This document shows, piece after piece, positions 1 through 64,000 of a stretch of 64,000 nucleotides of DNA (positions are counted from its first letter, which is position 1; each line of letters begins with the position of its first letter). A program made the position numbers and the translations under genes. This stretch comes from Bacteroidetes bacterium SB0662_bin_6 (GTDB lineage: Bacteria > Bacteroidota > Rhodothermia > Rhodothermales > VXPQ01): contig VXPQ01000011.1 of assembly GCA_009839485.1 (NCBI GenBank), positions 1 through 64,000 on the forward strand, read 5' to 3'. The notes beneath the pieces are model-generated. The model did no database searches. It worked only from the letters and a program-made list of their open reading frames with translations, and was not told where the DNA came from.

Positions 1-140
1 CCCAGGCCCCGCACCGGATCCCACCCCGCAAGGATGATGGTCCCCACCCATAATCCCGCCAGCAGGGACAGGTACACCCGACGGCTCCACAATGCCAGGG
101 AAATAGCAATGACGGGGGGTAAAAGGACAATCCACTCCAC
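1..140 (-). CDS. NhaC-like Na+/H+ antiporter, N-terminal fragment
   Basis: Partial: the gene runs off the left edge of the window. The minus strand reads V-E-W-I-V-L-L-P-P-V-I-A-I-S and continues with a hydrophobic helix and G-L-W-V-G-T-I-I-L-A-G-W-D-P. This is the usual N-terminal pattern of NhaC-superfamily sodium/proton antiporters (W-x-x-L-L-P-P, then L-x-x-G-x-W-x-G). Only a GTG can serve as start, because an in-frame TGA lies 12 codons upstream inside the neighbouring repeat. The native 5' end may therefore have been altered by that repeat. Too little is present for a firm family call. Confidence 0.55.
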   Translation of the reverse strand, partial: MEWIVLLPPVIAISLALWSRRVYLSLLAGLWVGTIILAGWDPVRGL

Positions 141-161
141 GGAATCACCGGGTACTACAAA

Positions 162-417
162 GGGATACTCTGATCAAAACCACTTCGCTCAGCGCTTCAC
201 GTTCGCGCGTAAAGGATATCATGATTCCATCGTTGAAATCGGCTGAAAACATTGTGGTTCCAGAGCGCCGCGGACGTGAAGCGCCCTTCGGGAGGCTGCG
301 AGGGGTGCGCTGGCCGTGTCATTCCTCATTATGTGGGGCCTGCCACATTGCTTCGTCATTCCTTGCCAGCGCACCCCTCGCAGCCTCTGAGCTTTGTGGA
401 CCTAATCAGAGTATCCC
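162..417. mobile_element. MITE-like element with terminal and nested inverted repeats
   Basis: Both ends carry a 15-bp terminal inverted repeat, GGGATACTCTGATCA on the left and TAATCAGAGTATCCC on the right (14 of 15 pairs match). Two more inverted repeats are nested inside: an 11-bp pair (192-202 with 274-284) and a perfect 23-bp pair (292-314 with 365-387). A short ATGTGG/CCACAT hairpin sits in the central loop. No transposase is encoded. Related copies lie at 36408-36487 and 37354-37420. The ends abut a TGA stop on one side and the antiporter 5' end on the other. No target-site duplication is clear. Confidence 0.7.
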
Positions 418-428
418 AAGGCGATCGA

Positions 429-1013
429 TCAGGCGGGCCTGTTGCCGGGTTTCCACTTGATATCGCATCCTATGGAAGGAACCTGCTCGGCCAGAACCTC
501 TCCGGACGAAAGCAAAAGGTCGAGCGCATCGTGCAGATCCTTGCCCGTCGCGACCCCCATGTCGGGGCGGGTTTCGTCGTAGCGCCCCCGGTAGACCAGT
601 TTCCTGTCCCGGTCGTACACGAACAGATCGGGCGTGCATACCGCGCCGTACGCCTTGGCGACCTCCTGCGATTCGTCGTACAGGTAGGGAAACGGATACC
701 CCTTTGCAGCGGCCCGCGCCGCCATCGCATCGAAAGAATCTTCCGGGTACCCCCTTGCGTCGTTTGCGCTGATGAGTACGAACTGTACATCCTTGTCCGC
801 CCAGGCAGCGGCAGATCGGATCAGCGCATCCTCGACATGCTTCGCGAACGGGCAATGGTTGCAGGTAAAGACGATGACAAGCGCCGCCGCATCATACTGG
901 TCAAGGCTCCGGCGGTCGCCGGAAAGGCCGTCCGCAGAGGGGTTCGCAGCGGGCAGATCGAAGGGCGGAGCCGACGATCCGAGCTCCTTCATTATCGAGT
1001 AGGTAAGCGCCAT
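429..1013 (-). CDS. Thioredoxin-like/redoxin-domain protein
   Basis: A 195-residue protein with a thioredoxin fold of the AhpC/TSA-redoxin type. After an extended N-terminus and a first beta strand (L-V-I-V-F-T) it carries C-N-H-C-P-F-A-K at about residue 51, a CxxC dithiol centre, and later the cis-proline region (V-C-T-P-D-L-F-V-Y). It lacks a signal peptide, so it is probably cytoplasmic and acts in peroxide reduction or disulfide exchange. The ATG at 1013 was chosen over an upstream in-frame start because the MALTYS N-terminus matches the compact family form and a weak AAGG lies before it. The substrate is unknown. Confidence 0.8.
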   Translation of the reverse strand: MALTYSIMKELGSSAPPFDLPAANPSADGLSGDRRSLDQYDAAALVIVFTCNHCPFAKHVEDALIRSAAAWADKDVQFVLISANDARGYPEDSFDAMAARAAAKGYPFPYLYDESQEVAKAYGAVCTPDLFVYDRDRKLVYRGRYDETRPDMGVATGKDLHDALDLLLSSGEVLAEQVPSIGCDIKWKPGNRPA

Positions 1014-1244
1014 AATGTTGCCTTGTAGTACGTGAAAAACGAAAAGAAAGTGGTTACGAAAACCGGACAGATATCGATGTGTCCTGTGCACGCTGCTTTG
1101 CGCAGCGTTTTGCGCCCGCAGAATACATCGTTGGACATGCGATTGTCAAGCGAGCGGGCAGCGTGTTGCCGGTAAAATAAAAAAACCGCCGCCGGATATA
1201 CCACGTACCCGGGAATCTGTCCGAAAAAAACGGAGGTCCCACCC

Positions 1245-1850
1245 CTACCGATACAACCCCCGCTTCGCTATGATTTCAAGCACCGCCGGGGGAACCATCT
1301 CCCGGACGGACCGCCCGGTCCGGATGCGTTCCCGTATGTTCGTACCGGACAGCTCGATCAGAGGCGTGTCGGCAAATTCCACATACTTTCCGAATCCTTC
1401 CGGGACCGCCGCCTGCTCGTACCCCGCGCGCGGAAACACGATGAGCGGCGCGCGGCGGACGATCTCTTCCGGCTCGCGCCACCGGGAAAATCCGGGCAGT
1501 TGATCGCTCCCTACCATCAGGCGAAAGGCCGCGCCGGGATGCGCCTCCTGTAACTTTCGCAGCGTTTCCACCGTATACGAGGTACCCCCTTGTCGTGTCT
1601 CGATTTCCGAGACCGAAAAAGCGGCGTTTCCCGCCGTGGCGGCGCGAACCATTGCAAGGCGGTCCGCGGCATCGGCCAGTTCCTCACCGGTCTTGAAAGG
1701 AGAACGGCTGTTCGGAATCCAGAGCACGCGATCCAGGCCGAATCGCTCGCGCACCATCTCCGCCAGACGAAGATGCCCCCTGTGCGGCGGATTGAAGGTC
1801 CCCCCAAAAACACCGATGCGCAGCACGCTTTCCGTTGCGGATCCGGCCAC
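1245..1850 (-). CDS. nadD: Nicotinate-nucleotide adenylyltransferase
   Basis: Catalyses nicotinate mononucleotide + ATP to deamido-NAD, the penultimate step of NAD synthesis, in the cytoplasm. The N-terminus carries the nucleotidyltransferase signature G-G-T-F-N-P-P-H-R-G-H, and the middle has G-S-D-Q-L-P-G-F-S-R-W, which places the substrate. The C-terminal end holds the I-S-x-T-x-I-R-like stretch as L-S-G-T-N-I-R-E-R-I. At about 201 residues it is the usual NadD length. The start at 1850 is a GTG; a second GTG eight codons later gives a more typical short N-terminus. It follows the BamD-like gene by 7 bp, so the two are probably co-transcribed. Confidence 0.95.
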   Translation of the reverse strand: MAGSATESVLRIGVFGGTFNPPHRGHLRLAEMVRERFGLDRVLWIPNSRSPFKTGEELADAADRLAMVRAATAGNAAFSVSEIETRQGGTSYTVETLRKLQEAHPGAAFRLMVGSDQLPGFSRWREPEEIVRRAPLIVFPRAGYEQAAVPEGFGKYVEFADTPLIELSGTNIRERIRTGRSVREMVPPAVLEIIAKRGLYR

Positions 1851-1857
1851 CTAAGGC

Positions 1858-2673
1858 TCAATTAGTAATTGCAAGTTCGGCAAGCCGCCCGGAAGCCTCT
1901 TCGTAAAGCGTCTCCGCTTCCTTCGCAACCGGGCTGTCGCGGAAAAGCTCGATGAGGCGGGTATAATTGTCGATCGCCAACTGGAGCCGCTCCGGCTGAC
2001 GCGATTCGATACTCAAATCGGCGAACGCCATATACGAGCGCATCGCTCCCAGCAGCGCATCGTCGGCCCACCGGGTATCCGGATACGTATCGAAGACCCG
2101 TTCATACGAAAGCGCCGCCGCCTCATAGATGCCCCGGCGCTCGTACAGGCCGGCCGACTCGTATCCCTTCTGCGCCAGCTTCTCCCGCAAGACTTTCAGG
2201 TGATCTTCCGCCTCCTCCTTCAAATCGGAATCGGGAAACTGATCCAGAAACAGTTGCAGGTACGTGATCGCCTGGCGGGTATTGGTTTGATCGAGGGCGT
2301 ACTGCGGAGAAAGATGATAGTACGATACAGCCCGCTCGAACGCGGCCGCCTCTACATTTTCGTGGGTCCGATAGGTATTCACGAACCGCGAATATTCGGA
2401 AGCAGCCAGAATATAATCGCGGCTTTCAAAATGGGCCCGCGCAAGGTGGAGTTGCGCATCGGCAGCCACCTCGGAGGTCCGCCCGTAATCGAAAACGCCC
2501 TGGAAAAACGGAACGGAGCGATCGTATCTCCCTTCCTCAAACAGGCGCAGGCCCTTGGTATAGGCATCTTCCGGGGAATCGTACCGGATGCGCCCCGCAC
2601 CGGCGCACGCAGACAGCGCAATCGCCGTAAGTAACAATACGACAGGCAGAAACGGGCGCAAGGACCAGGACAT
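1858..2673 (-). CDS. BamD-like outer-membrane assembly lipoprotein
   Basis: A 271-residue lipoprotein with signal peptide and lipobox A-L-S-A-C (Cys23), followed by TPR-like helical repeats across the rest of the chain (for example F-E-E-G-R-Y-D-R-S-V-P-F-F and R-R-G-I-Y-E-A-A-A-L-S-Y). This matches BamD/YfiO, the lipoprotein that helps BamA insert beta-barrel proteins into the outer membrane. The window is rich in outer-membrane barrels, consistent with the need for one. The ATG at 2673 was chosen because it puts the signal peptide directly at the N-terminus. Length agrees with FCB-group BamD proteins. Confidence 0.85.
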   Translation of the reverse strand: MSWSLRPFLPVVLLLTAIALSACAGAGRIRYDSPEDAYTKGLRLFEEGRYDRSVPFFQGVFDYGRTSEVAADAQLHLARAHFESRDYILAASEYSRFVNTYRTHENVEAAAFERAVSYYHLSPQYALDQTNTRQAITYLQLFLDQFPDSDLKEEAEDHLKVLREKLAQKGYESAGLYERRGIYEAAALSYERVFDTYPDTRWADDALLGAMRSYMAFADLSIESRQPERLQLAIDNYTRLIELFRDSPVAKEAETLYEEASGRLAELAITN

Positions 2674-2812
2674 AATCAGCGGCGTGAATACGTACACAGG
2701 GAACAGGGAAAGCGCGCGAAACGCGCCGGGAAAAGGCTGAAAGTATGTACCTTCGCCTGCTCCTGCTGTTCCTGCCGCCGGCGCACAGCGGACTGCGGCG
2801 TTTCGCCCGCGC

Positions 2813-4276
2813 CTACCTCAGCCGCCGCACCATCCCGTCCTGATACCTGAACCAGAACATGGCCGCGTTGACGTTGCCCCCCTCGAAGTCGATGCGCGTA
2901 CCCAGTCCTTCCCGGAGCGGCGCCGCACGCACGCGATCCGCCAGCGCTTCTTCGGAATCATCCACGAGAAGCGGAAGCAGAAAGCGGGCCACATCGTACC
3001 CGGTGATCGCAAGGCGCCCTTCCGGCTCCGCATCCGAAAGCTCGCGGTACCGCGCCGCAAATGCCTGCAGGGCAGGATCATCCCCGTCCACGTAAAAATC
3101 GTCGGCGTAGGTCGTGGCGTACCGGGAGGCCCGCATCGTATTCGGAGCAAGCCGCCAGTCCCCGTTTCCGAGTACGCGGATCCGCTCGCCGAGACCCATG
3201 CTTTCGAAACTTCCCATCGCTGCATCGATGCGGGCCACGCTCTCTCCCGAAACGATCGGCATGTAGACGGCGCTCGCGCTCAGAATCGTGTCCCGGGGCA
3301 GCGTTTCGGACAAGCGGCTCCAGGCCGTTTGCGAAGCCAGCAGCGTATCGTACCGCACGGTCCTTCCCTCCAGCACCGCCTCCTCAAGAAATCCCTGCGC
3401 CATGCGTTCGCTGATGCCGTCGCGGTCCCGTTCGGCTATGACTCCGAAATCGTCCAGCCGCAGGCTCCTCGCGGCAAAGCGGGCCATGAGCCGCCCGCGC
3501 ATGACGATGGTGGGATTCGCCTGAAAAACGTAGCGCTTCCCGCCCGACACGCGCTCATCGGTGGCAAGAGGCGCAACCAGCACCACCCCGGCCCGCTCCG
3601 CCGCCCCGGCGGAAGCCACCGCCTCGCTGCTGTAGAGCGGACCGATGATCGCCTGCACCCCAAGGAGGGCTATTTCCTCGACAGCACCCGTAGCACGGAC
3701 CGAATCGACGCCTGTGTTTCGGAAAATCATGCGCACGGGGCGGTCGGGATGCTGCGCATTATGCTCGTCCACGGCGATGCGCACCCCGGTAAAAAGGGCC
3801 TGGGAAAGCGGGGCATCATTGCCGTCCAGCGGCAAAAGAATGCCCAGATCGCGCGGCAGCGGAATGTCGCGTTCCAACCCTTCTTCGGCCATCTCCCGGA
3901 GACGCCGGGCTGCGTCGACGTAGCCGCTCGACGGAAATTCCGACTCGAGGAGGTCGGCGTGCTCCATGACCTCTTCGAAACGCCCCTCCCGGTAGAGCGC
4001 TTTCGCTTCCATAAGCAAGGCCGCCGTGGTCTTCCGATGCAGGTCGTACGCCGATCGGACAACCCCGAACAGCCGGCCGGCCAGCGCATATTCGCCCTGT
4101 TCGAATGCTTCGAGGGCATCCTCGAACATCCGCTCCGCATCCTCGATTTCAGGCACATCGGCAACAGGCGGGGCATCCTGGGCAAACGCAAGGCCAGGCG
4201 CCGCCGCCAAACAGGCATACCACACCGCCATGAAAAGCAACGTGCGCATCAGACCCTGCATCGCGAATCGTCTCAT
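2813..4276 (-). CDS. LpoA-like periplasmic protein: TPR helices plus substrate-binding fold
   Basis: About 487 residues: signal peptide ending A-F-A-Q, then about 80 residues of TPR-like helices (A-F-E-Q-G-E-Y-A-L-A-G-R-L-F), then a type I periplasmic-binding fold starting at D-L-G-I-L-L-P-L-D-G (roughly residue 145) with I-I-G-P-L-Y-S-S. The order TPR then Peripla_BP_6/LppC resembles LpoA, the penicillin-binding-protein activator, but an amino-acid-type ABC binding protein is possible. No permease genes are adjacent, which favours the LpoA-like reading. The ATG at 4276 overlaps the guaA stop in a TAATG arrangement, indicating translational coupling; a GTG three codons upstream is the alternative. 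Confidence 0.65.
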   Translation of the reverse strand: MRRFAMQGLMRTLLFMAVWYACLAAAPGLAFAQDAPPVADVPEIEDAERMFEDALEAFEQGEYALAGRLFGVVRSAYDLHRKTTAALLMEAKALYREGRFEEVMEHADLLESEFPSSGYVDAARRLREMAEEGLERDIPLPRDLGILLPLDGNDAPLSQALFTGVRIAVDEHNAQHPDRPVRMIFRNTGVDSVRATGAVEEIALLGVQAIIGPLYSSEAVASAGAAERAGVVLVAPLATDERVSGGKRYVFQANPTIVMRGRLMARFAARSLRLDDFGVIAERDRDGISERMAQGFLEEAVLEGRTVRYDTLLASQTAWSRLSETLPRDTILSASAVYMPIVSGESVARIDAAMGSFESMGLGERIRVLGNGDWRLAPNTMRASRYATTYADDFYVDGDDPALQAFAARYRELSDAEPEGRLAITGYDVARFLLPLLVDDSEEALADRVRAAPLREGLGTRIDFEGGNVNAAMFWFRYQDGMVRRLR

Positions 4277-5844
4277 TATTCCCACTCGATCGTTGCCGGG
4301 GGTTTGGAACTGATGTCGTATACGGCCCGGTTGACTCCTCGGATCTCATTCACGATCCGGTTGGACACATGCGCCAGAAAATCGCCCGGAAGACGCGCCC
4401 AGTCCGCTGTCATGCCGTCCACGCTGGTGACTGCACGGAGCGCGCACACGTTTTCATAGGTGCGTTCGTCCCCCATGACGCCCACCGTCTGCACGGGCAG
4501 CAGCACCGCAAAGGCCTGCCATACCGTATCGTACAGACCGCTCAAACGAAGCTCCTCGATAAAAATGGCGTCGGCCTCGCGCAGTATGGCGAGAGACTCC
4601 CGCGTCACCGGACCGACGATCCGCACAGCCAGGCCGGGGCCCGGAAAAGGATGCCGCCCGACGATAAGTTCCGGGAGGCCAAGCAGGCGGCCTATCTCGC
4701 GCACCTCGTCCTTGAAGAGCTCCCGGAAAGGCTCGATCACTTCGAAATTGTGTTTCTCGGGCAAGCCCCCCACGTTGTGGTGCGTTTTGATCGTGGCCGA
4801 CGGCCCCTTGAACGAAACGCTCTCGATGACGTCCGGATACAGGGTCCCCTGGGCCAGAAATGCAGGATGATCGCCCGCCTCTTCCGCAATTTCGTGGGCT
4901 GCGCGGTCGAATACTTCCACGAACGCATTGCCGATGATTTTGCGCTTTTCTTCCGGATCGGAGACGCCCGCCAGACGGTCCAGAAACAGATCGGTGGCGT
5001 CCACGGCCTTCAGGCGCAGGTGAAAATGATCCCGGAAAACAGCTTGTACCTCCTCCCATTCGCCTTTCCGAAGCACCCCGTTGTTCACATAAATACAGGT
5101 GAGCCGGTCACCGATCGCCTCGTGCAGCAACACGGCGGCCACCGAAGAATCCACGCCCCCGGACAGACCGAGAATCACATGGGCATCGCCGACGGTCTCC
5201 CGTATCTCCCGCTTCTTCTCGTCCACGAAGGAGGCCCGCGTCCAGTCGCCCCGGCACCCGCAGATGCCCATGGCGAAGTTTTCGATGAGCAGGCGCCCGG
5301 CGGCCGTATGCACCACTTCGGGATGAAACTGTACGCCGTAGTGGGGGAGCCGGTCGGACGCTACCGCCGCAATCGGCGCATTGCCGGTATGGGCGATCAC
5401 CCGGTAATTCGACGGCAGGCGGGTCAGGTGGTCGCCGTGGCTCATCCAGACGATGGAGCCGTCGGATACGCCCTGGAAAAGTCCCGAGGCATCGTCGATA
5501 TGCAAATGAGCGCGCCCGAATTCGCGGCGCTCGGCCGGAGCAACCTCTCCTCCCTCAAGGCGGGCCATGGCCTGAAGGCCGTAACAAATGCCGAGCACCG
5601 GCATCGGCGACCCGTCGCTCCGCGTCATTTCGAGGAAAGCGGCGTCCAGTTGGGGCGCTCCTTCATCGAATACGGAGCAGGGACCTCCCGACAAGATGAT
5701 CCCTTGCGGGTTCATCGCCCGGATTTCTTCCGCAGGTTTGGTGCAGGGATGAATTTCGGAATACACGCCCGCCTCGCGTACGCGCCGTGCAATGAGCTGC
5801 GTATACTGGCTCCCGAAATCCAGAATGATGATGCGTTCGTGCAT
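4276..5844 (-). CDS. guaA: GMP synthase, glutamine-hydrolysing
   Basis: Converts XMP, ATP and glutamine to GMP. The N-terminal class I glutaminase domain shows G-I-C-Y-G-L-Q (nucleophile Cys87) and F-H-P-E-V for the His-Glu of the triad. The central ATP-pyrophosphatase domain carries the P-loop L-S-G-G-V-D-S-S-V. The C-terminal dimerisation domain ends with the conserved P-P-A-T-I-E-W-E. At 522 residues the length is standard. It lies 10 bp after gcvH and its stop overlaps the next start, so it is inside a long minus-strand operon. Confidence 0.98.
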
Positions 5845-5854
5845 CTTGCGCGGC

Positions 5855-6238
5855 CTATCCGGTCATGCGTTCGTAATCGTCCGAGGAAAGCAATTCCCCC
5901 GTCTCTGCGCCATCGGCGAGCGCAATGCGAATCATCCAGCCTTTCCCGTACGGATCGGTGTTGACATAGTCCGGGTGCGCCTCCAGCTCCTCATTGATTT
6001 CCAGGATGCGGCCCGACAGAGGCATATACACATCGGACACGGTTTTAACCGCCTCGACGGCGCCGAACGGCTCGTCCCGGGCAATCTCCGAACCGGGCGG
6101 TTGCAGTTCGACAAACACGACATCCCCGAGTTCGTCTTGCGCAAAGTCCGTAACGCCTACGGTCGCCGACGCGCCGTCATCCTCGATGCGTATCCACTCG
6201 TGGTCTTTCGTGTAGAGAAGGTCGGCAGGGTATTTCAT
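5855..6238 (-). CDS. gcvH: Glycine cleavage system H protein
   Basis: A 127-residue lipoyl carrier that shuttles the aminomethyl group between the P, T and L proteins of glycine cleavage. The lipoylation motif is intact: [12 protein letters not shown], with the lysine as acceptor, followed by P-L-S-G. The N-terminal K-D-H-E-W-I family signature is present. The ATG at 6238 is chosen because it yields the normal [15 protein letters not shown] start; a longer in-frame extension upstream is not family-like. No other gcv genes are in the window. Confidence 0.96.
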
Positions 6239-6269
6239 GGAAACTGTGATGCTAATGCGGCAAAAAACG

Positions 6270-7625
6270 TCAGACTTCCGCTTCCGCAGGCGCCAGATCG
6301 AAGGTATCGAGAAACGCCGTGGTAAACTCGCCCGCCTGGAAAGAGGGATCTTCCATAAGCCGGCGATGGAACGGGATCGTGGTATGTACGCCTTCAATCA
6401 CGAATTCGTCGAGCGCGCGCATCATTTTCCGGATCGCGAGCGGACGGGTCCTGGCATACACGATGAGTTTGGCGATCATGGAGTCGTAGTACGGGGGAAT
6501 GGTATACCCGGCATACGCATGCGTATCCACGCGAACGCCCTGCCCGCCCGGGGTATGAAACGCGGTCACGACGCCCGGCGAAGGACGGAAATCATTGAAC
6601 GGATCCTCGGCATTGATCCGGCACTCTATGGCATGGCCCGTCATCGGAACTTCCTTTTCCGGAATCCCTTCGCCCATCGCAATGCGAATCTGGAGTTCGA
6701 TCAGGTCGGCGCCGGTGACCTCTTCCGTGGCCGGATGCTCCACCTGGATGCGCGTGTTCATCTCCATGAAATAAAAATCGCCGGAAGCATCGAGGAGAAA
6801 CTCCACGGTCCCGGCGCCGGCATAGGCTACGGCCTCCGCCCCAAGCACCGCCGCGGCGCCCATGCGGGCCCTCAGCTCCGCATCGACTGCGGGGGAAGGA
6901 GATTCCTCGACCAGTTTCTGATGCCGCCGCTGGATGGAGCATTCCCGTTCGCCGAAATGCACCACATGCCCCTTGCCGTCTCCGAACACCTGGATTTCCA
7001 CGTGGCGCGGGCCGTCCACATATTTTTCGATATACAATTCGCCGCTGCCGAAGGCAGCCTCGGATTCGGCGCTCGCTGCCGAAAACTGGCGCGTGAAGTC
7101 GCCGGCTTCGCGAACAATCCGCATGCCGCGCCCGCCGCCGCCGGCGGACGCCTTGACCATGACCGGATACCCGATGTCGTCGGCGATCTTCTTGCCGGCG
7201 CGCGCGTCGGGCACGGCCCCGTCGGAACCCGGCACCACCGGCACGCCCGCGTCCCGCATGGCCTCCTTGGCCGAACTCTTGTTCCCCATCAGGGCAATGG
7301 TCCCCGCTTTCGGCCCGATGAAAATCACCCCGTGATCTTCGCAGATCGCGCTGAAATCGGCATTCTCCGCAAGAAATCCGTAGCCGGGATGTACGGCGTC
7401 CGCCCCCGTCACTTCCACGGCGGCAATGATCCGGTCGGGGCGCAGGTAACTTTCCCGGGAAGGAGGCGGGCCGATACACACCGCTTCGTCCGCAAATCGA
7501 ACATGCAGGGCGTCCCGGTCTGCCGTAGAATACACGGCCACCGTCCGAAGCCCCATTTCCTGGCAGGTTCGAATGATGCGGAGCGCGATTTCTCCGCGGT
7601 TGGCGATGAGCACCTTCTTGATCAC
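6270..7625 (-). CDS. accC: Acetyl-CoA carboxylase, biotin carboxylase subunit
   Basis: ATP-dependent carboxylation of biotin on AccB, the first half-reaction of malonyl-CoA formation for fatty-acid synthesis. The N-terminal domain begins [13 protein letters not shown]; the ATP-grasp domain has the glycine-rich [11 protein letters not shown]; the catalytic segment has [11 protein letters not shown], all intact. At 451 residues the length is normal. The start is GTG. It follows accB by about 30 bp, in the conserved efp-accB-accC order. Confidence 0.97.
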
Positions 7626-7657
7626 GACGGAAACGGGATCGACCTGCCCGGCAGTTG

Positions 7658-8203
7658 TCAGGTTTCTATCAAAAAGAGGGGGTGATCGTACTCGACCGGC
7701 AACGCGTCATCGACCAGAATCTCCGCCACCTTGCCGTCCACCTCGCTCTCGATCTCGTTCATGAGTTTCATCGCCTCGATAATACACAGCGTATCCCCTG
7801 CGCGCACGATATCCCCCACCTCCACGAACGGTGCTTCGCCGGGCGCCGGAGCCCGGTAAAAGGTGCCCACGATGGGCGCCTTGACGACCGTGCCGTTCCG
7901 GCTGGCGGCCAGCTGGTTCTCAGCCACCGCTTCCTGCGATGGAGGCGGTTCGGGCGCCGGAGCAACCGGCGCGGGCTGCGCCGGGGGAGCAGAAGGCGCA
8001 GGAGCAGGCGCCGGAGGCGGCGCATAGGCGGCCGGAGGAGGCGCTGCATACGCAGAATAGACCGGCGGCGGCGCGGAAGGCGCCGGTGCGGCAGGGGGCT
8101 GCGTACGGACAACCACCTTGAAATCGTCTTCCGTAATCTCGACTTCGGCGACGCCGCTGTCCCGGACGATTTTAAGCAGCTTTCTGATCAGGGAAAGATC
8201 CAT
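7658..8203 (-). CDS. accB: Acetyl-CoA carboxylase, biotin carboxyl carrier protein
   Basis: A 181-residue carrier with the N-terminal helix [12 protein letters not shown], an unusually long Pro/Ala-rich flexible linker (roughly residues 36-90), and a C-terminal biotinyl domain with E-A-M-K-L-M, where the lysine (about residue 146) is biotinylated. The ATG at 8203 is preferred to a GTG two codons upstream because AccB proteins start with M-D-L. It is the partner of the adjacent accC. Confidence 0.96.
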
Positions 8204-8272
8204 ATGCACCTGGTAGCAAGGATCGGATTCAGTGGACAGTACTCGGAAAAATCGGGGTTCGGAAACAGTTGG

Positions 8273-8851
8273 TCAGGCCTTTTCCGCCGTGGCCGCGCGC
8301 GTTACGTATTCGCCGGTCTGCGTGTTGACGGTAATGACATCCCCCTCGTCGATGAAAAGAGGAACCAGCACGACGGCGCCGCTCTCCATGATGGCCGGTT
8401 TGGTGCCGCCGGTAGCCGTGTCGCCGCGCACGCCCGGATCCGTATCGACCACGGCAAGATCGACCTTTCCGGGCAACTCGACGTTGAGCGGTTCTTCGGC
8501 CTCGGCATGAAACAGAATATCCACGGTGGTGCCCTCTATAAGGAAATCCCGTCCCTCCACACGATCCGCCGGCAACGAAAACTGTTCGTAGGTCTGCGCA
8601 TTCATCATATGAAGACCCAAGTCGTCCTGATACAGAAACTGGTGCGGGCGGCGCTCGATGCGGGCGGTTTGCACTTTCTCGCCGGCGCGAAACGTGTGAT
8701 CCACGATTTTGCCGGAGCGAACCTGTCTCAGTTTGGAGCGCACGAAGGCGCCTCCCTTGCCGGGCTTTACGTGCTGGAACTCCAGAATCGTCCACAGGTC
8801 GCCGTTCCGGACGAGGGTAAGGCCGTTGCGAAAATCGCTTGTATCAGGCAT
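8273..8851 (-). CDS. efp: Elongation factor P
   Basis: Binds the ribosome between P and E sites and relieves stalling at polyproline stretches. About 192 residues in three barrel domains: N-terminal KOW-like domain with V-K-P-G-K-G-G-A-F-V (the lysine in G-K-G is the position modified in other bacteria), then two OB domains ending in V-I-T-V-N-T-Q-T-G-E-Y. The ATG at 8851 was chosen because D-T-S-D-F-R-N-G-L is the family start. It heads the efp-accB-accC run; the proline-rich AccB linker downstream is a plausible client. Confidence 0.97.
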   Translation of the reverse strand: MPDTSDFRNGLTLVRNGDLWTILEFQHVKPGKGGAFVRSKLRQVRSGKIVDHTFRAGEKVQTARIERRPHQFLYQDDLGLHMMNAQTYEQFSLPADRVEGRDFLIEGTTVDILFHAEAEEPLNVELPGKVDLAVVDTDPGVRGDTATGGTKPAIMESGAVVLVPLFIDEGDVITVNTQTGEYVTRAATAEKA

Positions 8852-8965
8852 GGCGAAGGGAGTGAGAACCGGTGCATTGCACGGCAAAAGCCGTTAAAAC
8901 AGGACTTCCGCGGCCCTGTGCGGAATGCGTATGGCGAAGGGCTAATATACCTCCGGAGGGGCCTG

Positions 8966-9424
8966 TCAGTCAATCCGGACAGGACCGGACACATCCGCAG
9001 GCTGGGCAGGACCATATTTCTCGACCAGATGCCTCACAGAGGCTTGCAGCAATTTCCGTAACGCATCCATGTCGATATCGTCGAGTTTGTTTACGTACAG
9101 GCACGATTTGCCCGTCTTGTGCTTGCCCAACGCGCCCATAATCTCGTCCTGCCCGTCAAATCCGGTCATGACGTAGATGGAAAAGGCCCGCTTGCGCGGC
9201 GAGAATCCGGTCAGCATCCAGTCGATCTCCCGCCCGCTGGCATATTTGAACAGGTAACTCCCGAAACCAACGATATTTTCTCCCCACATGGCGGGTTCGT
9301 ACCCGGTAATGTCCCGCATCAGGGCAACAAGCGTATGGCTCTCGCGCCGCTTCCGCTCATCGTCGAGGGATGCGATAAAACCATCCACGCTCCGGTCGTT
9401 CTTTCTGGTTTTCAGTTCGGCCAT
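8966..9424 (-). CDS. DUF1801 (YdhG-like) protein
   Basis: A 152-residue protein with the DUF1801 pattern: N-terminal S-V-D-G-F-I-A-S-L-D-D, then E-P-A-M-W-G-E-N-I-V-G-F-G-S-Y and F-S-P-R-K-R-A-F-S-I-Y-V in the core, and an L-Y-V-N-K-L-D-D-I-D segment near the C-terminus. No signal peptide or membrane segment. The biochemical function of the family is unknown. It sits between efp and bshB1 without overlap to either, 23 bp from the bshB1 stop. Confidence 0.85.
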   Translation of the reverse strand: MAELKTRKNDRSVDGFIASLDDERKRRESHTLVALMRDITGYEPAMWGENIVGFGSYLFKYASGREIDWMLTGFSPRKRAFSIYVMTGFDGQDEIMGALGKHKTGKSCLYVNKLDDIDMDALRKLLQASVRHLVEKYGPAQPADVSGPVRID

Positions 9425-9447
9425 CGTTCGTACATGCGGGATTGCGT

Positions 9448-10230
9448 TTACCGGAATTGTTTCCTGTTGTCGAGCGTGCGCATGAGGTCGCTCACGCCGA
9501 CCGGACCGTGGCGGTACAGGAACGGTTCCCCGTATTCAACCCCGATCCGGTGACCGAAGGTTCTCGCCCGGGCCTGTATCCAGTCCAGAAATCCCTTGTT
9601 CGATACGAAGGTCTCCGGTTCGCCGGACCCCGCCTCGTAGCCGGGGTTGTAAAATTGCGAACGGAACGCTCCCAGCGCTTCGAGCCGCTGTTCCCAAACG
9701 TCCGTCACATCCACCACGAACGTGGGTTCGAACTCGACGATATGCATGTAGTGCAGCACATGCTGCGGGCGCCAGGGAAGCTGCGGCGCCCCCTCGTCGT
9801 CCTCGGTCGGGATGCCCTGCAGCCCCGAATAAAAGCAGGCGTCGGCGCACAGGCGGGCTCCGGCGCCATGGTCGGGATGCCGGCACTCCGGCCCGCCGAT
9901 CAGCACGATATGCGGGCGCCAGGTCCGCAGCGCACGGATGACGGGAAGACGGTTCCCGGGCGTGTTGGCGATGTTCCCGTCAGGAAGGCCAAGGTTCTCG
10001 CGGACCGTCAATTGCATGATTTCCGAAGCCCGGGCCGCTTCTTCGGCGCGCAGTTCCGGCGTCCCCCGGGTGCCCAGCTCGCCCCGCGTCAGGTCCGCCA
10101 CGCCGACGCGGTATCCCTGCTTCGTGAGCGTGCAGATCGTCCCGCCCGCGCACAATTCCACATCGTCGGGATGCGCGCCAAAGGCAAGCACGTCCAGTGG
10201 AGGCGTTATGGAAGCAGCACCGGAAGCCAT
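9448..10230 (-). CDS. bshB1: Bacillithiol deacetylase BshB1
   Basis: PIG-L/LmbE-type zinc deacetylase that removes acetate from N-acetylglucosaminyl-malate in bacillithiol synthesis. The zinc site is visible as G-A-H-P-D-D near the N-terminus and H-P-D-H near residue 130. At 260 residues it is longer than BshB2 and matches BshB1. The start codon lies 1 bp after the leuS stop, so translation may be coupled. bshC, the last enzyme of the pathway, is 5 kb away; bshA is not in the window. Confidence 0.9.
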   Translation of the reverse strand: MASGAASITPPLDVLAFGAHPDDVELCAGGTICTLTKQGYRVGVADLTRGELGTRGTPELRAEEAARASEIMQLTVRENLGLPDGNIANTPGNRLPVIRALRTWRPHIVLIGGPECRHPDHGAGARLCADACFYSGLQGIPTEDDEGAPQLPWRPQHVLHYMHIVEFEPTFVVDVTDVWEQRLEALGAFRSQFYNPGYEAGSGEPETFVSNKGFLDWIQARARTFGHRIGVEYGEPFLYRHGPVGVSDLMRTLDNRKQFR

Positions 10231-10231
10231 G

Positions 10232-12802
10232 TTACACCACGAAGTTTACGATGCGGCCGGGAACGTATACCTCTCGCTTTACGGCGCCTTGCCCGATATG
10301 CTTCGCCACATTGTCCTCCATGCGGGCCGTCTCCAGCACCGCATCCTTTGCGGCGTCCTGCGCCACGGTAATCGTCGCCCGTATCTTCCCGTTTACCTGC
10401 ACCGCTATCTCTACGGAATCCTCATGCAGGTATTCCTGCACGAGTTCCGGCCAGGATTCATAGGCCAGCGTGTGTTCTCCTCCCAGCCTGCGCCAGAGTT
10501 CCTCGCCGAGATGCGGGGCGAAAGGACTCAGCAGAAGCACGAACGCGCGGGCCACGTCCTCAGGCACCGCGTCCCACTTGTACGCGACATTGACAAACTC
10601 CATCATGGCGGCAATGGCCGTGTTGAAGTGCAGCCGCTCGATGTCGGCGGTGACCTTTGCAATGGTCCGGTGCAACACGCGCAACTGCTCCTTCGACGCG
10701 GCGACCCCGTTCACACGGCCCTGCAGGGCGCCCGTCTCATCGTCGATCAGGAGACGCCACACCCGGTTCAAAAAGCGATGTACGCCCTCGACGCCGCGCA
10801 TGCTCCAGGGCTTCACCTGTTCCAGCGGCCCCATGAACATCTCGTACAGGCGGAGCGAATCCGCCCCGTACTGCTGCACCACGTCTTCCGGATTGATCAC
10901 ATTGCCCCGACTCTTGCTCATCTTGTGGGCATGGGCCTCGGCCGGAACCGAAGGATCGCTCCTGAGCACAAACCCCTCCCCTTCTTTCCGCACCTCCGAT
11001 TCGTCCACGCGCTGCCCGGCGACCGTATACTCCATTTCGCCGAGGATCATTCCCTGATGTATGAGCCTCCTGAACGGTTCGGGCGTGCTGACCACCCCGG
11101 CGTCGTAGAGCACCTTGTGCCAGAACCGCGCATACAGCAGGTGCAGCACGGCATGTTCCGCCCCGCCGATGTAAAGATCGACCGGCATCCAGTACCGCTC
11201 TTTTTCCGGATCGATCAGCATGCGGTCGTTGTGCGGATCGATGAAGCGCAGAAAATACCAGCACGACCCGGCCCACTGCGGCATGGTATTCGTCTCCCTG
11301 CGGGCCGGCGCGCCCGTTTCGGGGTCGACCGTATCGACCCATTCGGTGGCCGTCGCCAACGGGCCTTCCACATGCCCGGAAGGCCGGAAATCCGCAATGT
11401 CGGGCAGGGTCACAGGCAGCGCATCCTCCGGGAGCGGTTTCGGGACGCCGTCCACGAAAATCAGCGGAAACGGCTCGCCCCAGTAGCGCTGGCGGCTGAA
11501 CAGCCAGTCGCGCAGTTTGTAATTGACCTTCCCGCACCCGCAGTCGTTCGCCTCCAGCCAGTCGATCATTTTCCTTATGGCGGCGTCCACATGCAATCCG
11601 TCGATGGACACGCCCCGCTCGGCAACGCCCGGGATCGCCCTGTGCTCGCTGGAGGAATTGACAAGTACGCCGTCCCCTGTCCAGGCCTCCTTTGCGATGT
11701 CGCCGCCTGAAACGACCTCCCGGATCGGCAGGTCGAAAGTTTTCGCGAAATCATAGTCGCGTTCGTCGTGGGCGGGCACGGCCATGATGGCGCCCGTGCC
11801 GTAGGAAATCAGGACGTAGTCCGCGATCCAGATGGGAACGCGCTCCCCGTCCACCGGATTGAGGGCGAATCCACCGGTAAACACGCCTGTCTTGTCGTGC
11901 TGCAGTTCGGCGCGCTCCAGATCGCTCTTGCCGGATGCCTCCCTGACATAGGCCGTAACCTCGTCGAGACGGTCGGGCGTCGTGACCTTCGCCACAAGGG
12001 GATGCTCCGGCGCCAGCACCATATAGGTGGCCCCGAACAGCGTATCCGGGCGGGTCGTGAATACGCGGATCTTCTCGTCCGGAAAATCGCACACGGGAAA
12101 ATCCACTTCGGCGCCCTCGGACTTGCCGATCCAGTTGCGCTGCATTTCCTTGGTGCTCTCGGGCCAGTCGAGTTCGTCGAGCCCCTCGAGCAACTGCTCC
12201 GCATACTCCGTGATGCGCAGCATCCACTGGCGCAGGGGCCGGCGCACGCAGTCGTAGCCGCCCACTTCGGACTTCCCGTCCACCACCTCTTCGTTGGCCA
12301 GTGTCGTGCCCAGTTCCGGGCACCACCAGACGGGCACCTCGCTCTGGAACGCCAGCCCCTTTTCGTACAGCTTGAGAAATATCCACTGGGTCCACCGGAA
12401 GTAATCCGGAGAGGTCGTATCAACCTCGCGCCCCCAGTCGTACGAAAAGCCGAGCATCTTGAGTTGCTCGCGGAAACGCACGATGTTCGCTTCCGTGGTG
12501 ATGCGCGGGTGGGTGTTCGTCTTCACCGCGTACTGCTCGGCGGGCAGGCCGAAGGCGTCCCAGCCGATCGGATGCAGCACATTGAACCCCTTCATGCGCT
12601 TGTAGCGCGCAAGGATGTCGGTTGCCGTATACCCCTCGGGGTGCCCTACGTGCAGACCCGTTCCGCTCGGATACGGAAACATGTCCAGGATGTAGAACTT
12701 CTCCTTATCCGGATCCGGCTCGTCGGGAGTCCGAAAGGTCTGTTCTTCGTCCCAGTACTGCCGCCATTTCCGTTCTATTTCGGCGAAGGGATATCCGGCC
12801 AT
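10232..12802 (-). CDS. leuS: Leucyl-tRNA synthetase
   Basis: Charges tRNA-Leu in the cytoplasm. The class I HIGH motif appears as H-V-G-H-P-E-G-Y, followed by [10 protein letters not shown]. The CP1 editing domain lies in the middle of the chain (T-T-R-P-D-T-L-F-G and the aspartate-bearing H-D-E-R-D-Y-D-F). The adenylate loop is K-M-S-K-S-R-G-N. At 856 residues it is full length with the anticodon-binding C-terminus. A GA-rich 275-bp gap separates its start from the divergent plus-strand gene. Confidence 0.98.
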
Positions 12803-13022
12803 GCCTGCCCTCGGTGAAGAAAATATCGGTCAAAGCGGGTAGATACTCTCTGAGGGGTGAAAGGGTTCGGAAGGGGTGGTTTGGGGGAGAAGGGAGTGTG
12901 CGGGAGTTGCGCCGGCGTGGTGGGGGCACGGCGGAGGCGTAGCGTGGATGTCGCGGGCGACACAGCGTGTAAAGTAAAGCGCAGGCAAATTGTAACAATG
13001 TTGCAACGATCCGGATCGGGCC

Positions 13023-13052
13023 TTGCGGAGCAGGAAAGGGATGTATACCTTG
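13023..13052 (+). promoter_or_regulatory. Possible Bacteroidota-type promoter
   Basis: TTG at 13023-13025 and TACCTTG at 13046-13052 are 20 bp apart. This is close to the Bacteroidetes -33 TTTG and -7 TAnnTTTG boxes, with one T missing in the second. It lies 25 bp before the coiled-coil gene start. Assigned by eye only. Confidence 0.35.
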
Positions 13053-13077
13053 CAAGCGTTCCCTAATCGTATCGAGC

Positions 13078-13434
13078 ATGGATTTCGACCTCGTTCTCAT
13101 ATCGTCCGTGGCCGTAGCGCTCGCCGGCCTGATCGCCTGGATGATCAAGTCGCTTGCCGAGCTGCACAGGCAGATCGCCGAGCTCCAGGGACAAATCGGT
13201 GATCTTCGGGGAGAAATCGGCGATCTTCGGGGAGAGGTCCGGGGAGAAATCGCCAGTGTCAGAGTAGAAATCAGCGATCTCCGGGCAGAAGTCCGGGAAG
13301 AAATCGCCAGTATCAGGGTGGAAATCAGCGACCTCCGGGCGGAGGTCTACAAGGAACTGAGCGAGATCAACGCCCGTCTCGGGCGGATCGAGGGGCATCT
13401 TTTCGGCGCAGACTTCCCGGCTGTTGCGACATAG
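13078..13434 (+). CDS. Small membrane-anchored coiled-coil protein
   Basis: 118 residues: one N-terminal hydrophobic helix (about residues 4-23), then a long heptad-repeat coiled coil (G-E-I-G-D-L-R, A-S-V-R-V-E-I-S-D-L-R-A-E-V) and a conserved tail I-N-A-R-L-G-R-I-E-G-H-L-F-G-A-D. A second gene at 31390-31644 shares the anchor-coil-tail plan and almost the same tail. The coil is built from internal DNA repeats, so its length may vary between strains. The stop codon is directly followed by the symporter ATG, indicating co-translation. The function is unknown; an inner-membrane scaffold or regulator of the symporter is conjecture. Confidence 0.75.
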   Translation: MDFDLVLISSVAVALAGLIAWMIKSLAELHRQIAELQGQIGDLRGEIGDLRGEVRGEIASVRVEISDLRAEVREEIASIRVEISDLRAEVYKELSEINARLGRIEGHLFGADFPAVAT

Positions 13435-14862
13435 ATGATCGCTTCTTTTGTCGGCTTCCTGCTTTTTTTCACCCTCATCGGGGTGTCTTCCGCGTGGCTC
13501 AGCCGCGGCACCCGGCATGACTACTACCTGGCTGGCAGCAGCGTAAAGCCATGGCTGGTGGGGCTCTCCGCCGTGGCGACCAACAACAGTGGCTTCATGT
13601 TCATCGGTGTCATCGGCTACACCTATGCCACTGGCTTCCCCGCATTCTGGTTGATGTTCGGTTGGATCGCGGGAGACTTCCTGAGCTCTCTCTTTGTCCA
13701 CAGCAGGCTGCGGGCGGCCACGTCACGCACCGGCGAGGTAAGTTATGCCGGTGTATTGGCCAACTGGTATGGGGCGCCGCACGACTGGCTGCAACGTGTC
13801 ATCGGCGCGGTATCGCTGCTGTTCATGCTGGCTTACGCCAGCGCACAACTGGTCGCAGGCTCCAAGGCGCTGCATGTGTTCTTTGGTTGGCCACAGTCCA
13901 CCGGCGCCATATTGGGGGCCGTGCTGATCACCGTTTACTGCTTTGCCGGTGGTATTCGCGCATCCATCTGGACAGACGCGGCTCAATCCACCGTCATGAT
14001 CGTCGCCATGGGCGTACTGTTTTTCGTGGCGACCGAATCTTTAGGAGGTTTCAATGCAGCGCTCTCCGCCATGGGCGGTATTCCGGGTTACACCGACTGG
14101 TTTCCCGGCAACCTGCTGTTACCCGGGGCGGCGGGTACGGTGCTATTCATCCTGGGTTGGATGTTCGCCGGTCTGTCGGTGATCGGCCAGCCTCATGTGA
14201 TGATCCGTTTTATGACCCTGGACAGTTCCGAACACATGCACCGAGCGAGAACCTGGTACTACCTGTGGTTCACCGTCTTCCACTTTCTGGCCACCTCCGT
14301 GGGGCTCCTCTCACGTATTTACCTGAGTGACGTCCCTGCTTTCGATGCTGAATTGGCGCTGCCGACCATGGCCGTGGATATGCTAAACCCGGCTCTGGTG
14401 GGACTGATTCTGGCCGGTATCTTTGCCGCCGCCATGTCCACGGCGGATTCACTGATACTGAGTTGTTCGGCCGCGATAACGCACGACCTGCTGCCCCGTC
14501 GGATAGAGCGTACGCTGCTCATCAAGGGAACGACTATCGCCATCACGGCGGCGGCGCTGGGCCTCGCAATGATCAACAGCCAGAGTGTGTTCAGTTTGGT
14601 CATCATGGCCTGGTCGGCCCTGGCAAGCGCGTTTGCTCCGCTGCTGATCGCTCTCTGCCTGGACTGGAAGCCTTCATTGCGCTTGAGTCTGTCAGCTATT
14701 GTGATTGGGCTTTCCGTAGCACTGTTGTGGCGATGGCTGGGTTGGGAGCAACACATTTATGAAGGCCTGTCCGGCGTTATCTCAGGCCTGGTGGTACTTC
14801 GCCTTGGGACCTATAGACATTCAGGCAATTCCGGAACGGCGATAGCTCGCAAGGGAGAATGA
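13435..14862 (+). CDS. Sodium:solute symporter family transporter
   Basis: 475 residues with about 13 hydrophobic segments and the SSS/LeuT-like features: D-Y-Y-L-A-G-S-S-V near the N-terminus, A-T-N-N-S-G-F-M-F in the first helices, F-A-G-G-I-R-A-S-I-W-T-D in the middle (matching Y-T-x-x-G-G-x-x-A-V-x-x-T-D of PutP) and A-A-A-M-S-T-A-D-S-L-I-L in the sodium-site helix. Closest by motif to the PutP-like proline/organic solute branch; the substrate is not resolvable. It begins right after the stop of the coiled-coil gene. Plus-strand orientation between minus-strand blocks makes acquisition by transfer possible. Confidence 0.9.
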   Translation: MIASFVGFLLFFTLIGVSSAWLSRGTRHDYYLAGSSVKPWLVGLSAVATNNSGFMFIGVIGYTYATGFPAFWLMFGWIAGDFLSSLFVHSRLRAATSRTGEVSYAGVLANWYGAPHDWLQRVIGAVSLLFMLAYASAQLVAGSKALHVFFGWPQSTGAILGAVLITVYCFAGGIRASIWTDAAQSTVMIVAMGVLFFVATESLGGFNAALSAMGGIPGYTDWFPGNLLLPGAAGTVLFILGWMFAGLSVIGQPHVMIRFMTLDSSEHMHRARTWYYLWFTVFHFLATSVGLLSRIYLSDVPAFDAELALPTMAVDMLNPALVGLILAGIFAAAMSTADSLILSCSAAITHDLLPRRIERTLLIKGTTIAITAAALGLAMINSQSVFSLVIMAWSALASAFAPLLIALCLDWKPSLRLSLSAIVIGLSVALLWRWLGWEQHIYEGLSGVISGLVVLRLGTYRHSGNSGTAIARKGE

Positions 14863-14907
14863 GACGATGCAACCGGGCAACACCCGACCCATCTATCTAT
14901 CCTGTAA

Positions 14908-15384
14908 TCACTCCACCTCACACCCCTCTCTCCGCCTCGTATCGGTGATCTGCGTAATCTTCCAGGCGGAGCCGTCGTGGAAAAAATGAAAGGCGTTGAC
15001 GCCGCAGTGGCTGAACGTCTCCCCGAGATAGAACGCATAGTTCATCCACGCCTGGGCAAGGTGGCCGTCCACGGCGATTTCCACATCCCATATCTTTTCG
15101 TCCCACACTTCGTCATGTGGGGTCCCCACCGCTTCGACGAATCCGTCCACGCTGCCTGTATTCAACACGGGCTGACCGTCGCGCACGAACGCGGACTGCA
15201 GGCGCGCCTCCGGGTGAAACGTTTCCCGGACCATCGTGCTGTCGCCGGCCCGCATGCCGTCGAAGAGCTGGTCGATGACGGCCCGCACGCCTTCGGAAGA
15301 CAGGTCGCCGGAAGACTGCGCCGCAACCGGAGCGGCAAGCGTCAATAAGCCAAGCGTCAGTATGATGCAAAAAACGGAACGCAT
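14908..15384 (-). CDS. Secreted NTF2-like/SnoaL-like protein
   Basis: 158 residues with a signal peptide (cleavage after A-A-P-V-A-A-Q) and one NTF2-like fold domain: F-D-G-M-R-A-G-D-S-T-M-V-R-E-T-F-H-P, then a strand pair with A-W-M-N-Y-A-F-Y-L-G and a C-terminal W-K-I-T-Q-I-T-D-T-R-R. These are typical of DUF4440/SnoaL-type proteins that bind small ligands; the actual role is unknown. It is a convergent neighbour of the symporter and probably its own transcription unit. Confidence 0.8.
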   Translation of the reverse strand: MRSVFCIILTLGLLTLAAPVAAQSSGDLSSEGVRAVIDQLFDGMRAGDSTMVRETFHPEARLQSAFVRDGQPVLNTGSVDGFVEAVGTPHDEVWDEKIWDVEIAVDGHLAQAWMNYAFYLGETFSHCGVNAFHFFHDGSAWKITQITDTRRREGCEVE

Positions 15385-15452
15385 GGGCCTAATCTAACGA
15401 CCGAAAGACCTGGATCGCAACCCATGCCCGTATTGAATCCTTTCCGCATAAC

Positions 15453-15513
15453 GGAACAGGCGCAAAATGACGCGACAAATCCGTAAAATGCCCTGCCGCG
15501 AAGCGCCTGTTCC
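15453..15513. repeat. Perfect 11-bp inverted repeat between bshC and the NTF2-like gene
   Basis: GGAACAGGCGC at 15453-15463 is mirrored exactly by GCGCCTGTTCC at 15503-15513 with a 39-bp loop. It lies 40 bp downstream of the bshC stop on the minus strand. No T-run follows, so it is not a classical intrinsic terminator. It could be an mRNA 3' structure. Confidence 0.45.
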
Positions 15514-15552
15514 TTTCGGGCACACACTGAACCACGCAAAGGGTTTACCACC

Positions 15553-17175
15553 CTACCCGCCTCCCTGTAACCGCACCACCTGATGCTCGGCGGTATCCGT
15601 ATCGAGCGTCTCGCGCAGCAGATCCACGAAGCCCATGCCGTATTTGTTGAGAAAATGCAGCACGGACAGCTCGCGCTCCTGCAATACCCCGTTCGGATAC
15701 AGATTTCCTTGCGCCTTTTCGAGGCGGGCGCGCACCAGGTCCTGTTTTTTCTTTTCGGCCCGCACAGCCTTTGCCCGCAACCGGGCCAGTTCGGTCGTCA
15801 ACGCTTTTTGGGTGGCGTCGGCGGCCTTCGCCAGCGTACCGTCCACTTCCCGGAGCGGCGCCCGCACCTGATCGACCACCCCGCCCAGAAGCCGGGCGGC
15901 CTCGTCGAACGCCTCCTCGATATCCCCTTGCATCGAGTCCACCACGACGCGGTGAAAAAGCCGGTCCGCATCTCCCGCGAAATCCCCCACGGCGAGCCCG
16001 TACGTATCCAGCACCTTCGCTACATGCGGTTCGAGGAAGGTGGCGCCAGCACGGGGATAGATAAGCGGCATGGGAAGGCCCGCCCATTCGTACAGGGGAT
16101 GGCACTGCGCAAAGTAGGCGATCTCGCCCGGCCCGCCCACATACAGCGCCGTGGGAAGCAGAAGGTCCTGCATCAAAGGGCGAAGCACCACATTCGGGCT
16201 GAAGGATTCCGGAGCGCGCTGCAACAACTCCAGGGCTTCCGCCCGCGTCATGCGCCGGCCCGTACCGCGCTCGACAAAATCCTCGCCATCCAGATCAAGC
16301 GGAATGCGCCCCTGTTCGTTCAGCAGAAAAAGATTGGCCGGACGCACGAACACCTGCTCATGGTACGTCTGTCCCAGTTCATCCGAAACGCGGCGTACGA
16401 GTGCGGCAGCGGTCTCGGCTTCCTCGATTTCCCGTGCGAAGAGGGGCGCGGCCAGCCGTTTCAGGGCCGCGTCGTCGGGATTGATGATCACCAGACAGGG
16501 AAACAGTGCCCGGAGCATCCGGGCGAAACCTTCGGAGAGCGTTGCGCCGGCGCCGTATGCTTGCCGGACCATACGCAGCACATCCCCCTTGAAATCCGTA
16601 TCGGGAAGAAGCCCCTCCAAGCGGTCCGTAATCCCGTTACCCGGCCGTATGCGTCCCGCCGGCCCCGGAAGGCCGGCTTCATCGGCCTGCAAGCGCAACT
16701 CGACGGGCCGGTTGCTTTGCAGTGCAACGACCCTCGAAATCTCGTCCACATCGTGGTCTTCGCCCCCCAGCCAGAACACCGGCACGATGCGCCGCCCGGT
16801 TTCTTCGGCAAGCCGGTCGGCCAGCTGGATGGCGGAAAGCGCCTTCAGAATGGTATAGATCGGCCCCGTAAACAGGCCCACCTGCTGGCCGGTTACCACC
16901 GCTGCGGTATCCGGCTCCCGCAGCGCCTCGATGCCGGCGCGCGCCGCTTCCCCGTCTCCCCAGGTCGCATGCTGCCGCAACAGCGCATCGGCCAGTGCAT
17001 CCCGGTCCCGGTCGAATGCGGCGGCCCGTTCGACGGCGCTTGCCCGTTCCCCGGAGCGGCTCCAGTCGCCCGCGAAATAGTCCGAAAGGGCTTCGTAGTT
17101 CGTGCAGTAATCCCGGAAAAGCGCCGAAAACCCGTGCAGGTCGGTAAACGGAATACGCGCTACGGACGCCTGCAT
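15553..17175 (-). CDS. bshC: Bacillithiol synthase BshC (cysteine-adding enzyme)
   Basis: Adds cysteine to glucosaminyl-malate, the final step of bacillithiol synthesis. About 540 residues, the normal size. Recognisable stretches are V-V-T-G-Q-Q-V-G-L-F-T-G-P, F-W-L-G-G-E-D-H-D-V-D-E and Y-V-G-G-P-G-E-I-A-Y-F-A-Q, followed by the C-terminal coiled coil. The ATG at 17175 is chosen because A-R-I-P-F-T-D-L is the family N-terminus; an in-frame extension of 46 codons has no family character. The gene is separate from bshB1 and not in an obvious operon with it. Confidence 0.93.
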   Translation of the reverse strand: MQASVARIPFTDLHGFSALFRDYCTNYEALSDYFAGDWSRSGERASAVERAAAFDRDRDALADALLRQHATWGDGEAARAGIEALREPDTAAVVTGQQVGLFTGPIYTILKALSAIQLADRLAEETGRRIVPVFWLGGEDHDVDEISRVVALQSNRPVELRLQADEAGLPGPAGRIRPGNGITDRLEGLLPDTDFKGDVLRMVRQAYGAGATLSEGFARMLRALFPCLVIINPDDAALKRLAAPLFAREIEEAETAAALVRRVSDELGQTYHEQVFVRPANLFLLNEQGRIPLDLDGEDFVERGTGRRMTRAEALELLQRAPESFSPNVVLRPLMQDLLLPTALYVGGPGEIAYFAQCHPLYEWAGLPMPLIYPRAGATFLEPHVAKVLDTYGLAVGDFAGDADRLFHRVVVDSMQGDIEEAFDEAARLLGGVVDQVRAPLREVDGTLAKAADATQKALTTELARLRAKAVRAEKKKQDLVRARLEKAQGNLYPNGVLQERELSVLHFLNKYGMGFVDLLRETLDTDTAEHQVVRLQGGG

Positions 17176-17224
17176 ATCGGTGGACGAAAGATGGGAACGG
17201 CGTAACCCGATATACGGCGCCGCG

Positions 17225-17779
17225 CTAATTCTGCTGACGCTCGCTCTGAAGCCGTTTGATTTCGTCGCGAAGTTCGGCAGCCTTCTCGTAATTCTCTTCC
17301 TGGACGGCCGCATCGAGCTGGTGCTCCATCCGCTCCAGTTGCGTCATGGCGACAGGGGCCGGTTCCTTCTCCTGGCGTATGCTGGCGTCCTGCATTACAT
17401 CGGGGGCCACATAAATGGGAGCATCCATGCGCACGGCAAGCGCCACGGCATCGCTCGGACGGGAATCGAGATGGGCGGTCTTCCCGTTATGGGTATAGCA
17501 TATCTTGGCGAAGAACGTACCCTCTCTGAGCTCGTCGATGACGACTTCGGTCACTTCGGCCTTCACCGCCTCCAGCGAATCACGCAACAGATCGTGCGTC
17601 ATGGGCCGCGGCGGCTGAATCTTTTCCATTTCGAGAGCAATGGCCTGCGCCTCGAATGCGCCGATGATAATGGGAAGCCTGCGATCCCCCGCCACCTCGC
17701 CCAGAACAAGAGCATAGGCGGCACCCCCACTCGAAGGAGTGGTGGAAAGCCCGATGATATCTACCTTTACGTATTTCAT
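17225..17779 (-). CDS. Bifunctional nuclease family protein (BFN/DUF151) with UvrB-like motif
   Basis: 184 residues. The DUF151 core is present: L-P-I-I-I-G-A-F-E-A-Q-A-I-A, then the S-R-P-S-D-A-V-A-L-A-V-R motif. A C-terminal UVR-type helix pair follows (Y-E-K-A-A-E-L-R-D-E-I-K-R-L). Plant homologues have DNase/RNase activity; the bacterial role is poorly defined. The ATG overlaps the hisC stop by 4 bp (ATGA), so it is co-translated with the histidine genes. Confidence 0.9.
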   Translation of the reverse strand: MKYVKVDIIGLSTTPSSGGAAYALVLGEVAGDRRLPIIIGAFEAQAIALEMEKIQPPRPMTHDLLRDSLEAVKAEVTEVVIDELREGTFFAKICYTHNGKTAHLDSRPSDAVALAVRMDAPIYVAPDVMQDASIRQEKEPAPVAMTQLERMEHQLDAAVQEENYEKAAELRDEIKRLQSERQQN

Positions 17780-18873
17780 ACCGACAGCGCACGTTTTAAC
17801 GCCGTGATAAATGCCTTGTTCTCGACTTCCGTTCCGGCGTTTACGCGAAGAAAACCCTGTAACTCAGGGTATCCGGACATGGAACGAACAAGCACGCCTT
17901 CCTGAAGAAAACGCTCTTTCAGGTCCGCTGCGTCCTGCGGCGTTCGGAATAGTACGAAATTCGTTTGGGACGGTACCACTTCCACGTCTTCCATTACTGC
18001 AAGAGCAGCAGTAATCGCAATACAGTCCTGTCGAATACGACGGGCGCGCTCCTCGATCACGTCCGGGTACGCGGTGAGCAGGATATGCGCCGCCGCGGAG
18101 GCCAGCGGATCGATCATGAACGGCATCCTCGCCTTGCGCAGCTCCTGCAGCACATCGGGATGGGCTATAAGAAAACCGAGGCGCAGCCCGGCAAGCCCGC
18201 ACGCCTTGGAAAAGGTGCGAAGCAGAATGAGGTTGGGGCGTTCGTCCATAAGCCGGAGCGCACTCCCCTCGTCCGAAAATTCCAGATACGCTTCGTCGAC
18301 GACCACGAATCCCTCCGAGGCGTCGGCAACCGCCGCAATCTCGTCGAGCGTCATCGCGAGCCCGGTGGGATTGTTGGGCGTCGCAAGCACAATGAGCGAC
18401 GGGCGGCGCTCCTTCGCCGCCTTGACCAGCGCATCCGTATCGAAGCGAAAATCTTCGCGGCAGGGGATTTCGAGAAGATCGCCGTCGTGGAGAAGCGCCA
18501 GCTTCGCATACAGAGAAAACATGGGACGCGGCAGGACCACCGGCGTACCGCGCTCGATCAGCGCCAGAGCCAGCAGCCCGGCAAGGTCGTTGGAGCCATT
18601 TCCTGTTATGACCTGATCGGGATCGCATCCGGCATACGCTGCGAACGTCCGGGTCAGCCGCTCCGAAAATTCGTCCGGATACCGGTTGAACGGAATACGC
18701 GCAAACTCCCGGAGCACCTCCTCCTTGATCTCGGGCGGGAGATCGTACGGGCTCTCGTTCTGGTTCAGTTTTACGGTGGTCTCCTCGGGAAGGCCTACCA
18801 GATACGGGCGCCGGTCGCGGACAGCCGGACGAATGCGGCGTACGAGCTCATCCATGCGGATCTGCCTGTTCAT
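17776..18873 (-). CDS. hisC: Histidinol-phosphate aminotransferase
   Basis: PLP-dependent class I/II aminotransferase that converts imidazole-acetol phosphate and glutamate to histidinol phosphate. Visible: N-E-S-P-Y-D near the N-terminus, A-T-P-N-N-P-T-G, V-V-D-E-A-Y-L-E-F, and T-F-S-K-A-C-G-L-A-G-L-R-L-G, whose lysine binds PLP. 365 residues is standard. Two in-frame ATGs are possible (18873 and 18855); the second gives the more typical M-D-E-L-V-R start. Both overlap the hisD 3' end, so the genes form one operon. Confidence 0.96.
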   Translation of the reverse strand: MNRQIRMDELVRRIRPAVRDRRPYLVGLPEETTVKLNQNESPYDLPPEIKEEVLREFARIPFNRYPDEFSERLTRTFAAYAGCDPDQVITGNGSNDLAGLLALALIERGTPVVLPRPMFSLYAKLALLHDGDLLEIPCREDFRFDTDALVKAAKERRPSLIVLATPNNPTGLAMTLDEIAAVADASEGFVVVDEAYLEFSDEGSALRLMDERPNLILLRTFSKACGLAGLRLGFLIAHPDVLQELRKARMPFMIDPLASAAAHILLTAYPDVIEERARRIRQDCIAITAALAVMEDVEVVPSQTNFVLFRTPQDAADLKERFLQEGVLVRSMSGYPELQGFLRVNAGTEVENKAFITALKRALSV

Positions 18874-20191
18874 CCTCTTGCCTGTTCGAGGCGCTGTGTG
18901 TAGAAATATCTCCTGTCAATCGGGCCTCCACGGCACGGGCATGCGCCTCCAGCCCCTCCGCTCTCGCAAACGCGGCGATGCGTGCACCGGTTCTTGCCAG
19001 CCGCGCTTCCGTCCATGCAATGACGGACTGCCGGCGCAGAAAGTCCTCCACGCCCAGCGCCGACGCATACCGGGCGGTGCCGCCGGTAGGAAGCACATGG
19101 TTCGGACCGGCAAAATAATCACCTACCGGCTCCGGCGAGAAGGGCCCCATAAAGACAGCGCCCGCATGCCGGATCCGGGGAAGCAGCGCTTCGGGATCCC
19201 GCACAAGCAATTCAAGGTGCTCGGGTGCCAGTTCGTTGACTGCTTCCACCGCCTGATCCAGCGTATCGGTCACGATGCAGGCGCCGTAATCGGTAAGCGA
19301 AGCCTCGACGATCGCCCGCCGCGGCAAGGTTGCCGTCATCGCAGCGGCATGGCCGCGTACGGCTTCCGCCAATTCTGCATCCGGAGTCACCAGCACCGCG
19401 GAGGCCCGGGGGTCGTGTTCGGCTTGCGCAAGCAGATCGGCCGCCGCAAAACGCGGATCAGCCTCCGAGTCGGCCAGCACGACGATTTCGCTCGGCCCGG
19501 CCACCGAATCGATATCCACCATGCCGTAGACCTGCTTCTTGGCCGTCGCCACATAGGCGTTGCCGGGGCCTGTGATCTTGTCGACGCGCGGCACGGTCTC
19601 CGTCCCGAAAGCAAACATGGCAATAGCCTGGGCTCCCCCCGCTGCGAATACGTGATCGACGCCGAGAACATGGGCCGCCGCGAGCACAAGCGGGTGCGGC
19701 AACCCGTCCGGCCCGGGCGGCGATGCGAGGTACAGATGCTCTACGCCCGCAACCTGCGCCGGAATGACATTCATCAGCACACTGGACGGATACGCCGCCG
19801 TGCCGCCGGGGACGTACACCCCCGCCCTTTCGATCGGTACGTACCGCTGCCCCAGTCCGGCGCCGTCTTCTTCCGTATCGAACCAGGACGCCCGAAGTTG
19901 CTTCTCATGGAACCGCCGGATGTTGTCTGCGGCTTCGACAAGGATACCGCGCAGCGCATCATCCAAACGGGCATGGGCCTCGGCAAGACGAGCAACATCC
20001 ACGCGCAAGGAAGCGGAACGCACCCCATCGAACCGTTCCGTATAATCGAGGACCGCCGCATCGCCCCGCGAACGGACTTCCTCCACGATACGACGTACCG
20101 CCTCATCGATCCGGTCGCCGAACAAGGCGCTGCGACCGAAAAGGCGTTCCAGTTTTTCCCGGCGCTCGCAAAAAGGTACGACAGGAAGCAT
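18848..20191 (-). CDS. hisD: Histidinol dehydrogenase
   Basis: Zinc- and NAD-dependent oxidation of histidinol to histidine, the last step of the pathway. The chain contains V-P-G-G-T-A-A-Y-P-S-S-V-L-M, the G-P-G-N-A-Y-V-A-x-A-K-K motif, A-G-P-S-E-I, E-H-L-E and N-H-V-L-P-T-G-G-T-A. About 447 residues from the ATG at 20191, slightly longer than the usual 430. The start was chosen because upstream residues are unlike the family. It is followed by hisC and the BFN gene in overlapping order. Confidence 0.97.
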   Translation of the reverse strand: MLPVVPFCERREKLERLFGRSALFGDRIDEAVRRIVEEVRSRGDAAVLDYTERFDGVRSASLRVDVARLAEAHARLDDALRGILVEAADNIRRFHEKQLRASWFDTEEDGAGLGQRYVPIERAGVYVPGGTAAYPSSVLMNVIPAQVAGVEHLYLASPPGPDGLPHPLVLAAAHVLGVDHVFAAGGAQAIAMFAFGTETVPRVDKITGPGNAYVATAKKQVYGMVDIDSVAGPSEIVVLADSEADPRFAAADLLAQAEHDPRASAVLVTPDAELAEAVRGHAAAMTATLPRRAIVEASLTDYGACIVTDTLDQAVEAVNELAPEHLELLVRDPEALLPRIRHAGAVFMGPFSPEPVGDYFAGPNHVLPTGGTARYASALGVEDFLRRQSVIAWTEARLARTGARIAAFARAEGLEAHARAVEARLTGDISTHSASNRQEDEQADPHG

Positions 20192-20331
20192 GATGAGAAG
20201 AGAAAGGTTGCGTAAGGACTCAGCGTGCGGCGACCGAACAGCGCCGCCTGCCGGGGCCCCGTGCCCGTAACAGCAAAAGCCCTGCCGGTTCGAGCGACAG
20301 GGCTTTCCATGCAAGACCGTCTCCGCCCGTA

Positions 20332-20694
20332 TTAGCGGCGGTTCGTGCCTTCCGAGGAATGATCCCGGTCGTTGATACTGGTAAGCTCCGGCAGATTACG
20401 GAATTCGTATCCCGGGAGCCGCTCGTCGACCACATGCTTCACGACATCGTGCAGCGCCGTGATGAACTTGCCGAAATCCTCCTTGTAGAGGAAGATCTTA
20501 TGCTTTTCGTGTCGGGTTTCTGAAACGCGTTTGCTCTCCGTAATGGTTACGAAGAAATCCTCGCCCGACCGGGTCGTCTTGACATCGAAGTAATAGGTTC
20601 GTTTCCCTGCGGGGACTCGCCTCGAATAGATTTCATCGCGGTGCGAATACATATCTACCTGGCCGTCCCGTCCAATCAACTCGTCGTTCGTCAC
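20332..20694 (-). CDS. DUF3276 PUR-like nucleic-acid-binding protein
   Basis: 120 residues with the DUF3276 core: I-Y-S-R-R-V-P-A-G-K-R-T-Y-Y-F-D-V-K, then F-F-V-T-I-T-E-S-K-R, K-H-K-I-F-L-Y-K-E-D-F and a helical C-terminus. This is the small PUR-alpha-like family of Bacteroidota and spirochaetes, which binds single-stranded DNA or RNA. The start drawn is a GTG; an ATG at 20652 gives a 106-residue form that begins nearer the conserved core. A putative promoter lies about 115 bp upstream. Confidence 0.9.
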   Translation of the reverse strand: MTNDELIGRDGQVDMYSHRDEIYSRRVPAGKRTYYFDVKTTRSGEDFFVTITESKRVSETRHEKHKIFLYKEDFGKFITALHDVVKHVVDERLPGYEFRNLPELTSINDRDHSSEGTNRR

Positions 20695-20809
20695 GTGCTC
20701 AGCGTACGTTTGTTTATAGGATATCGATGGTGATCAATGGGGCCGGCGGTACAACACACAACAGCACAACCCCCTGCATACGGCATTCACCTTGCGGAAA
20801 ATCCGACCG

Positions 20810-20842
20810 CAAAATATAACGATCTTGTGAACCCGGAGACAA
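20810..20842 (-). promoter_or_regulatory. Possible Bacteroidota-type promoter for the DUF3276 gene
   Basis: Read on the minus strand, TTG (20842-20840) is followed after 21 bp by TATATTTTG (20818-20810). This is near the -33 TTTG / -7 TAnnTTTG pattern with one extra T. It is in the recX-DUF3276 gap, upstream of the DUF3276 start. Assigned by eye. Confidence 0.35.
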
Positions 20843-20869
20843 TTTTTTGTGTTCCCGCGTCCGGCATGG

Positions 20870-21541
20870 CTACGCTTGCCGATCCGTTTCACGTGCAAGA
20901 TCAAACACCACACGGCGCGCCAGATCGAAAGGATACCCCCGGCGCACGAGATAATCGCAAACCTTCTTTTTTCGCTTCATGGGATCCGGCTCTCCCGACA
21001 GTCGCTCCCACCACGTTCTCCCCACCTCCACCGCACGGTCCGCAAGGGCATCCTGCTCAACGAACACGGCGTCCAGTGCAGCCTCCAGTACGGCAGGCGC
21101 CACACCCTTCCGCAGCAGATCGGCGCGCACGCGTACGGGGCCATGCCCTTCCTGACGGAACCGGCGTTCGGCAAACGCCTCCGCAAATGCCCGATCGTCG
21201 AGCAGGCCCGACGCACGCAGGCCCCCGACCACTTCATCTGCGATTTCTTCAGAATATGTCTTGCGCAACCGGCGTCGGACCTCCGCAGCCGTCCGGTCCC
21301 GGTAGGCCATATAACGCAACGCGAGCACTCGCGCCTTGAGCACAAGGTCCTGCCGGACCATCCGCACCTGCTCCTCGACGCCGAGCGATTTTCCTTTCGC
21401 CAGTCCGAATTCGAGGACCACATCCTGGTGCAGAGAGAAGGCAAACCGGCCGTCAATATGCACGGAAACGCGCTCGGGGGATTTGTCCAGCGCCCGCAGC
21501 AACGTAATGCTTCCCGACCGGAATTCGATATCCTGCGTCAT
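20870..21541 (-). CDS. recX: Regulatory protein RecX
   Basis: 223 residues of three-helix repeats that bind and inhibit RecA filaments. The typical pattern is visible: A-L-R-Y-M-A-Y-R-D-R-T-A-A-E-V-R-R-R-L, then L-L-D-D-R-A-F-A-E-A-F, then V-C-D-Y-L-V-R-R-G-Y-P-F near the C-terminus. An N-terminal beta-rich extension (S-V-H-I-D-G-R-F-A-F-S-L) is common in Bacteroidota RecX. recA is not in the window. It starts 12 bp after the DUF4249 stop. Confidence 0.93.
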   Translation of the reverse strand: MTQDIEFRSGSITLLRALDKSPERVSVHIDGRFAFSLHQDVVLEFGLAKGKSLGVEEQVRMVRQDLVLKARVLALRYMAYRDRTAAEVRRRLRKTYSEEIADEVVGGLRASGLLDDRAFAEAFAERRFRQEGHGPVRVRADLLRKGVAPAVLEAALDAVFVEQDALADRAVEVGRTWWERLSGEPDPMKRKKKVCDYLVRRGYPFDLARRVVFDLARETDRQA

Positions 21542-21553
21542 GGCCGGTCTGAA

Positions 21554-22495
21554 TCACTGCGGCGACGGAAACGCTCCACCCGTCCTGTCCACCTGCACAT
21601 GAACCGAATCGACGGAGACTGCCGCAAAGATGCCGATCCCCCCTTGCACGCCGGAAACAGGTTCGCGCTGGTCGGGATCGTCCCTGCTCGCGGCAAACCG
21701 GGCATAATCCGGCCCGGATCGCACCAGCGAAACGCGCAGGCCATGTTCCGGCAACGGATCGCCTTCCTCAGGTACGCTGACGGCATACACCCCGGTCCAG
21801 GTCTTGCGTTCCGCGCTGATTTCCTGCGTTTGCTCTCTGAACACCTCGTCGGAACGAAGAAACAGATCCACAATGGGAGAAGAAAACGTGGTGAAAGGCT
21901 GCAACTGCGCCCGCACCCAGGACTCTTCCTGAAAAAATCCCGCCTCCGGCGCAGCCCATTCGATCGTGGCCTCGATCGGATATATGTACCCGGTGTAGGC
22001 GCCGGTCGCCAGAGTGTCCGACAACGCCAGGGAGTCGAGCAGCACCGCCGAAACGGGTTCCTCCGGGATTTCGAACGATACGGCAAGGATTTCTATTTCG
22101 GGCGGAACGACGCCATTCGCCTCAACCACGGCATCCCTCCAGACCGCGCTGAATGAGAACACGTCGCCGGCAGCCGCAACCCCGGCGCCGTTTCCCTCGG
22201 GCAGATATCGGCCCGACTGCCCCGGATCCGGCGTATACCGGACCAACTTATCCCCCAGCCTCATCTCCACAGCAGCGTCCGAAACGGCGGCTTGCGCAGC
22301 ATCGTAGGGCTGCCGGGGCGACAAGGTCCGGTGTACGAACACAGGTTGGAGAGGCTGCCCGGAATTGAGGAATCCTTCCACCACGACCTGCGCCTCGTCA
22401 ACCGGAGCCACCGTATCGCACCCCGCCGCTGCAAAGCATGCGCACAGCATGCCTGCAAACACCAGCCTCACGCTATGGATCGCCTGCGGCTTCAT
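21554..22495 (-). CDS. DUF4249 lipoprotein partner of a TonB receptor
   Basis: 313 residues with a lipoprotein signal (F-A-A-A-G-C, Cys26), then V-V-V-E-G-F-L-N-S-G-Q-P-L, the DUF4249 opening strand, and beta-rich sequence to the end. In Bacteroidota these lipoproteins are encoded directly after a TonB-dependent receptor, as here: its ATG overlaps the receptor stop (ATGA). It probably sits on the outer membrane and helps capture the ligand of that receptor. The ligand is unknown. Confidence 0.85.
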   Translation of the reverse strand: MKPQAIHSVRLVFAGMLCACFAAAGCDTVAPVDEAQVVVEGFLNSGQPLQPVFVHRTLSPRQPYDAAQAAVSDAAVEMRLGDKLVRYTPDPGQSGRYLPEGNGAGVAAAGDVFSFSAVWRDAVVEANGVVPPEIEILAVSFEIPEEPVSAVLLDSLALSDTLATGAYTGYIYPIEATIEWAAPEAGFFQEESWVRAQLQPFTTFSSPIVDLFLRSDEVFREQTQEISAERKTWTGVYAVSVPEEGDPLPEHGLRVSLVRSGPDYARFAASRDDPDQREPVSGVQGGIGIFAAVSVDSVHVQVDRTGGAFPSPQ

Positions 22496-25143
22496 AATTG
22501 CATCCTGATTTCGAACAGGGGCAGGATGGGCAGACCGCGGCGGTTCTGCACCTCCATACCCTGCTCCGAAGGAAGGTACTGCCGCGCTGTTACATTGCGC
22601 CGATTGGTCACGTTGTACAGGTGCAGACGGGCAAGCCAGAACGCGCCCAGCACCCGGAAGCTGCGCTCCGCGGCTATGTCCATCCGGAAATAGGGCGGCA
22701 ATCGCCCGTTGTTCAGAAACGGACGGTACAAATACCGGGTCGTTTCGTCGAGCGGATCGCCTATGGCGTACTGCGCCACAGGCACCGTCGTCGGGTAGCC
22801 GCTGCGCGCCTCCAGAATGGAGGTTACCCGCCATTTCCCGATTTCCCGGGCAACGAGAGCCCCAAAAGATCGGGGCACGTCATATCGGGACGGCCGGAAC
22901 GAGGTTTCTCCCAACGCCTCCGAGCGTGTCAGAGATCTTCCCCCTGCATAGTTCAGGCGAACGGACCAGGGCCCTCGGTCGGCGACTGCGGAAAGTTCAA
23001 CCCCGTACGCCCGCGCTTCTCCCCTCACATACTGCCCGAGCAATTCGCCCACATCGATCCCCGGCCCCACCAGTTCATTTTTATTGCGAAACTCATCCTC
23101 CGGCAGCAGGACATCCGTTACATAACGCCAGTACATATCCCCATGCAGGGTCAGCCCCCGCAAGGGCCTGCTCTCGAGCCCCATCGATCCCTGGTACCCG
23201 GAAGACGGCGCAATATCTTCACTTGCCGGAATCCAGCGGCTAGTCACGAGATCGTACGTAAAGGCATAGCGGTCGCGCAATCTGTGGAGATATTGCATGG
23301 TCCGGCCGACGCCGGCCCGCAGGCGAAGCCGCCGGGGATCCATGACATGCTCAAGCGCGAGGCTCGGGCTGACATCCGTGCGAAACTCGGCTCCGAACAC
23401 ATTCAGGCGCACTCCCGGATGAATGATCCAGCGCTCGTTCAATTGCCACACATCCTGCGCATACACGGCCAGTTCGGGCTCCGCCGCTTCGTTTTCCTGC
23501 GCATGCCGGTCGACCGTTCCCGCCGAGCGGCGGATCACCGCATCGAGCGATGAGGAAAAATCGCGCACACCGGCTTGCAAACCTACCTTTATCCGGTGGG
23601 AAACGGATTGAAAATATTCAATGTCCAGCTTCATCCCCGCGTCCCGCAGGTCCACCCGGTAGTCGGACTGCATGACCGCCGAGATCGTCGGGCGCAGCAA
23701 GGTGCTCTCGCGTGCCCGGTAGGTGGACAGATACGCTGTTCCCGTCGCGAAAAGGCGCTCGGAAAACAGATGCTGGTATCTTGCGCTGACCAACTGATTC
23801 CGCCACTCCTGAGCCACCTCGAAGAAAAGGTCCGCCGGGCGAAGCCAGGACGAGAAATCCAGCGACAAATCGAACGGCAGGCGCAGGTCGAGCTCATCGC
23901 CCCCGCGATAATAACTGATCGATAATCGATCCGCGCTCCCGAACCGGTGCGTGTACTTGGCGCTCGCGTCGTAGAAATGGTATCCCGTGCGGAGCGTGTC
24001 CCGGCGGCCGTCCGCATTTTCTACGGGGTGCTCGCGTCCGATAATCTTGTCGAGATAGGACCTGCGCGCCGCCGCCATGAACGAACTGTTGGCGGTCACC
24101 GGCGACTCGATCACCATACGCCCGCTGAGCGGACTCACCGCCATGAACACCCCGGGTTCCTGCTGTGACCCGTCCTTCATCTGCGCATCCAGGACCGACG
24201 ATATCCTCCCCCCGTATTCCACGGGAAAAGAGCCCCGGTACAGCTTGATATCCTTGAATGTCTCGGTCTGGAAGATGGAAATGAGGCTGAATGCGTGCCA
24301 GGGATGATACACAGGCGCTCCGTCGAGCATATAGAGATTCTGATCGGGAGAAGCCCCGCGAATCAGCATGCCGCCGTGGAGTTCGCCCGCTTTGCGTATA
24401 CCCGGAAACCGCTGAAGGGCCTGGAACAGGTCCGATTCCCCGGGGAAGGACGGAAGCCTTTCGAGGCGGCGAACCGATTCCCTGAGCAGACCCGGCGAAG
24501 CTGCGCCCACCGCATAGTCCGCGCGTTCGTCTTCCACGACAATGCCGCCTCCTTCCAGCGCTACAGGGACAAGGGGCACGATAACCGGCAAGGGGGTCTC
24601 CGCAATCCGCCGCTCCCCGGTCGTATATCCCAAAAAGGAAGCCTGCACGGCATAATCGCCCGGAGGCAGGGAAGACAGCGCAAAATACCCGGCATTGTTC
24701 GTCACTGCGCCAATGCGCAGTTCGGAAAGGTAGATGTGCGCACCCGGCAGCGCTTCGCCGGTTTCCCGGTCGATCACGAATCCGCGCAACGTCCACCGGC
24801 GTGCGGTTCCCGCCCCGTCGGCGACGGAAGCACGCACTACAACGTATTGCCTGCGGCGCACGCGCTGCGCTTCAAGCGTTGCCGGCCTGAGCACGCACGC
24901 AAGGGCATCCTCGACAGACGATCCTTCGTACGTGCAGGTCGTGTTCCGGTCCAGGACCAACGCTTCCGAGAACACGATATCGACGCCCGCCTGATCCCGC
25001 ACACTCAGCAGCGCATCCCGCAGCGGCGTTTCTTCGACCTCGACGCGGATGGTTTGCCCCACCGCCGGGAGCGACAAAAGCAGAAAGAGGAATATGACCG
25101 ACAGCCTGCGCACGCCCCAAAATACCGATTTACCCTCGGACAC
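22492..25143 (-). CDS. TonB-dependent receptor with STN signalling domain
   Basis: 883 residues. Order: signal peptide (to V-G-Q), STN/secretin-TonB short domain (about residues 30-105; V-E-V-E-E-T-P-L-R-D-A-L), carboxypeptidase-regulatory-like domain (G-F-V-I-D-R-E-T-G-E-A-L-P-G-A), plug domain (I-R-G-A-S-P-D-Q-N-L-Y-M-L-D-G-A) and a 22-strand-type barrel. The STN domain and the upstream FecR and sigma genes mark it as a signal-transducing outer-membrane transporter of the FecA kind. The start is GTG with GGAGG just upstream. The ligand is not resolvable. Confidence 0.92.
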   Translation of the reverse strand: MSEGKSVFWGVRRLSVIFLFLLLSLPAVGQTIRVEVEETPLRDALLSVRDQAGVDIVFSEALVLDRNTTCTYEGSSVEDALACVLRPATLEAQRVRRRQYVVVRASVADGAGTARRWTLRGFVIDRETGEALPGAHIYLSELRIGAVTNNAGYFALSSLPPGDYAVQASFLGYTTGERRIAETPLPVIVPLVPVALEGGGIVVEDERADYAVGAASPGLLRESVRRLERLPSFPGESDLFQALQRFPGIRKAGELHGGMLIRGASPDQNLYMLDGAPVYHPWHAFSLISIFQTETFKDIKLYRGSFPVEYGGRISSVLDAQMKDGSQQEPGVFMAVSPLSGRMVIESPVTANSSFMAAARRSYLDKIIGREHPVENADGRRDTLRTGYHFYDASAKYTHRFGSADRLSISYYRGGDELDLRLPFDLSLDFSSWLRPADLFFEVAQEWRNQLVSARYQHLFSERLFATGTAYLSTYRARESTLLRPTISAVMQSDYRVDLRDAGMKLDIEYFQSVSHRIKVGLQAGVRDFSSSLDAVIRRSAGTVDRHAQENEAAEPELAVYAQDVWQLNERWIIHPGVRLNVFGAEFRTDVSPSLALEHVMDPRRLRLRAGVGRTMQYLHRLRDRYAFTYDLVTSRWIPASEDIAPSSGYQGSMGLESRPLRGLTLHGDMYWRYVTDVLLPEDEFRNKNELVGPGIDVGELLGQYVRGEARAYGVELSAVADRGPWSVRLNYAGGRSLTRSEALGETSFRPSRYDVPRSFGALVAREIGKWRVTSILEARSGYPTTVPVAQYAIGDPLDETTRYLYRPFLNNGRLPPYFRMDIAAERSFRVLGAFWLARLHLYNVTNRRNVTARQYLPSEQGMEVQNRRGLPILPLFEIRMQL

Positions 25144-25230
25144 GCCCTCCGGAATCGGACAGAGAGAAAGCCCCGTGCGTCCGGGAAAGGCGCAAAAAGA
25201 GAGTACCGGAAAAGTGCGCCGGGGTTCGCG

Positions 25231-26475
25231 TCAGCGCAAAGATGTGAGGTGGTATCCCTCGCTGCCGTCTTCGGATTCGGTCTTGTCCGTTTCGACGGCG
25301 GCGCCTATCGCCATGGCTACGATGTCCAGCGTTCCGGCAAGCGATTCCTCCTGTGCAAACCGGCCGGTCACCCGCTCGTCGAGCAACGCCTCATCCGCCG
25401 AAATATCGACCCCGTAGTGCCCGGAAAGCAGGGGAAGGATGTCGCGCACCGGCGTAGCGTGAAATACGAACAGGCCCGTCCATGCGAGGTGTTCGTGGAT
25501 CCGTACGAATACAGGGTCCGAAGGAACGCCTGCTGACGTCATACGGCTCATCTGGCCGGGAGCAAGCAGAACCGCCTTGTCCGGGGCCCGCCGGCCGCTC
25601 AATCGCAGACTACCCTCTACCAGGACGACTTCCGTGCCATCCCCGGCGGTACGCGCGCCGAAGGACGTGCCGAGGACCGTCACCTGCGCATCCGGCGTAA
25701 CGAGCAGGAATCGGTCGGTACCCGGGATAATGTCGAAAAGGGCGCGCCCCTCGAATTCGACGCGCCGCTGCCCGCCTTCGACCATCGCACCGGACGCATA
25801 GGTCAGACGCGAATCATCCAGCAGGCGTACGCTGGAGCCGTCCGGCAAGGCAACCGTTCGCACTTCGGCGACGGCAGTCCGGACCGTAACTGTATCCGGG
25901 TCAACCGGGAACAGGAAAAACACAAGCGTTGCGAGGACGGCTGCGGCAGCCACGCCGATTCCTGCCTGCAAAACGCGGCGTTTGGAAGAAGGCGCTTGCG
26001 CCGGAACCCGCCGGGAGGGGATGCGATCCCTGCGGACAGGTCGAATAGAGCGGGAAGAAGATACACGGGGCGAAGCAGGCGCTTCCCCAACGGACGCCTC
26101 CGTAAACCACGCCGCCCAGTGCGCCTCGAAATCCTGCATGTCGTTGCGAATGACGCTCGCTACAGCCGCGAGCCCGGAACTATCTGCAAGAATTTGCCGA
26201 AATGCAGGGGCAATCTCTTCGACACGCATTCGTTCGGAATCGGTCAGCGCAGCCGCTCGCCCGCTCTCGTGCAGCACGAACAGAACAAACTGTTCCGGAT
26301 CCGCCGAGGCTTCGCCCATTTCGCGAACCAGCGAAGCGCGTACGGCACACCATTTCCGGAGGAGCGCAGCGGCAGCAGGATCGGAAGCCAGAATATCTTG
26401 CAATTCCATGGCCCGCTCCGGGGTCAGGTCGCGATACAAAGCGATCGCATCAATATGTTCAAACGGCGCAGGCAC
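25231..26475 (-). CDS. FecR-family anti-sigma regulator
   Basis: 414 residues: N-terminal cytoplasmic helical region (anti-sigma part), one transmembrane helix near residue 165-185 (A-A-A-V-L-A-T-L-V-F-F-L-F), then the periplasmic FecR domain (V-R-T-V-A-L-P-D-G-S-S-V-R-L, V-E-F-E-G-R-A-L-F-D-I) and a C-terminal STN-like segment (V-R-D-I-L-P-L-L-S-G-H-Y-G-V). It should hold the adjacent ECF sigma factor and release it when the receptor binds its ligand. The start is GTG; no upstream in-frame start was found. Confidence 0.9.
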   Translation of the reverse strand: MPAPFEHIDAIALYRDLTPERAMELQDILASDPAAAALLRKWCAVRASLVREMGEASADPEQFVLFVLHESGRAAALTDSERMRVEEIAPAFRQILADSSGLAAVASVIRNDMQDFEAHWAAWFTEASVGEAPASPRVSSSRSIRPVRRDRIPSRRVPAQAPSSKRRVLQAGIGVAAAAVLATLVFFLFPVDPDTVTVRTAVAEVRTVALPDGSSVRLLDDSRLTYASGAMVEGGQRRVEFEGRALFDIIPGTDRFLLVTPDAQVTVLGTSFGARTAGDGTEVVLVEGSLRLSGRRAPDKAVLLAPGQMSRMTSAGVPSDPVFVRIHEHLAWTGLFVFHATPVRDILPLLSGHYGVDISADEALLDERVTGRFAQEESLAGTLDIVAMAIGAAVETDKTESEDGSEGYHLTSLR

Positions 26476-26575
26476 GAAAACATCCGGGCATAGAGCGGTG
26501 CGTTGACATTATGTTAAGCCGCTGTGGAGACCGAAAAAGTAACGCCTCGTCCAAAAGAAAAAGGCATACGGCGAA

Positions 26576-27115
26576 TTATGCGCCGCCGGATTCTCCGAGT
26601 GTTTTGCGCAGTTTGCGGAGCGCTCGTTTCACCTGCATCTTCACGGCAGCTTCCGTCATATCGAGCGACCGCGCGATTTCCGCATACCGATAGCCGTATT
26701 CGCGCATTTCCAGAATCGTACGGGCCTTTTCACTCAGGAGATCGAGCGCCCGCTCGGCATCGATGCGTACGCCCGCCCCCGGAATCGCTTCACTCCATCT
26801 CGATAATGCATCCGGGCCGGCAAGGTATTCCCGGGGGGCATACCGTCCCCGGTAGTAGTCCTGGGTTTCGAACACCGCCGCTTTCATGACAAAAGCCTGT
26901 AACCGGTCCGGCTCATGCAGGTCCGGGAGGCTCCGGTGGAGGCGCAGGAGCGTGTTCTGCACCAGATCGTCTACCTCCGCCCGCTGCCCGATCCGCGATA
27001 CGAACCAGGCGCGAAGCATGGGATCGAGCCGTCTGACGATTGCCTCGAACGCCGCTTCGTCGCCTTCCTGCGCTTGCCGGACGAGTGCGGCGTCTATGAG
27101 ACGATTCCCGGACAA
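26576..27115 (-). CDS. ECF-type RNA polymerase sigma factor
   Basis: 179 residues with region 2 (A-F-E-A-I-V-R-R-L-D-P-M-L-R, V-D-D-L-V-Q-N-T-L-L-R-L) and region 4 (L-S-E-K-A-R-T-I-L-E-M-R-E-Y-G-Y-R-Y-A-E-I-A-R-S-L). It is the likely partner of the FecR protein encoded next and probably directs the receptor operon. The only start in frame that gives a full region 2 is a TTG, which would limit its expression. Confidence 0.9.
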   Translation of the reverse strand: MSGNRLIDAALVRQAQEGDEAAFEAIVRRLDPMLRAWFVSRIGQRAEVDDLVQNTLLRLHRSLPDLHEPDRLQAFVMKAAVFETQDYYRGRYAPREYLAGPDALSRWSEAIPGAGVRIDAERALDLLSEKARTILEMREYGYRYAEIARSLDMTEAAVKMQVKRALRKLRKTLGESGGA

Positions 27116-27253
27116 ATCGAAAAATCCTGAAAAACGAGCGTGGAATGGCGAGGCGGAACAGCAAACAGAAGATAAGAACGAATTCGGGAGCGATCAGGCC
27201 GTCGTCGCCCCTTTCGGCAGCCCGCCACACTACCATCCACGAGGACAGCCACA

Positions 27254-27409
27254 TCAAGGCCGGTCCTTTTCGCCTGCGGAGTCATTGTTCCACATACTAC
27301 GCACCTTGTGGGCGTCTCTGACGCCGGTGACGAACGCCACGACAAGCGTAACCGCAAGCCCGACCACAAACGCAATCCCGACAAAAATGACGATCTCTGT
27401 GATGCTCAT
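27254..27409 (-). CDS. 51-residue single-pass membrane protein
   Basis: The ATG overlaps the stop codon of the large T9SS protein in a TAATG arrangement, which implies coupled translation. Sequence: M-S-I-T-E-I-V-I-F-V, then a continuous hydrophobic helix of about 25 residues, then V-R-D-A-H-K-V-R-S-M-W-N-N and a charged tail ending D-R-P. No homologue is recognised. The N-out/C-in charge balance suggests an inner-membrane protein with a short cytoplasmic tail. It lies between the secreted protein gene and the ECF sigma factor. Confidence 0.65.
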   Translation of the reverse strand: MSITEIVIFVGIAFVVGLAVTLVVAFVTGVRDAHKVRSMWNNDSAGEKDRP

Positions 27410-30054
27410 TACTTCAATAGCATCATGCGGCGCACCAATACACGCTCGGGAGTTTCGAGGCGGTACAGGTACATGCCGCTCGGCAGACCGGAACCATCAA
27501 ACTGTACCTTGTGATTTGCCGCCTGCCGGATACCGTCCACAAGAACAGCCACCTCCTTGCCCAACAGATCAATGACGGAAAGGCGCACACTCCCCGCTTG
27601 CGGCAAAGCATATTCGATGGTTGTCTGCGGGTTGAAGGGATTCGGGTAATTGCCCGAGAGTTTCAAGAAAGCAGGCACCTCTTCCTGCTCTGTGGATGTG
27701 GGCGTTGTGGGTGTAGTAGGTGTGGTGGGAGGTGTTCCTCCTCCGTCTCCTCCTGAGCCTGGCCCAGGGTCCGATCCTTGGCTGGTAGCGGGTTGTATGA
27801 AGTCGATGGCGAGATCGCTTTTCGTGGCGTTCGTGACATTAGAGGCATCGCCGCCAGTAAATGCGCCGTCGGCCAAAGCAACAGTCAGGTTGTTCACGTC
27901 ATCGACATGGGCCGTGGCTTGGCCTGTGAGCGTCAGAGTCAGGATCGTGCGGTCATCGTCAAGAGCATAGTCTACGGCAAGCCCTTCCGGCAGATTTGTT
28001 ACGGTAACGTTCTCGCCCGATGCGACGCCAGCGGTGAATGTGTCGTTGGTCAGCGTTGCTGTGACGCTACCCGTTACCGAGCCGTCATTCGCCGCCGCTT
28101 CGGTAAATCCTCCCGCCCAAGCAATACTCCGCACCACAGGCACGGCAACGGTCCCCGAAACAGTTACCGACGGGGCGCTTTCGCCATATGCGCTCAATGC
28201 AATCACCCGGTAGTAACGTGTCGTTCCATAGGGAACGTTTTGTTCGGTGAAGATGACTTCGTTCGCCGGTGACAGATTGGGCGTAATCGCAGTCCACGGG
28301 GCGTTGCCGTCAGCCGACCGCTCTACCCTGTAGCCGGTCACAGGCGCACGTGACGGGTCTGCTACCGATGCCGGGAACCTGAAACTGATGTTTTGGCCAT
28401 TCACTGAAACCTCGACGGCAGTAAGGTCAGGAGCGATTGGGACGCTCAGGTTAGGCGAGGCCACCTTGTAGTTTGGGTCACTTATGATCGAATAACTCTG
28501 GTCGAAGACGATATTCGCAAACGTATCTGTGCATGAGGATCCGGCGCAAAACTTCTTGATTGTGCCGCCATTCGCATTGATCGGATCAACAAGAGTGATG
28601 CCGTCCGCATCTTCATCTCCTGCCTGCACCGTGTATTTGAACAGCAAAATACCCCATTGCCCCAATCCGTGAGGGTATGACGCCACGGGATCGTAAACAG
28701 CATACTTTATATTGTCGCTTCTGCCGTCTAAACCCATTCGGATAGGCAGCAGTGGGGTCCCTGTCACTTCCAGCCATGAAGTCCACCTGACTTCTATTAC
28801 GATTTCATCGCCGGGAACGAAGGTGTTGTCATCGCCCGGATCGGAAGTTATTTCTAACATACTCACCACTGGTGCATCCGCCGTGAGCGTCCTGCCTGCC
28901 ACAACATCCGAATAGCCAGTGTACCCTTGAGTCATTGACAGGCGCATACGAAATTCGTATTCCGTGTCCTCCTCCAGGCCTGGATATGGATTAACGACTA
29001 TGGGTTCGTCTTCCCGGCTGCTGTTGTGGAAGACTTCCTTCCATTCCGTATCCGGCGTTCCGTCGTCATTGCCATCCCACTCAGGCGCAGTGCCGCGATA
29101 GTATATTTCAACGAAAACAAGGTTGTTGTGAGTGGCGGCTACGCCGTTCACAGTGCCCAGGTTTGTTGGCAATGCCCAGGAAACAGAGATTTTCTGCCTG
29201 CCGGGCGTCGTGGAAGTTATCACAGGTGGATCGCCCAATGCTTCGTTGTCCTGGATCGTTACCATGACACTCGATGTGGTGCCCACGGTATAACTGGCGC
29301 CGCTCGCCAACGAGATCGTAACCGTGCCGTCTGGCTCGTCCAACCTGTCGTTGTGCGTAGGCAAGGAGAGCGAAGCGCTTGCGCTTCCGTCCGCAAAAGA
29401 GGCCAGTCCGCTGGCCGCCGCAGGGTTTGTGTCCCATCCGAAATTCTCTCCGTTCGCCACAGTGAATTTCACGTTGAACGATGCGGCGCCGGACGTGGTA
29501 TTCCTTGTGACGGTGATTGGTATATTCCCTCCCTCGGTAATGGAGGTGGCGATGGTCGAGATCGTGATTTCAGGTTTTGGGGTGGAAACCTTGTGACCTG
29601 CGTCGTTCGAAATAGCGTAACTGCCGAGGGCCAGATTCGCATTGGCATTAGTGGAGGTGTGCTGGATTGAACCTCCATTGAGATCGAGCGAACCGGTAAT
29701 GCTTATCCCGTCAGCGTCATTGTCTCCTGCCTGCACGGTATAATCAAAATTCAGAAGCCCGGCGGACTCACTAAAGTCGGGAAGTGAATCGTCAAGATGA
29801 AACGTTGCATATCTCTTTGTGTCACCAATGATAATAGGCAATCGGGGCGATCCCGTCACACTCAGACCGGCGTCGTAAGTGACATTTACCGAGATGACTT
29901 CGCCAGCCACGTAGGTGTTGTTGCTGGCAGGGCTGGTCTCTATCTGTACATTTGAAATGCTTTGCGCCTGTATCGCTCCGGGGTTCAGACTCAGGGCAAA
30001 GAAGAGGATCGCGGCGAGGACAAAACCGCGCACGGCCTTGTTAAGGGCTTTCAT
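27409..30054 (-). CDS. Large secreted multi-domain protein with T9SS sorting domain
   Basis: 881 residues. Signal peptide (to I-Q-A-Q), a beta-sandwich module with A-G-E-V-I-S-V-N-V-T-Y repeated later as P-G-D-E-I-V-I-E-V-R-W, a Calx-beta-like module (I-T-E-G-G-N-I-P-I-T-V-T-R), fibronectin-III-like modules, a low-complexity Gly/Pro/Thr linker (G-G-G-T-P-P-T-T-P-T-T-P), and a C-terminal type A sorting domain (Y-P-N-P-F-N-P-Q-T-T-I-E-Y, G-M-Y-L-Y-R-L). It should be exported by the type IX system and attached or released at the cell surface. It is probably an adhesin or matrix protein. The ATG at 30054 heads the signal peptide. Confidence 0.85.
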   Translation of the reverse strand: MKALNKAVRGFVLAAILFFALSLNPGAIQAQSISNVQIETSPASNNTYVAGEVISVNVTYDAGLSVTGSPRLPIIIGDTKRYATFHLDDSLPDFSESAGLLNFDYTVQAGDNDADGISITGSLDLNGGSIQHTSTNANANLALGSYAISNDAGHKVSTPKPEITISTIATSITEGGNIPITVTRNTTSGAASFNVKFTVANGENFGWDTNPAAASGLASFADGSASASLSLPTHNDRLDEPDGTVTISLASGASYTVGTTSSVMVTIQDNEALGDPPVITSTTPGRQKISVSWALPTNLGTVNGVAATHNNLVFVEIYYRGTAPEWDGNDDGTPDTEWKEVFHNSSREDEPIVVNPYPGLEEDTEYEFRMRLSMTQGYTGYSDVVAGRTLTADAPVVSMLEITSDPGDDNTFVPGDEIVIEVRWTSWLEVTGTPLLPIRMGLDGRSDNIKYAVYDPVASYPHGLGQWGILLFKYTVQAGDEDADGITLVDPINANGGTIKKFCAGSSCTDTFANIVFDQSYSIISDPNYKVASPNLSVPIAPDLTAVEVSVNGQNISFRFPASVADPSRAPVTGYRVERSADGNAPWTAITPNLSPANEVIFTEQNVPYGTTRYYRVIALSAYGESAPSVTVSGTVAVPVVRSIAWAGGFTEAAANDGSVTGSVTATLTNDTFTAGVASGENVTVTNLPEGLAVDYALDDDRTILTLTLTGQATAHVDDVNNLTVALADGAFTGGDASNVTNATKSDLAIDFIQPATSQGSDPGPGSGGDGGGTPPTTPTTPTTPTSTEQEEVPAFLKLSGNYPNPFNPQTTIEYALPQAGSVRLSVIDLLGKEVAVLVDGIRQAANHKVQFDGSGLPSGMYLYRLETPERVLVRRMMLLK

Positions 30055-30544
30055 AGTAACTTGGGGAAATACATACAAACAAAATGTTGCCAAATCTCCG
30101 CTTGCCCCTTCGGCTCCGGTCGCCGCTTCTCCCGCCTTGGCCTTACTCTCCGGCGCACACACAGGGGAAGCGACTCAGCCTGACTTCGTTCGCTCCATTA
30201 TGGGTTGATCCGGACAACGCCGCTAAGGTTACGCAATGCAGTGTGTAGATTTCGTGATAATGAGGGGGGGGTAGTGTGTTTTATGTGATGATCCAATTAT
30301 TCACAATCATCTCTAATCTCTCTAATGGAGAATCGCGTCCCAAACAATCTGCATGCCATGTTGGAGAGCGAACGACTACGAAGCCCTTTGCCAACTTTTG
30401 TATATGGTCCCCGAAATCATCGCGAATGGGAGACCCGGCCGAAAAAAATGCAACATTGGAACGTGTATCCGGTATATTGTATATAGTCTAACATAGACTA
30501 TATTAGGATATTAGCCGGAACGTAATTATACAGAGGCGACTATC
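30055..30544. other. 490-bp gap with no gene; AT-richer toward the right
   Basis: The left half shares the composition of the neighbouring gene and may hold its promoter. The right half becomes AT-rich, with a run of G (GGGGGGGG near 30262-30269) and several TATATT stretches, and ends in the palindrome before the toxin-antitoxin operon. No reading frame with family character was seen on either strand. Confidence 0.6.
30481..30503 (+). promoter_or_regulatory. Palindromic operator of the toxin-antitoxin operon
   Basis: A perfect inverted repeat, ATATAGTCTA and TAGACTATAT with a 3-bp spacer. It lies 42 bp before the antitoxin start within AT-rich promoter-like DNA. Phd/YefM antitoxins bind palindromes of this kind to repress their own operon, so this is the likely site. 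Confidence 0.65.
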
Positions 30545-30823
30545 GTGGCGCATTCCGATTCCCCAAAATCCTGGACTGTGAGCGAAGCCAAAGCGCATCT
30601 CTCCAGAATCCTGCGGTTGTCCGAAGCAGAGGGACCTCAACGCATCGGGATCAGAAAATCCTTTGTGGTGATGCCCGCGGACGTATGGGACGCCCACGCC
30701 AGGCCGGACAAACCGCTTGGCCAATGGCTGATCGACAACGTCCCTCGAGGAATACATCTCGAAGCACCCGATCGCAACGAGCCTGAGCGCGAGATTCCGT
30801 TTGCTAACCGGGGCGCGACGTGA
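30545..30823 (+). CDS. Phd/YefM-type antitoxin
   Basis: 92 residues. The N-terminal part is the DNA-binding Phd/YefM fold: S-W-T-V-S-E-A-K-A-H-L-S-R-I-L, then R-I-G-I-R-K-S-F-V-V-M-P-A-D-V-W. The C-terminal part, rich in charged residues, should wrap the toxin. It overlaps the toxin GTG start by 4 bp (GTGA) and follows a perfect palindrome that is its probable operator. The start is the GTG at 30545. Confidence 0.85.
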   Translation: MAHSDSPKSWTVSEAKAHLSRILRLSEAEGPQRIGIRKSFVVMPADVWDAHARPDKPLGQWLIDNVPRGIHLEAPDRNEPEREIPFANRGAT

Positions 30824-31263
30824 ACGGATTTCTTTTGGACACCAATGTGGTTTCGGAACTGACAAGGGATACGCCGACACCGCAGGTTATCGAATTTCTG
30901 GCGGAACATTCCGAACTGTGGTTTTCGACCATCGTTCTGCACGAACTGGAGTTTGGCTTGCGGTTGCTGCCCGATGGGCGCCGTCGTGAAAATCTTCGGG
31001 TCATACTGGCGGATTTCATAGAAACGTATGCGAATCGAATCCTCCCTGTCGGATACGAAGAAGGGCAGTGGGGCGCGAGATTCCGGGCGGATGCACGGCG
31101 GTGCGGGCGTGTCCTGCACCTCGGCGATGCGCTGATTGCAGGAACTGCGAGGGCCCATGACCTCGCCATTGCAACACGGAACACGGGGGACTTCAACGGC
31201 CTCGACGTCGCCACGGTCAATCCCTGGGAAGAAAGGTTATATTCGGACGAACAAAGTGTCTAA
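30820..31263 (+). CDS. VapC-like PIN-domain toxin
   Basis: 147 residues with the PIN ribonuclease site: F-L-L-D-T-N-V-V (Asp7), L-H-E-L-E-F-G (Glu42), H-L-G-D-A-L-I-A (Asp103) and T-R-N-T-G-D-F (Asp124). All acidic residues are present, so it should be active. The closest layout is FitB/VapC. The start is a GTG inside the antitoxin stop codon, which ties its synthesis to that of the antitoxin. Targets are likely tRNA or other RNAs but cannot be read from sequence. Confidence 0.9.
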   Translation: MNGFLLDTNVVSELTRDTPTPQVIEFLAEHSELWFSTIVLHELEFGLRLLPDGRRRENLRVILADFIETYANRILPVGYEEGQWGARFRADARRCGRVLHLGDALIAGTARAHDLAIATRNTGDFNGLDVATVNPWEERLYSDEQSV

Positions 31264-31389
31264 CATACCGGACGCCCTTGAAATTCCTGATCGACCAACG
31301 GGAGCATCCTCTGATCTATCCCGTATATTTCGCATAGCGGCCGGTCGATACCGACACATAAATTCTCAACCCCGTTGCAGCAAGCGATT

Positions 31390-31644
31390 ATGAATCTGTC
31401 CGAGACCATCACGTCCGCTATCGTAGTAATGGCCTCTCTGTCGCTGCCCGTTATCCTGGGCTTTTTGCTGTACAGCACATTGCATATCCGCAAGGACCTG
31501 AACAAGGATATTCAAGACCTCCGCAAGGACCTGCATCAGGACATGCAAAGCCTCCGCAAGGAGTTGAACCAGGACATCAGCGCAATCAACTCCCGGTTAG
31601 GCCGGATCGAAGGACGGCTTTTCGGTGCAGACAGCCCCGCTTGA
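31390..31644 (+). CDS. Small membrane-anchored coiled-coil protein, second family member
   Basis: 84 residues: N-terminal hydrophobic helix (about residues 7-30; I-V-V-M-A-S-L-S-L-P-V-I-L-G-F-L), a coiled coil built of repeats such as I-R-K-D-L-N-K-D-I-Q-D-L-R-K-D-L, and the tail I-N-S-R-L-G-R-I-E-G-R-L-F-G-A-D-S-P-A. The tail is nearly the same as in the 13078-13434 protein. An ATG at 31390 is preferred over a TTG five codons upstream. It lies 126 bp after the toxin gene and its relation to that operon is unknown. Confidence 0.7.
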   Translation: MNLSETITSAIVVMASLSLPVILGFLLYSTLHIRKDLNKDIQDLRKDLHQDMQSLRKELNQDISAINSRLGRIEGRLFGADSPA

Positions 31645-31652
31645 CCTGCTCC

Positions 31653-32555
31653 TCACCCCACTCCGTATTCCAGCATCTTTCCGCGCACGAACGTAACGGA
31701 CCGGCGCAAGCGTTCCATACCATGGACTGGATCGTCGCCGTCCTCAATGGATATCCAGCCGTCGAAACCCACCTCCGCCAGAATGGAAAAGATGCGGTCG
31801 TAGTCGTTGAGGCCCTCGCCGATCACTCCGTGCTTCAGAATGTCCGCATAGCCCATGCCCGGCTCAGTTTCGATCCGGCGCAGGTCCGCCAGCGTACCCC
31901 CCTCGAGTATCCGGTCGCTGGCATGCATGGTTACGACCCGGTGCTTCACGGCTTCGAGTAAGGCGATCGGGTCTTCCCCGGCAATCAGCGCATTGGACGG
32001 ATCGTAGTTCACGCCGAAATGGGGCATGTCTCCAAGGCGGTCCAGCACTTCCAGAAAGGTTTCGCTGTCCTGCGCGAATTCGGGGTACATCCAGTACCCG
32101 TCCTTGTAGTGGTTCTCCAGAATCAGCGTCACGCCGTGCCGGGCGGCGCAAGCGGCGGCATCCCGGATGCATTCGGTCACCCTGTCCAGCGTGCGCTCGC
32201 GGTCGAGCCCCGGCCGGCGCTGCCCCGTGAGCACGCGGCAATAGCGGCCTCCGAGGGCCGCGGTCGCTTTGATGGCGCGGCACTGCCGGGCGACCTCCTC
32301 CTTGCGCTCCACGGGATCGGGTCGGGTGAAATCCGGAGAATGGCACATCATGGGAATCGAAAGCCCTCCCGCACCGGAGGCATGCTCGCGGAGCCGAGCC
32401 AGCGCGTCCGCGTCTCCTACAGGCGTAAATCCTTCGTAGAATTCCAGCCCGTCGATGTCCAGCGTCGCTGCAAGATCGATCCACTCCTCGACACGCATGG
32501 TGCGCGTCACGCAAAGCGCATCCAGAAAGCACTTGGGGAAAACGGCGAGCGGCAT
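31653..32555 (-). CDS. Sugar-phosphate isomerase/epimerase-like TIM-barrel protein
   Basis: 300 residues of the xylose-isomerase-like TIM-barrel family. Metal-site residues are visible in I-L-E-N-H-Y (glutamate), V-N-Y-D-P-S-N (aspartate), M-H-A-S-D (histidine) and W-I-S-I-E-D (glutamate), the pattern of D-tagatose/L-ribulose 3-epimerase-like enzymes. It begins 3 bp after the SDR stop, as the last gene of a five-gene operon. The likely role is epimerisation or isomerisation of a keto sugar; the substrate is unknown. Confidence 0.85.
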   Translation of the reverse strand: MPLAVFPKCFLDALCVTRTMRVEEWIDLAATLDIDGLEFYEGFTPVGDADALARLREHASGAGGLSIPMMCHSPDFTRPDPVERKEEVARQCRAIKATAALGGRYCRVLTGQRRPGLDRERTLDRVTECIRDAAACAARHGVTLILENHYKDGYWMYPEFAQDSETFLEVLDRLGDMPHFGVNYDPSNALIAGEDPIALLEAVKHRVVTMHASDRILEGGTLADLRRIETEPGMGYADILKHGVIGEGLNDYDRIFSILAEVGFDGWISIEDGDDPVHGMERLRRSVTFVRGKMLEYGVG

Positions 32556-32558
32556 CGG

Positions 32559-33338
32559 CTACTTGGATGCATTCTGTCCCACGAGCGGCCACTGTTCGAT
32601 TTCGAAGACGGAGCCGTTGACGGGCCCCGCCTGATCCGAAAGCCAGAACACGATGTGCGCCGCCGCCTCTTCGGGAGCGAAAATGCGGCCGGACGGGGCA
32701 TGCTCGGGGGGTATATTTTCCCACCAGCCTTCTTCGGAGCCGTCCTGCACCTTGATCCTCTTCTCGTTTTCGGTGAGCGTCCATCCCGCGTTGATCTGGT
32801 TGACGCGGATCCCCTCGCTCGCCAGATACGCGGACAGGTTGCGGGTCATTGTCATCAGCCCGCCTTTCGTCATGGAATAGACCAGCAGGTTCCGTTCGCC
32901 GCCCAGCGCATTGATGGATCCCACATTCAGAATATGCCCGCCGCCGCCCTGCTTCCTGAACTGCGCCACGGCGGCCTGGCTCAGAAGAAGAGGCGCCCGC
33001 AGGTTCACGGCGACTTGCCGGTCAAAGAGGTCGGCGGCCGCATTGTCGATATTGGAGCGCGTAAGAAGCGCCGCGTTGTTGACGAGCGCATCCAGACGGC
33101 CAAAACGCTCGACAGTAGACTCGACAAGACGCCCCGGCGCCGCAGGATCCTGCAAATCGCCCAGCGAAAACGCGGCGGCCTCCCCCAGTTCCTCCGCGAG
33201 CGCAGCGGCGCGGTCAGCGTTCCGGCCATGAATCATCACCTGACCGCCCTCGGCCACGATGCGGCGGGCCGTGGATTCTCCGATGCCCGTCGTCGAGCCG
33301 GTAACGAGAATGACTTTATCCCTGACGAGTTGTCCCAT
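32559..33338 (-). CDS. Short-chain dehydrogenase/reductase
   Basis: 259 residues of classical SDR type. Cofactor motif T-G-S-T-T-G-I-G near the N-terminus, N-N-A-A after strand 4, a catalytic serine in V-G-S-I-N-A and the Y-S-M-T-K pair of the active site, then I-N-A-G-W-T-L-T. The T-G-x-x-x-G-I-G start with R-N-A-D-R after strand 2 suggests NADP preference. It sits in the sugar operon between the MDR dehydrogenase and the epimerase. The substrate is unknown. Confidence 0.92.
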   Translation of the reverse strand: MGQLVRDKVILVTGSTTGIGESTARRIVAEGGQVMIHGRNADRAAALAEELGEAAAFSLGDLQDPAAPGRLVESTVERFGRLDALVNNAALLTRSNIDNAAADLFDRQVAVNLRAPLLLSQAAVAQFRKQGGGGHILNVGSINALGGERNLLVYSMTKGGLMTMTRNLSAYLASEGIRVNQINAGWTLTENEKRIKVQDGSEEGWWENIPPEHAPSGRIFAPEEAAAHIVFWLSDQAGPVNGSVFEIEQWPLVGQNASK

Positions 33339-33375
33339 AGCGCTATCGGATACCGTGCCCCTGTAACTTACGCAA

Positions 33376-34422
33376 TCAGGGAATCAGGATCGCCTTTACA
33401 TAGGTCCGTTCGTGCATGCGCTCGAAAACCTCTTCCCACTCCTTCATAGGCGCAATACGATCTATGAGAGGCGACGTATCCAGGCGGCCGCTTGCAAGCA
33501 GACGCAGCACGCGCTCCCAGATTTCCCGGTAGTGTGAAAAACTGCCTTGCAACGTAACGGCTTTTTGAACCAGGGGATCGAGGCTGCCGCCGAACGGCTG
33601 TTTGCCCCAACCGACTTTGGTGATCCAGCCGCCTGGCCGCACGGCGTCCAGCGCGGTCCGGAGCGCTTCGGAAACGCCTGCGGCGTCCACCACCACATCG
33701 ACGCCGAGACCGTCCCCGAGCGCCCGCCCCGCCTCGACGGCATCCTCCGCGGGTACAGGAACGAGACCCAGCCGCTCCGCCACGGCAAGGCGATGCGTAT
33801 CCGACGCCAAACCGGCTACTTGTACAACCCCTGCACCCGCAAGCCGCGCCATGACCCCGCACAGCAAACCGATGGGACCCGGGCCGAGCACCAGCACATG
33901 ATCTCCCGGTCGAATCCGCGTCTGCACGCAGACGGCATGATACGCCACACAGCACGGCTCCGTAAGCGCCGCCTGTTCGAAGGTCAGTTCGTCCGGGATG
34001 CCATGCAGACAGCGCTCCGGTACGCGCACATATCCGGCCATGGCGCCGTCCACGCCGTACCCGAAACCGAGGCGCGAGGGGTCCAGATGATACCGCCCCT
34101 GCCGCACCAGCGGGGAATCCGGATCAATGACGGCGGCGGTTTCGCTCGTGATCCGATCCCCTTCCCTGAACGTCCGCACGGCGTTTCCGGCCCGCGCCAC
34201 GACCCCGCTGAATTCATGCCCAAGCACGCAGGGGTAGTTGACCGGCCAACTGTGCGCGCCTGCCCATTGATGTACGTCGCTGCCGCATACGCCGACCGCC
34301 CGAACCTCGACAAGCACCTCCTCGGGACCGATCTCCGGCACGGGTATCTCGCGAAGCTCGACGCTCTTCGGCGCCGCCGCATGATTCACCACGGCCTGCA
34401 TCGTGCGAGGAATATGCTTCAT
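33376..34422 (-). CDS. Zinc-type MDR dehydrogenase lacking the structural-zinc cysteines
   Basis: 348 residues of the threonine/sorbitol-dehydrogenase-like MDR family. Catalytic-zinc residues are present (G-V-C-G-S-D-V-H, G-H-E-F-S-G), as is the Rossmann motif G-P-G-P-I-G-L-L. The four-cysteine lobe normally found after the GHE motif is absent: that region reads T-A-A-V-I-D-P-D-S-P without cysteines. It is probably an oxidoreductase of a polyol or keto acid in the same operon. It overlaps the upstream HPS-like gene by 4 bp (ATGA). Confidence 0.9.
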   Translation of the reverse strand: MKHIPRTMQAVVNHAAAPKSVELREIPVPEIGPEEVLVEVRAVGVCGSDVHQWAGAHSWPVNYPCVLGHEFSGVVARAGNAVRTFREGDRITSETAAVIDPDSPLVRQGRYHLDPSRLGFGYGVDGAMAGYVRVPERCLHGIPDELTFEQAALTEPCCVAYHAVCVQTRIRPGDHVLVLGPGPIGLLCGVMARLAGAGVVQVAGLASDTHRLAVAERLGLVPVPAEDAVEAGRALGDGLGVDVVVDAAGVSEALRTALDAVRPGGWITKVGWGKQPFGGSLDPLVQKAVTLQGSFSHYREIWERVLRLLASGRLDTSPLIDRIAPMKEWEEVFERMHERTYVKAILIP

Positions 34423-35123
34423 GAACCGGTCGTTTCTTTCCCGAAAGCATGCACCCGCGTGCAGATCTCCCGGAGAATGCCTTCCACATCTCCGGATGCA
34501 GCCCGGAATGCATGCGCATCCACGGCGAGCGGAGCGCCTATGACCACGATGGGCGCACCCCAGGCCGGCGCCTGCACGGCCTGTTCGATATCCAGTCCGC
34601 CCACGGCCTGCACCGGGATATCCACGGCGGCCACTACTTCGCGCAACCGGTGAAGGGGCGTTTCGAAAGGCTGCCCCCGCTCCTGACGCAGCGTCCGGTA
34701 GTCATAGCCGATATGATGAATGACGTAGTCGCAGCCCATCTCCTCAAGTAATCGAGCGCCGGCCACCGGATCCGGCATCCCGAGGTTATCCCCCATCACT
34801 TCCACGCCCAGTTTCCTGCCGGCCCGCACCACCAGTTCCACTGTTTCCGGCTCGGCCTGTCCCATCACCACCACATGGGTCGCGCCGGCGCGGGCCATGA
34901 TTTCCACTTCGAGTCCGCCTCCGTCCATGGTTTTCAGGTCCACCACGAGGGGCTTGTCCGGAAACCGTTCCCGCAAGGCGCGCACGCCGTGCATCCCTTC
35001 GGCAATGACGAGCGGGGTACCTGCTTCGATCCAGTCGACGCCGGCCCGTACGGCCATCTCCGCCATCTCGACCGCTTCCGGGATCGACGTGACGTCCAGC
35101 GAGATCTGTACGACCGGCTCCAT
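34419..35123 (-). CDS. Hexulose-6-phosphate-synthase-like / keto-gulonate-P decarboxylase family enzyme
   Basis: 234 residues of the orotidine-decarboxylase superfamily, HUMPS branch. The metal/substrate motif is V-D-L-K-T-M-D (Asp62, Lys64, Asp67), with I-E-A-G-T-P-L and I-A-E-G before it, closer to bacterial 3-hexulose-6-phosphate synthase (D-M-K-T-M-D) than to UlaD (D-A-K-I-A-D). These enzymes condense formaldehyde with ribulose-5-phosphate, or decarboxylate a 3-keto sugar-acid phosphate. No hexulose-phosphate isomerase gene is beside it. The gene follows the phosphofructokinase by 3 bp. Confidence 0.8.
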   Translation of the reverse strand: MEPVVQISLDVTSIPEAVEMAEMAVRAGVDWIEAGTPLVIAEGMHGVRALRERFPDKPLVVDLKTMDGGGLEVEIMARAGATHVVVMGQAEPETVELVVRAGRKLGVEVMGDNLGMPDPVAGARLLEEMGCDYVIHHIGYDYRTLRQERGQPFETPLHRLREVVAAVDIPVQAVGGLDIEQAVQAPAWGAPIVVIGAPLAVDAHAFRAASGDVEGILREICTRVHAFGKETTGS

Positions 35124-35126
35124 GAA

Positions 35127-36281
35127 TCAGTACAGAAACATGGGCTTGTTCAGCACATGGTGCACCTTTGGTCGATACGCATCCACGTCATAGAGTTCGT
35201 CCACATCCACGCGCTTCACGCCGGTCGTTACCTCGTCCATGGGAATGTGCGTATACACGCCGCCGCGCAAGGCTACCATCCTGCCGCTGGCTCCTTCCCC
35301 AAGCAGGTCCATCGCCATGTTCGCGTAGTTGACGCCCACCATCAGGTCGAGCGCATCCGGCGGACCGGACCGCATCAGGTACGCAACGGACTGCAGTACG
35401 ATCTTTTCGCCGGTGAGTTGTTTGAGCGCCTTCCCCGTGGCTTCCCCGATGCCCCCCAGTTTGCGATGCCCGTACGGGTCCTCCTCTCCGCTTTCCATCA
35501 CCTCGCCGCCGATCATATAGGCGCCCTCGCTGATCGTCACCATAGCGTAGTTGCTGGGATTCATGCGCTTGTCCTGCATGATCAGGCCCGCCAGTTTTTC
35601 CGGGTCGAACGGCACCTCTGAAATGAGCGTCCGGTCCACCCCGGCGAGATACGAACTGATGAGGCTGGTCTGCCCGGAATTTCTTCCGAAGAGCTCGATC
35701 ACGGCGATGCGCTCATGGGAACCCGTGCTGGTGCGGAGTTGGTGAATGAATTTGATGCTCCGCGTAATGGCCGTCCCGAACCCGATGCAATAATCCGTGC
35801 CGTATACATCGTTGTCCATCGTCTTGGGAATGGCCACGACCGGAAATCCTTCGCGGTGCAGGCGCTCCCCGTAGCTCAGGGTATCGTCTCCCCCAATGGG
35901 AACGAGCATGTCGATGCCCAGGTGCTTAAGATTCGCAAGGGCATGGGGAGTAAAATCGAAGGGACCTTCTTCCGTCATATCGACCGTGTCCTTCAGGAAG
36001 TCGGGCACATCGTCCGGTGATACGCGGCCCGGGTTGACGCGGCTCGTATGCAGCACCGTGCCACCGGTCCGGTCGATTTTCCGCACGGTCTGAAAATCCA
36101 GTTCGACCGTGTACTTGTCGAGGCTGGCCTGATCGTCCCGGTTCATCCAGAGCAAGCCGCCCCATCCGCGGCGGATGCCGACCACTTCATTTCCCTGCTC
36201 CATCCCCCGCATGGCGACCGCCTTGATGCAGGGGTTCAGGCCGGGTACGTCCCCGCCCCCGGTCAGTATGCCGATTCTCAT
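35127..36281 (-). CDS. 6-phosphofructokinase, PPi-dependent type by sequence
   Basis: 384 residues of the PfkA family. [13 protein letters not shown] at the N-terminus binds phosphate, P-K-T-M-D-N-D is the catalytic site, and G-G-D-D-T-L-S replaces the G-G-D-G-S of ATP enzymes. The Asp133 and Lys153 combination is the established marker of PPi-dependent phosphofructokinases. It heads the minus-strand sugar operon. Sedoheptulose or a keto-sugar phosphate is an alternative substrate given the neighbours. Confidence 0.9.
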
Positions 36282-36407
36282 GGTATTCGTACGGTTGGTG
36301 AATTATTTCAGCCTTTTAATATAACGAAATGACAGCCTGACATGCGAGTGCCGGACCCCCGGTTTGATATGGAACACCCCTTCGGAACGGCTTCGTAACA
36401 ACCTTTT

Positions 36408-36487
36408 AAGGATACTCTGATTAAGTCCGCAAAACTCAGAGGCTGAAAGGGGTGCGCTGGCAAGGAATGACGAAACAGTGTGGCAGG
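36408..36487 (+). repeat. Truncated copy of the MITE-like repeat
   Basis: Matches the right half of the 162-417 element in reverse orientation, from AAGGATACTCTGATTAAG to TGTGGCAGG. It has one terminal repeat and no partner at the other end. It ends 3 bp before the stop codon of the methyltransferase gene, so it may contribute to transcript termination. Confidence 0.65.
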
Positions 36488-36489
36488 GC

Positions 36490-37278
36490 TTACGCCGTCC
36501 GCGCCCAGGCGTGCAGCAGGATGCCCGCAGCAACCGCCGCATTCAGCGACTCGACGCCTTGCGCTCCCGGTTTTTCATTCCTGTGCATCCGGCCGGGAAT
36601 GAGCACCCGCTCGGCGATCCGCACCCGAACCTCCGGAGAAATTCCGTGCGCCTCGCTGCCGAGCACCAGAACGGACGGCAGCACCGGTGTCCAGTCATCC
36701 ACCGGAATGCCCTCGAGGTCCGCGCCGTAGACGGCGAATCCGTACGCCGTGAGATTCTCAAGCATCCCGGCCGGATCGGGCGTTTCGACATGCTCGACAT
36801 CCCATACCCCACCCATGGAGGCGCGCACGACCTTCGGGTGGTACGCATCCACGGAATCCGGAGCAGTTACCACGGCCTCAATGCCAAACCAGGCCGCTGT
36901 CCGGATGATAGCCCCCGCATTCCCCGGATCGCTCACGCCGTCGAGCAATAGCACCCGCTGCATGGATGCGAGCGTCTCCGGCGCCGCCCGCCGGATGCCC
37001 GCGACCGCCAGCACGCCCTGGCTGGTTTCGACCGCGGATACCGTGCGCATATCCCGTTCGGACACGACATATACCCGGTCCTCCGGAATACGGAACCGTT
37101 CCGCAAGGCGGCCCTGCGCCGATTCCGATACGAGTAGCGTCCGCAGTTCGGCCCCCGCGTCGAGGGCCGCTTCTACGGCCCGTACACCTTCAGCAATCGT
37201 TTCCCCGTACCGGTCGCGGTACTTTCTGTGAGCCAGCGAGCGGATTTCTTTCAGGCGGCGTTGGGGAAGACGGGTCAT
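36490..37278 (-). CDS. SpoU/TrmH-family RNA 2'-O-methyltransferase
   Basis: 262 residues. N-terminal substrate-binding domain (R-R-L-K-E-I-R-S-L-A-H-R-K-Y, V-E-T-S-Q-G-V) and C-terminal SPOUT domain with L-D-G-V-S-D-P-G-N-A-G-A-I-I-R-T (motif 1), V-L-G-S-E-A-H-G-I (motif 2) and S-L-N-A-A-V-A-A-G-I (motif 3). Between I-P-G and S-L-N there is an insertion of about 10 residues (R-M-H-R-N-E-K-P-G-A) that typical SpoU proteins lack. It should methylate rRNA or tRNA with S-adenosylmethionine; the target is not assignable. It is flanked on both sides by copies of the MITE-like repeat. Confidence 0.9.
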   Translation of the reverse strand: MTRLPQRRLKEIRSLAHRKYRDRYGETIAEGVRAVEAALDAGAELRTLLVSESAQGRLAERFRIPEDRVYVVSERDMRTVSAVETSQGVLAVAGIRRAAPETLASMQRVLLLDGVSDPGNAGAIIRTAAWFGIEAVVTAPDSVDAYHPKVVRASMGGVWDVEHVETPDPAGMLENLTAYGFAVYGADLEGIPVDDWTPVLPSVLVLGSEAHGISPEVRVRIAERVLIPGRMHRNEKPGAQGVESLNAAVAAGILLHAWARTA

Positions 37279-37353
37279 GGGTACAGTGCGGATGGGGCCG
37301 CGCATGTTTTCGTGGGAAAGTAAAGATACAATGCGCACGCATGCATCCTTCTT

Positions 37354-37420
37354 AAGGATACTCTGATTAAGTCCGCAAAGCTCAGAGGCTGAGAGGGGTG
37401 GTTTTGATCAGAGTATCCTT
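37354..37420. mobile_element. 67-bp deletion derivative of the MITE-like element
   Basis: Terminal inverted repeats AAGGATACTCTGAT and ATCAGAGTATCCTT are perfect over 14 bp. The interior keeps only about 40 bp, including the CTCAGAGGCTGAG hairpin. Compared with the 256-bp element, the central 190 bp are missing. It lies between the divergently transcribed methyltransferase and amidohydrolase genes. Confidence 0.7.
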
Positions 37421-37547
37421 TTATTTCCTTTTAGGCCGCATACTGCTATTTTGATGCCGCCATACGCTTTTCCCGGTACGGTTCCGTATCTACCGCTTGC
37501 ACCCTCGTTCGTTTTGCCCTGACGCTTCACCTGTTCTGACCCCGGCC

Positions 37548-38696
37548 ATGACACTTCCGACCTCTTCGCTCCGCCGTTCCCGCAAAACATCCGTCTTTCT
37601 CTTCGCCGCAACGTTCGCTTTGGCCGTGCTTGCAGCTACCGCACTCGTTCCCTCCGCACAGGCGCAGGAAATGCAATGGGAAGACTATGCGCCCCGCTCC
37701 ACGCTGGTCGTCGAGAAACATGAGGTGACCCGCGCAAAATTCCCGTTTGTGGACGCCCATGCACACCAGTGGGGCATCGCCGAGATGTCCGGCGAAGAAA
37801 TCGCCGCCATGGTGGCGGATATGGACGCAATGAACATGGCTGTCATGGTGAACCTCAGTGGGGGAACCGGCGAAGAACTCCAGGCGAAAATCGCCGCCAC
37901 GGACCTGCATGCCCCAGGGCGCTTCGTGCATTATGCGAACATCGACTTCGAAACGCTGGACGATCCGGATTTCGGCGAGAAAGCGGCAGCCCAACTGGAA
38001 GAAGATGTACGGCAGGGCGCCAAAGGGCTGAAGATTTACAAGAACCTCGGCATGGACATCTTCTACGAGGACGGTTCGCGGCTAAAAACCGACGACCCGA
38101 AACTGGACCCCATCTGGCAGAAGGCCGGCGAACTGGGTATTCCGGTCCTCATCCATACAGCAGACCCGGCCCCGTTCTGGGAGCCGCAAGACCGCTTCAA
38201 CGAGCGCTGGTTCGAGCTCAAGGAGCGCCCGCGCCGCAAACGCGATCCGATCCCTTCCTGGGAAACCCTCATGGCCGAACACTGGAACCTGATCGCCAGA
38301 CACTCGAACACCATTTTCCTCAGCGCGCACCTCGGCTGGCTGGGAAACGACCTCGGACGGCTGGGCGGCCTGCTGGACAAAATGCCCAACATGTACACCG
38401 AACTCGGGGCAGTCATCGCCGAACTGGGCCGGCAGCCGCGCGCCGCGAAGGCCTTCCTGACGAAATACCAGGACCGCGTACTCATGGGCAAGGATTCGTG
38501 GGAGCCGTCCGAATACTACGTCTACTTCCGCATCTTCGAGACGGCGGACGAATACTTCCCGTATTACCGCAAGCGGCATGCTTTCTGGAGCATGTACGGC
38601 ATGGATCTCCCGGACGAGGTGCTGCGGAAAATCTACTACGAAAACGCACTCAAAATCATTCCCGGAATTGACCCCACCCTCTTCCCGGACTCATGA
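37548..38696 (+). CDS. Secreted amidohydrolase-2-family protein
   Basis: 382 residues with a signal peptide (A-L-V-P-S-A-Q-A-Q). Metal-dependent hydrolase TIM barrel: F-V-D-A-H-A-H-Q near residue 60, K-G-L-K-I-Y-K-N, V-L-I-H-T-A-D, L-S-A-H-L-G-W and V-L-M-G-K-D-S-W near the end give the H-x-H, K, H, H and D ligand pattern. Homologues act on cyclic amides, aromatic acids or lactones. It is followed by the PQQ dehydrogenase on the same strand, so joint oxidation of an alcohol or aldehyde is conceivable. The substrate is unknown. Confidence 0.85.
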   Translation: MTLPTSSLRRSRKTSVFLFAATFALAVLAATALVPSAQAQEMQWEDYAPRSTLVVEKHEVTRAKFPFVDAHAHQWGIAEMSGEEIAAMVADMDAMNMAVMVNLSGGTGEELQAKIAATDLHAPGRFVHYANIDFETLDDPDFGEKAAAQLEEDVRQGAKGLKIYKNLGMDIFYEDGSRLKTDDPKLDPIWQKAGELGIPVLIHTADPAPFWEPQDRFNERWFELKERPRRKRDPIPSWETLMAEHWNLIARHSNTIFLSAHLGWLGNDLGRLGGLLDKMPNMYTELGAVIAELGRQPRAAKAFLTKYQDRVLMGKDSWEPSEYYVYFRIFETADEYFPYYRKRHAFWSMYGMDLPDEVLRKIYYENALKIIPGIDPTLFPDS

Positions 38697-38793
38697 TCCT
38701 GCGGCACGGGCGCTCCTTAATTAGAATAGCCGCATTGTAATAGCCGTCGCAACCCGCCGGCGGCTGCTCGGCACTCCTTCAACCCCTGACGAT

Positions 38794-40953
38794 ATGACCC
38801 GCTTTCTCTCCCGTCTGGCCGTTGCTGCGGCGCTTGCCGCAACCCTGTCCGCCTGTTCGGAAGCGCCCCCGCGCGCGCCGGTGGGCGCCGGTGCGGACTG
38901 GGCAAATTATCTCGGCCACCCGAGCAGCAACCAGTATTCCCTGCTCGACCAGATCGATACGGAGAATGTCCACCTGCTGGAAATGGCGTGGGCGTACGAT
39001 ACGGGGGAGGTAAGCGAATACCAATCCAACAACCTCATCGTGGACGGCGTGCTGTACACGGCTACCCCGAACCGCAAGATGACGGCGCTGAACGCCGCAA
39101 CGGGCGAACATCTGTGGACCTTCAATCCCGACGAAACCAATCCCTTTGGTGGCGGCATGCACCAGGGCGGCGGCCGTCAACGGGGCCTCATATACTGGGA
39201 AGACGAAGAAAACGGGCGCATCTTCACGACGAAAGGCCCCTGGCTGTACTCCCTTGACGCAGAAACAGGCAAGCCGGTCCCCTCGTTCGGCGAAGGGGGC
39301 TGGCTCCATATAGGCGACCGCATCGACTGGGAAGGCCGTCCGAACGTGGGCCTGAACTCGGGCGGTTATGTCTATGAAGGCATGCTTATTTTCGGCGTAC
39401 GAGTAGCGGAAAACGTGCCCGGCGCAGTCATTGCACTCGATGCTCGGACCGGCGACCGCGTCTGGATCTTCCATACGCTGCCCCGTCCGGGGGAATTCGG
39501 GTCGGAGACGTGGCCGGAAGGCTATCTGGAATACACGGGGGGCGCCTCGGACTGGTCCGGCATCGCAATGGATACGGAGCGGGGTATCGTGTACTCTTCG
39601 ACGGAAACCGCAGGCCCCGACTTCTACGGCGGCGACCGGTACGGCGAGAATCTGTTCGCCAACTCCATCATTGCACTGGACGCCCGTACCGGCGAGCGCA
39701 TGTGGCACTTCCAGTTCGTCCATCACGACCTGTGGGATATGGACAACCCGACCCCGGCCACGCTGCTGACCGTCCGGCACGAGGGGGAGTGGGTAGACAT
39801 CGTCGCCCAGGGCACGAAGATGGGGCTGCTGTACGTCTTCGACCGGGTTACGGGCGAGCCGCTCTGGCCGATTGAAGAACGCCCCGCCCCCGTATCGGAA
39901 TTGCCGGATATGCAGGCGTGGCCCACGCAGCCCTACCCCACGTGGCCGCCGCCGCTCATGCGGCAGGAATACACGCTGGACGACGTATCGAACATCTCGC
40001 CGGAGGCTCAGCAGTTGACCACCGACCTGATCACGCAGTCCGGCACCTATGGATCGTTTCCGCCGCCGAGTCTGGAACAGAAAATCAAGTTTCCGGGATA
40101 CGACGGGGGCATGGAATGGGGCGGATCGGCCGCCGACCCCGATGGCATATTGTATGTGAATATCAACGAGATACCGTGGTTCTATCAACTCATCCCGACG
40201 AGGCGCCCTGACGGCACGCCCCTGCCTCGCGGGGAACGGTACTACCGGTCAATCTGCGCGTCCTGCCACGGGCTGGACGGCAGCGGCGATCCGGGAGGAG
40301 GCTTCCCGGCGGTCACGGATATGGGGGAACGCTACAGCCGGGAGCAGGCCATGACGCTGCTCGTGCAGGGCGGCGCGCGCATGCCCCCCTTCGATCAGGT
40401 CCCCGAGGAAATTCTGAACGCGATTCTTGACCACCTGTTCGGCGAGAAAACGGCTGTGGAAGAAGACGAGGAGGACGAATATGTGCCCCCGTATGCCTTC
40501 CGGGGGTTCCAGCGCTGGCTGGATCACGAAGGCTACCCGGCCATCAAACCGCCCTGGGGCACACTGAATGCCGTCGATCTGAACACGGGCGAGATTAAAT
40601 GGACCGTACCGCTCGGCGAGTACGAGGAATTGACGGCGCGCGGCATTCCGCAGACCGGTACGGAAAATTACGGCGGACCGGTCGTGACGGCGGGCGGCGT
40701 ATTGTTTATCGGCGCCACCGCCGACGAGAAAATACGGGCCTTCGACAAGGAAACGGGCGAAGTGCTGTGGGAAGCCGATCTGCCTTTCGGAGGAAACGCT
40801 ACGCCCAGCACCTACATGGTGGACGGGAAGCAGTATGTGGCGATTTCGGCGGGCGGCGGCAAGTCGAACCGGCCTGTTGGAGGCATGCTGGTGGCGTTTG
40901 CGCTGCCGGACGAGGCATCCGCGGAAACGACGGACGATACGGGAGGAGAATAA
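38794..40953 (+). CDS. PQQ-dependent dehydrogenase with internal cytochrome c domain
   Basis: 719 residues with a lipoprotein-type signal (A-T-L-S-A-C-S). N-terminal quinoprotein beta-propeller (W-A-N-Y-L-G-H-P-S-S, W-A-Y-D-T-G, N-A-A-T-G-E) and a haem-c domain inside the chain at about residues 480-560: S-I-C-A-S-C-H-G with methionine ligand G-A-R-M-P-P. The propeller resumes afterwards (W-T-V-P-L-G-E-Y, G-G-V-L-F-I-G-A-T). It is probably periplasmic and oxidises an alcohol, sugar or aldehyde, passing electrons to a cytochrome chain. PQQ synthesis genes are not in the window. Confidence 0.92.
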   Translation: MTRFLSRLAVAAALAATLSACSEAPPRAPVGAGADWANYLGHPSSNQYSLLDQIDTENVHLLEMAWAYDTGEVSEYQSNNLIVDGVLYTATPNRKMTALNAATGEHLWTFNPDETNPFGGGMHQGGGRQRGLIYWEDEENGRIFTTKGPWLYSLDAETGKPVPSFGEGGWLHIGDRIDWEGRPNVGLNSGGYVYEGMLIFGVRVAENVPGAVIALDARTGDRVWIFHTLPRPGEFGSETWPEGYLEYTGGASDWSGIAMDTERGIVYSSTETAGPDFYGGDRYGENLFANSIIALDARTGERMWHFQFVHHDLWDMDNPTPATLLTVRHEGEWVDIVAQGTKMGLLYVFDRVTGEPLWPIEERPAPVSELPDMQAWPTQPYPTWPPPLMRQEYTLDDVSNISPEAQQLTTDLITQSGTYGSFPPPSLEQKIKFPGYDGGMEWGGSAADPDGILYVNINEIPWFYQLIPTRRPDGTPLPRGERYYRSICASCHGLDGSGDPGGGFPAVTDMGERYSREQAMTLLVQGGARMPPFDQVPEEILNAILDHLFGEKTAVEEDEEDEYVPPYAFRGFQRWLDHEGYPAIKPPWGTLNAVDLNTGEIKWTVPLGEYEELTARGIPQTGTENYGGPVVTAGGVLFIGATADEKIRAFDKETGEVLWEADLPFGGNATPSTYMVDGKQYVAISAGGGKSNRPVGGMLVAFALPDEASAETTDDTGGE

Positions 40954-41048
40954 CCCGCGCCACGCGAAACAGGCCGGTGCGTGACCCCATCATCGCATGG
41001 CTGTTACGCGGGCAGTCTATCCGCTGCGCCGGGGCGCCTTCTATTTTA

Positions 41049-41084
41049 TTTCGCCAGTGGGCGCTATCTGTTTCGCCAGTGGGC
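41049..41084 (+). repeat. Pair of 14-bp direct repeats at the island edge
   Basis: TTTCGCCAGTGGGC occurs at 41049-41062 and again at 41071-41084. A diverged copy, TTTCGCCAACGGATTGGGC, is found at the other end of the plus-strand island (58150). The repeat may mark an insertion or recombination boundary. Confidence 0.45.
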
Positions 41085-41181
41085 TGGGCCGCGGTTAATG
41101 TACAAGGAACTGGTACCGCAAGCATGGGTTAGGAAACAAAGGTAGCTCGGATACGTAGCGACCGATAGCTCCACATGACGT

Positions 41182-41493
41182 ATGCAGACGCTTCGCCATC
41201 ATATCGTCTCGCCGCTGTTGAGCCTGCTGCTAATCGCGGGCCTGGCAGCGCCGCCGCTGCATACGATTTCGCATTTTGGCGAGGAGCACCACACCCCTCA
41301 CGATGCGCCAATTTTCGAAAGTGAGGAGTGTGCGCCGTGTGCGCTTGCTGCCACACTCTACGGCGTCACGTCAGAAGTGATTACGGTTTCGTCCGCATAC
41401 GCGGCCCGGCAACACCGTGCGTCAGCTCCTGATCTCGTTTATGCCCTTCATTCCGCGCCTACCGATGCGCGTGCACCTCCCTTAACCGGTTGA
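41182..41493 (+). CDS. Small secreted His/Cys-containing protein
   Basis: 103 residues: an N-terminal hydrophobic signal (V-S-P-L-L-S-L-L-L-I-A-G-L), then a metal-ligand-rich stretch H-T-I-S-H-F-G-E-E-H-H-T-P-H-D and C-A-P-C-A-L. The arrangement resembles DUF2946-like small proteins encoded next to metal transporters, but the match is only by eye. The gene stands at the left of an uptake island and may be a periplasmic metal-binding or sensing factor. The role is not established. Confidence 0.55.
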   Translation: MQTLRHHIVSPLLSLLLIAGLAAPPLHTISHFGEEHHTPHDAPIFESEECAPCALAATLYGVTSEVITVSSAYAARQHRASAPDLVYALHSAPTDARAPPLTG

Positions 41494-42023
41494 CGTGAGA
41501 TAATCAGGGACCCTCCCGGCCCGGCATACCTGCATCCGGGCAGGCTACGCGCTGGAGGGAGGTGTCTCGGGTGCGTTCGTTGTTGCCCACCGCTATCCGC
41601 TGGTTCAGGTGGGTACCGTGCTCTTCACAGCTGGGGGGGGCAAACCGTGTTTCGATTCGATCAGGTACTTCATTGTGACGGACGGCAAGTGGCGCTTGAT
41701 CTGCCCCACTTTGCCGATTGTCAGGGCGAACACCAGTTCGAACGCAATCTATGGGGTAACGGCAACGCGACGTTGCTGCACGTGATGGCCAGCCTGCTCC
41801 CGGGTCACGGCGATAGCCAGGATTTGGGTGTATGGATCCGGCAAACACACCAGGCGAAATTCAGCGGCCTCACGCTGGTCCTGGCAGAAGCATGACTGAA
41901 TGTTCTGGCGCCTGACTGGCGCTCGCGGCGTGCGGTGGATTAAGGGCCCGGGACGGAGAAAGACCCTCGCCTCTTCTGCGAAGGACAATCCTGGATGACC
42001 ATTAGCCAAACAAGTCTCTTATC
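41494..42023. other. 530-bp gap with competing weak reading frames
   Basis: Two open stretches lie either side of a run of eight G (41633-41640). One, ending at about 41790, reads V-A-H-R-Y-P-L-V-Q-V-G-T-V-L-F-T; the other (41647-41895) starts with GTG. Neither shows a family motif and they overlap in different frames. This may be a decayed gene. No RNA structure was recognised. Confidence 0.4.
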
Positions 42024-42743
42024 ATGCTGGAAGCGATTCAATTGACCAAGACCTACAACGGCATCTCTGCCGTCGATCACTTGAACTTGAAGATTGAGCC
42101 TGGCGAAATCTTCTGTCTGCTTGGGCCGAACGGGGCCGGCAAGACCACCACCATCAACCTCTTTCTCGGCTTTACCGAGCCGGATTCCGGCACGGCGACG
42201 GTCAACGGGCTCGATGTCCGTCAGCATCCGCTCGAAACGAAAAAGCACTTGGCCTACATCCCCGAGCAGGTGATGCTCTACAAGAATCTTACGGGCCTGG
42301 AAAACCTGGAATATCTGACGGCGCTGGCCGGGCACGATCACTACAGCGCCGTCGACCTGATGGATTTTCTGGCACAGGCCGATCTGCCCGAGGAGGCCGC
42401 CACCCGGCCTGTCTCAACCTATTCGAAGGGGATGCGCCAGAAGGTCGGAATCGCCATCGCGCTTGCCAAGCAGGCCGGTGCTCTGCTGCTTGATGAGCCG
42501 ACATCCGGCCTGGATCCGTCTGCATCCTTCGAGTTCTCCCAATTGCTGCAGGGGCTCCGAGAAAAGGGGGTGGCGGTGCTGATGGCTACGCACGACCTGT
42601 TTCGCGCCGTCGACGTAGGCACGCGCGTTGGCATCATGCGCCACGGTAAGCTCGTGGAGATGCTCACCACTGACGAACTCAAGCATCCGGACCTGGAGAA
42701 ACTATACCTGAAGCACATGCGCGGCGAGATCGTCGCCGCCTGA
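42024..42743 (+). CDS. ABC transporter ATP-binding protein (ABC-2 exporter)
   Basis: 239 residues with Walker A L-G-P-N-G-A-G-K-T-T-T, Q-loop Y-I-P-E-Q, signature S-K-G-M-R-Q-K-V-G and Walker B L-L-L-D-E-P-T-S-G-L-D. It drives the two adjacent permeases with DUF3526-like features. Such exporters sit in several Bacteroidota outer-membrane and metal loci; the cargo is unknown. First gene of the plus-strand set after the small His-rich gene. Confidence 0.93.
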   Translation: MLEAIQLTKTYNGISAVDHLNLKIEPGEIFCLLGPNGAGKTTTINLFLGFTEPDSGTATVNGLDVRQHPLETKKHLAYIPEQVMLYKNLTGLENLEYLTALAGHDHYSAVDLMDFLAQADLPEEAATRPVSTYSKGMRQKVGIAIALAKQAGALLLDEPTSGLDPSASFEFSQLLQGLREKGVAVLMATHDLFRAVDVGTRVGIMRHGKLVEMLTTDELKHPDLEKLYLKHMRGEIVAA

Positions 42744-42863
42744 CGCTGCCTGAACGGGCGACCCTTTGAGGCAGTATTCGCCCTTCGCTATCAATTCTGA
42801 CCAGGGAGCATGGATCGGAATAGAGACGCGCGCCTCCCTTCACCACACAGATCGCTCAAATCC

Positions 42864-44267
42864 ATGATCACCCGTATTGCCAGAAAAGAATGTATCGAGA
42901 TGATCCGCGACGGACGGTTTCGCTGGGCCGCCGGCGTCGTCTTCGCTCTGCTGGCCGGCTCACTGATTGTCGGCTGGAAGCACTACGCCAGCGTCGAAGC
43001 ACAGCGTGCTGAGTCCCAGGCTACCGACCGGGAGATGTGGGTAAGTCAGGGCGAGAAGAGCCAACACTCCGCGGCGCACTTCGGCAACTATGCCTTCAAA
43101 CCCGCTTCGCCGCTGTCGTCGATCGACCAGGGCGTGCTGCCCTACACGGGCGTCTCGGTCTTCATGGAAGCGCATCGGGTGAGGGAGGCCAGTTATCGTC
43201 CCGTGGAAGATGCCAGCGCCATGCACCGTCTTGGAGCCCTCACGGCGGCCTCTACGCTCCAACTTCTAATCCCGCTGCTCATCATCTTGCTGGCGTTTTC
43301 CTCGTTTGCCGGCGAGCGTGAACAGGGGACGCTACGCCAGTTGATGAGTCTCGGGCTCCAGCGGCGTACGGTGGCACTGGGCAAAGCGCTTGGGGTGGTG
43401 TTACCCTTGATGCTGCTGCTCGCCCCGGCCGCTGTGGTGGGCGCAGTAGCGATGGCGCTGTATGCCGGACCGGACGCAGCGCTATGGAGTCTGTCGCGCC
43501 TGCTCCTTATGGTCATGCTGTATCTGCTCTACTTCGGTCTCTTCATCGGGCTTGCCCTCATCGTGAGCGCACGAGCCTCGTCGGCACGGGTAGCCCTCAT
43601 CGTTCTGCTCGGCTTCTGGCTCTGGAGCAGTTTCCTCGTACCCCGTGCCGCGACAGACGTAGTCGATACGCTCTTGCCTACGCCGACCAGCGCCGAGTTC
43701 GATCGGGCCGTCCAGGCAGATTATGACCAACTACCCGCGTGGACCGATCGCACACGCGCCGTCGAGGAACGGTTGATGCAGGAACATGGCGTGGATACGC
43801 CGGACCTGATCCCTGCCAGCGTCGCGGGCTACACCTTTCTGGAGGCCGAGGAAGACGAAACGATGATCTACCGCAAGCATTTCGATGCGCTCGGCGACAC
43901 CTACATGGCGCAAAATCGCATGGTTCAGGCCGGGGCAGTGCTTGCCCCGATGGTCGCCGTTCAGGCAGCGTCGATGGGACTGGCCGGGAGCGATTATGCT
44001 CACCATCGCCACTTTGTCGAGGCCGCCGAGACGTATCGCTACGACTTCGTCCAGACGCTCAACCGCGACATGGTAGCGCAGAACAGTAGTGGGGATTATC
44101 GAGCCGGACGCTCGATGTGGGAGAGCATCCCCGCCTTCACCTATCAATCGCCCGGCCTCGGCTGGGCGCTCGGCCATTACACCACTGGCCTGGGGCTTCT
44201 GGGACTGTGGTTTGTCGCGGTCGCGCTGGCCGTGCCCGTGGCTGTCACCCGAATGAAGATCAACTAA
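42864..44267 (+). CDS. ABC-2 permease, DUF3526 type
   Basis: About 467 residues. One transmembrane helix at the N-terminus, a long soluble extracytoplasmic section (about residues 45-150), then a block of about five helices (L-L-I-P-L-L-I-I-L-L-A-F-S-S-F-A-G-E-R-E-Q) and a final helix at the C-terminus. E-R-E-Q-G-T-L-R-Q-L and related signatures mark the DUF3526/ABC-2 class. Start at the second ATG (42864), which gives M-I-T-R-I-A-R-K-E. The second permease follows after 10 bp. Confidence 0.85.
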   Translation: MITRIARKECIEMIRDGRFRWAAGVVFALLAGSLIVGWKHYASVEAQRAESQATDREMWVSQGEKSQHSAAHFGNYAFKPASPLSSIDQGVLPYTGVSVFMEAHRVREASYRPVEDASAMHRLGALTAASTLQLLIPLLIILLAFSSFAGEREQGTLRQLMSLGLQRRTVALGKALGVVLPLMLLLAPAAVVGAVAMALYAGPDAALWSLSRLLLMVMLYLLYFGLFIGLALIVSARASSARVALIVLLGFWLWSSFLVPRAATDVVDTLLPTPTSAEFDRAVQADYDQLPAWTDRTRAVEERLMQEHGVDTPDLIPASVAGYTFLEAEEDETMIYRKHFDALGDTYMAQNRMVQAGAVLAPMVAVQAASMGLAGSDYAHHRHFVEAAETYRYDFVQTLNRDMVAQNSSGDYRAGRSMWESIPAFTYQSPGLGWALGHYTTGLGLLGLWFVAVALAVPVAVTRMKIN

Positions 44268-44277
44268 GGAAGCGATT

Positions 44278-45717
44278 ATGCTCGGCAGGATATTCACTTA
44301 CGAAAACCGCCTGCTTCGGCGGGATCAGACCACCTGGATCGTGGTGACGCTCTTCGTGGCCCTGACAATGTATGCCGCCGTTAACGGCAGGCAGGAGTTG
44401 AATCACCGGCATAGCTTGGCGACAGAGACGACAGCGGACTACCAAACGCAAGTCTTGGAGGCACGGCACGAAGCCGAGGGCCTCGAAGCTGCGATGCGCG
44501 ATGAAGGCCGCTCGCTGGAAACCTATGACTGGGGACCGCGCCATCCGTACAACGTCGGATCGAGCATGGGTCATCCGGCGACGTTGCCCCCGACGCCACT
44601 GGCGGCATTTGCCGTCGGGCAAAGTGACATCTATCCGGCGGCCTATAAGGTGAGCGCGGCCAGCAGCGTGGCCCTCGGACAGACCGACCAACTCGAAAAC
44701 CCGTTCAAGCTACTGGTAGGTCGCTTCGATCTGGCATTCGTCATCCTGTTCCTTTACCCACTGCTGATTCTGGCGCTCACGTTTTCTCTGACGGCAGCGG
44801 AGAAAGAGACGGGCACGCTTCGTTTGCTGATGGCACAGCCGGTGCGTTTGTCAACCCTGGTCTGGGCCAAGGTATTGAGCCGGGGAGCGCTGATCGTCGG
44901 GGCGGCGCTGGTGCTGACGGTGCTGGCCTTCGTCGTGACGGGCGCTGCATTCGAGGGTGGGTGGGGTCGCTTCGGCCTCTGGCTGGCAATCACGCTGCTC
45001 TACGGAGCGTTCTGGTTCGGCCTGGCGCTGCTGGTCAATGCCTTCGGGCGTTCGGCAGCTACGAACGCGATCATCCTGGCGGTCTGCTGGCTCGCGTTTG
45101 TGGTCATTCTTCCTTCTCTGATCAATGTCGTCGCCAGTACGCTCTATCCCGTGCCTTCGCGCATGGCGTTCATCACAGCGATGCGGGTGGAGACGACCGT
45201 AGCGGAGCAGCAAAGCAGCGAGTCGCTGGCGAAATTCTTTCAGGATCACCCTGAAATCGCGCCGGTCGGTGACGACGAGGCCAACTTCGCCATGCTCCGT
45301 GTGGTCCGTGACGAACGCATCGCAGAACAGCTGGCTCCGGTAATGGGGCGCTTCGTTCGGCAGCAGGGGCGGCAACAACGATTCGTGCGCGCCCTCGGCT
45401 ATCTGTCGCCGACCCTCGTCACGCACCGGATGCTTCTGGATGCGGCCGGCACCGGCCCGGCTCGGCACACGGCTTTTCTCGAACAGGTCGAAGGGTTTCA
45501 GGCTATGTGGCAGGAATACTTTGTACCCAGGTATTTCGCCAACATCGCTTTCCAATCCTCTGATTACGACGCCATGCCTCGCTTCGAGTATCGCGAGGAA
45601 AGGCCGGCAGAAGTGCTGGATCGCCTGGCGTTCCCCTTGTTGATTCTGATGCTTGCTACAGCCCTCGTTGGGGGCTACGGCTTGCGCCAGTACCGGCAGT
45701 ATCCAGTTGCGGAATGA
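44278..45717 (+). CDS. ABC-2 permease, DUF3526 type, second subunit
   Basis: 479 residues with the same layout as its upstream paralogue: N-terminal helix (W-I-V-V-T-L-F-V-A-L-T-M-Y), large extracytoplasmic part, helices starting at F-V-I-L-F-L-Y-P-L-L-I-L-A-L, the A-E-K-E-T-G-T-L-R-L-L-M-A-Q motif and a C-terminal helix. It should form a heterodimer with the first permease above the shared ATPase. Substrate not resolvable. Confidence 0.85.
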   Translation: MLGRIFTYENRLLRRDQTTWIVVTLFVALTMYAAVNGRQELNHRHSLATETTADYQTQVLEARHEAEGLEAAMRDEGRSLETYDWGPRHPYNVGSSMGHPATLPPTPLAAFAVGQSDIYPAAYKVSAASSVALGQTDQLENPFKLLVGRFDLAFVILFLYPLLILALTFSLTAAEKETGTLRLLMAQPVRLSTLVWAKVLSRGALIVGAALVLTVLAFVVTGAAFEGGWGRFGLWLAITLLYGAFWFGLALLVNAFGRSAATNAIILAVCWLAFVVILPSLINVVASTLYPVPSRMAFITAMRVETTVAEQQSSESLAKFFQDHPEIAPVGDDEANFAMLRVVRDERIAEQLAPVMGRFVRQQGRQQRFVRALGYLSPTLVTHRMLLDAAGTGPARHTAFLEQVEGFQAMWQEYFVPRYFANIAFQSSDYDAMPRFEYREERPAEVLDRLAFPLLILMLATALVGGYGLRQYRQYPVAE

Positions 45718-45790
45718 CCATGCGACATCATCGTAGCGCATGCGGCCCATGCGCTGTCTCATCAGGATTATAAACCCTTATCGCAAAGCC

Positions 45791-48034
45791 ATGAGTGGTT
45801 ATCTCAAGACAGCTTTTCGGAAGGGGCTCCCGGGGTTGTTTCTGGCGCTCGTTGTCGCCGGATCAGCGCAGGCCCAGGAGGTATTCCCCGCACCGGACGT
45901 CCCACTGACGATCCGGGCAGCACGGGTACAGGGCACGGTTCATCTCGACGGTGATCTGAGCGAGACGGACTGGCAGCGCGTGGCGCCTGCTCGAGGCTTC
46001 CGCCAGACCGAGCCGCAGCAGGGCAACCCGGCCACGTTCGACACGGAGGTCCGCATCCTCTATGATGATAAAAACCTCTACATCGGCGCAATCTGTTACG
46101 ATACCACCGGTACACCCGGCGTCCGCGTACCCGACCTTCGGCGAGATTTCAACTATTTCCAGAACGACCTTTTCGGCATCAGTCTCGATCCATTCCGTGA
46201 CGGGCGTAACGCTGTCGTATTTCAGACGAATCCCTATGGGGGGCAGCGCGACATCCAGGTCATCGACGGCATCATCTACAACCGCGACTGGGATGCCGTC
46301 TGGGACGTGCGCACGACGGTAACGGATCGGGGATGGGTCGTGGAGATGGCAATTCCATGGTTCACGTTGCGGTATCCGGAAGCAACGGCAGACATGCAGT
46401 GGGGCATCAACTTCGTGCGTAACATCCGGCGGCACAATGAGATCACCGGCTGGTCACTCTGGCCGCGTGTATACTCCCCCTATCGGATGGATTATGCGGG
46501 TGTGCTGGAAGGCATCGAGCCGCCTCCGCCTTCGACCAACCTGCGCGTGCAACCCTACCTGGTCATGCGCAACGACCGCACCGGCGCCCGAGACGATCTC
46601 TTCGACGGCGTCGAGCCCGAGGTCGGTGGCGACCTGAAGTGGTCCGTGACGCCCAGCACCGTTCTCGACCTGACCGTCAACACCGATTTCGCCCAGGTGG
46701 ACGCTGACCGGCAAGTGATTAACCTCTCCCGGTTTTCTGTCTTTTTCCCGGAGAAACGCGCATTCTTTCTCGAAAACGCGAACCTGTTCCATGCAGGGTC
46801 GAGTGAGGCGGCCATCCCTTTCTTCAGCCGCCGCATCGGGCTGGACAACGCTGGGCAGCCCATCCCTATCGACGGCGGGCTGCGGTTGATCTCACGGACG
46901 CCCCAGCGTACCTTCGGCGGGCTGGTCGTTCGCCAGCGGGGAGATAACCGGACGCCAACAAGCCATGTCGCCGTTGGGCGGTTCATTCAGAACGTTGGCA
47001 GCACCAACCGCATCGGTGCACTCGCAACGGTTCGGCATGACGAAGGCCTCGCAAGCGCACCCTCGGTGCTCAACGTTGTGGGCACGGTGGATGGACATTT
47101 TCGATTTACACAGACACTGGCGCTCCAATGGATGGCCTCGGGTTCGTTGACGCAGCATGAGGATGGCGACGGATTTTCGACCTATGCCTGGCTCGGCAAC
47201 AATACCAACTGGGGCTATCTCGGGCACATACAAGCGCTCGTCTCCGAGAACTATAACCCTGGCGTCGGCTTCGTCGCACGTCGCAACCTGATCGTGACAA
47301 GTCCAGCGGGCAACGTCGATCTGCGCCCGGACTGGAAGCCGCGCTTTGTGCGCCGATTCGGACCGGGATTTGTCTCTTACATCTACCATCGCCTCTCCGA
47401 CAGGCAGTTTCAGGAAGCCTCGCTGAGTTTGACGCCGCTGAACGTGGCGTTTCAAAACGGCGCCGAGATCTCGTTTGGCATCGAGCCGAACTGGCAGGAA
47501 TTGGAGCCCGAAGATGTCGCTTTCTTCCGACCACTCGGCATCGAACTCGCGCCGGGCAACTATCACTACTTGCGCTACAACGCCGAAGTCCAGTCTGACC
47601 TCTCGCGCAAGTATTCGGGGACACTCGAACTAACCGTAGGCGATTTTTTCAATGGAACGCTGACCAACCTGGAACTCTCCGCCCGGCTGGCTCCGTCGCC
47701 GCGCATGGCCCTGAGCGCGGCCTATGAATACAACCGCGCGAAGGGTCTCGGCATCAACGGGGAGGACGAGGTGTCGCACCTGTTCGGGCCGGAGCTTCGT
47801 CTGGCGCTCGATCCCCGGTTGCAGTTCAACGCCTTCTACCAGTACAACACGGTGGCTGAGCAGGCGAATTGGAATGTGCGATTCAGCTACGAATTCCGCC
47901 CGCTCTCGTACCTCTACCTCGTCTTTAACGACGCCCGCTACTTCGTCAACGACACCACCCGGCGTACTGATCCGGAACGCTTCTCCACGCAGCAACAGGC
48001 CATCGTCAAGGTGACCTATTTGCGGCAGTTATGA
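45791..48034 (+). CDS. DUF5916 outer-membrane protein
   Basis: 747 residues: signal peptide (G-S-A-Q-A-Q), CBM9-like domain (about residues 40-225; V-H-L-D-G-D-L-S-E-T-D-W, D-K-N-L-Y-I-G-A-I-C-Y-D) and a long beta-rich DUF5916 domain (V-N-T-D-F-A-Q-V-D-A-D, F-P-E-K-R-A-F-F-L-E) that forms a barrel. The role of DUF5916 proteins is not known; they often accompany transport genes. The start at the third ATG heads the signal. The last 115 bp are duplicated at 52166-52280. Confidence 0.9.
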   Translation: MSGYLKTAFRKGLPGLFLALVVAGSAQAQEVFPAPDVPLTIRAARVQGTVHLDGDLSETDWQRVAPARGFRQTEPQQGNPATFDTEVRILYDDKNLYIGAICYDTTGTPGVRVPDLRRDFNYFQNDLFGISLDPFRDGRNAVVFQTNPYGGQRDIQVIDGIIYNRDWDAVWDVRTTVTDRGWVVEMAIPWFTLRYPEATADMQWGINFVRNIRRHNEITGWSLWPRVYSPYRMDYAGVLEGIEPPPPSTNLRVQPYLVMRNDRTGARDDLFDGVEPEVGGDLKWSVTPSTVLDLTVNTDFAQVDADRQVINLSRFSVFFPEKRAFFLENANLFHAGSSEAAIPFFSRRIGLDNAGQPIPIDGGLRLISRTPQRTFGGLVVRQRGDNRTPTSHVAVGRFIQNVGSTNRIGALATVRHDEGLASAPSVLNVVGTVDGHFRFTQTLALQWMASGSLTQHEDGDGFSTYAWLGNNTNWGYLGHIQALVSENYNPGVGFVARRNLIVTSPAGNVDLRPDWKPRFVRRFGPGFVSYIYHRLSDRQFQEASLSLTPLNVAFQNGAEISFGIEPNWQELEPEDVAFFRPLGIELAPGNYHYLRYNAEVQSDLSRKYSGTLELTVGDFFNGTLTNLELSARLAPSPRMALSAAYEYNRAKGLGINGEDEVSHLFGPELRLALDPRLQFNAFYQYNTVAEQANWNVRFSYEFRPLSYLYLVFNDARYFVNDTTRRTDPERFSTQQQAIVKVTYLRQL

Positions 48035-48049
48035 TTCCACACCCTCATT
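47920..48049 (+). repeat. 130-bp direct repeat, copy A (3' end of DUF5916 gene)
   Basis: Identical to 52166-52295 except for about two positions, offset 4246 bp. It includes the last codons of the DUF5916 gene, the stop and the first bases beyond. Together with the MerC/CobW remnants it brackets the receptor and lipoprotein genes. Confidence 0.9.
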
Positions 48050-48079
48050 CCTGTAACTGCGATTTCGGAGGACATGCGT

Positions 48080-48208
48080 ATGACAGCCTTCCTTGAACAG
48101 CCCTTTCTCACCACCGTTGTTACCGACTTTTGGGGCACAGGCAAGACGACGCTGATCAACCGCATGCCGAAGCCTGACGCCTGTCCTCACCCGCCTTTGA
48201 CCTTGTGA
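48080..48208 (+). pseudogene. Remnant of a CobW/COG0523-type GTPase gene
   Basis: 42 codons from ATG to TGA: M-T-A-F-L-E-Q-P-F-L-T-T-V-V-T, then D-F-W-G-T-G-K-T-T-L-I-N-R. This is the start of a COG0523 GTPase with its P-loop (normally V-T-G-F-L-G-x-G-K-T-T-L-L-N), ended after the P-loop. The preceding bases match the tail of a MerC gene (L-R-F-R-R-T-C). A second, differently broken copy is at 51931-52089. Confidence 0.75.
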
Positions 48209-48214
48209 CCTTAC

Positions 48215-50554
48215 ATGACAATCCGCACTGTTCTACTGAGCTTCTTGCTTACAACCACCGCTAGCGCACAAACGGCCACGTTAGTTGGGCGCGTGATAGA
48301 TCCAGCCGTTGAAGGACCGTTGTCGGGAGCCACTATTACGGTTGTGGGCCTGTCCTTAGGGACGGCTACCGAGGACGACGGCACCTATCGCATCGAGGCG
48401 GTTCCTGCGGGGCAGCACACCGTCCGTTTCTCTTTCGTGGGATATGTGTCATTGGATACGACCATCGTCCTCACAAACAATGCCGTATTTCGACTCGATG
48501 TAGCCCTCAACGAGTCGGAGATTGCGTTAGGCGATGTGACGGTGCAAGGCAACCGCGAGGCCGTGGCCATCCGCCAGAGTCCATTTGCGGTGACCGTTCT
48601 GGATGCGCAACGGTTGGCTGGACGCGGGCTTACCCTTGACGAAGCCATTGCACGGGTCTCGGGGGTGCAAGTCCGTCGCTCGGGCGGGCTTGGGTCTGCC
48701 TCCGTGTTCTCAATCCGTGGCCTCGAAGGCGAGCGGGTCCAGGTCTATATCAACGGCAACGCCTCCGATCTATCGGGTAACGCCTTCAGCTTAGATAATC
48801 TACCGCTACAACTCATTGAGCGGGTTGAAGTCTACAAAGGCATCGTTCCGGCTACGTTTGGTGGGGACGGACTAGGTTCTGCCATCAACGTCGTGACCAT
48901 CCATCCGGAAGGCGGTTACTTCGATGCAGGCTATACCGTCGGGTCGTTCGGGCAGCATCAAGTTGCCCTCGTGGGACAGCGCCCTATCGCATCGGACACG
49001 GAGTTGGCCGCAACGCTCAACGTGGATTGGGCAGCGAACGACTATACCATGGAAAATCCGTTTCGGCCGGGTTTGGTGGTGCAGCGTGACCACGACCAAC
49101 TCCGGCGGGTGCTTGGCGGCCTTGCGCTTCATCTCCACCAGACCTGGTTCGATAAGGTTGCCATCGAGGCAGGTCTGGTTTTTACCGAACGTCAAATCCA
49201 GGGTGTTCAAACCAATATCCAGCACGCTCGCGTTTCGTCGGGATTAGGGGTCGTCGTTATGGAAGGGGTGCGTGAGGGCGCGCTGGGTGGGCGTCTTGAT
49301 GTGAGAACGGGACTGGTAGGTGGCATCACCAATGCTGCGCTCCTGGATACATCGGCTGTACGCTATGAATGGGACGGGGCCACACGACCAAGCCCCAATG
49401 GTCGTGGCGAAATTGGCTTCTTTCCATCCGATTCCGATAACCGGATCGTCCTCGTACGATGGCGCGGCGCCACTACCTATCGGTTCTCAGATCGCCATGC
49501 CTTGAGTGCGACCGCGGTTCTCGACCGCAACGCCTTTCGTCCATCAAACCCCCTTGCCAATGCCTTTGCCGGGCGCAACGTGAGTGACAACCCAGGCGAC
49601 CAGGCCAGCGCGGTCGTTGGACTCTCGCACGAATGGCAAATGCTCGGTGGACGGCTCACGAATATTATCGGGACGCGGGGATATGCCTATTGGGCCGAGG
49701 GCACGCCCTCTTCACTATTCAACCCCAGTGCAACCGCTCCCGAGCAAGTCCGGAACCGCACGTTTACTGCTGGCGCGAGCGAAGCCATTCGGTATCACTT
49801 TACTCGTTCAATCCTCGGGAAAGCCTCAGTAGAGTTGGCGCACCGGCTGCCCGCTACGGCAGAGTTGTTCGGCGATGGGCTGCTTATTCTGGCGGCCCCC
49901 AATCTTAGGCCAGAGCGTGCTGTCAACCTGAACATAGGCGTACAGATAGACACGAATATCGGAAGCCGCCGCCTACAGGCCGAAGTCAGCGCGTTCTGGT
50001 CGCGGCTAACCGATATGATCCGCCTCGGGCCGGGTCTCGGCGGCACGGCGGCGTACTCCAACCTGGGTGCTGTGCGCATTGCAGGTGTGGAGGCCGAGGT
50101 GCAAGGCGATGTGACGAACTGGCTCTTTGCCCGCGCCTATGGGACGTACCAGGACGCTCGCGATGTGTTAGCTACAACACCCGGAACCTCGGTCCCGAAC
50201 CCTACCCATGGCCTTCGAATCCCCAACTTGCCCTATCTCTATGGGGGCCTTTCCGCCGAGGTTTATCGCAACGATTTCTTTAGCAAAGGATCCCGCGCCA
50301 AGGTGTTCTATGAAAGCCTTTTCACCGAAGAGTATTTCTTTGCCTTCGAAGTCAGTCGGCGTCAGGAGCGGCGCATTCCCCGTGCGTTTACGCATAACGT
50401 CGGCGTCGAGGTTGCCTGGTTGAAGCAAGGCTTTACAATTTCCGCCGAGGTTCAAAATCTAACGGATGCAAACATCTTAAACCTTTTCAATCAACCCCTG
50501 CCGGGCCGTGCTTTACGGCTCAAGCTTCGGTATACCCTCATCGGCAATCGCTGA
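48215..50554 (+). CDS. TonB-dependent receptor of the metal/chelate uptake island
   Basis: 779 residues: signal peptide (A-S-A-Q), carboxypeptidase-regulatory-like domain (G-R-V-I-D-P-A-V-E-G-P-L-S-G-A-T-I), plug domain (V-T-V-L-D-A-Q-R-L, F-S-I-R-G-L-E-G-E-R-V-Q-V-Y-I-N-G) and a barrel that ends in L-R-L-K-L-R-Y-T-L. It lacks an STN domain, so it transports without a sigma-factor relay. Its neighbours suggest a metal complex or corrinoid as ligand. It is bracketed by the two MerC/CobW scars. Confidence 0.93.
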   Translation: MTIRTVLLSFLLTTTASAQTATLVGRVIDPAVEGPLSGATITVVGLSLGTATEDDGTYRIEAVPAGQHTVRFSFVGYVSLDTTIVLTNNAVFRLDVALNESEIALGDVTVQGNREAVAIRQSPFAVTVLDAQRLAGRGLTLDEAIARVSGVQVRRSGGLGSASVFSIRGLEGERVQVYINGNASDLSGNAFSLDNLPLQLIERVEVYKGIVPATFGGDGLGSAINVVTIHPEGGYFDAGYTVGSFGQHQVALVGQRPIASDTELAATLNVDWAANDYTMENPFRPGLVVQRDHDQLRRVLGGLALHLHQTWFDKVAIEAGLVFTERQIQGVQTNIQHARVSSGLGVVVMEGVREGALGGRLDVRTGLVGGITNAALLDTSAVRYEWDGATRPSPNGRGEIGFFPSDSDNRIVLVRWRGATTYRFSDRHALSATAVLDRNAFRPSNPLANAFAGRNVSDNPGDQASAVVGLSHEWQMLGGRLTNIIGTRGYAYWAEGTPSSLFNPSATAPEQVRNRTFTAGASEAIRYHFTRSILGKASVELAHRLPATAELFGDGLLILAAPNLRPERAVNLNIGVQIDTNIGSRRLQAEVSAFWSRLTDMIRLGPGLGGTAAYSNLGAVRIAGVEAEVQGDVTNWLFARAYGTYQDARDVLATTPGTSVPNPTHGLRIPNLPYLYGGLSAEVYRNDFFSKGSRAKVFYESLFTEEYFFAFEVSRRQERRIPRAFTHNVGVEVAWLKQGFTISAEVQNLTDANILNLFNQPLPGRALRLKLRYTLIGNR

Positions 50555-50598
50555 CGAGACCTCTTTCTACCCTACTCACTATCCTTCTTACCCCTGCC

Positions 50599-51807
50599 AT
50601 GTTACGACTCCTTCCGCTTGTGCTCATTGCCTTGACGCCCCTTGTTGGTTGCGACAGCGATGCTAACGAACCTGATCCCGTTCCAACCCCCAGGCTTATC
50701 ATTGCCAACGGTGTCCCCGATCAGTCCGGTCAGGATGGATCGACGTTTATCCAGGCTATCAGCTTGCAGACGCCGAACGTTACCAACGCGAATGCCGTAG
50801 AGCAAACCTTCTTTGCCTACACCCATATTCGAGGACGTGAGGTCATCGTGACCCAGAACATACAGGGCGATGTAGCGACGCGGTATGTCGTCGGAGAGGA
50901 CGGCCTCCTCAATGAAGCCGGCCAGTTGACGCTGCCAGCGGGTGGGTTTGGCTCAAATGTCGTTTGGATGAGCGATACGCGGGCGTTTGTAAGCCTCGTC
51001 TTTGCCGGACAAATCATTGAATTTAACCCGCAGACGATGACGCAGACCGCCGTCATCGACCTGACTGCGCTCGGGATTGCACGCAACCCTGTGAATCCCG
51101 ACGACACGAATCCCGAGCCTGCGGTTATGCTCCTGCGCAATGGCAAGCTGTACGTTGGGTTACAGCAGTTTTTTGCCCCCTTTGCCAACGCTGATGGTGT
51201 AGACATTGCCGTTTTTGATGCCAATACGCTTGCTTTTGAACGAGTAATCTCAACCGAGAGCTCCGCTGGACCGGGTCGTTATGGCTACAACCAGTCTATG
51301 TTTGTCGATGAGGCCGGGGATATCTATGTGTACTGCACGGCCTCCTTTGGCTTTGTGCCGGGCCAAAAGAGCGGATTTCTGCGCATTCGCAACGGAGCCG
51401 CCGAATTCGACTCCACCTATTTCCTCGATGTGTCGGCACTGAATGTGCCCGTCGATGGAGGACAGATCGGGACAGTGGGAGGCAACGTGGTGTACCACAA
51501 CGGATTCGCCTATGGGGCTGCCGAGATTCCGGCTGGGCGCTCGAACCCGCCCGACTATGTGCGCGATTTTAACTGGCAGCCCGTTCGTTTCAACCTATCT
51601 GCGGGAACCGTCGAAGTACTTCCGCTACCGCCGGGCAACGGACTCTCAATAGGGATAGAATTGCTCGATGGGCAGATTTTATTTGGGATTGGTACGCCAA
51701 CGGCTACGGGGTTATTCCGCTATGATCCGGCCACCCAACAGGCCACGTCTGAACCCATTGTCACGACCTCTGGGGTACCACAGGCGGTCCTGCGCCTGGA
51801 TAATTAA
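50599..51807 (+). CDS. DUF4374-like beta-propeller lipoprotein
   Basis: 402 residues with lipobox L-V-G-C (Cys18) and repeated beta-propeller blades (V-V-G-E-D-G-L-L-N, G-K-L-Y-V-G-L-Q-Q-F, V-F-D-A-N-T-L-A-F). DUF4374 lipoproteins are encoded after TonB receptors and probably cap the receptor at the cell surface or periplasm. Gap of 44 bp to the receptor stop indicates co-transcription. Family assignment is by pattern only. Confidence 0.75.
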   Translation: MLRLLPLVLIALTPLVGCDSDANEPDPVPTPRLIIANGVPDQSGQDGSTFIQAISLQTPNVTNANAVEQTFFAYTHIRGREVIVTQNIQGDVATRYVVGEDGLLNEAGQLTLPAGGFGSNVVWMSDTRAFVSLVFAGQIIEFNPQTMTQTAVIDLTALGIARNPVNPDDTNPEPAVMLLRNGKLYVGLQQFFAPFANADGVDIAVFDANTLAFERVISTESSAGPGRYGYNQSMFVDEAGDIYVYCTASFGFVPGQKSGFLRIRNGAAEFDSTYFLDVSALNVPVDGGQIGTVGGNVVYHNGFAYGAAEIPAGRSNPPDYVRDFNWQPVRFNLSAGTVEVLPLPPGNGLSIGIELLDGQILFGIGTPTATGLFRYDPATQQATSEPIVTTSGVPQAVLRLDN

Positions 51808-51808
51808 A

Positions 51809-51934
51809 ATCGTTGTCGACCTCGGCGAGGACGCGCTGGGCGAATACCCCGAGACAAGCCTGATGGCCCTCGGCTCGGTCGTCCTCGTGCTTGGTCACAT
51901 CTTGAACCTGCGATTTTGGAGGACATGCCTATGA
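51809..51934 (+). pseudogene. C-terminal remnant of a MerC-family protein
   Basis: The frame reads I-V-V-D-L-G-E-D-A-L-G-E-Y-P-E-T and continues into L-V-L-G-H-I-L-N-L-R-F-W-R-T-C before TGA. This is the C-terminal end of a MerC protein (last helix, then the L-N-x-R-x-x-R-x-C tail). No N-terminal part remains. The stop overlaps the ATG of the following CobW remnant, as in an intact pair. Confidence 0.65.
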
Positions 51935-52089
51935 CCGCCTTCCTTGAACAGCCCATTCCCGCCACCGTTGTTACCGACTGCGATGATCTAGCCCCAACGC
52001 TCCTTCCCGGCACCGACCACGATGTGCTTGCCGGATTTCTTGATCCTGCGGCCCGCGACCGGATCGCCTTCATGCCCTCAATTAGGTGA
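51931..52089 (+). pseudogene. Second CobW/COG0523 GTPase remnant with internal deletion
   Basis: 52 codons. The first 18 (M-T-A-F-L-E-Q-P-I-P-A-T-V-V-T) match the other remnant, but the P-loop is gone and the frame jumps to D-C-D-D-L-A-P-T-L-L and D-P-A-A-R-D-R-I-A-F-M before TGA. The shared start is 72 bp long at about 90% identity to 48057-48128, offset 3851 bp. Confidence 0.65.
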
Positions 52090-52165
52090 TTGATGTGGGA
52101 ATGGTAACTCATGTATTTAAGTGGGAGCTCGCCAGATACGTACGTAGTGGTCAATCTCTTGCATT

Positions 52166-52295
52166 CGTCTTCAACGACGCCCGCTACTTCGTCAACGATA
52201 CCACCCGGCGTACTGATCCGGAACGCTTCTCCACGCAGCAACAGGCCATCGTCAAGGTGACCTATTTGCGGCAGTTATGATTCCACACCCTCATC
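52166..52295 (+). repeat. 130-bp direct repeat, copy B (DUF5916 3' fragment)
   Basis: Repeats the last codons of the DUF5916 gene in an open frame (V-F-N-D-A-R-Y-F-V-N-D-T-T) with stop at 52280, but without the rest of the gene. It is a pseudogene fragment immediately upstream of the importer genes. Mismatches to copy A are few, so the duplication is recent. Confidence 0.9.
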
Positions 52296-52308
52296 CTTGA
52301 AACCGCCA

Positions 52309-53529
52309 ATGCGACCCATAAACTTGATCCTTTTCGGTGGTCTGGTGCTCCTTGCAGGGGCCTGCCGGCCTACTATCGAACAGCCCGAGACGAACAGCAC
52401 TACGGCCGCTGCCTTCGAGCCGGGCACGGACTACTTCCCCGACAAAGCCGAAATCCAATATGCCGAGCACTTCTCCGTAACGTATCACGGGCACTACAAG
52501 GTAGTGCGGACGCACGCCGAGGTTCGACCCTGGCGAAGTGACACCGCGCCCGAGCCCCACGAAGACGTGATGGTGCTGGTACAACGCGGCACGCCGCCCC
52601 CTCCACGTACGGGCGATCTCGAAGACGCCACCGTGCTGACCATTCCGGTCACCACCATTGCCGTCAACAACGACGGCACCCTTGCTTTCGTGCAAGCCCT
52701 GAAGCGCTCGGACGCAGTGTTGGCTGTCGGTGGCTTGCACACCTACGACGACACGCTCCGTCAGCGTGTTGAGGCGGGCGAAATCGGCCAGATAGGCTAT
52801 AGCTGGCGTAGCGAACCCGACTTAGAAGTGCTCCTGGACCGGCAGCCGGATATTGCGTTTTTGACCGTGGATACCCCTTACAATGTGAAGGCGCTTGGCC
52901 GGGCACGTGAACTGGGCCTCCCAGCGGCTGCGATGTTCGAGTGGGCCGAGGCGCACTATCTGGGTCGCACTGAATGGATTAAGTATCTGGCTCTTTTCGT
53001 AAACGCCGAACGTGACGCCAACACTATGTTCGAGTCGGTCGCCAGTCGGGTCGCTGACCTGAAAGCGCTGGCAGCCTCCGCACCGCATTCCCCGATGGTA
53101 CTCTGGGGCTACTACGGCGGCAACGGACGCTGGTGGATGCATCGGAATAATCTGGAAGCCCGCTTCCTGCATGACGCCAATGCCTTCAACCCCTACGAGA
53201 ATTTCGACGGTGACCATCACACTGAGGGGGAGCCCATTTCGAGCGAGCAACTCTTGGTCGCTGGCACCAAAGCCGACCATTGGATCATCGGCGATATCCA
53301 CGCCGCCGAACTGCCGCCCGACACCTACATGAACAGGTTCACTGCATGGACGCAGGGTGCTCTTTACCACAACTACAAGCGAACCAAGTGGGAGTACAAC
53401 GCCTACGACTGGTTCGAGACAGCCTTGGTACGGCCCGACTGGGTCCTCGCCGACCTCGTCACACTCCTGCACCCTGAGGTGTTGCGCCATCACGAGACCA
53501 TATTCTTTGACCTCTACGAAAAGCCGTGA
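52309..53529 (+). CDS. Periplasmic substrate-binding lipoprotein of FecB/BtuF type
   Basis: 406 residues with lipobox L-A-G-A-C (Cys19). The two-lobe PF01497 fold is visible: V-A-N-N-D-G-T-L-A-F-V-Q-A-L-K with A-V-G-G-L-H-T-Y, then P-D-I-A-F-L, and in the second lobe M-V-L-W-G-Y-Y-G-G-N-G-R-W. It delivers siderophore, haem or corrinoid to the adjacent FecCD permease. ATG at 52309 gives the lipoprotein start; a TTG four codons upstream is unlikely. Confidence 0.88.
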   Translation: MRPINLILFGGLVLLAGACRPTIEQPETNSTTAAAFEPGTDYFPDKAEIQYAEHFSVTYHGHYKVVRTHAEVRPWRSDTAPEPHEDVMVLVQRGTPPPPRTGDLEDATVLTIPVTTIAVNNDGTLAFVQALKRSDAVLAVGGLHTYDDTLRQRVEAGEIGQIGYSWRSEPDLEVLLDRQPDIAFLTVDTPYNVKALGRARELGLPAAAMFEWAEAHYLGRTEWIKYLALFVNAERDANTMFESVASRVADLKALAASAPHSPMVLWGYYGGNGRWWMHRNNLEARFLHDANAFNPYENFDGDHHTEGEPISSEQLLVAGTKADHWIIGDIHAAELPPDTYMNRFTAWTQGALYHNYKRTKWEYNAYDWFETALVRPDWVLADLVTLLHPEVLRHHETIFFDLYEKP

Positions 53530-53705
53530 AACGCCGCCTATTGCCTGGGATGCTCTTCTTAGGGTTTGGGGGATGTCAACGAACGGCACCTGCTCCGGAC
53601 CAGTCAACGGCATGGGAACGCCAGTCCTGGACGCCTTCTACCAATACCAACCTGACCATAACATCATGGCTTCTGCTATTGAATCCATGCCTCTTGCCGA
53701 AGTAG
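53526..53705 (+). CDS. Possible 59-residue lipoprotein overlapping the importer genes
   Basis: The GTG start overlaps the stop of the binding-protein gene (GTGA). The frame reads M-K-R-R-L-L-P-G-M-L-F-L-G-F-G-G-C (Cys17), a plausible lipoprotein signal, then a Thr/Trp-rich tail ending in L-L-P-K. Its last third overlaps the FecCD permease start in another frame. It may be real or a degraded fragment; no homologue is recognised. Confidence 0.45.
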   Translation: MKRRLLPGMLFLGFGGCQRTAPAPDQSTAWERQSWTPSTNTNLTITSWLLLLNPCLLPK

Positions 53706-54796
53706 AAATCAGCCAGCGACGCGGAAAGCCGGCCTTGCCGGCCCAGCCCGTTGATCTTCGCGCCGCATTACGTCCATTGGCATTCACGGGTCTACTGGCT
53801 GGTGTCATTGGCCTGTTCTTATTGGAGCTAATGATTGGCTCCGTTGCCATCCCGCTTCGCGACATCCTAACGTTGCTGATCGGGGATGAGCCCAGCCAGG
53901 CTGCCTGGGCTACGATCCTATACGAATTGCGCCTGCCGCGTGCGATTACGGCTTGCGTAGGTGGGGCTGCCTTTGGGGCGGCGGGGCTCCAACTCCAAAC
54001 GCTCTTCCGCAACCCTTTGGCCGGCCCGTGGGCGCTGGGAATCACGGCCGGGGCGCAATTGGGCGTAGCGCTGGTCGTCGTCACGGGTAGTGTGGTCGGT
54101 TCTGCCTTCTTGGAACAGGTTGCGTTCTTGAGCAACCTGGGCCTGGTGGCCGGAGCCGGGCTCGGGGCAGCGCTCGTACTTGCAGTGATTGCCTCCGTGT
54201 CCCGGCGCGTAAGCACCATCACCCTGCTGATTGTGGGATTGATGCTGGGCTTCCTGGCCAATGGGCTGGTGAGCGTCGTGTTGCACTTCACTAACGAGAC
54301 GCAAGGCGCAGTGTTTGCATCCTGGAATGACGGCAGTTTCGCCGGCGTGCATTGGGATCACTTTCCGGTGTTGCTCCCGATGCTGCTTGTCGGTATTGTG
54401 GCTGCGCTCTTGCTGGTTAAGCCTCTTAACGCGCTACTGCTGGGCGAACACTATGCTGCCACCCTTGGCCTCTCGGTAGGGCAAGCCCGGATGATGGCCC
54501 TGACAAGTGCAGTGTTGCTGGCGGCGCCCGTCACGGCCTATTGCGGCCCGATTCTCTTTATCGGCCTGATTGTGCCGCACCTTTGCCGTGGACTGTTCAA
54601 CACCTCGGATCACCGCATCCTGATGCCTGCGGTCTTGCTGATGGGGTCGGTGCTGGCGCTCGGCGCTGATCTGTTTGTTCACCTGCCATGGGAACGGCAC
54701 TTCCTCCATCTCAACGCAGTCAATGCGCTCCTGGGCGCACCCGTAGTGATCTGGGTGATTCTGCGTAACAAGCACATGCGGAGCTTCGCTGTGTAG
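53666..54796 (+). CDS. FecCD-type ABC permease
   Basis: 376 residues with about ten hydrophobic helices. Family motifs are L-R-L-P-R-A-I-T-A near residue 90, G-L-Q-L-Q-T-L-F-R-N-P-L-A-G-P-W-A-L-G, and the C-terminal C-G-P-I-L-F-I-G-L-I-V-P-H-L-C-R. It forms the membrane channel of the siderophore/haem/B12-type importer. ATG at 53666 is chosen because it yields a permease-size product and begins after the upstream gene. Confidence 0.92.
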   Translation: MASAIESMPLAEVEISQRRGKPALPAQPVDLRAALRPLAFTGLLAGVIGLFLLELMIGSVAIPLRDILTLLIGDEPSQAAWATILYELRLPRAITACVGGAAFGAAGLQLQTLFRNPLAGPWALGITAGAQLGVALVVVTGSVVGSAFLEQVAFLSNLGLVAGAGLGAALVLAVIASVSRRVSTITLLIVGLMLGFLANGLVSVVLHFTNETQGAVFASWNDGSFAGVHWDHFPVLLPMLLVGIVAALLLVKPLNALLLGEHYAATLGLSVGQARMMALTSAVLLAAPVTAYCGPILFIGLIVPHLCRGLFNTSDHRILMPAVLLMGSVLALGADLFVHLPWERHFLHLNAVNALLGAPVVIWVILRNKHMRSFAV

Positions 54797-54845
54797 CGCC
54801 TGCCTCTTGTCCACCTTTTGTCATCTGCATTCGCGTCTACGTTCT

Positions 54846-55871
54846 ATGCTTGCTGTCGAAGATCTCGCTATCGGCTACGAATCGCCACGCACCCCTGCCC
54901 ATGTCGTTGCTGAAGACATCAACATATCGCTCAACGAGGGCGAGCTGGTGTGTCTGATCGGTCCAAACGGGGGTGGAAAAACGACACTGATGCGGACGCT
55001 TGCCGGGATGCAGCTTCCCCTGGCCGGGCGTGTAGCCATCGATGGGAGAGACGTCCATACCATGCCTGCGCGTGAGCGTGCCAAACGCCTCAGTGTAGTA
55101 CTTACCGAGCGTGTCAGCGCAGGTTTGCTCTCGGCCTATGCCATGGTTGGTTTAGGACGCTATCCCCACACGAATTGGTCGGGCGCGCTTTCCGATAAGG
55201 ACCACGAAATCATCCAATCGGCTATCCGTATGGTGGGGGCCGAAACCTTCATGCACCGCAGCGTAAGCGAACTGAGCGACGGGGAACGCCAGAAGATCAT
55301 GATGGCCCGCGCTCTGGCTCAGGAGCCTCGCCTGATGATCCTGGATGAAATCACCGCTTTCCTCGACCTCCCTCGGCGGGTCGAGATCATGCGTTTGCTG
55401 CGCCGCCTGGCTCGCACCACCGGGCGCGCCATCCTGCTTTCGACGCATGACCTCGATCTGGCCTTGCGTAGTGCGGATCGTATCTGGCTCTTACCCAAAG
55501 GAGGGGCATTGCAAGCCGGGGCTCCCGAAGATCTTGTTTTGAACGGAGCCTTCGAATCCGCCTTTGCCAGTGAGGGGATAGATTTCGACCGGGAGCATGG
55601 TTCCTTCCGGATTCACCAGCGTTTCGAGGCCGAGGTAGAGTTGGTTGGGGAAGGTGCTGCGTTGTTCTGGACCCGGCGCGCCCTGGAGCGCGAGGGGCTT
55701 CACGTTCAGGAAAACGGACAGCCGGCGTCCATCCGCGTGGAGATTGTGGCTGAAGGCCTGTCTCTGCGTTGGCAACTCACGCACGGCGGTCAAACGCACA
55801 CCTATGATGCGCTCTATGACCTGACCCGCTATGTACAATCCTTTCCCCGCACAACTCGCGCGGAATCATGA
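54846..55871 (+). CDS. FecE/BtuD-type ABC ATPase with C-terminal extension
   Basis: 341 residues: Walker A I-G-P-N-G-G-G-K-T-T, Q-loop, signature L-S-D-G-E-R-Q-K and Walker B L-M-I-L-D-E. After the normal FecE core (about 250 residues) there is a roughly 90-residue extension beginning F-E-S-A-F-A-S-E-G-I-D, of mixed alpha/beta character, absent from proteobacterial FecE. It powers the adjacent FecCD permease. The extension's role is unknown. Confidence 0.92.
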   Translation: MLAVEDLAIGYESPRTPAHVVAEDINISLNEGELVCLIGPNGGGKTTLMRTLAGMQLPLAGRVAIDGRDVHTMPARERAKRLSVVLTERVSAGLLSAYAMVGLGRYPHTNWSGALSDKDHEIIQSAIRMVGAETFMHRSVSELSDGERQKIMMARALAQEPRLMILDEITAFLDLPRRVEIMRLLRRLARTTGRAILLSTHDLDLALRSADRIWLLPKGGALQAGAPEDLVLNGAFESAFASEGIDFDREHGSFRIHQRFEAEVELVGEGAALFWTRRALEREGLHVQENGQPASIRVEIVAEGLSLRWQLTHGGQTHTYDALYDLTRYVQSFPRTTRAES

Positions 55872-55896
55872 TAATCCCCAGCGCCAAGTCGGTCCC

Positions 55897-58134
55897 ATGA
55901 AGCCTTTGATGCTAAGCGTGTGCCTGTCCTTCCTCGCACAGCCTCTGGCCGCCCAAACCAACGGGGATTACGCCCCCGGTGCTCAACCGCCCATCAAGCT
56001 GCACCGCCTCTCGCAGCCGATTCAGCTTGATGGCATCATCGACGAACCAGCCTGGCAAGCGGTCGACCCTTTTCCTCTGGTGATGTATCAGCCCACGTAC
56101 AAGGGCGCCATGACCGAACGCACGGAGATTCGGGTGGCCTACGACGACGACTACCTCTACGTCTCCGGACAACTGTACCATGTCGACCCCGGCAACCTGC
56201 GCACTAATTCGTTCTACCGCGACCGCTGGAGCGGCGACGAGACTTTTGCCATCGTGCTCGACACATTCAACGACAACGAGAACGCTCTGTGGTTTTACAC
56301 AACGGCCCTCGGTACCCGCTTCGACATCGCAGTAGCGGACGATGCGGCCAATGGCCGAGCCTCTAACAACCGAAATTGGAATACATTCTGGGATGTAGCA
56401 ACTACACGAACCGACGAGGGCTGGTTTGCTGAGATGCGCATTCCTTTCAACAGCCTTGGTTTCCAGGATGAGAACGGGCGTGTAGTAATGGGAATGATCG
56501 TCTATAGGTGGATGGCTCATAACAACCACCGCTACATTTTTCCGGACATTCCACCCCGCTGGGAACGTGGCAGCAACAAGCCCTCGGTAGCGCAAGACGT
56601 AATACTCGAAGGCGTCTACAGCCGGAAACCCGTTTATGTGACTCCGTATGGTCTCGGGGGCGCCCGGCGGATATCTGAACTGGACCCTTCAGAAACAGCC
56701 TACCGTTTCAAAGACGACTTCACGCGTGAAATCGGTCTCGACGTGAAGTACAACCTTACCAACAATCTCACGCTCGACGCTACGGTCAACACCGATTTTG
56801 CCCAGGTCGAGGCCGACGACGAGCAGATCAATCTGACGCGGTTTTCGCTCTTTTTTCCCGAAAAACGGCAGTTTTTTCAGGAGCGCTCCGGCATCTTCGA
56901 GTTCGATACCGGGGCTAACGGCAGCCGCCTTTTCCACAGCCGCCGCATCGGCCTGGTCGACGGGCAGCCGATTCGTATTCTCGGGGGCTCGCGGCTCGTC
57001 GGGCGCGTGGGCGAGTGGGACATCGGATTGCTCAATATGCAAACGGCAAAGGAGGGCGGCATCCCTGCCGAAAATTTCGGTGTGTTACGGCTGCGTCGAA
57101 AGGTTTTTAATCCCTTCTCAACCGTCGGAGGCCTGGCTACCAGCCGGATCGACGCCGACGGTGGATACAATTTGGCATATGGGATCGATGGCATCGTGCG
57201 CATCGTCGGGGATGAGTACCTCACCACGAAATGGGCGCAGACGCTGGACAAGGATCGGTTGGATGCGGGCGCCTTCAATTTCCTGGATGCCGGACGTTTT
57301 ATGCTCAAGTGGGAACGGCGCAACATACAGGGGTTGAGCTATGAGTTGGAAGTCACCCGATCCGGGGCGGATTACAATCCCGCCGCCGGCTTTGTCCGCC
57401 GCCGCGACGTTACCTTTCTCAGCCCCGATGTCAACTATCAATCATTCCGAGGGGCTGACTCGCGGTTCCGGCGTATCTGGGTCGGTAACTGGTCCAATAT
57501 GTACCTGCGCAATGAAGACGGATCCGTTGAGTCGGCATGGCTTCATCCCTTTTACTGGTTTGAAACCAAGGGTGGCGCGACGGTGCTGCTCTCGACGGCT
57601 CATACCTACGAGGACACGCGCATGTCTTTTCCGCTCTCCAAAGAGGTTAGGGTTCCCATCGGATCCTACTGGTTTCATGATCTCTGGATTGAGGCCAATC
57701 CGCCTGATCGGTGGTTTTTCCGGCCTGATGTTACCTTCCGCACCGGCACTTTCTATGACGGATGGAAGACGACCTTGAGCACAGGAGCCACCTGGAACCT
57801 TTCCCGCCATTTCGAATTGCGCGGCACCTACGAACTCAACCTGATTCGTTTCCCGGATCGAGACCAGCAGCTTGACGCGCACCTGGGCCAAGTTCGCATC
57901 CAGGCTGCGCTTAACACCCACCTCTCGGCCACGGCCTTCCTGCAATACAACAGCGTCGCCGATGTGTTCATTGTCAACACCCGGATACGCTATCACTTTG
58001 GCGAGGGCCACGACCTGTGGGTGGTTTTCAACGAGGGGTTCAACACCGAGCGGCACCAGCCCTTCGGCCCGATGCTGCCTGTAACCGATAGTCGGGCGAT
58101 CCTACTCAAGTACACCTATACGTTCATCTGGTGA
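55897..58134 (+). CDS. DUF5916 outer-membrane protein, second copy
   Basis: 745 residues: signal peptide (P-L-A-A-Q), CBM9-like domain (I-Q-L-D-G-I-I-D-E-P-A-W, D-D-Y-L-Y-V-S-G-Q-L-Y) and DUF5916 barrel (V-N-T-D-F-A-Q-V-E-A-D-D, F-F-P-E-K-R-Q-F-F-Q-E). It ends in Y-T-F-I-W, the aromatic terminus of outer-membrane barrels. It is clearly paralogous to the 45791-48034 protein. The stop lies just before a 15-bp palindrome. Confidence 0.9.
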   Translation: MKPLMLSVCLSFLAQPLAAQTNGDYAPGAQPPIKLHRLSQPIQLDGIIDEPAWQAVDPFPLVMYQPTYKGAMTERTEIRVAYDDDYLYVSGQLYHVDPGNLRTNSFYRDRWSGDETFAIVLDTFNDNENALWFYTTALGTRFDIAVADDAANGRASNNRNWNTFWDVATTRTDEGWFAEMRIPFNSLGFQDENGRVVMGMIVYRWMAHNNHRYIFPDIPPRWERGSNKPSVAQDVILEGVYSRKPVYVTPYGLGGARRISELDPSETAYRFKDDFTREIGLDVKYNLTNNLTLDATVNTDFAQVEADDEQINLTRFSLFFPEKRQFFQERSGIFEFDTGANGSRLFHSRRIGLVDGQPIRILGGSRLVGRVGEWDIGLLNMQTAKEGGIPAENFGVLRLRRKVFNPFSTVGGLATSRIDADGGYNLAYGIDGIVRIVGDEYLTTKWAQTLDKDRLDAGAFNFLDAGRFMLKWERRNIQGLSYELEVTRSGADYNPAAGFVRRRDVTFLSPDVNYQSFRGADSRFRRIWVGNWSNMYLRNEDGSVESAWLHPFYWFETKGGATVLLSTAHTYEDTRMSFPLSKEVRVPIGSYWFHDLWIEANPPDRWFFRPDVTFRTGTFYDGWKTTLSTGATWNLSRHFELRGTYELNLIRFPDRDQQLDAHLGQVRIQAALNTHLSATAFLQYNSVADVFIVNTRIRYHFGEGHDLWVVFNEGFNTERHQPFGPMLPVTDSRAILLKYTYTFIW

Positions 58135-58148
58135 GATGATTATCATCT
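58134..58148. promoter_or_regulatory. 15-bp palindrome, Fur/Zur-box-like
   Basis: AGATGATTATCATCT is a perfect 7-1-7 inverted repeat. It resembles Fur-family operators (TGATAATnATTATCA) but lies at a gene end, overlapping the DUF5916 stop, with no plus-strand gene after it. It may therefore be an accidental palindrome or a displaced regulatory site. Confidence 0.3.
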
Positions 58149-58289
58149 ATTTCGCCAACGGATTGGGCCGCATCTGAAACTGTTACACCTTGCTGGTCGT
58201 CCCGGCGCCCGATTCCATGTGGAATGGCGTGCGCGTACTGATCGTGGCCCAGACACTGCGGCCCTTCGCATTTGCGGCGATCAGACCCC

Positions 58290-59189
58290 CTACGCGACTC
58301 CCTGATCTTCGAGGAACTCCAGCATAATCTCGGCGCATTCCCGAGGGTTTTCAAGCTGGAGAAAATGGGTGGTCTCGGGCACGAAGTCGTAGTCGAGACC
58401 GGCCAAACCAGTGAGATCCATGCTGGGCAAAAACGACAAAGGCATGGTCGGGTCTCCCCCTATCACCTTGATGGGGCATGCGATGTCGTGCGCATGGGGT
58501 TCGAAATTGTAGGCGAAACTATACTCGAATATACAGGACTCGTATTCGCGCGGGCACCGGAGTTTATAGCCCCTTCCCCTGGAGGCGGGGCGCAACGTCG
58601 TCTCGGCGAAGAGTTCTACTACGCCGGGTTGCAGGCGCCCGAACGTCGGTAGGCGCCGGAGCATGTCTGCAAAATCCTCATGACTTCCGAACCATTCCTG
58701 GCGCATCTGGGCGACAATGCCGGACCTCCGCCACAAGGCATCGACTTCGAGAGGATCGCCGCTGGGAGGATAAATGGGCGGATCGAAGAGCACAAGCGCC
58801 GCAAATTCTTCGCCCGGGGGCTCGTGGTTGAGCGCCACTACCGCAGACAGGGAATGAAACACGCCGATCTTCGGCTTTTCGCCGAAGTGCCGGTCAATAC
58901 CCTGGAAGATGTGTGCATTGTCCGAAACGAAGGTTGCGATGTTGTGTGTCCGGATATCGGTCGACGAACTCCAGCCATGATTTCGGAGGTCGTAGAGCAC
59001 GATATCGAAACGGTCGGCAAGCAGGGACCAGAAAGGGTAATACAGGTCGGCCGCCAGCCCGTTGCCATGACACAGCACGAGCCGCGGACCGTCCGGATTA
59101 CCGTGCCGCCGGAGTACGCTGGTTGCACCGTCGGTTACAGCAATCTCGGCAGTGGCAAGCGGTTCCGGTATTTCCCATTGATCTTCCAT
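58290..59189 (-). CDS. Alpha/beta-hydrolase-fold protein
   Basis: 299 residues with L-C-H-G-N-G-L-A-A as oxyanion region, Y-D-L-R-N-H-G-W-S, the nucleophile elbow as V-F-H-S-L-S-A-V (serine, in place of G-x-S-x-G), an acid at I-G-G-D and histidine in T-T-H-F-L-Q-L-E-N-P. The triad is complete. Substrate unknown. It starts 9 bp after the stop of the secreted protein gene with a strong AAGGGG before the ATG, so the two are probably co-transcribed. Confidence 0.88.
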   Translation of the reverse strand: MEDQWEIPEPLATAEIAVTDGATSVLRRHGNPDGPRLVLCHGNGLAADLYYPFWSLLADRFDIVLYDLRNHGWSSSTDIRTHNIATFVSDNAHIFQGIDRHFGEKPKIGVFHSLSAVVALNHEPPGEEFAALVLFDPPIYPPSGDPLEVDALWRRSGIVAQMRQEWFGSHEDFADMLRRLPTFGRLQPGVVELFAETTLRPASRGRGYKLRCPREYESCIFEYSFAYNFEPHAHDIACPIKVIGGDPTMPLSFLPSMDLTGLAGLDYDFVPETTHFLQLENPRECAEIMLEFLEDQGVA

Positions 59190-59198
59190 ATCATCCCC

Positions 59199-59954
59199 TT
59201 AGTCATGATCCTCCTCTTCGTCATGATTGCCTTCTTCGCCCCCGTCGTGCTCTTCGCCATGATCGGCCCCTTCATCCTGATCGTGCCCTTCTTCCTCTTC
59301 CCCTCCCATCGCCACGGTCTCCAACCTCGATATATGGAGGTTCAGGGCATGGTTGACCCGCATCCCGAATACGCCGTCCATACCGAGATCGGCCCGGGGC
59401 AGGGCAGCCACTTCCGCATCGTTCACGAAAAAATGCACCGTTTCGGCGCCAGCCTCTATGGCAAGCACGTTCTTCACGGTGGCGGCCTCTTCCTCGCGAT
59501 CGGCCCAGCCGAGAATGGCCTCATGTCCGGTCCAGGGGTGAATGGTGGGCGCTTCCGGCCCTTCACGCCGCTTGACGATGAATTCTCCCCCGTCGCGCAG
59601 CAGAAAATACGTGTACTCGACGGCATCTCCTGTCAGGTCCGTTCCGCCGACAAAAATGCCGAAGGCCTCCTTGCGGCCCGCCGGGTCGAACAGGTAGACT
59701 TCCATTTCGATGCGGTACTCGCCGGACGCTTCCATCTCCGGCCCCCAGTAGATCGCGGCCGGGCCGGAGGTCACGTGCCATCCGGGCGGCATGGAAACAA
59801 ACATTTCCAGATCATCCTCGGAGGCTTCGGGATTGTCGAAGCGAACCTGCCACCCCTCCGGGCGCACAAGGTCTTCCTGAGCCTGCACAGGGAAGGAAAC
59901 GGCAAGAAACAGTACGGTGAATGCGAACAGCGGAGCGAATATAGAGCGGGACAT
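59199..59954 (-). CDS. Secreted beta-sandwich protein with acidic His-rich tail
   Basis: 252 residues: signal peptide (S-F-P-V-Q-A-Q), a single beta-sandwich domain (L-F-D-P-A-G-R-K-E-A-F-G-I-F-V-G, M-D-G-V-F-G-M-R-V-N-H-A-L-N), and a C-terminal tail of about 40 residues rich in Glu, Asp, His and Gly (G-H-D-Q-D-E-G-A-D-H-G-E-E-H-D). The tail looks like a metal-binding or calcium-binding segment. The fold is reminiscent of LamG/DUF1080-like domains. The function is unknown. Confidence 0.65.
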   Translation of the reverse strand: MSRSIFAPLFAFTVLFLAVSFPVQAQEDLVRPEGWQVRFDNPEASEDDLEMFVSMPPGWHVTSGPAAIYWGPEMEASGEYRIEMEVYLFDPAGRKEAFGIFVGGTDLTGDAVEYTYFLLRDGGEFIVKRREGPEAPTIHPWTGHEAILGWADREEEAATVKNVLAIEAGAETVHFFVNDAEVAALPRADLGMDGVFGMRVNHALNLHISRLETVAMGGEEEEGHDQDEGADHGEEHDGGEEGNHDEEEDHD

Positions 59955-60085
59955 GGGAGGCAGCGGGTTGGCGAACATGGCAATGGATGGAAAATAACTT
60001 TCCGGATGGACTTCCCGGAATCCCTCGCGGTCAAGGTAAGCCGATGAGGGGATGATGTGCAAGCCGCCTTAATGGCCACTCCTCA

Positions 60086-60565
60086 TTACCGAGGACCGTC
60101 ACGTTCCGATAGACAGCCCGTGTGCTCCTCGTCGCCGCATACCGCGCACGCACCGGTCTGGCAGACGCGCGCACTCAGCACGAGGGCGCCTGCGAGGATC
60201 AGGCTGCCGGCAGCTGACGTCACGGTCTCGGGCAGCGGCTCAAGCCAGCCGGCGAGGGAAGCTGTCCAGAGCACAGCTCCAGCGCCGAAAGTGAGGATCA
60301 CGGCCGCGTTCTTGCGGGCCGGGCCCAGGACAAGCATTACCGCGCCGACAAGGACGGTCCCGACCCACACGGCCCGCTCGACGCCTTCGGAGAGCGCGAG
60401 CGCCGGCGCCGCCGCGACCAGGACCGGCGTGAGTGCGCAGTGCAGACCGCACCAGGCTGCGGCGCACGCCGCCAGTCGGGATCCGGAAGCCAGATACGTG
60501 CTCCGTGGAACGGTTGCGAGAAAATTCTTCACGGTATCGCGTCGGGGTAGGAGCGGGGAGAGCAT
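60086..60565 (-). CDS. MerC-family membrane protein
   Basis: 159 residues with about four transmembrane helices. The MerC pattern is visible: A-W-C-G-L-H-C-A-L-T-P-V-L in the first helix (Cys39, Cys43) and a cysteine-rich C-terminus (V-C-Q-T-G-A-C-A-V-C-G-D). MerC proteins move thiol-reactive metals; in Bacteroidota they often lie in zinc-limitation loci with CobW GTPases. This intact copy is the counterpart of the broken remnants in the island. The ATG at 60565 is chosen because the preceding frame has no MerC character. Confidence 0.75.
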   Translation of the reverse strand: MLSPLLPRRDTVKNFLATVPRSTYLASGSRLAACAAAWCGLHCALTPVLVAAAPALALSEGVERAVWVGTVLVGAVMLVLGPARKNAAVILTFGAGAVLWTASLAGWLEPLPETVTSAAGSLILAGALVLSARVCQTGACAVCGDEEHTGCLSERDGPR

Positions 60566-60783
60566 TAGGGAGAGATCGAGTCGCAAAGATAAGGAATCTT
60601 CATGTTCGCGTCCCGCAGTCGCAACGAGGTTTTTCAGAACCGCCCGCTCAAAAGCGGGCAATAGACAATTCCGGCGCGATGCGTAATCCAGAGGCTCCAC
60701 GTATGGCAAAAAAGTTGCCTCGGTCGTATCAAAGGGGATACGAGGGCTGGGAAAATCGGCTTCGTCCCCCCACCCCAAAAACA

Positions 60784-60823
60784 CAATTACCCCATTGAGT
60801 AAAATCACTCAACAGGGTAATTG
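60784..60823 (-). terminator. Intrinsic terminator after the small lipoprotein gene
   Basis: The 17-bp arms CAATTACCCCATTGAGT and ACTCAACAGGGTAATTG pair with two mismatches around a 6-bp AAAATC loop. Read on the minus strand the stem is followed by TGTTTTTGG. It lies 41 bp after the stop of the lipoprotein gene. The stem is AT-richer than usual. Confidence 0.65.
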
Positions 60824-60864
60824 ACCGGACACAGGCGACGCGCACCCACCCTATCGCGCTACGC

Positions 60865-61248
60865 CTAATGCACCCGTATAGCCAATGCCTGACCGCGCCG
60901 TCCGCTCTCTCCAAAACCGCTGTAAGGATCGCCGGATATTCTGATTTCTCCACCCAGGTCCGTCTGGCCGAGTAATACCACGCCGTTCGCACCCAGGGCG
61001 CCCGCCGCCTCGCGCAGCTTGTCGATCAGCTTGCTCTCCGTGGTAATGTTTTCGAAGGTCTTGCCGTAGAGCAGCGCAACGCGCGTGTGCTCCGGCAGGT
61101 CGTCCCGCTCGAAGAACACCTGCACCTCAGGACCCGGCACCGGGGCATACCCCGGTCCCGTGTCCAGCATGGTATGGTTTATGCTGACGCAGCCGGAAAC
61201 CAGCACGGCGAGTACGAAGAAAAGGGGAATGCTTGCGTAGGCTTTCAT
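60865..61248 (-). CDS. Small lipoprotein, RcsF/DUF4156-like by shape
   Basis: 127 residues: lipobox V-L-V-S-G-C (Cys20), then a compact domain with V-F-F-E-R-D-D-L-P-E and L-R-E-A-A-G-A-L-G-A-N-G-V-V-L-L near the C-terminus, a pattern of small envelope lipoproteins that bind or sense. A strong GGAGGT lies 7 bp before the ATG. A terminator follows. It is probably a monocistronic envelope-stress or cell-surface factor, but the family is uncertain. Confidence 0.7.
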   Translation of the reverse strand: MKAYASIPLFFVLAVLVSGCVSINHTMLDTGPGYAPVPGPEVQVFFERDDLPEHTRVALLYGKTFENITTESKLIDKLREAAGALGANGVVLLGQTDLGGEIRISGDPYSGFGESGRRGQALAIRVH

Positions 61249-61597
61249 GTCGTTACCTCCGTGGCGATGTCATGAACCGTTTTTCCGGCCCGCCGGCTAC
61301 ATTTCTTTTCCGATACGACCCGTGCATCGGAATATACCAACGGCCTTGTTTACTGTACCATGATTCTCGAACAATATCCGTGCCAAAAACCGGAATAATC
61401 CGTCATTTCCGGTTTCACTCGACCGGAATACCCATCGTCAACCAACACGAACAGCAAACCGGCGCCGCCGCCGTGGACATGCAGCGATACGGCGCAGTCC
61501 CCGGTGCAAGGCATCCTCCCGCACAGCGTTCCAGGCGCAGGGCAGCATCCTGTATCTACATATTCCCGTTCCCGGAAGAACGGTGCGATCAGCCCGA
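61249..61597. other. 349-bp gap without a gene
   Basis: Contains the ribosome-binding region of the small lipoprotein at its left end and a 9-bp perfect inverted repeat (61387-61415). No frame on either strand has family character. The right end precedes the cupredoxin stop. Confidence 0.6.
61387..61415 (-). terminator. Possible terminator downstream of the cupredoxin gene
   Basis: AAACCGGAA and TTCCGGTTT form a perfect 9-bp stem with an 11-nt loop. On the minus strand it is followed by TTTTTGGC. It is about 185 bp after the cupredoxin stop, rather far, so the assignment is tentative. Confidence 0.4.
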
Positions 61598-62137
61598 TCA
61601 GGTTACGATCATCGTACCCTGCATCAGGGTGTGGTGACCGATATAAGTGCAGATATAACGATAGGTCCCCGGTTCCGAGGGAGCCTCGAACGTAACCTGC
61701 ACGGTCTCGCCGGGCTGTGCGAGCGGCGTGGCCGCCAGAATCGCCTCATCCTCCGGAACGAATCCACTCGCCTCGCCGGCAGCGATGGCCGCCATCCCGA
61801 CCCGGTTGGCCACATCGTCTTCATTCGACGAAAGTATGACGACGTTGTGCAGCATGATATCGAGGGTCGCCACATTCTCCAGGGTCAGGTTGACCGTCTG
61901 TCCGGACTGGACGGTAAACGAGGTCGAGGCCTCATCAAACGCTATCGTATCGCCGGCAGGGCGAAGAACGACTTCGGCGACATCCATGCCGCTGTCGGCA
62001 GAAGCCATATCGCTTTCGGCAGCGGCATCGCCGGCATCGGAGGCAGCAACATCGCCTTCAGAGGCAGCATCGCCGCCGCATGCGGCAAGCAGGAGCGCCA
62101 GCAGGGAGAACAGGCACAGGAATCGGGAGGACTTCAT
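61598..62137 (-). CDS. Azurin-like cupredoxin lipoprotein
   Basis: 179 residues: lipobox L-L-A-A-C (Cys20), an Ala/Ser/Asp-rich linker (to about residue 50), then a cupredoxin beta-sandwich. Type 1 copper ligands are His97 (M-L-H-N-V-V), Cys163 and His168 in I-C-T-Y-I-G-H, and Met172, the exact C-x4-H-x3-M spacing of azurin. It is probably a soluble or membrane-tethered electron carrier in the periplasm. Partners are not in the window, although the PQQ enzyme with its cytochrome is a candidate donor. Confidence 0.88.
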   Translation of the reverse strand: MKSSRFLCLFSLLALLLAACGGDAASEGDVAASDAGDAAAESDMASADSGMDVAEVVLRPAGDTIAFDEASTSFTVQSGQTVNLTLENVATLDIMLHNVVILSSNEDDVANRVGMAAIAAGEASGFVPEDEAILAATPLAQPGETVQVTFEAPSEPGTYRYICTYIGHHTLMQGTMIVT

Positions 62138-62405
62138 AATGCAGATCCGTTGAGGTTGGTTGGAAAAAAGAACCGAACGCGCCGGAAAACCCGCCGGTCC
62201 GGGAGGCTATCGAAGAAAATCCGGAAAGCACAGCCTTAAGTATAATGCTTTTTGCGGAGTAAAGAGGACAGATCGGATCATCTTTCACCTCATCTCCACA
62301 TCGTCGGCAAGCACCATACGAATCACCCGACTTTCCCCGGCACGCTACGGAGTCAACCGTTCTGCGCCCCACTCAATGGCGCAGGGGCGACATGACCCGT
62401 TTCCC

Positions 62406-63116
62406 TCATTCCGAGGTCAGGTCCCGGGAACCGTCGGGCCTGAGGACATACTCGAACGTATAATACCGGGACGGAACCGATGCATCGGGGGGATCCGGAT
62501 TGTTCTGGTAATAACTCAGAATCCGTATTTTCGCATAGTTTCCGCTCGCTGTCTTGAGCACGATGGTGCGGCCCGGAATAGGCGAGAGCAGCATGGTCCC
62601 GGCATTATAGTTGTACCACCCGTTGTCCGAGCCTGTGCAGATTGCATAGGGCGAACCGGGAACGGGACCGACGGGCGTGAAGACCTCCGGGCAGGAGGTG
62701 TTCTCTCCGTCGGCAATATAGCCCCCTTCGGGCGCTTCGACGACCTCGGCGAAGGGCTGCGCAAGCATCTGCGCCGCCGCTTCGCCCGGCCCGCTCGTGC
62801 CCCCGTTGAAAATGATTGTCGTGCCTTTGAAACCGATATCCCACGCGGTCGATGTGGAATCGCGCTGCCGGGTGGCGGCATCCGTCTGAGACGAGGGAAT
62901 AAGTATCGAACCCGCTTCGAGGTCGTATAGCGTAAACAGGTTGTTGCTGATCGAGGCCCCCGTGTCGGGGTCGCGGCCCGAAGCCGGATCGGCCGGGACA
63001 TTCTCAGCCATTTTCACATCGAGAATGACCGGCTCCGGCTCGGCATCGGTGCTGTCGCAGCCGGTTAACAGGAAGAGAAACCCGAAGAATATGGAAAAGG
63101 CAACAGGTGTTTTCAT
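62406..63116 (-). CDS. HmuY-family lipoprotein
   Basis: 236 residues with lipobox F-L-L-T-G-C (Cys20). The HmuY core is recognisable by T-A-W-D-I-G-F-K-G-T-T-I-I-F-N-G-G and C-P-E-V-F-T-P-V, with W-Y-N-Y-N-A-G and Y-Y-T-F-E-Y-V near the end. HmuY proteins bind haem and pass it to a TonB receptor; the receptor gene is next door (34-bp gap). The haem-binding residues cannot be named from the sequence alone. ATG at 63116 heads the lipoprotein signal. Confidence 0.82.
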   Translation of the reverse strand: MKTPVAFSIFFGFLFLLTGCDSTDAEPEPVILDVKMAENVPADPASGRDPDTGASISNNLFTLYDLEAGSILIPSSQTDAATRQRDSTSTAWDIGFKGTTIIFNGGTSGPGEAAAQMLAQPFAEVVEAPEGGYIADGENTSCPEVFTPVGPVPGSPYAICTGSDNGWYNYNAGTMLLSPIPGRTIVLKTASGNYAKIRILSYYQNNPDPPDASVPSRYYTFEYVLRPDGSRDLTSE

Positions 63117-63150
63117 GGTACGGACGGTCAGGGTTTCAGCGTTGGTGGCG

Positions 63151-64000
63151 TCATAGCGTGAGGCGGAGAGCGGCGTAAAGCCGCCGTCCGGGAAGCGACG
63201 GTACAAGGGTCGGGCGCGTAATGTCGAGCACATTATCCACGCCAAGCTGGATCTCGGCGTCAGCCGGGCCGAGAGCCGGAACTGTCTTGGTAACGGTCGC
63301 ATCGAAAACGGCATAGGGCGCTACGAACTCGTCGTCGCGGTTGGCCAGCGCGTTGCCGTCGAGATCGCGGTAGCCGTAGCGGCTGCGCCAGCGTCCCCGA
63401 ACACTGGCGGTGAGACCAAACGGCGTGTGCGCATACACTGTGCGGAATGTCGCCGTATGAGGCGAACGCCCGAACATCCCGCCGTAGTCGCCCGGGCCAA
63501 GGCGGTACTCCCGCCCGGACGGATTGCGTCCGAATACGGTACCGGTTTCCAGCGCTTCGACCACCTCACGGTCGCGCGCCTGGAGAAACTGATAGCCGAG
63601 AATGATATCAAGCCGGCTCCGTCGGCCCGCGATCGCCCGGATGGTCGCATCCGTCTCGATGCCCCGCGTGTAGATCCGCGCAAGGTTGAAATAGCCGAAA
63701 ACGAATTGCCCGTTCGTCTTTCGCGCGATCGGCTGGGTCTCGATGAGATCGCGCACGTTGTTGTGGAAAGCATTGACCGAAAAAGCCAGCCGGGGGAACG
63801 GCTCGATCGAACCGCCTATGTTGACCGCAACGGAACTTTCGGCCCGGATCTCTTCAAGCGTAGCAGGATCGAAAAAAAGATGATCGATAACTCCTTCCGC
63901 CTGCAACTGCGCGACCCCTTCCTGCACCCGGGTGGCGCCAAAGACGGAGTACCCCGCCGCGGCATTGGTGAAAGCAAGGTAAAATTGCCGGAAAGCCGGC
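63151..64000 (-). CDS. TonB-dependent receptor, C-terminal part
   Basis: Partial: about 283 residues in frame; the N-terminus lies beyond the window. The frame stays open to the window edge (F-Y-L-A-F-T-N-A-A-A-G-Y upstream of the first drawn codon) and ends in the barrel closing strand G-R-R-L-Y-A-A-L-R-L-T-L. Beta-barrel strands and G-V-D-N-V-L-D-I-T-R are typical. With the HmuY-like gene after it, haem is the likely ligand. Confidence 0.88.
   Translation of the reverse strand, partial: PAFRQFYLAFTNAAAGYSVFGATRVQEGVAQLQAEGVIDHLFFDPATLEEIRAESSVAVNIGGSIEPFPRLAFSVNAFHNNVRDLIETQPIARKTNGQFVFGYFNLARIYTRGIETDATIRAIAGRRSRLDIILGYQFLQARDREVVEALETGTVFGRNPSGREYRLGPGDYGGMFGRSPHTATFRTVYAHTPFGLTASVRGRWRSRYGYRDLDGNALANRDDEFVAPYAVFDATVTKTVPALGPADAEIQLGVDNVLDITRPTLVPSLPGRRLYAALRLTL

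Follow-up and report, generated by a model that had tools for sequence, protein, structure and literature searches.

Among the systems described so far, IS5 of E. coli duplicates 4 bp of its target, of the form C(A/T)A(G/A), for instance CTAA (PMC11677980). Prokaryotic MITEs measure less than 500 bp, carry TIRs of about 4-30 bp, and their flanking direct repeats wane with age (PMC10969869). In addition, template switching within hairpins makes the arms of inverted repeats match (PMC8794818).

Here we analysed a repeat element that lies at the beginning of a 64,000-nucleotide stretch (the window) of the genome of Bacteroidetes bacterium SB0662_bin_6, and which a first-pass annotation had taken for either a MITE, a structured RNA or a multi-copy terminator. 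Its copy number, two conserved ends, 4-bp duplications, empty sites and a parent family with the same (IS5) ends support the first of these three options. Taken as a whole, we are highly confident that an IS5-type MITE inserting at AT-rich 4-bp targets is the best explanation. The element is of an ordinary kind, save for the complementary bases found just beyond its ends. It adds a high-copy IS5-type MITE, whose probable parent is nearly extinct, to a poorly studied genus of the Rhodothermales.

The element, its copies and its short forms

The element had been placed at 162-417 with 15-bp terminal repeats. The inverted ends are real, matching each other at 13 of 14 positions, but the true extent is 163-416 (Table 1), and the mutually complementary G162 and C417 belong to the flanks. 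Similarly, the 11-bp inner pair reported at 192-202/274-284 is present but sits within a longer pair (192-207/269-284, 15/16); a blastn search of the window with the element recovered this pair together with the perfect 23-bp pair at 292-314/365-387 that had also been described. As already noted from the sequence, no transposase is encoded: the 254-bp element contains no transposase ORF.

Table 1. Positions of the element, its parts and its further copies within the window
Feature	Positions	Strand	Remarks
Full-length MITE copy	163-416	+	254 bp; its left end is A, its right end B
Terminal inverted repeat, A end, GGATACTCTGATCA	163-176	+	C type; related IS5 elements have it at their far end
Terminal inverted repeat, B end, GGATACTCTGATTA	403-416	-	T type; related IS5 elements have it at their transposase-start end
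Inner inverted repeat 1, left arm	192-207	+	Partner 269-284, 15/16
Inner inverted repeat 1, right arm	269-284	-	Partner 192-207
Inner inverted repeat 2, left arm	292-314	+	23 bp; perfect in the window copy
Inner inverted repeat 2, right arm	365-387	-	Partner 292-314, 23/23
Left flank AAAG, candidate 4-bp target duplication	159-162	+	3/4 identical to right flank
Right flank CAAG, candidate 4-bp target duplication	417-420	+	3/4 identical to left flank
Cut-down copy, B end only	36410-36487	-	Element positions 178-255, 91%
63-bp miniature derivative, both ends, flanks TTAA and TTTT	37356-37418	-	Complete

The two partial copies announced at 36408-36487 and 37354-37420 were found again at 36410-36487 and 37356-37418, the second being a complete 63-bp miniature. 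The first matches the element with an E of 2e-26 (blastn within the window). A SpoU/TrmH-type rRNA methylase gene (36490-37338, minus strand) borders on it with its 3' end; the miniature lies upstream of the same gene, which therefore has element derivatives on both sides, one of them cut off at its stop codon.

Searching the window's own genome (2.92 Mb in 69 contigs) by blastn yielded 64 matches, comprising 7 full-length copies, several of about 187 bp from which element positions 54-113 are missing, and numerous fragments, and the 14-bp end occurred 130 times with at most one mismatch, against none for a reversed control pattern; the repeat is indeed dispersed. Across the six genomes of the genus, all of them metagenome-assembled, counts of ends, on which the copy numbers rest, were 130, 132, 131, 173, 416 and 362; with 131-416 ends, a genome of 2.7-3.0 Mb has up to about 200 copies. 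The outcome named beforehand as speaking against a dispersed element, namely no further copies or relatives, is contradicted, since the element is present in the other five genomes of the genus as well. At E 1e-6, a further 54 genomes of the order gave no match. When a named genome collection was searched with a 19-base end pattern, nearly all contigs among the matches listed bore Rhodothermales titles. Also among the matches listed were single exact hits in three contigs titled Burkholderiaceae, Clostridiales and Anaerolinea (L121, L150 and L159), which may reflect chance, contamination or a wider spread.

Both ends are conserved between copies, the lack of which had been proposed as evidence against such an element. 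Columns of the 12-bp end were more than 90% conserved in 82 copies, a figure biased upward because the copy list is a sample drawn from searches and loci and picked partly by this very end. Copies lie mostly between genes, and insertion polymorphism exists between related genomes. Short derivatives that keep both ends include seven of 36-37 bp, three of 63 bp and others; a deletion between the subterminal TCAG and the terminal TCAGAG can explain the 37-bp forms. At one further locus (L146:6036-7084), a likely toxin-antitoxin pair, recognised by eye as a FitA-like antitoxin with a PIN-domain toxin, is flanked by a MITE end and by a partial MITE; its composite mobilisation is conceivable but unproven.

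Target sites and a probable IS5-family parent

The suggested search for target-site duplications revealed a 4-bp signature. After removal of related loci, exact 4-bp duplications flanked 27 of 101 distinct loci, with 6.3 expected and a maximum of 14 in 2000 shuffles; an earlier set of 130 copies had given 33 exact 4-bp flank repeats against 8.8 expected (maximum 16 in 500 shuffles). In a position matrix, the flank identity signal peaked solely at the 4-bp register. Duplicated targets comprised the YTAR-like TTAA, CTAA and TTAG as well as TATA, TAAA, TACA and TGCA, and an exact duplication is kept in only about one quarter of the copies, the window copy retaining three of the four bases. Four clear empty sites, at orthologous loci in other species, contained the 4 bp once: TTAA (L076/L136), TATA (L086/L031), TGCA (L107/L138) and TGTA (L114/L151). 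Of these, the L086 insertion is a 37-bp derivative, with L031 as its matching empty TATA site.

A parent transposase with the same ends, which the first-pass annotation had proposed to look for, was found in broken form only. A PF01609 search of the genus disclosed broken transposase genes in one species (G004), and the exact 14-bp terminal repeat (GGATACTCTGATCAATCCGG) stands at their downstream end; the protein fragments match PF01609 and DUF772 as well as NCBIfam NF033581 (IS5 family), and one deleted copy of 666 bp (L213) retains both ends. The window's own genome (G000) gave no PF01609 match, and no intact transposase with MITE ends was found in the genus, where broken copies were confined to one of the six genomes. 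Absence of an intact transposase is common for old MITEs and does not bear on membership in the class.

Related IS5 elements with ends of the GGAnnnTCTGAT form were present in other genera of the order (L216, L223 and L220). L216 measures 1369 bp and has an open frame of 329 aa, and L223 measures 1169 bp and is flanked on either side by CTAA; ends similar to those of the MITE were seen in two genomes (G029 and G066). These elements carry GATTWA at one end and GATCAA at the other, and the MITE has the same left/right asymmetry, with GATTAA at its B end and GATCAA at its A end. Its interior is absent from the IS copies found, and since only about 14-16 bp are shared, the MITE did not arise from those copies by simple internal deletion.

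As no intact transposase with these ends is found in the genus, mobilisation by an IS5-family enzyme is something we infer; the element was very probably once moved by such a transposase. The enzyme would recognise two asymmetric ends, GGATACTCTGATTAAGTCC and GGATACTCTGATCAAAACC, and would place the element mainly in intergenic sequence, at 4-bp targets rich in A and T (TTAA, TATA, YTAR-like), whose 4 bp become duplicated. Its supply would now be mostly gone, as suggested by the exclusively broken copies in a single genome out of six.

Other candidates for a parent were discarded. An IS701-type DDE_5 transposase (PF13546) had no match in the genus, and three long end-to-end pairs considered as autonomous transposons (L143 3904-5830, L161 251-2180 and L196 486-3214) proved to be ordinary genes between unrelated ends. 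IS5-like elements with GGGCCTGTTAACACTA-type ends (L207, L208, L211 and L214) were likewise rejected, their ends differing from those of the MITE. This further IS5-like element, unrelated to the first and ending in GGGCCTGTTAACACTA or a similar sequence, was also seen at L022:1473, L031:117 and L038:1501, and GGGCCTGTTAACACTA-type sequence sits inserted at TA inside MITE ends.

Stem pairing and position relative to genes

Folding the element with a covariance check, as had been recommended, showed that its stems covary, but gave no support to a structured RNA. Such a reading holds that the element is transcribed and that its multi-stem fold is the selected function, and it can draw on 268 double-changed stem cells in 82 copies against 141 in shuffles, on 86% of stem cells being paired compared with 35-47% when slid, and on the retention of a fold by RNAalifold. 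However, departures from pairing were G-U-dominant at 26 pairs and A-C-dominant at 31 (p 0.6), and because single-sided departures are A-C as often as G-U, pairing appears to be kept at the DNA level, or on both strands alike. Furthermore, the element had no Rfam match at the gathering threshold, copies are cut down in various ways, and complementarity reaches flank bases that differ between copies. We thus regard a selected RNA function as very improbable. Covariation of stems is by itself not proof of a functional RNA, and here the mismatch spectrum points to DNA.

The third option holds that the element terminates transcription in many copies, or stabilises mRNA ends, and that it spread through its usefulness at gene ends. 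It would fit the mostly intergenic copies, which are often near a gene end (median 14.5 bp to the neighbouring 3' end), and the window copy itself, which lies 12 bp past the stop codon of an AhpC/TSA-family gene. However, by rough codon-usage gene calls, 38 copies lay between tandem, 17 between divergent and 6 between convergent genes, against 223, 62 and 52 element-free gaps, respectively; the convergent share (6/61 versus 52/337) displays none of the excess that a two-sided terminator predicts. Moreover, the stem is followed by TTAA/TATA-type duplications instead of a T run. Lacking enrichment between convergent genes, the terminator option finds no support, and we give it scarcely any credence.

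Complementary bases beyond the ends

The MITE departs from the ordinary in its flanks. Positions -1/+1 were complementary in 88 of 101 loci (62 expected; maximum 72 in 2000 shuffles) and -2/+2 in 76 (39 expected; maximum 53), while -3/+3 (45, with 37 expected) and -4/+4 (52, with 52 expected) stayed inside the shuffle range; complementarity was inner-only in 45 loci and outer-only in 3. Broken duplications retained it as well, in 70 of 79 at -1/+1 and in 58 of 79 at -2/+2. A preference for palindromic targets was rejected as the sole cause, since it would touch -3/+3 and -4/+4 equally and would fail in broken duplications.

Where one half of the duplication was intact, the altered half was complementary to the copy's own target in 17 of 19 and 17 of 25 cases, respectively (10.8 and 5.1 in shuffles), and 30 loci bore the exact rewriting signature against 10.9 in shuffles (maximum 24). 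Comparison with empty sites agreed with this in part: the target TGTA of L114 has become TGTA on one side and TATA on the other, and three copies (L201, L084 and L090) have the predicted inner bases alongside other differences, whereas another (L101) fits at a single base only, and L069 instead has added bases, with an extra TA by an intact TTTA in one copy.

The inner inverted repeats would let the DNA fold back, and hairpin-templated correction (quasi-palindrome, template-switch) is the simplest means by which the stems and the two outer base pairs may be kept complementary. We give roughly even chances to flank complementarity having arisen by such correction of DNA. That a fold-back moreover rewrites the target duplications, turning the inner two bases of one side into the complement of those of the other so that the terminal hairpin extends into the flank, is a tentative proposal that we hold with some doubt. 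Alternatively, the complementary inner flanks could stem from a transposition step, in which 2 nt of donor flank are carried along at each end or the paired ends are repaired jointly. The confinement of complementarity to about two base pairs, the alteration of both duplication halves in 35 of 108 copies, explicable by donor carry-over, and the extra TA of the L069 copy are in line with such a step, but an altered half that complements the copy's own target is unexpected of donor bases, and we consider this origin rather unlikely. Hairpin template-switch correction is favoured, though the data do not decide.

At one shared locus (L067, L077 and L068, near 1501-1755), two species have ACCTATACTT as the right flank and another has ATATAGGTACTT, which looks like the inversion of a short segment next to the base of the hairpin.

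To our knowledge, repair of this kind at insertion has not been described for IS5-type elements. If true and occurring at insertion, the rewriting would represent a repair route new for these elements; if true and occurring later, it would document template-switch correction in bacteria cleanly and in a natural setting. The copies of the element, which number in the hundreds, form together with their relatives and the empty sites a natural data set on how inverted repeats keep their arms matched and on why target duplications seem lost.

With the IS5 family (NF033581; E. coli IS5), the MITE shares the terminal repeat (exact over 14 bp in G004), its asymmetry and the 4-bp YTAR-type duplication, whereas it is devoid of a transposase and has no interior in common with the IS copies found. 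It resembles other prokaryotic MITEs in size, ends, duplications, intergenic sites and copy number, but unlike these generally, it has complementary inner flanks, perfect inner inverted repeats and derivatives down to 36-37 bp. Finally, the matching of arms by copying the other arm, with double substitutions, is reminiscent of quasi-palindrome or template-switch correction (PMC8794818, PMC7202029), which, in contrast to the known cases, is proposed here to rewrite target-site duplications too.
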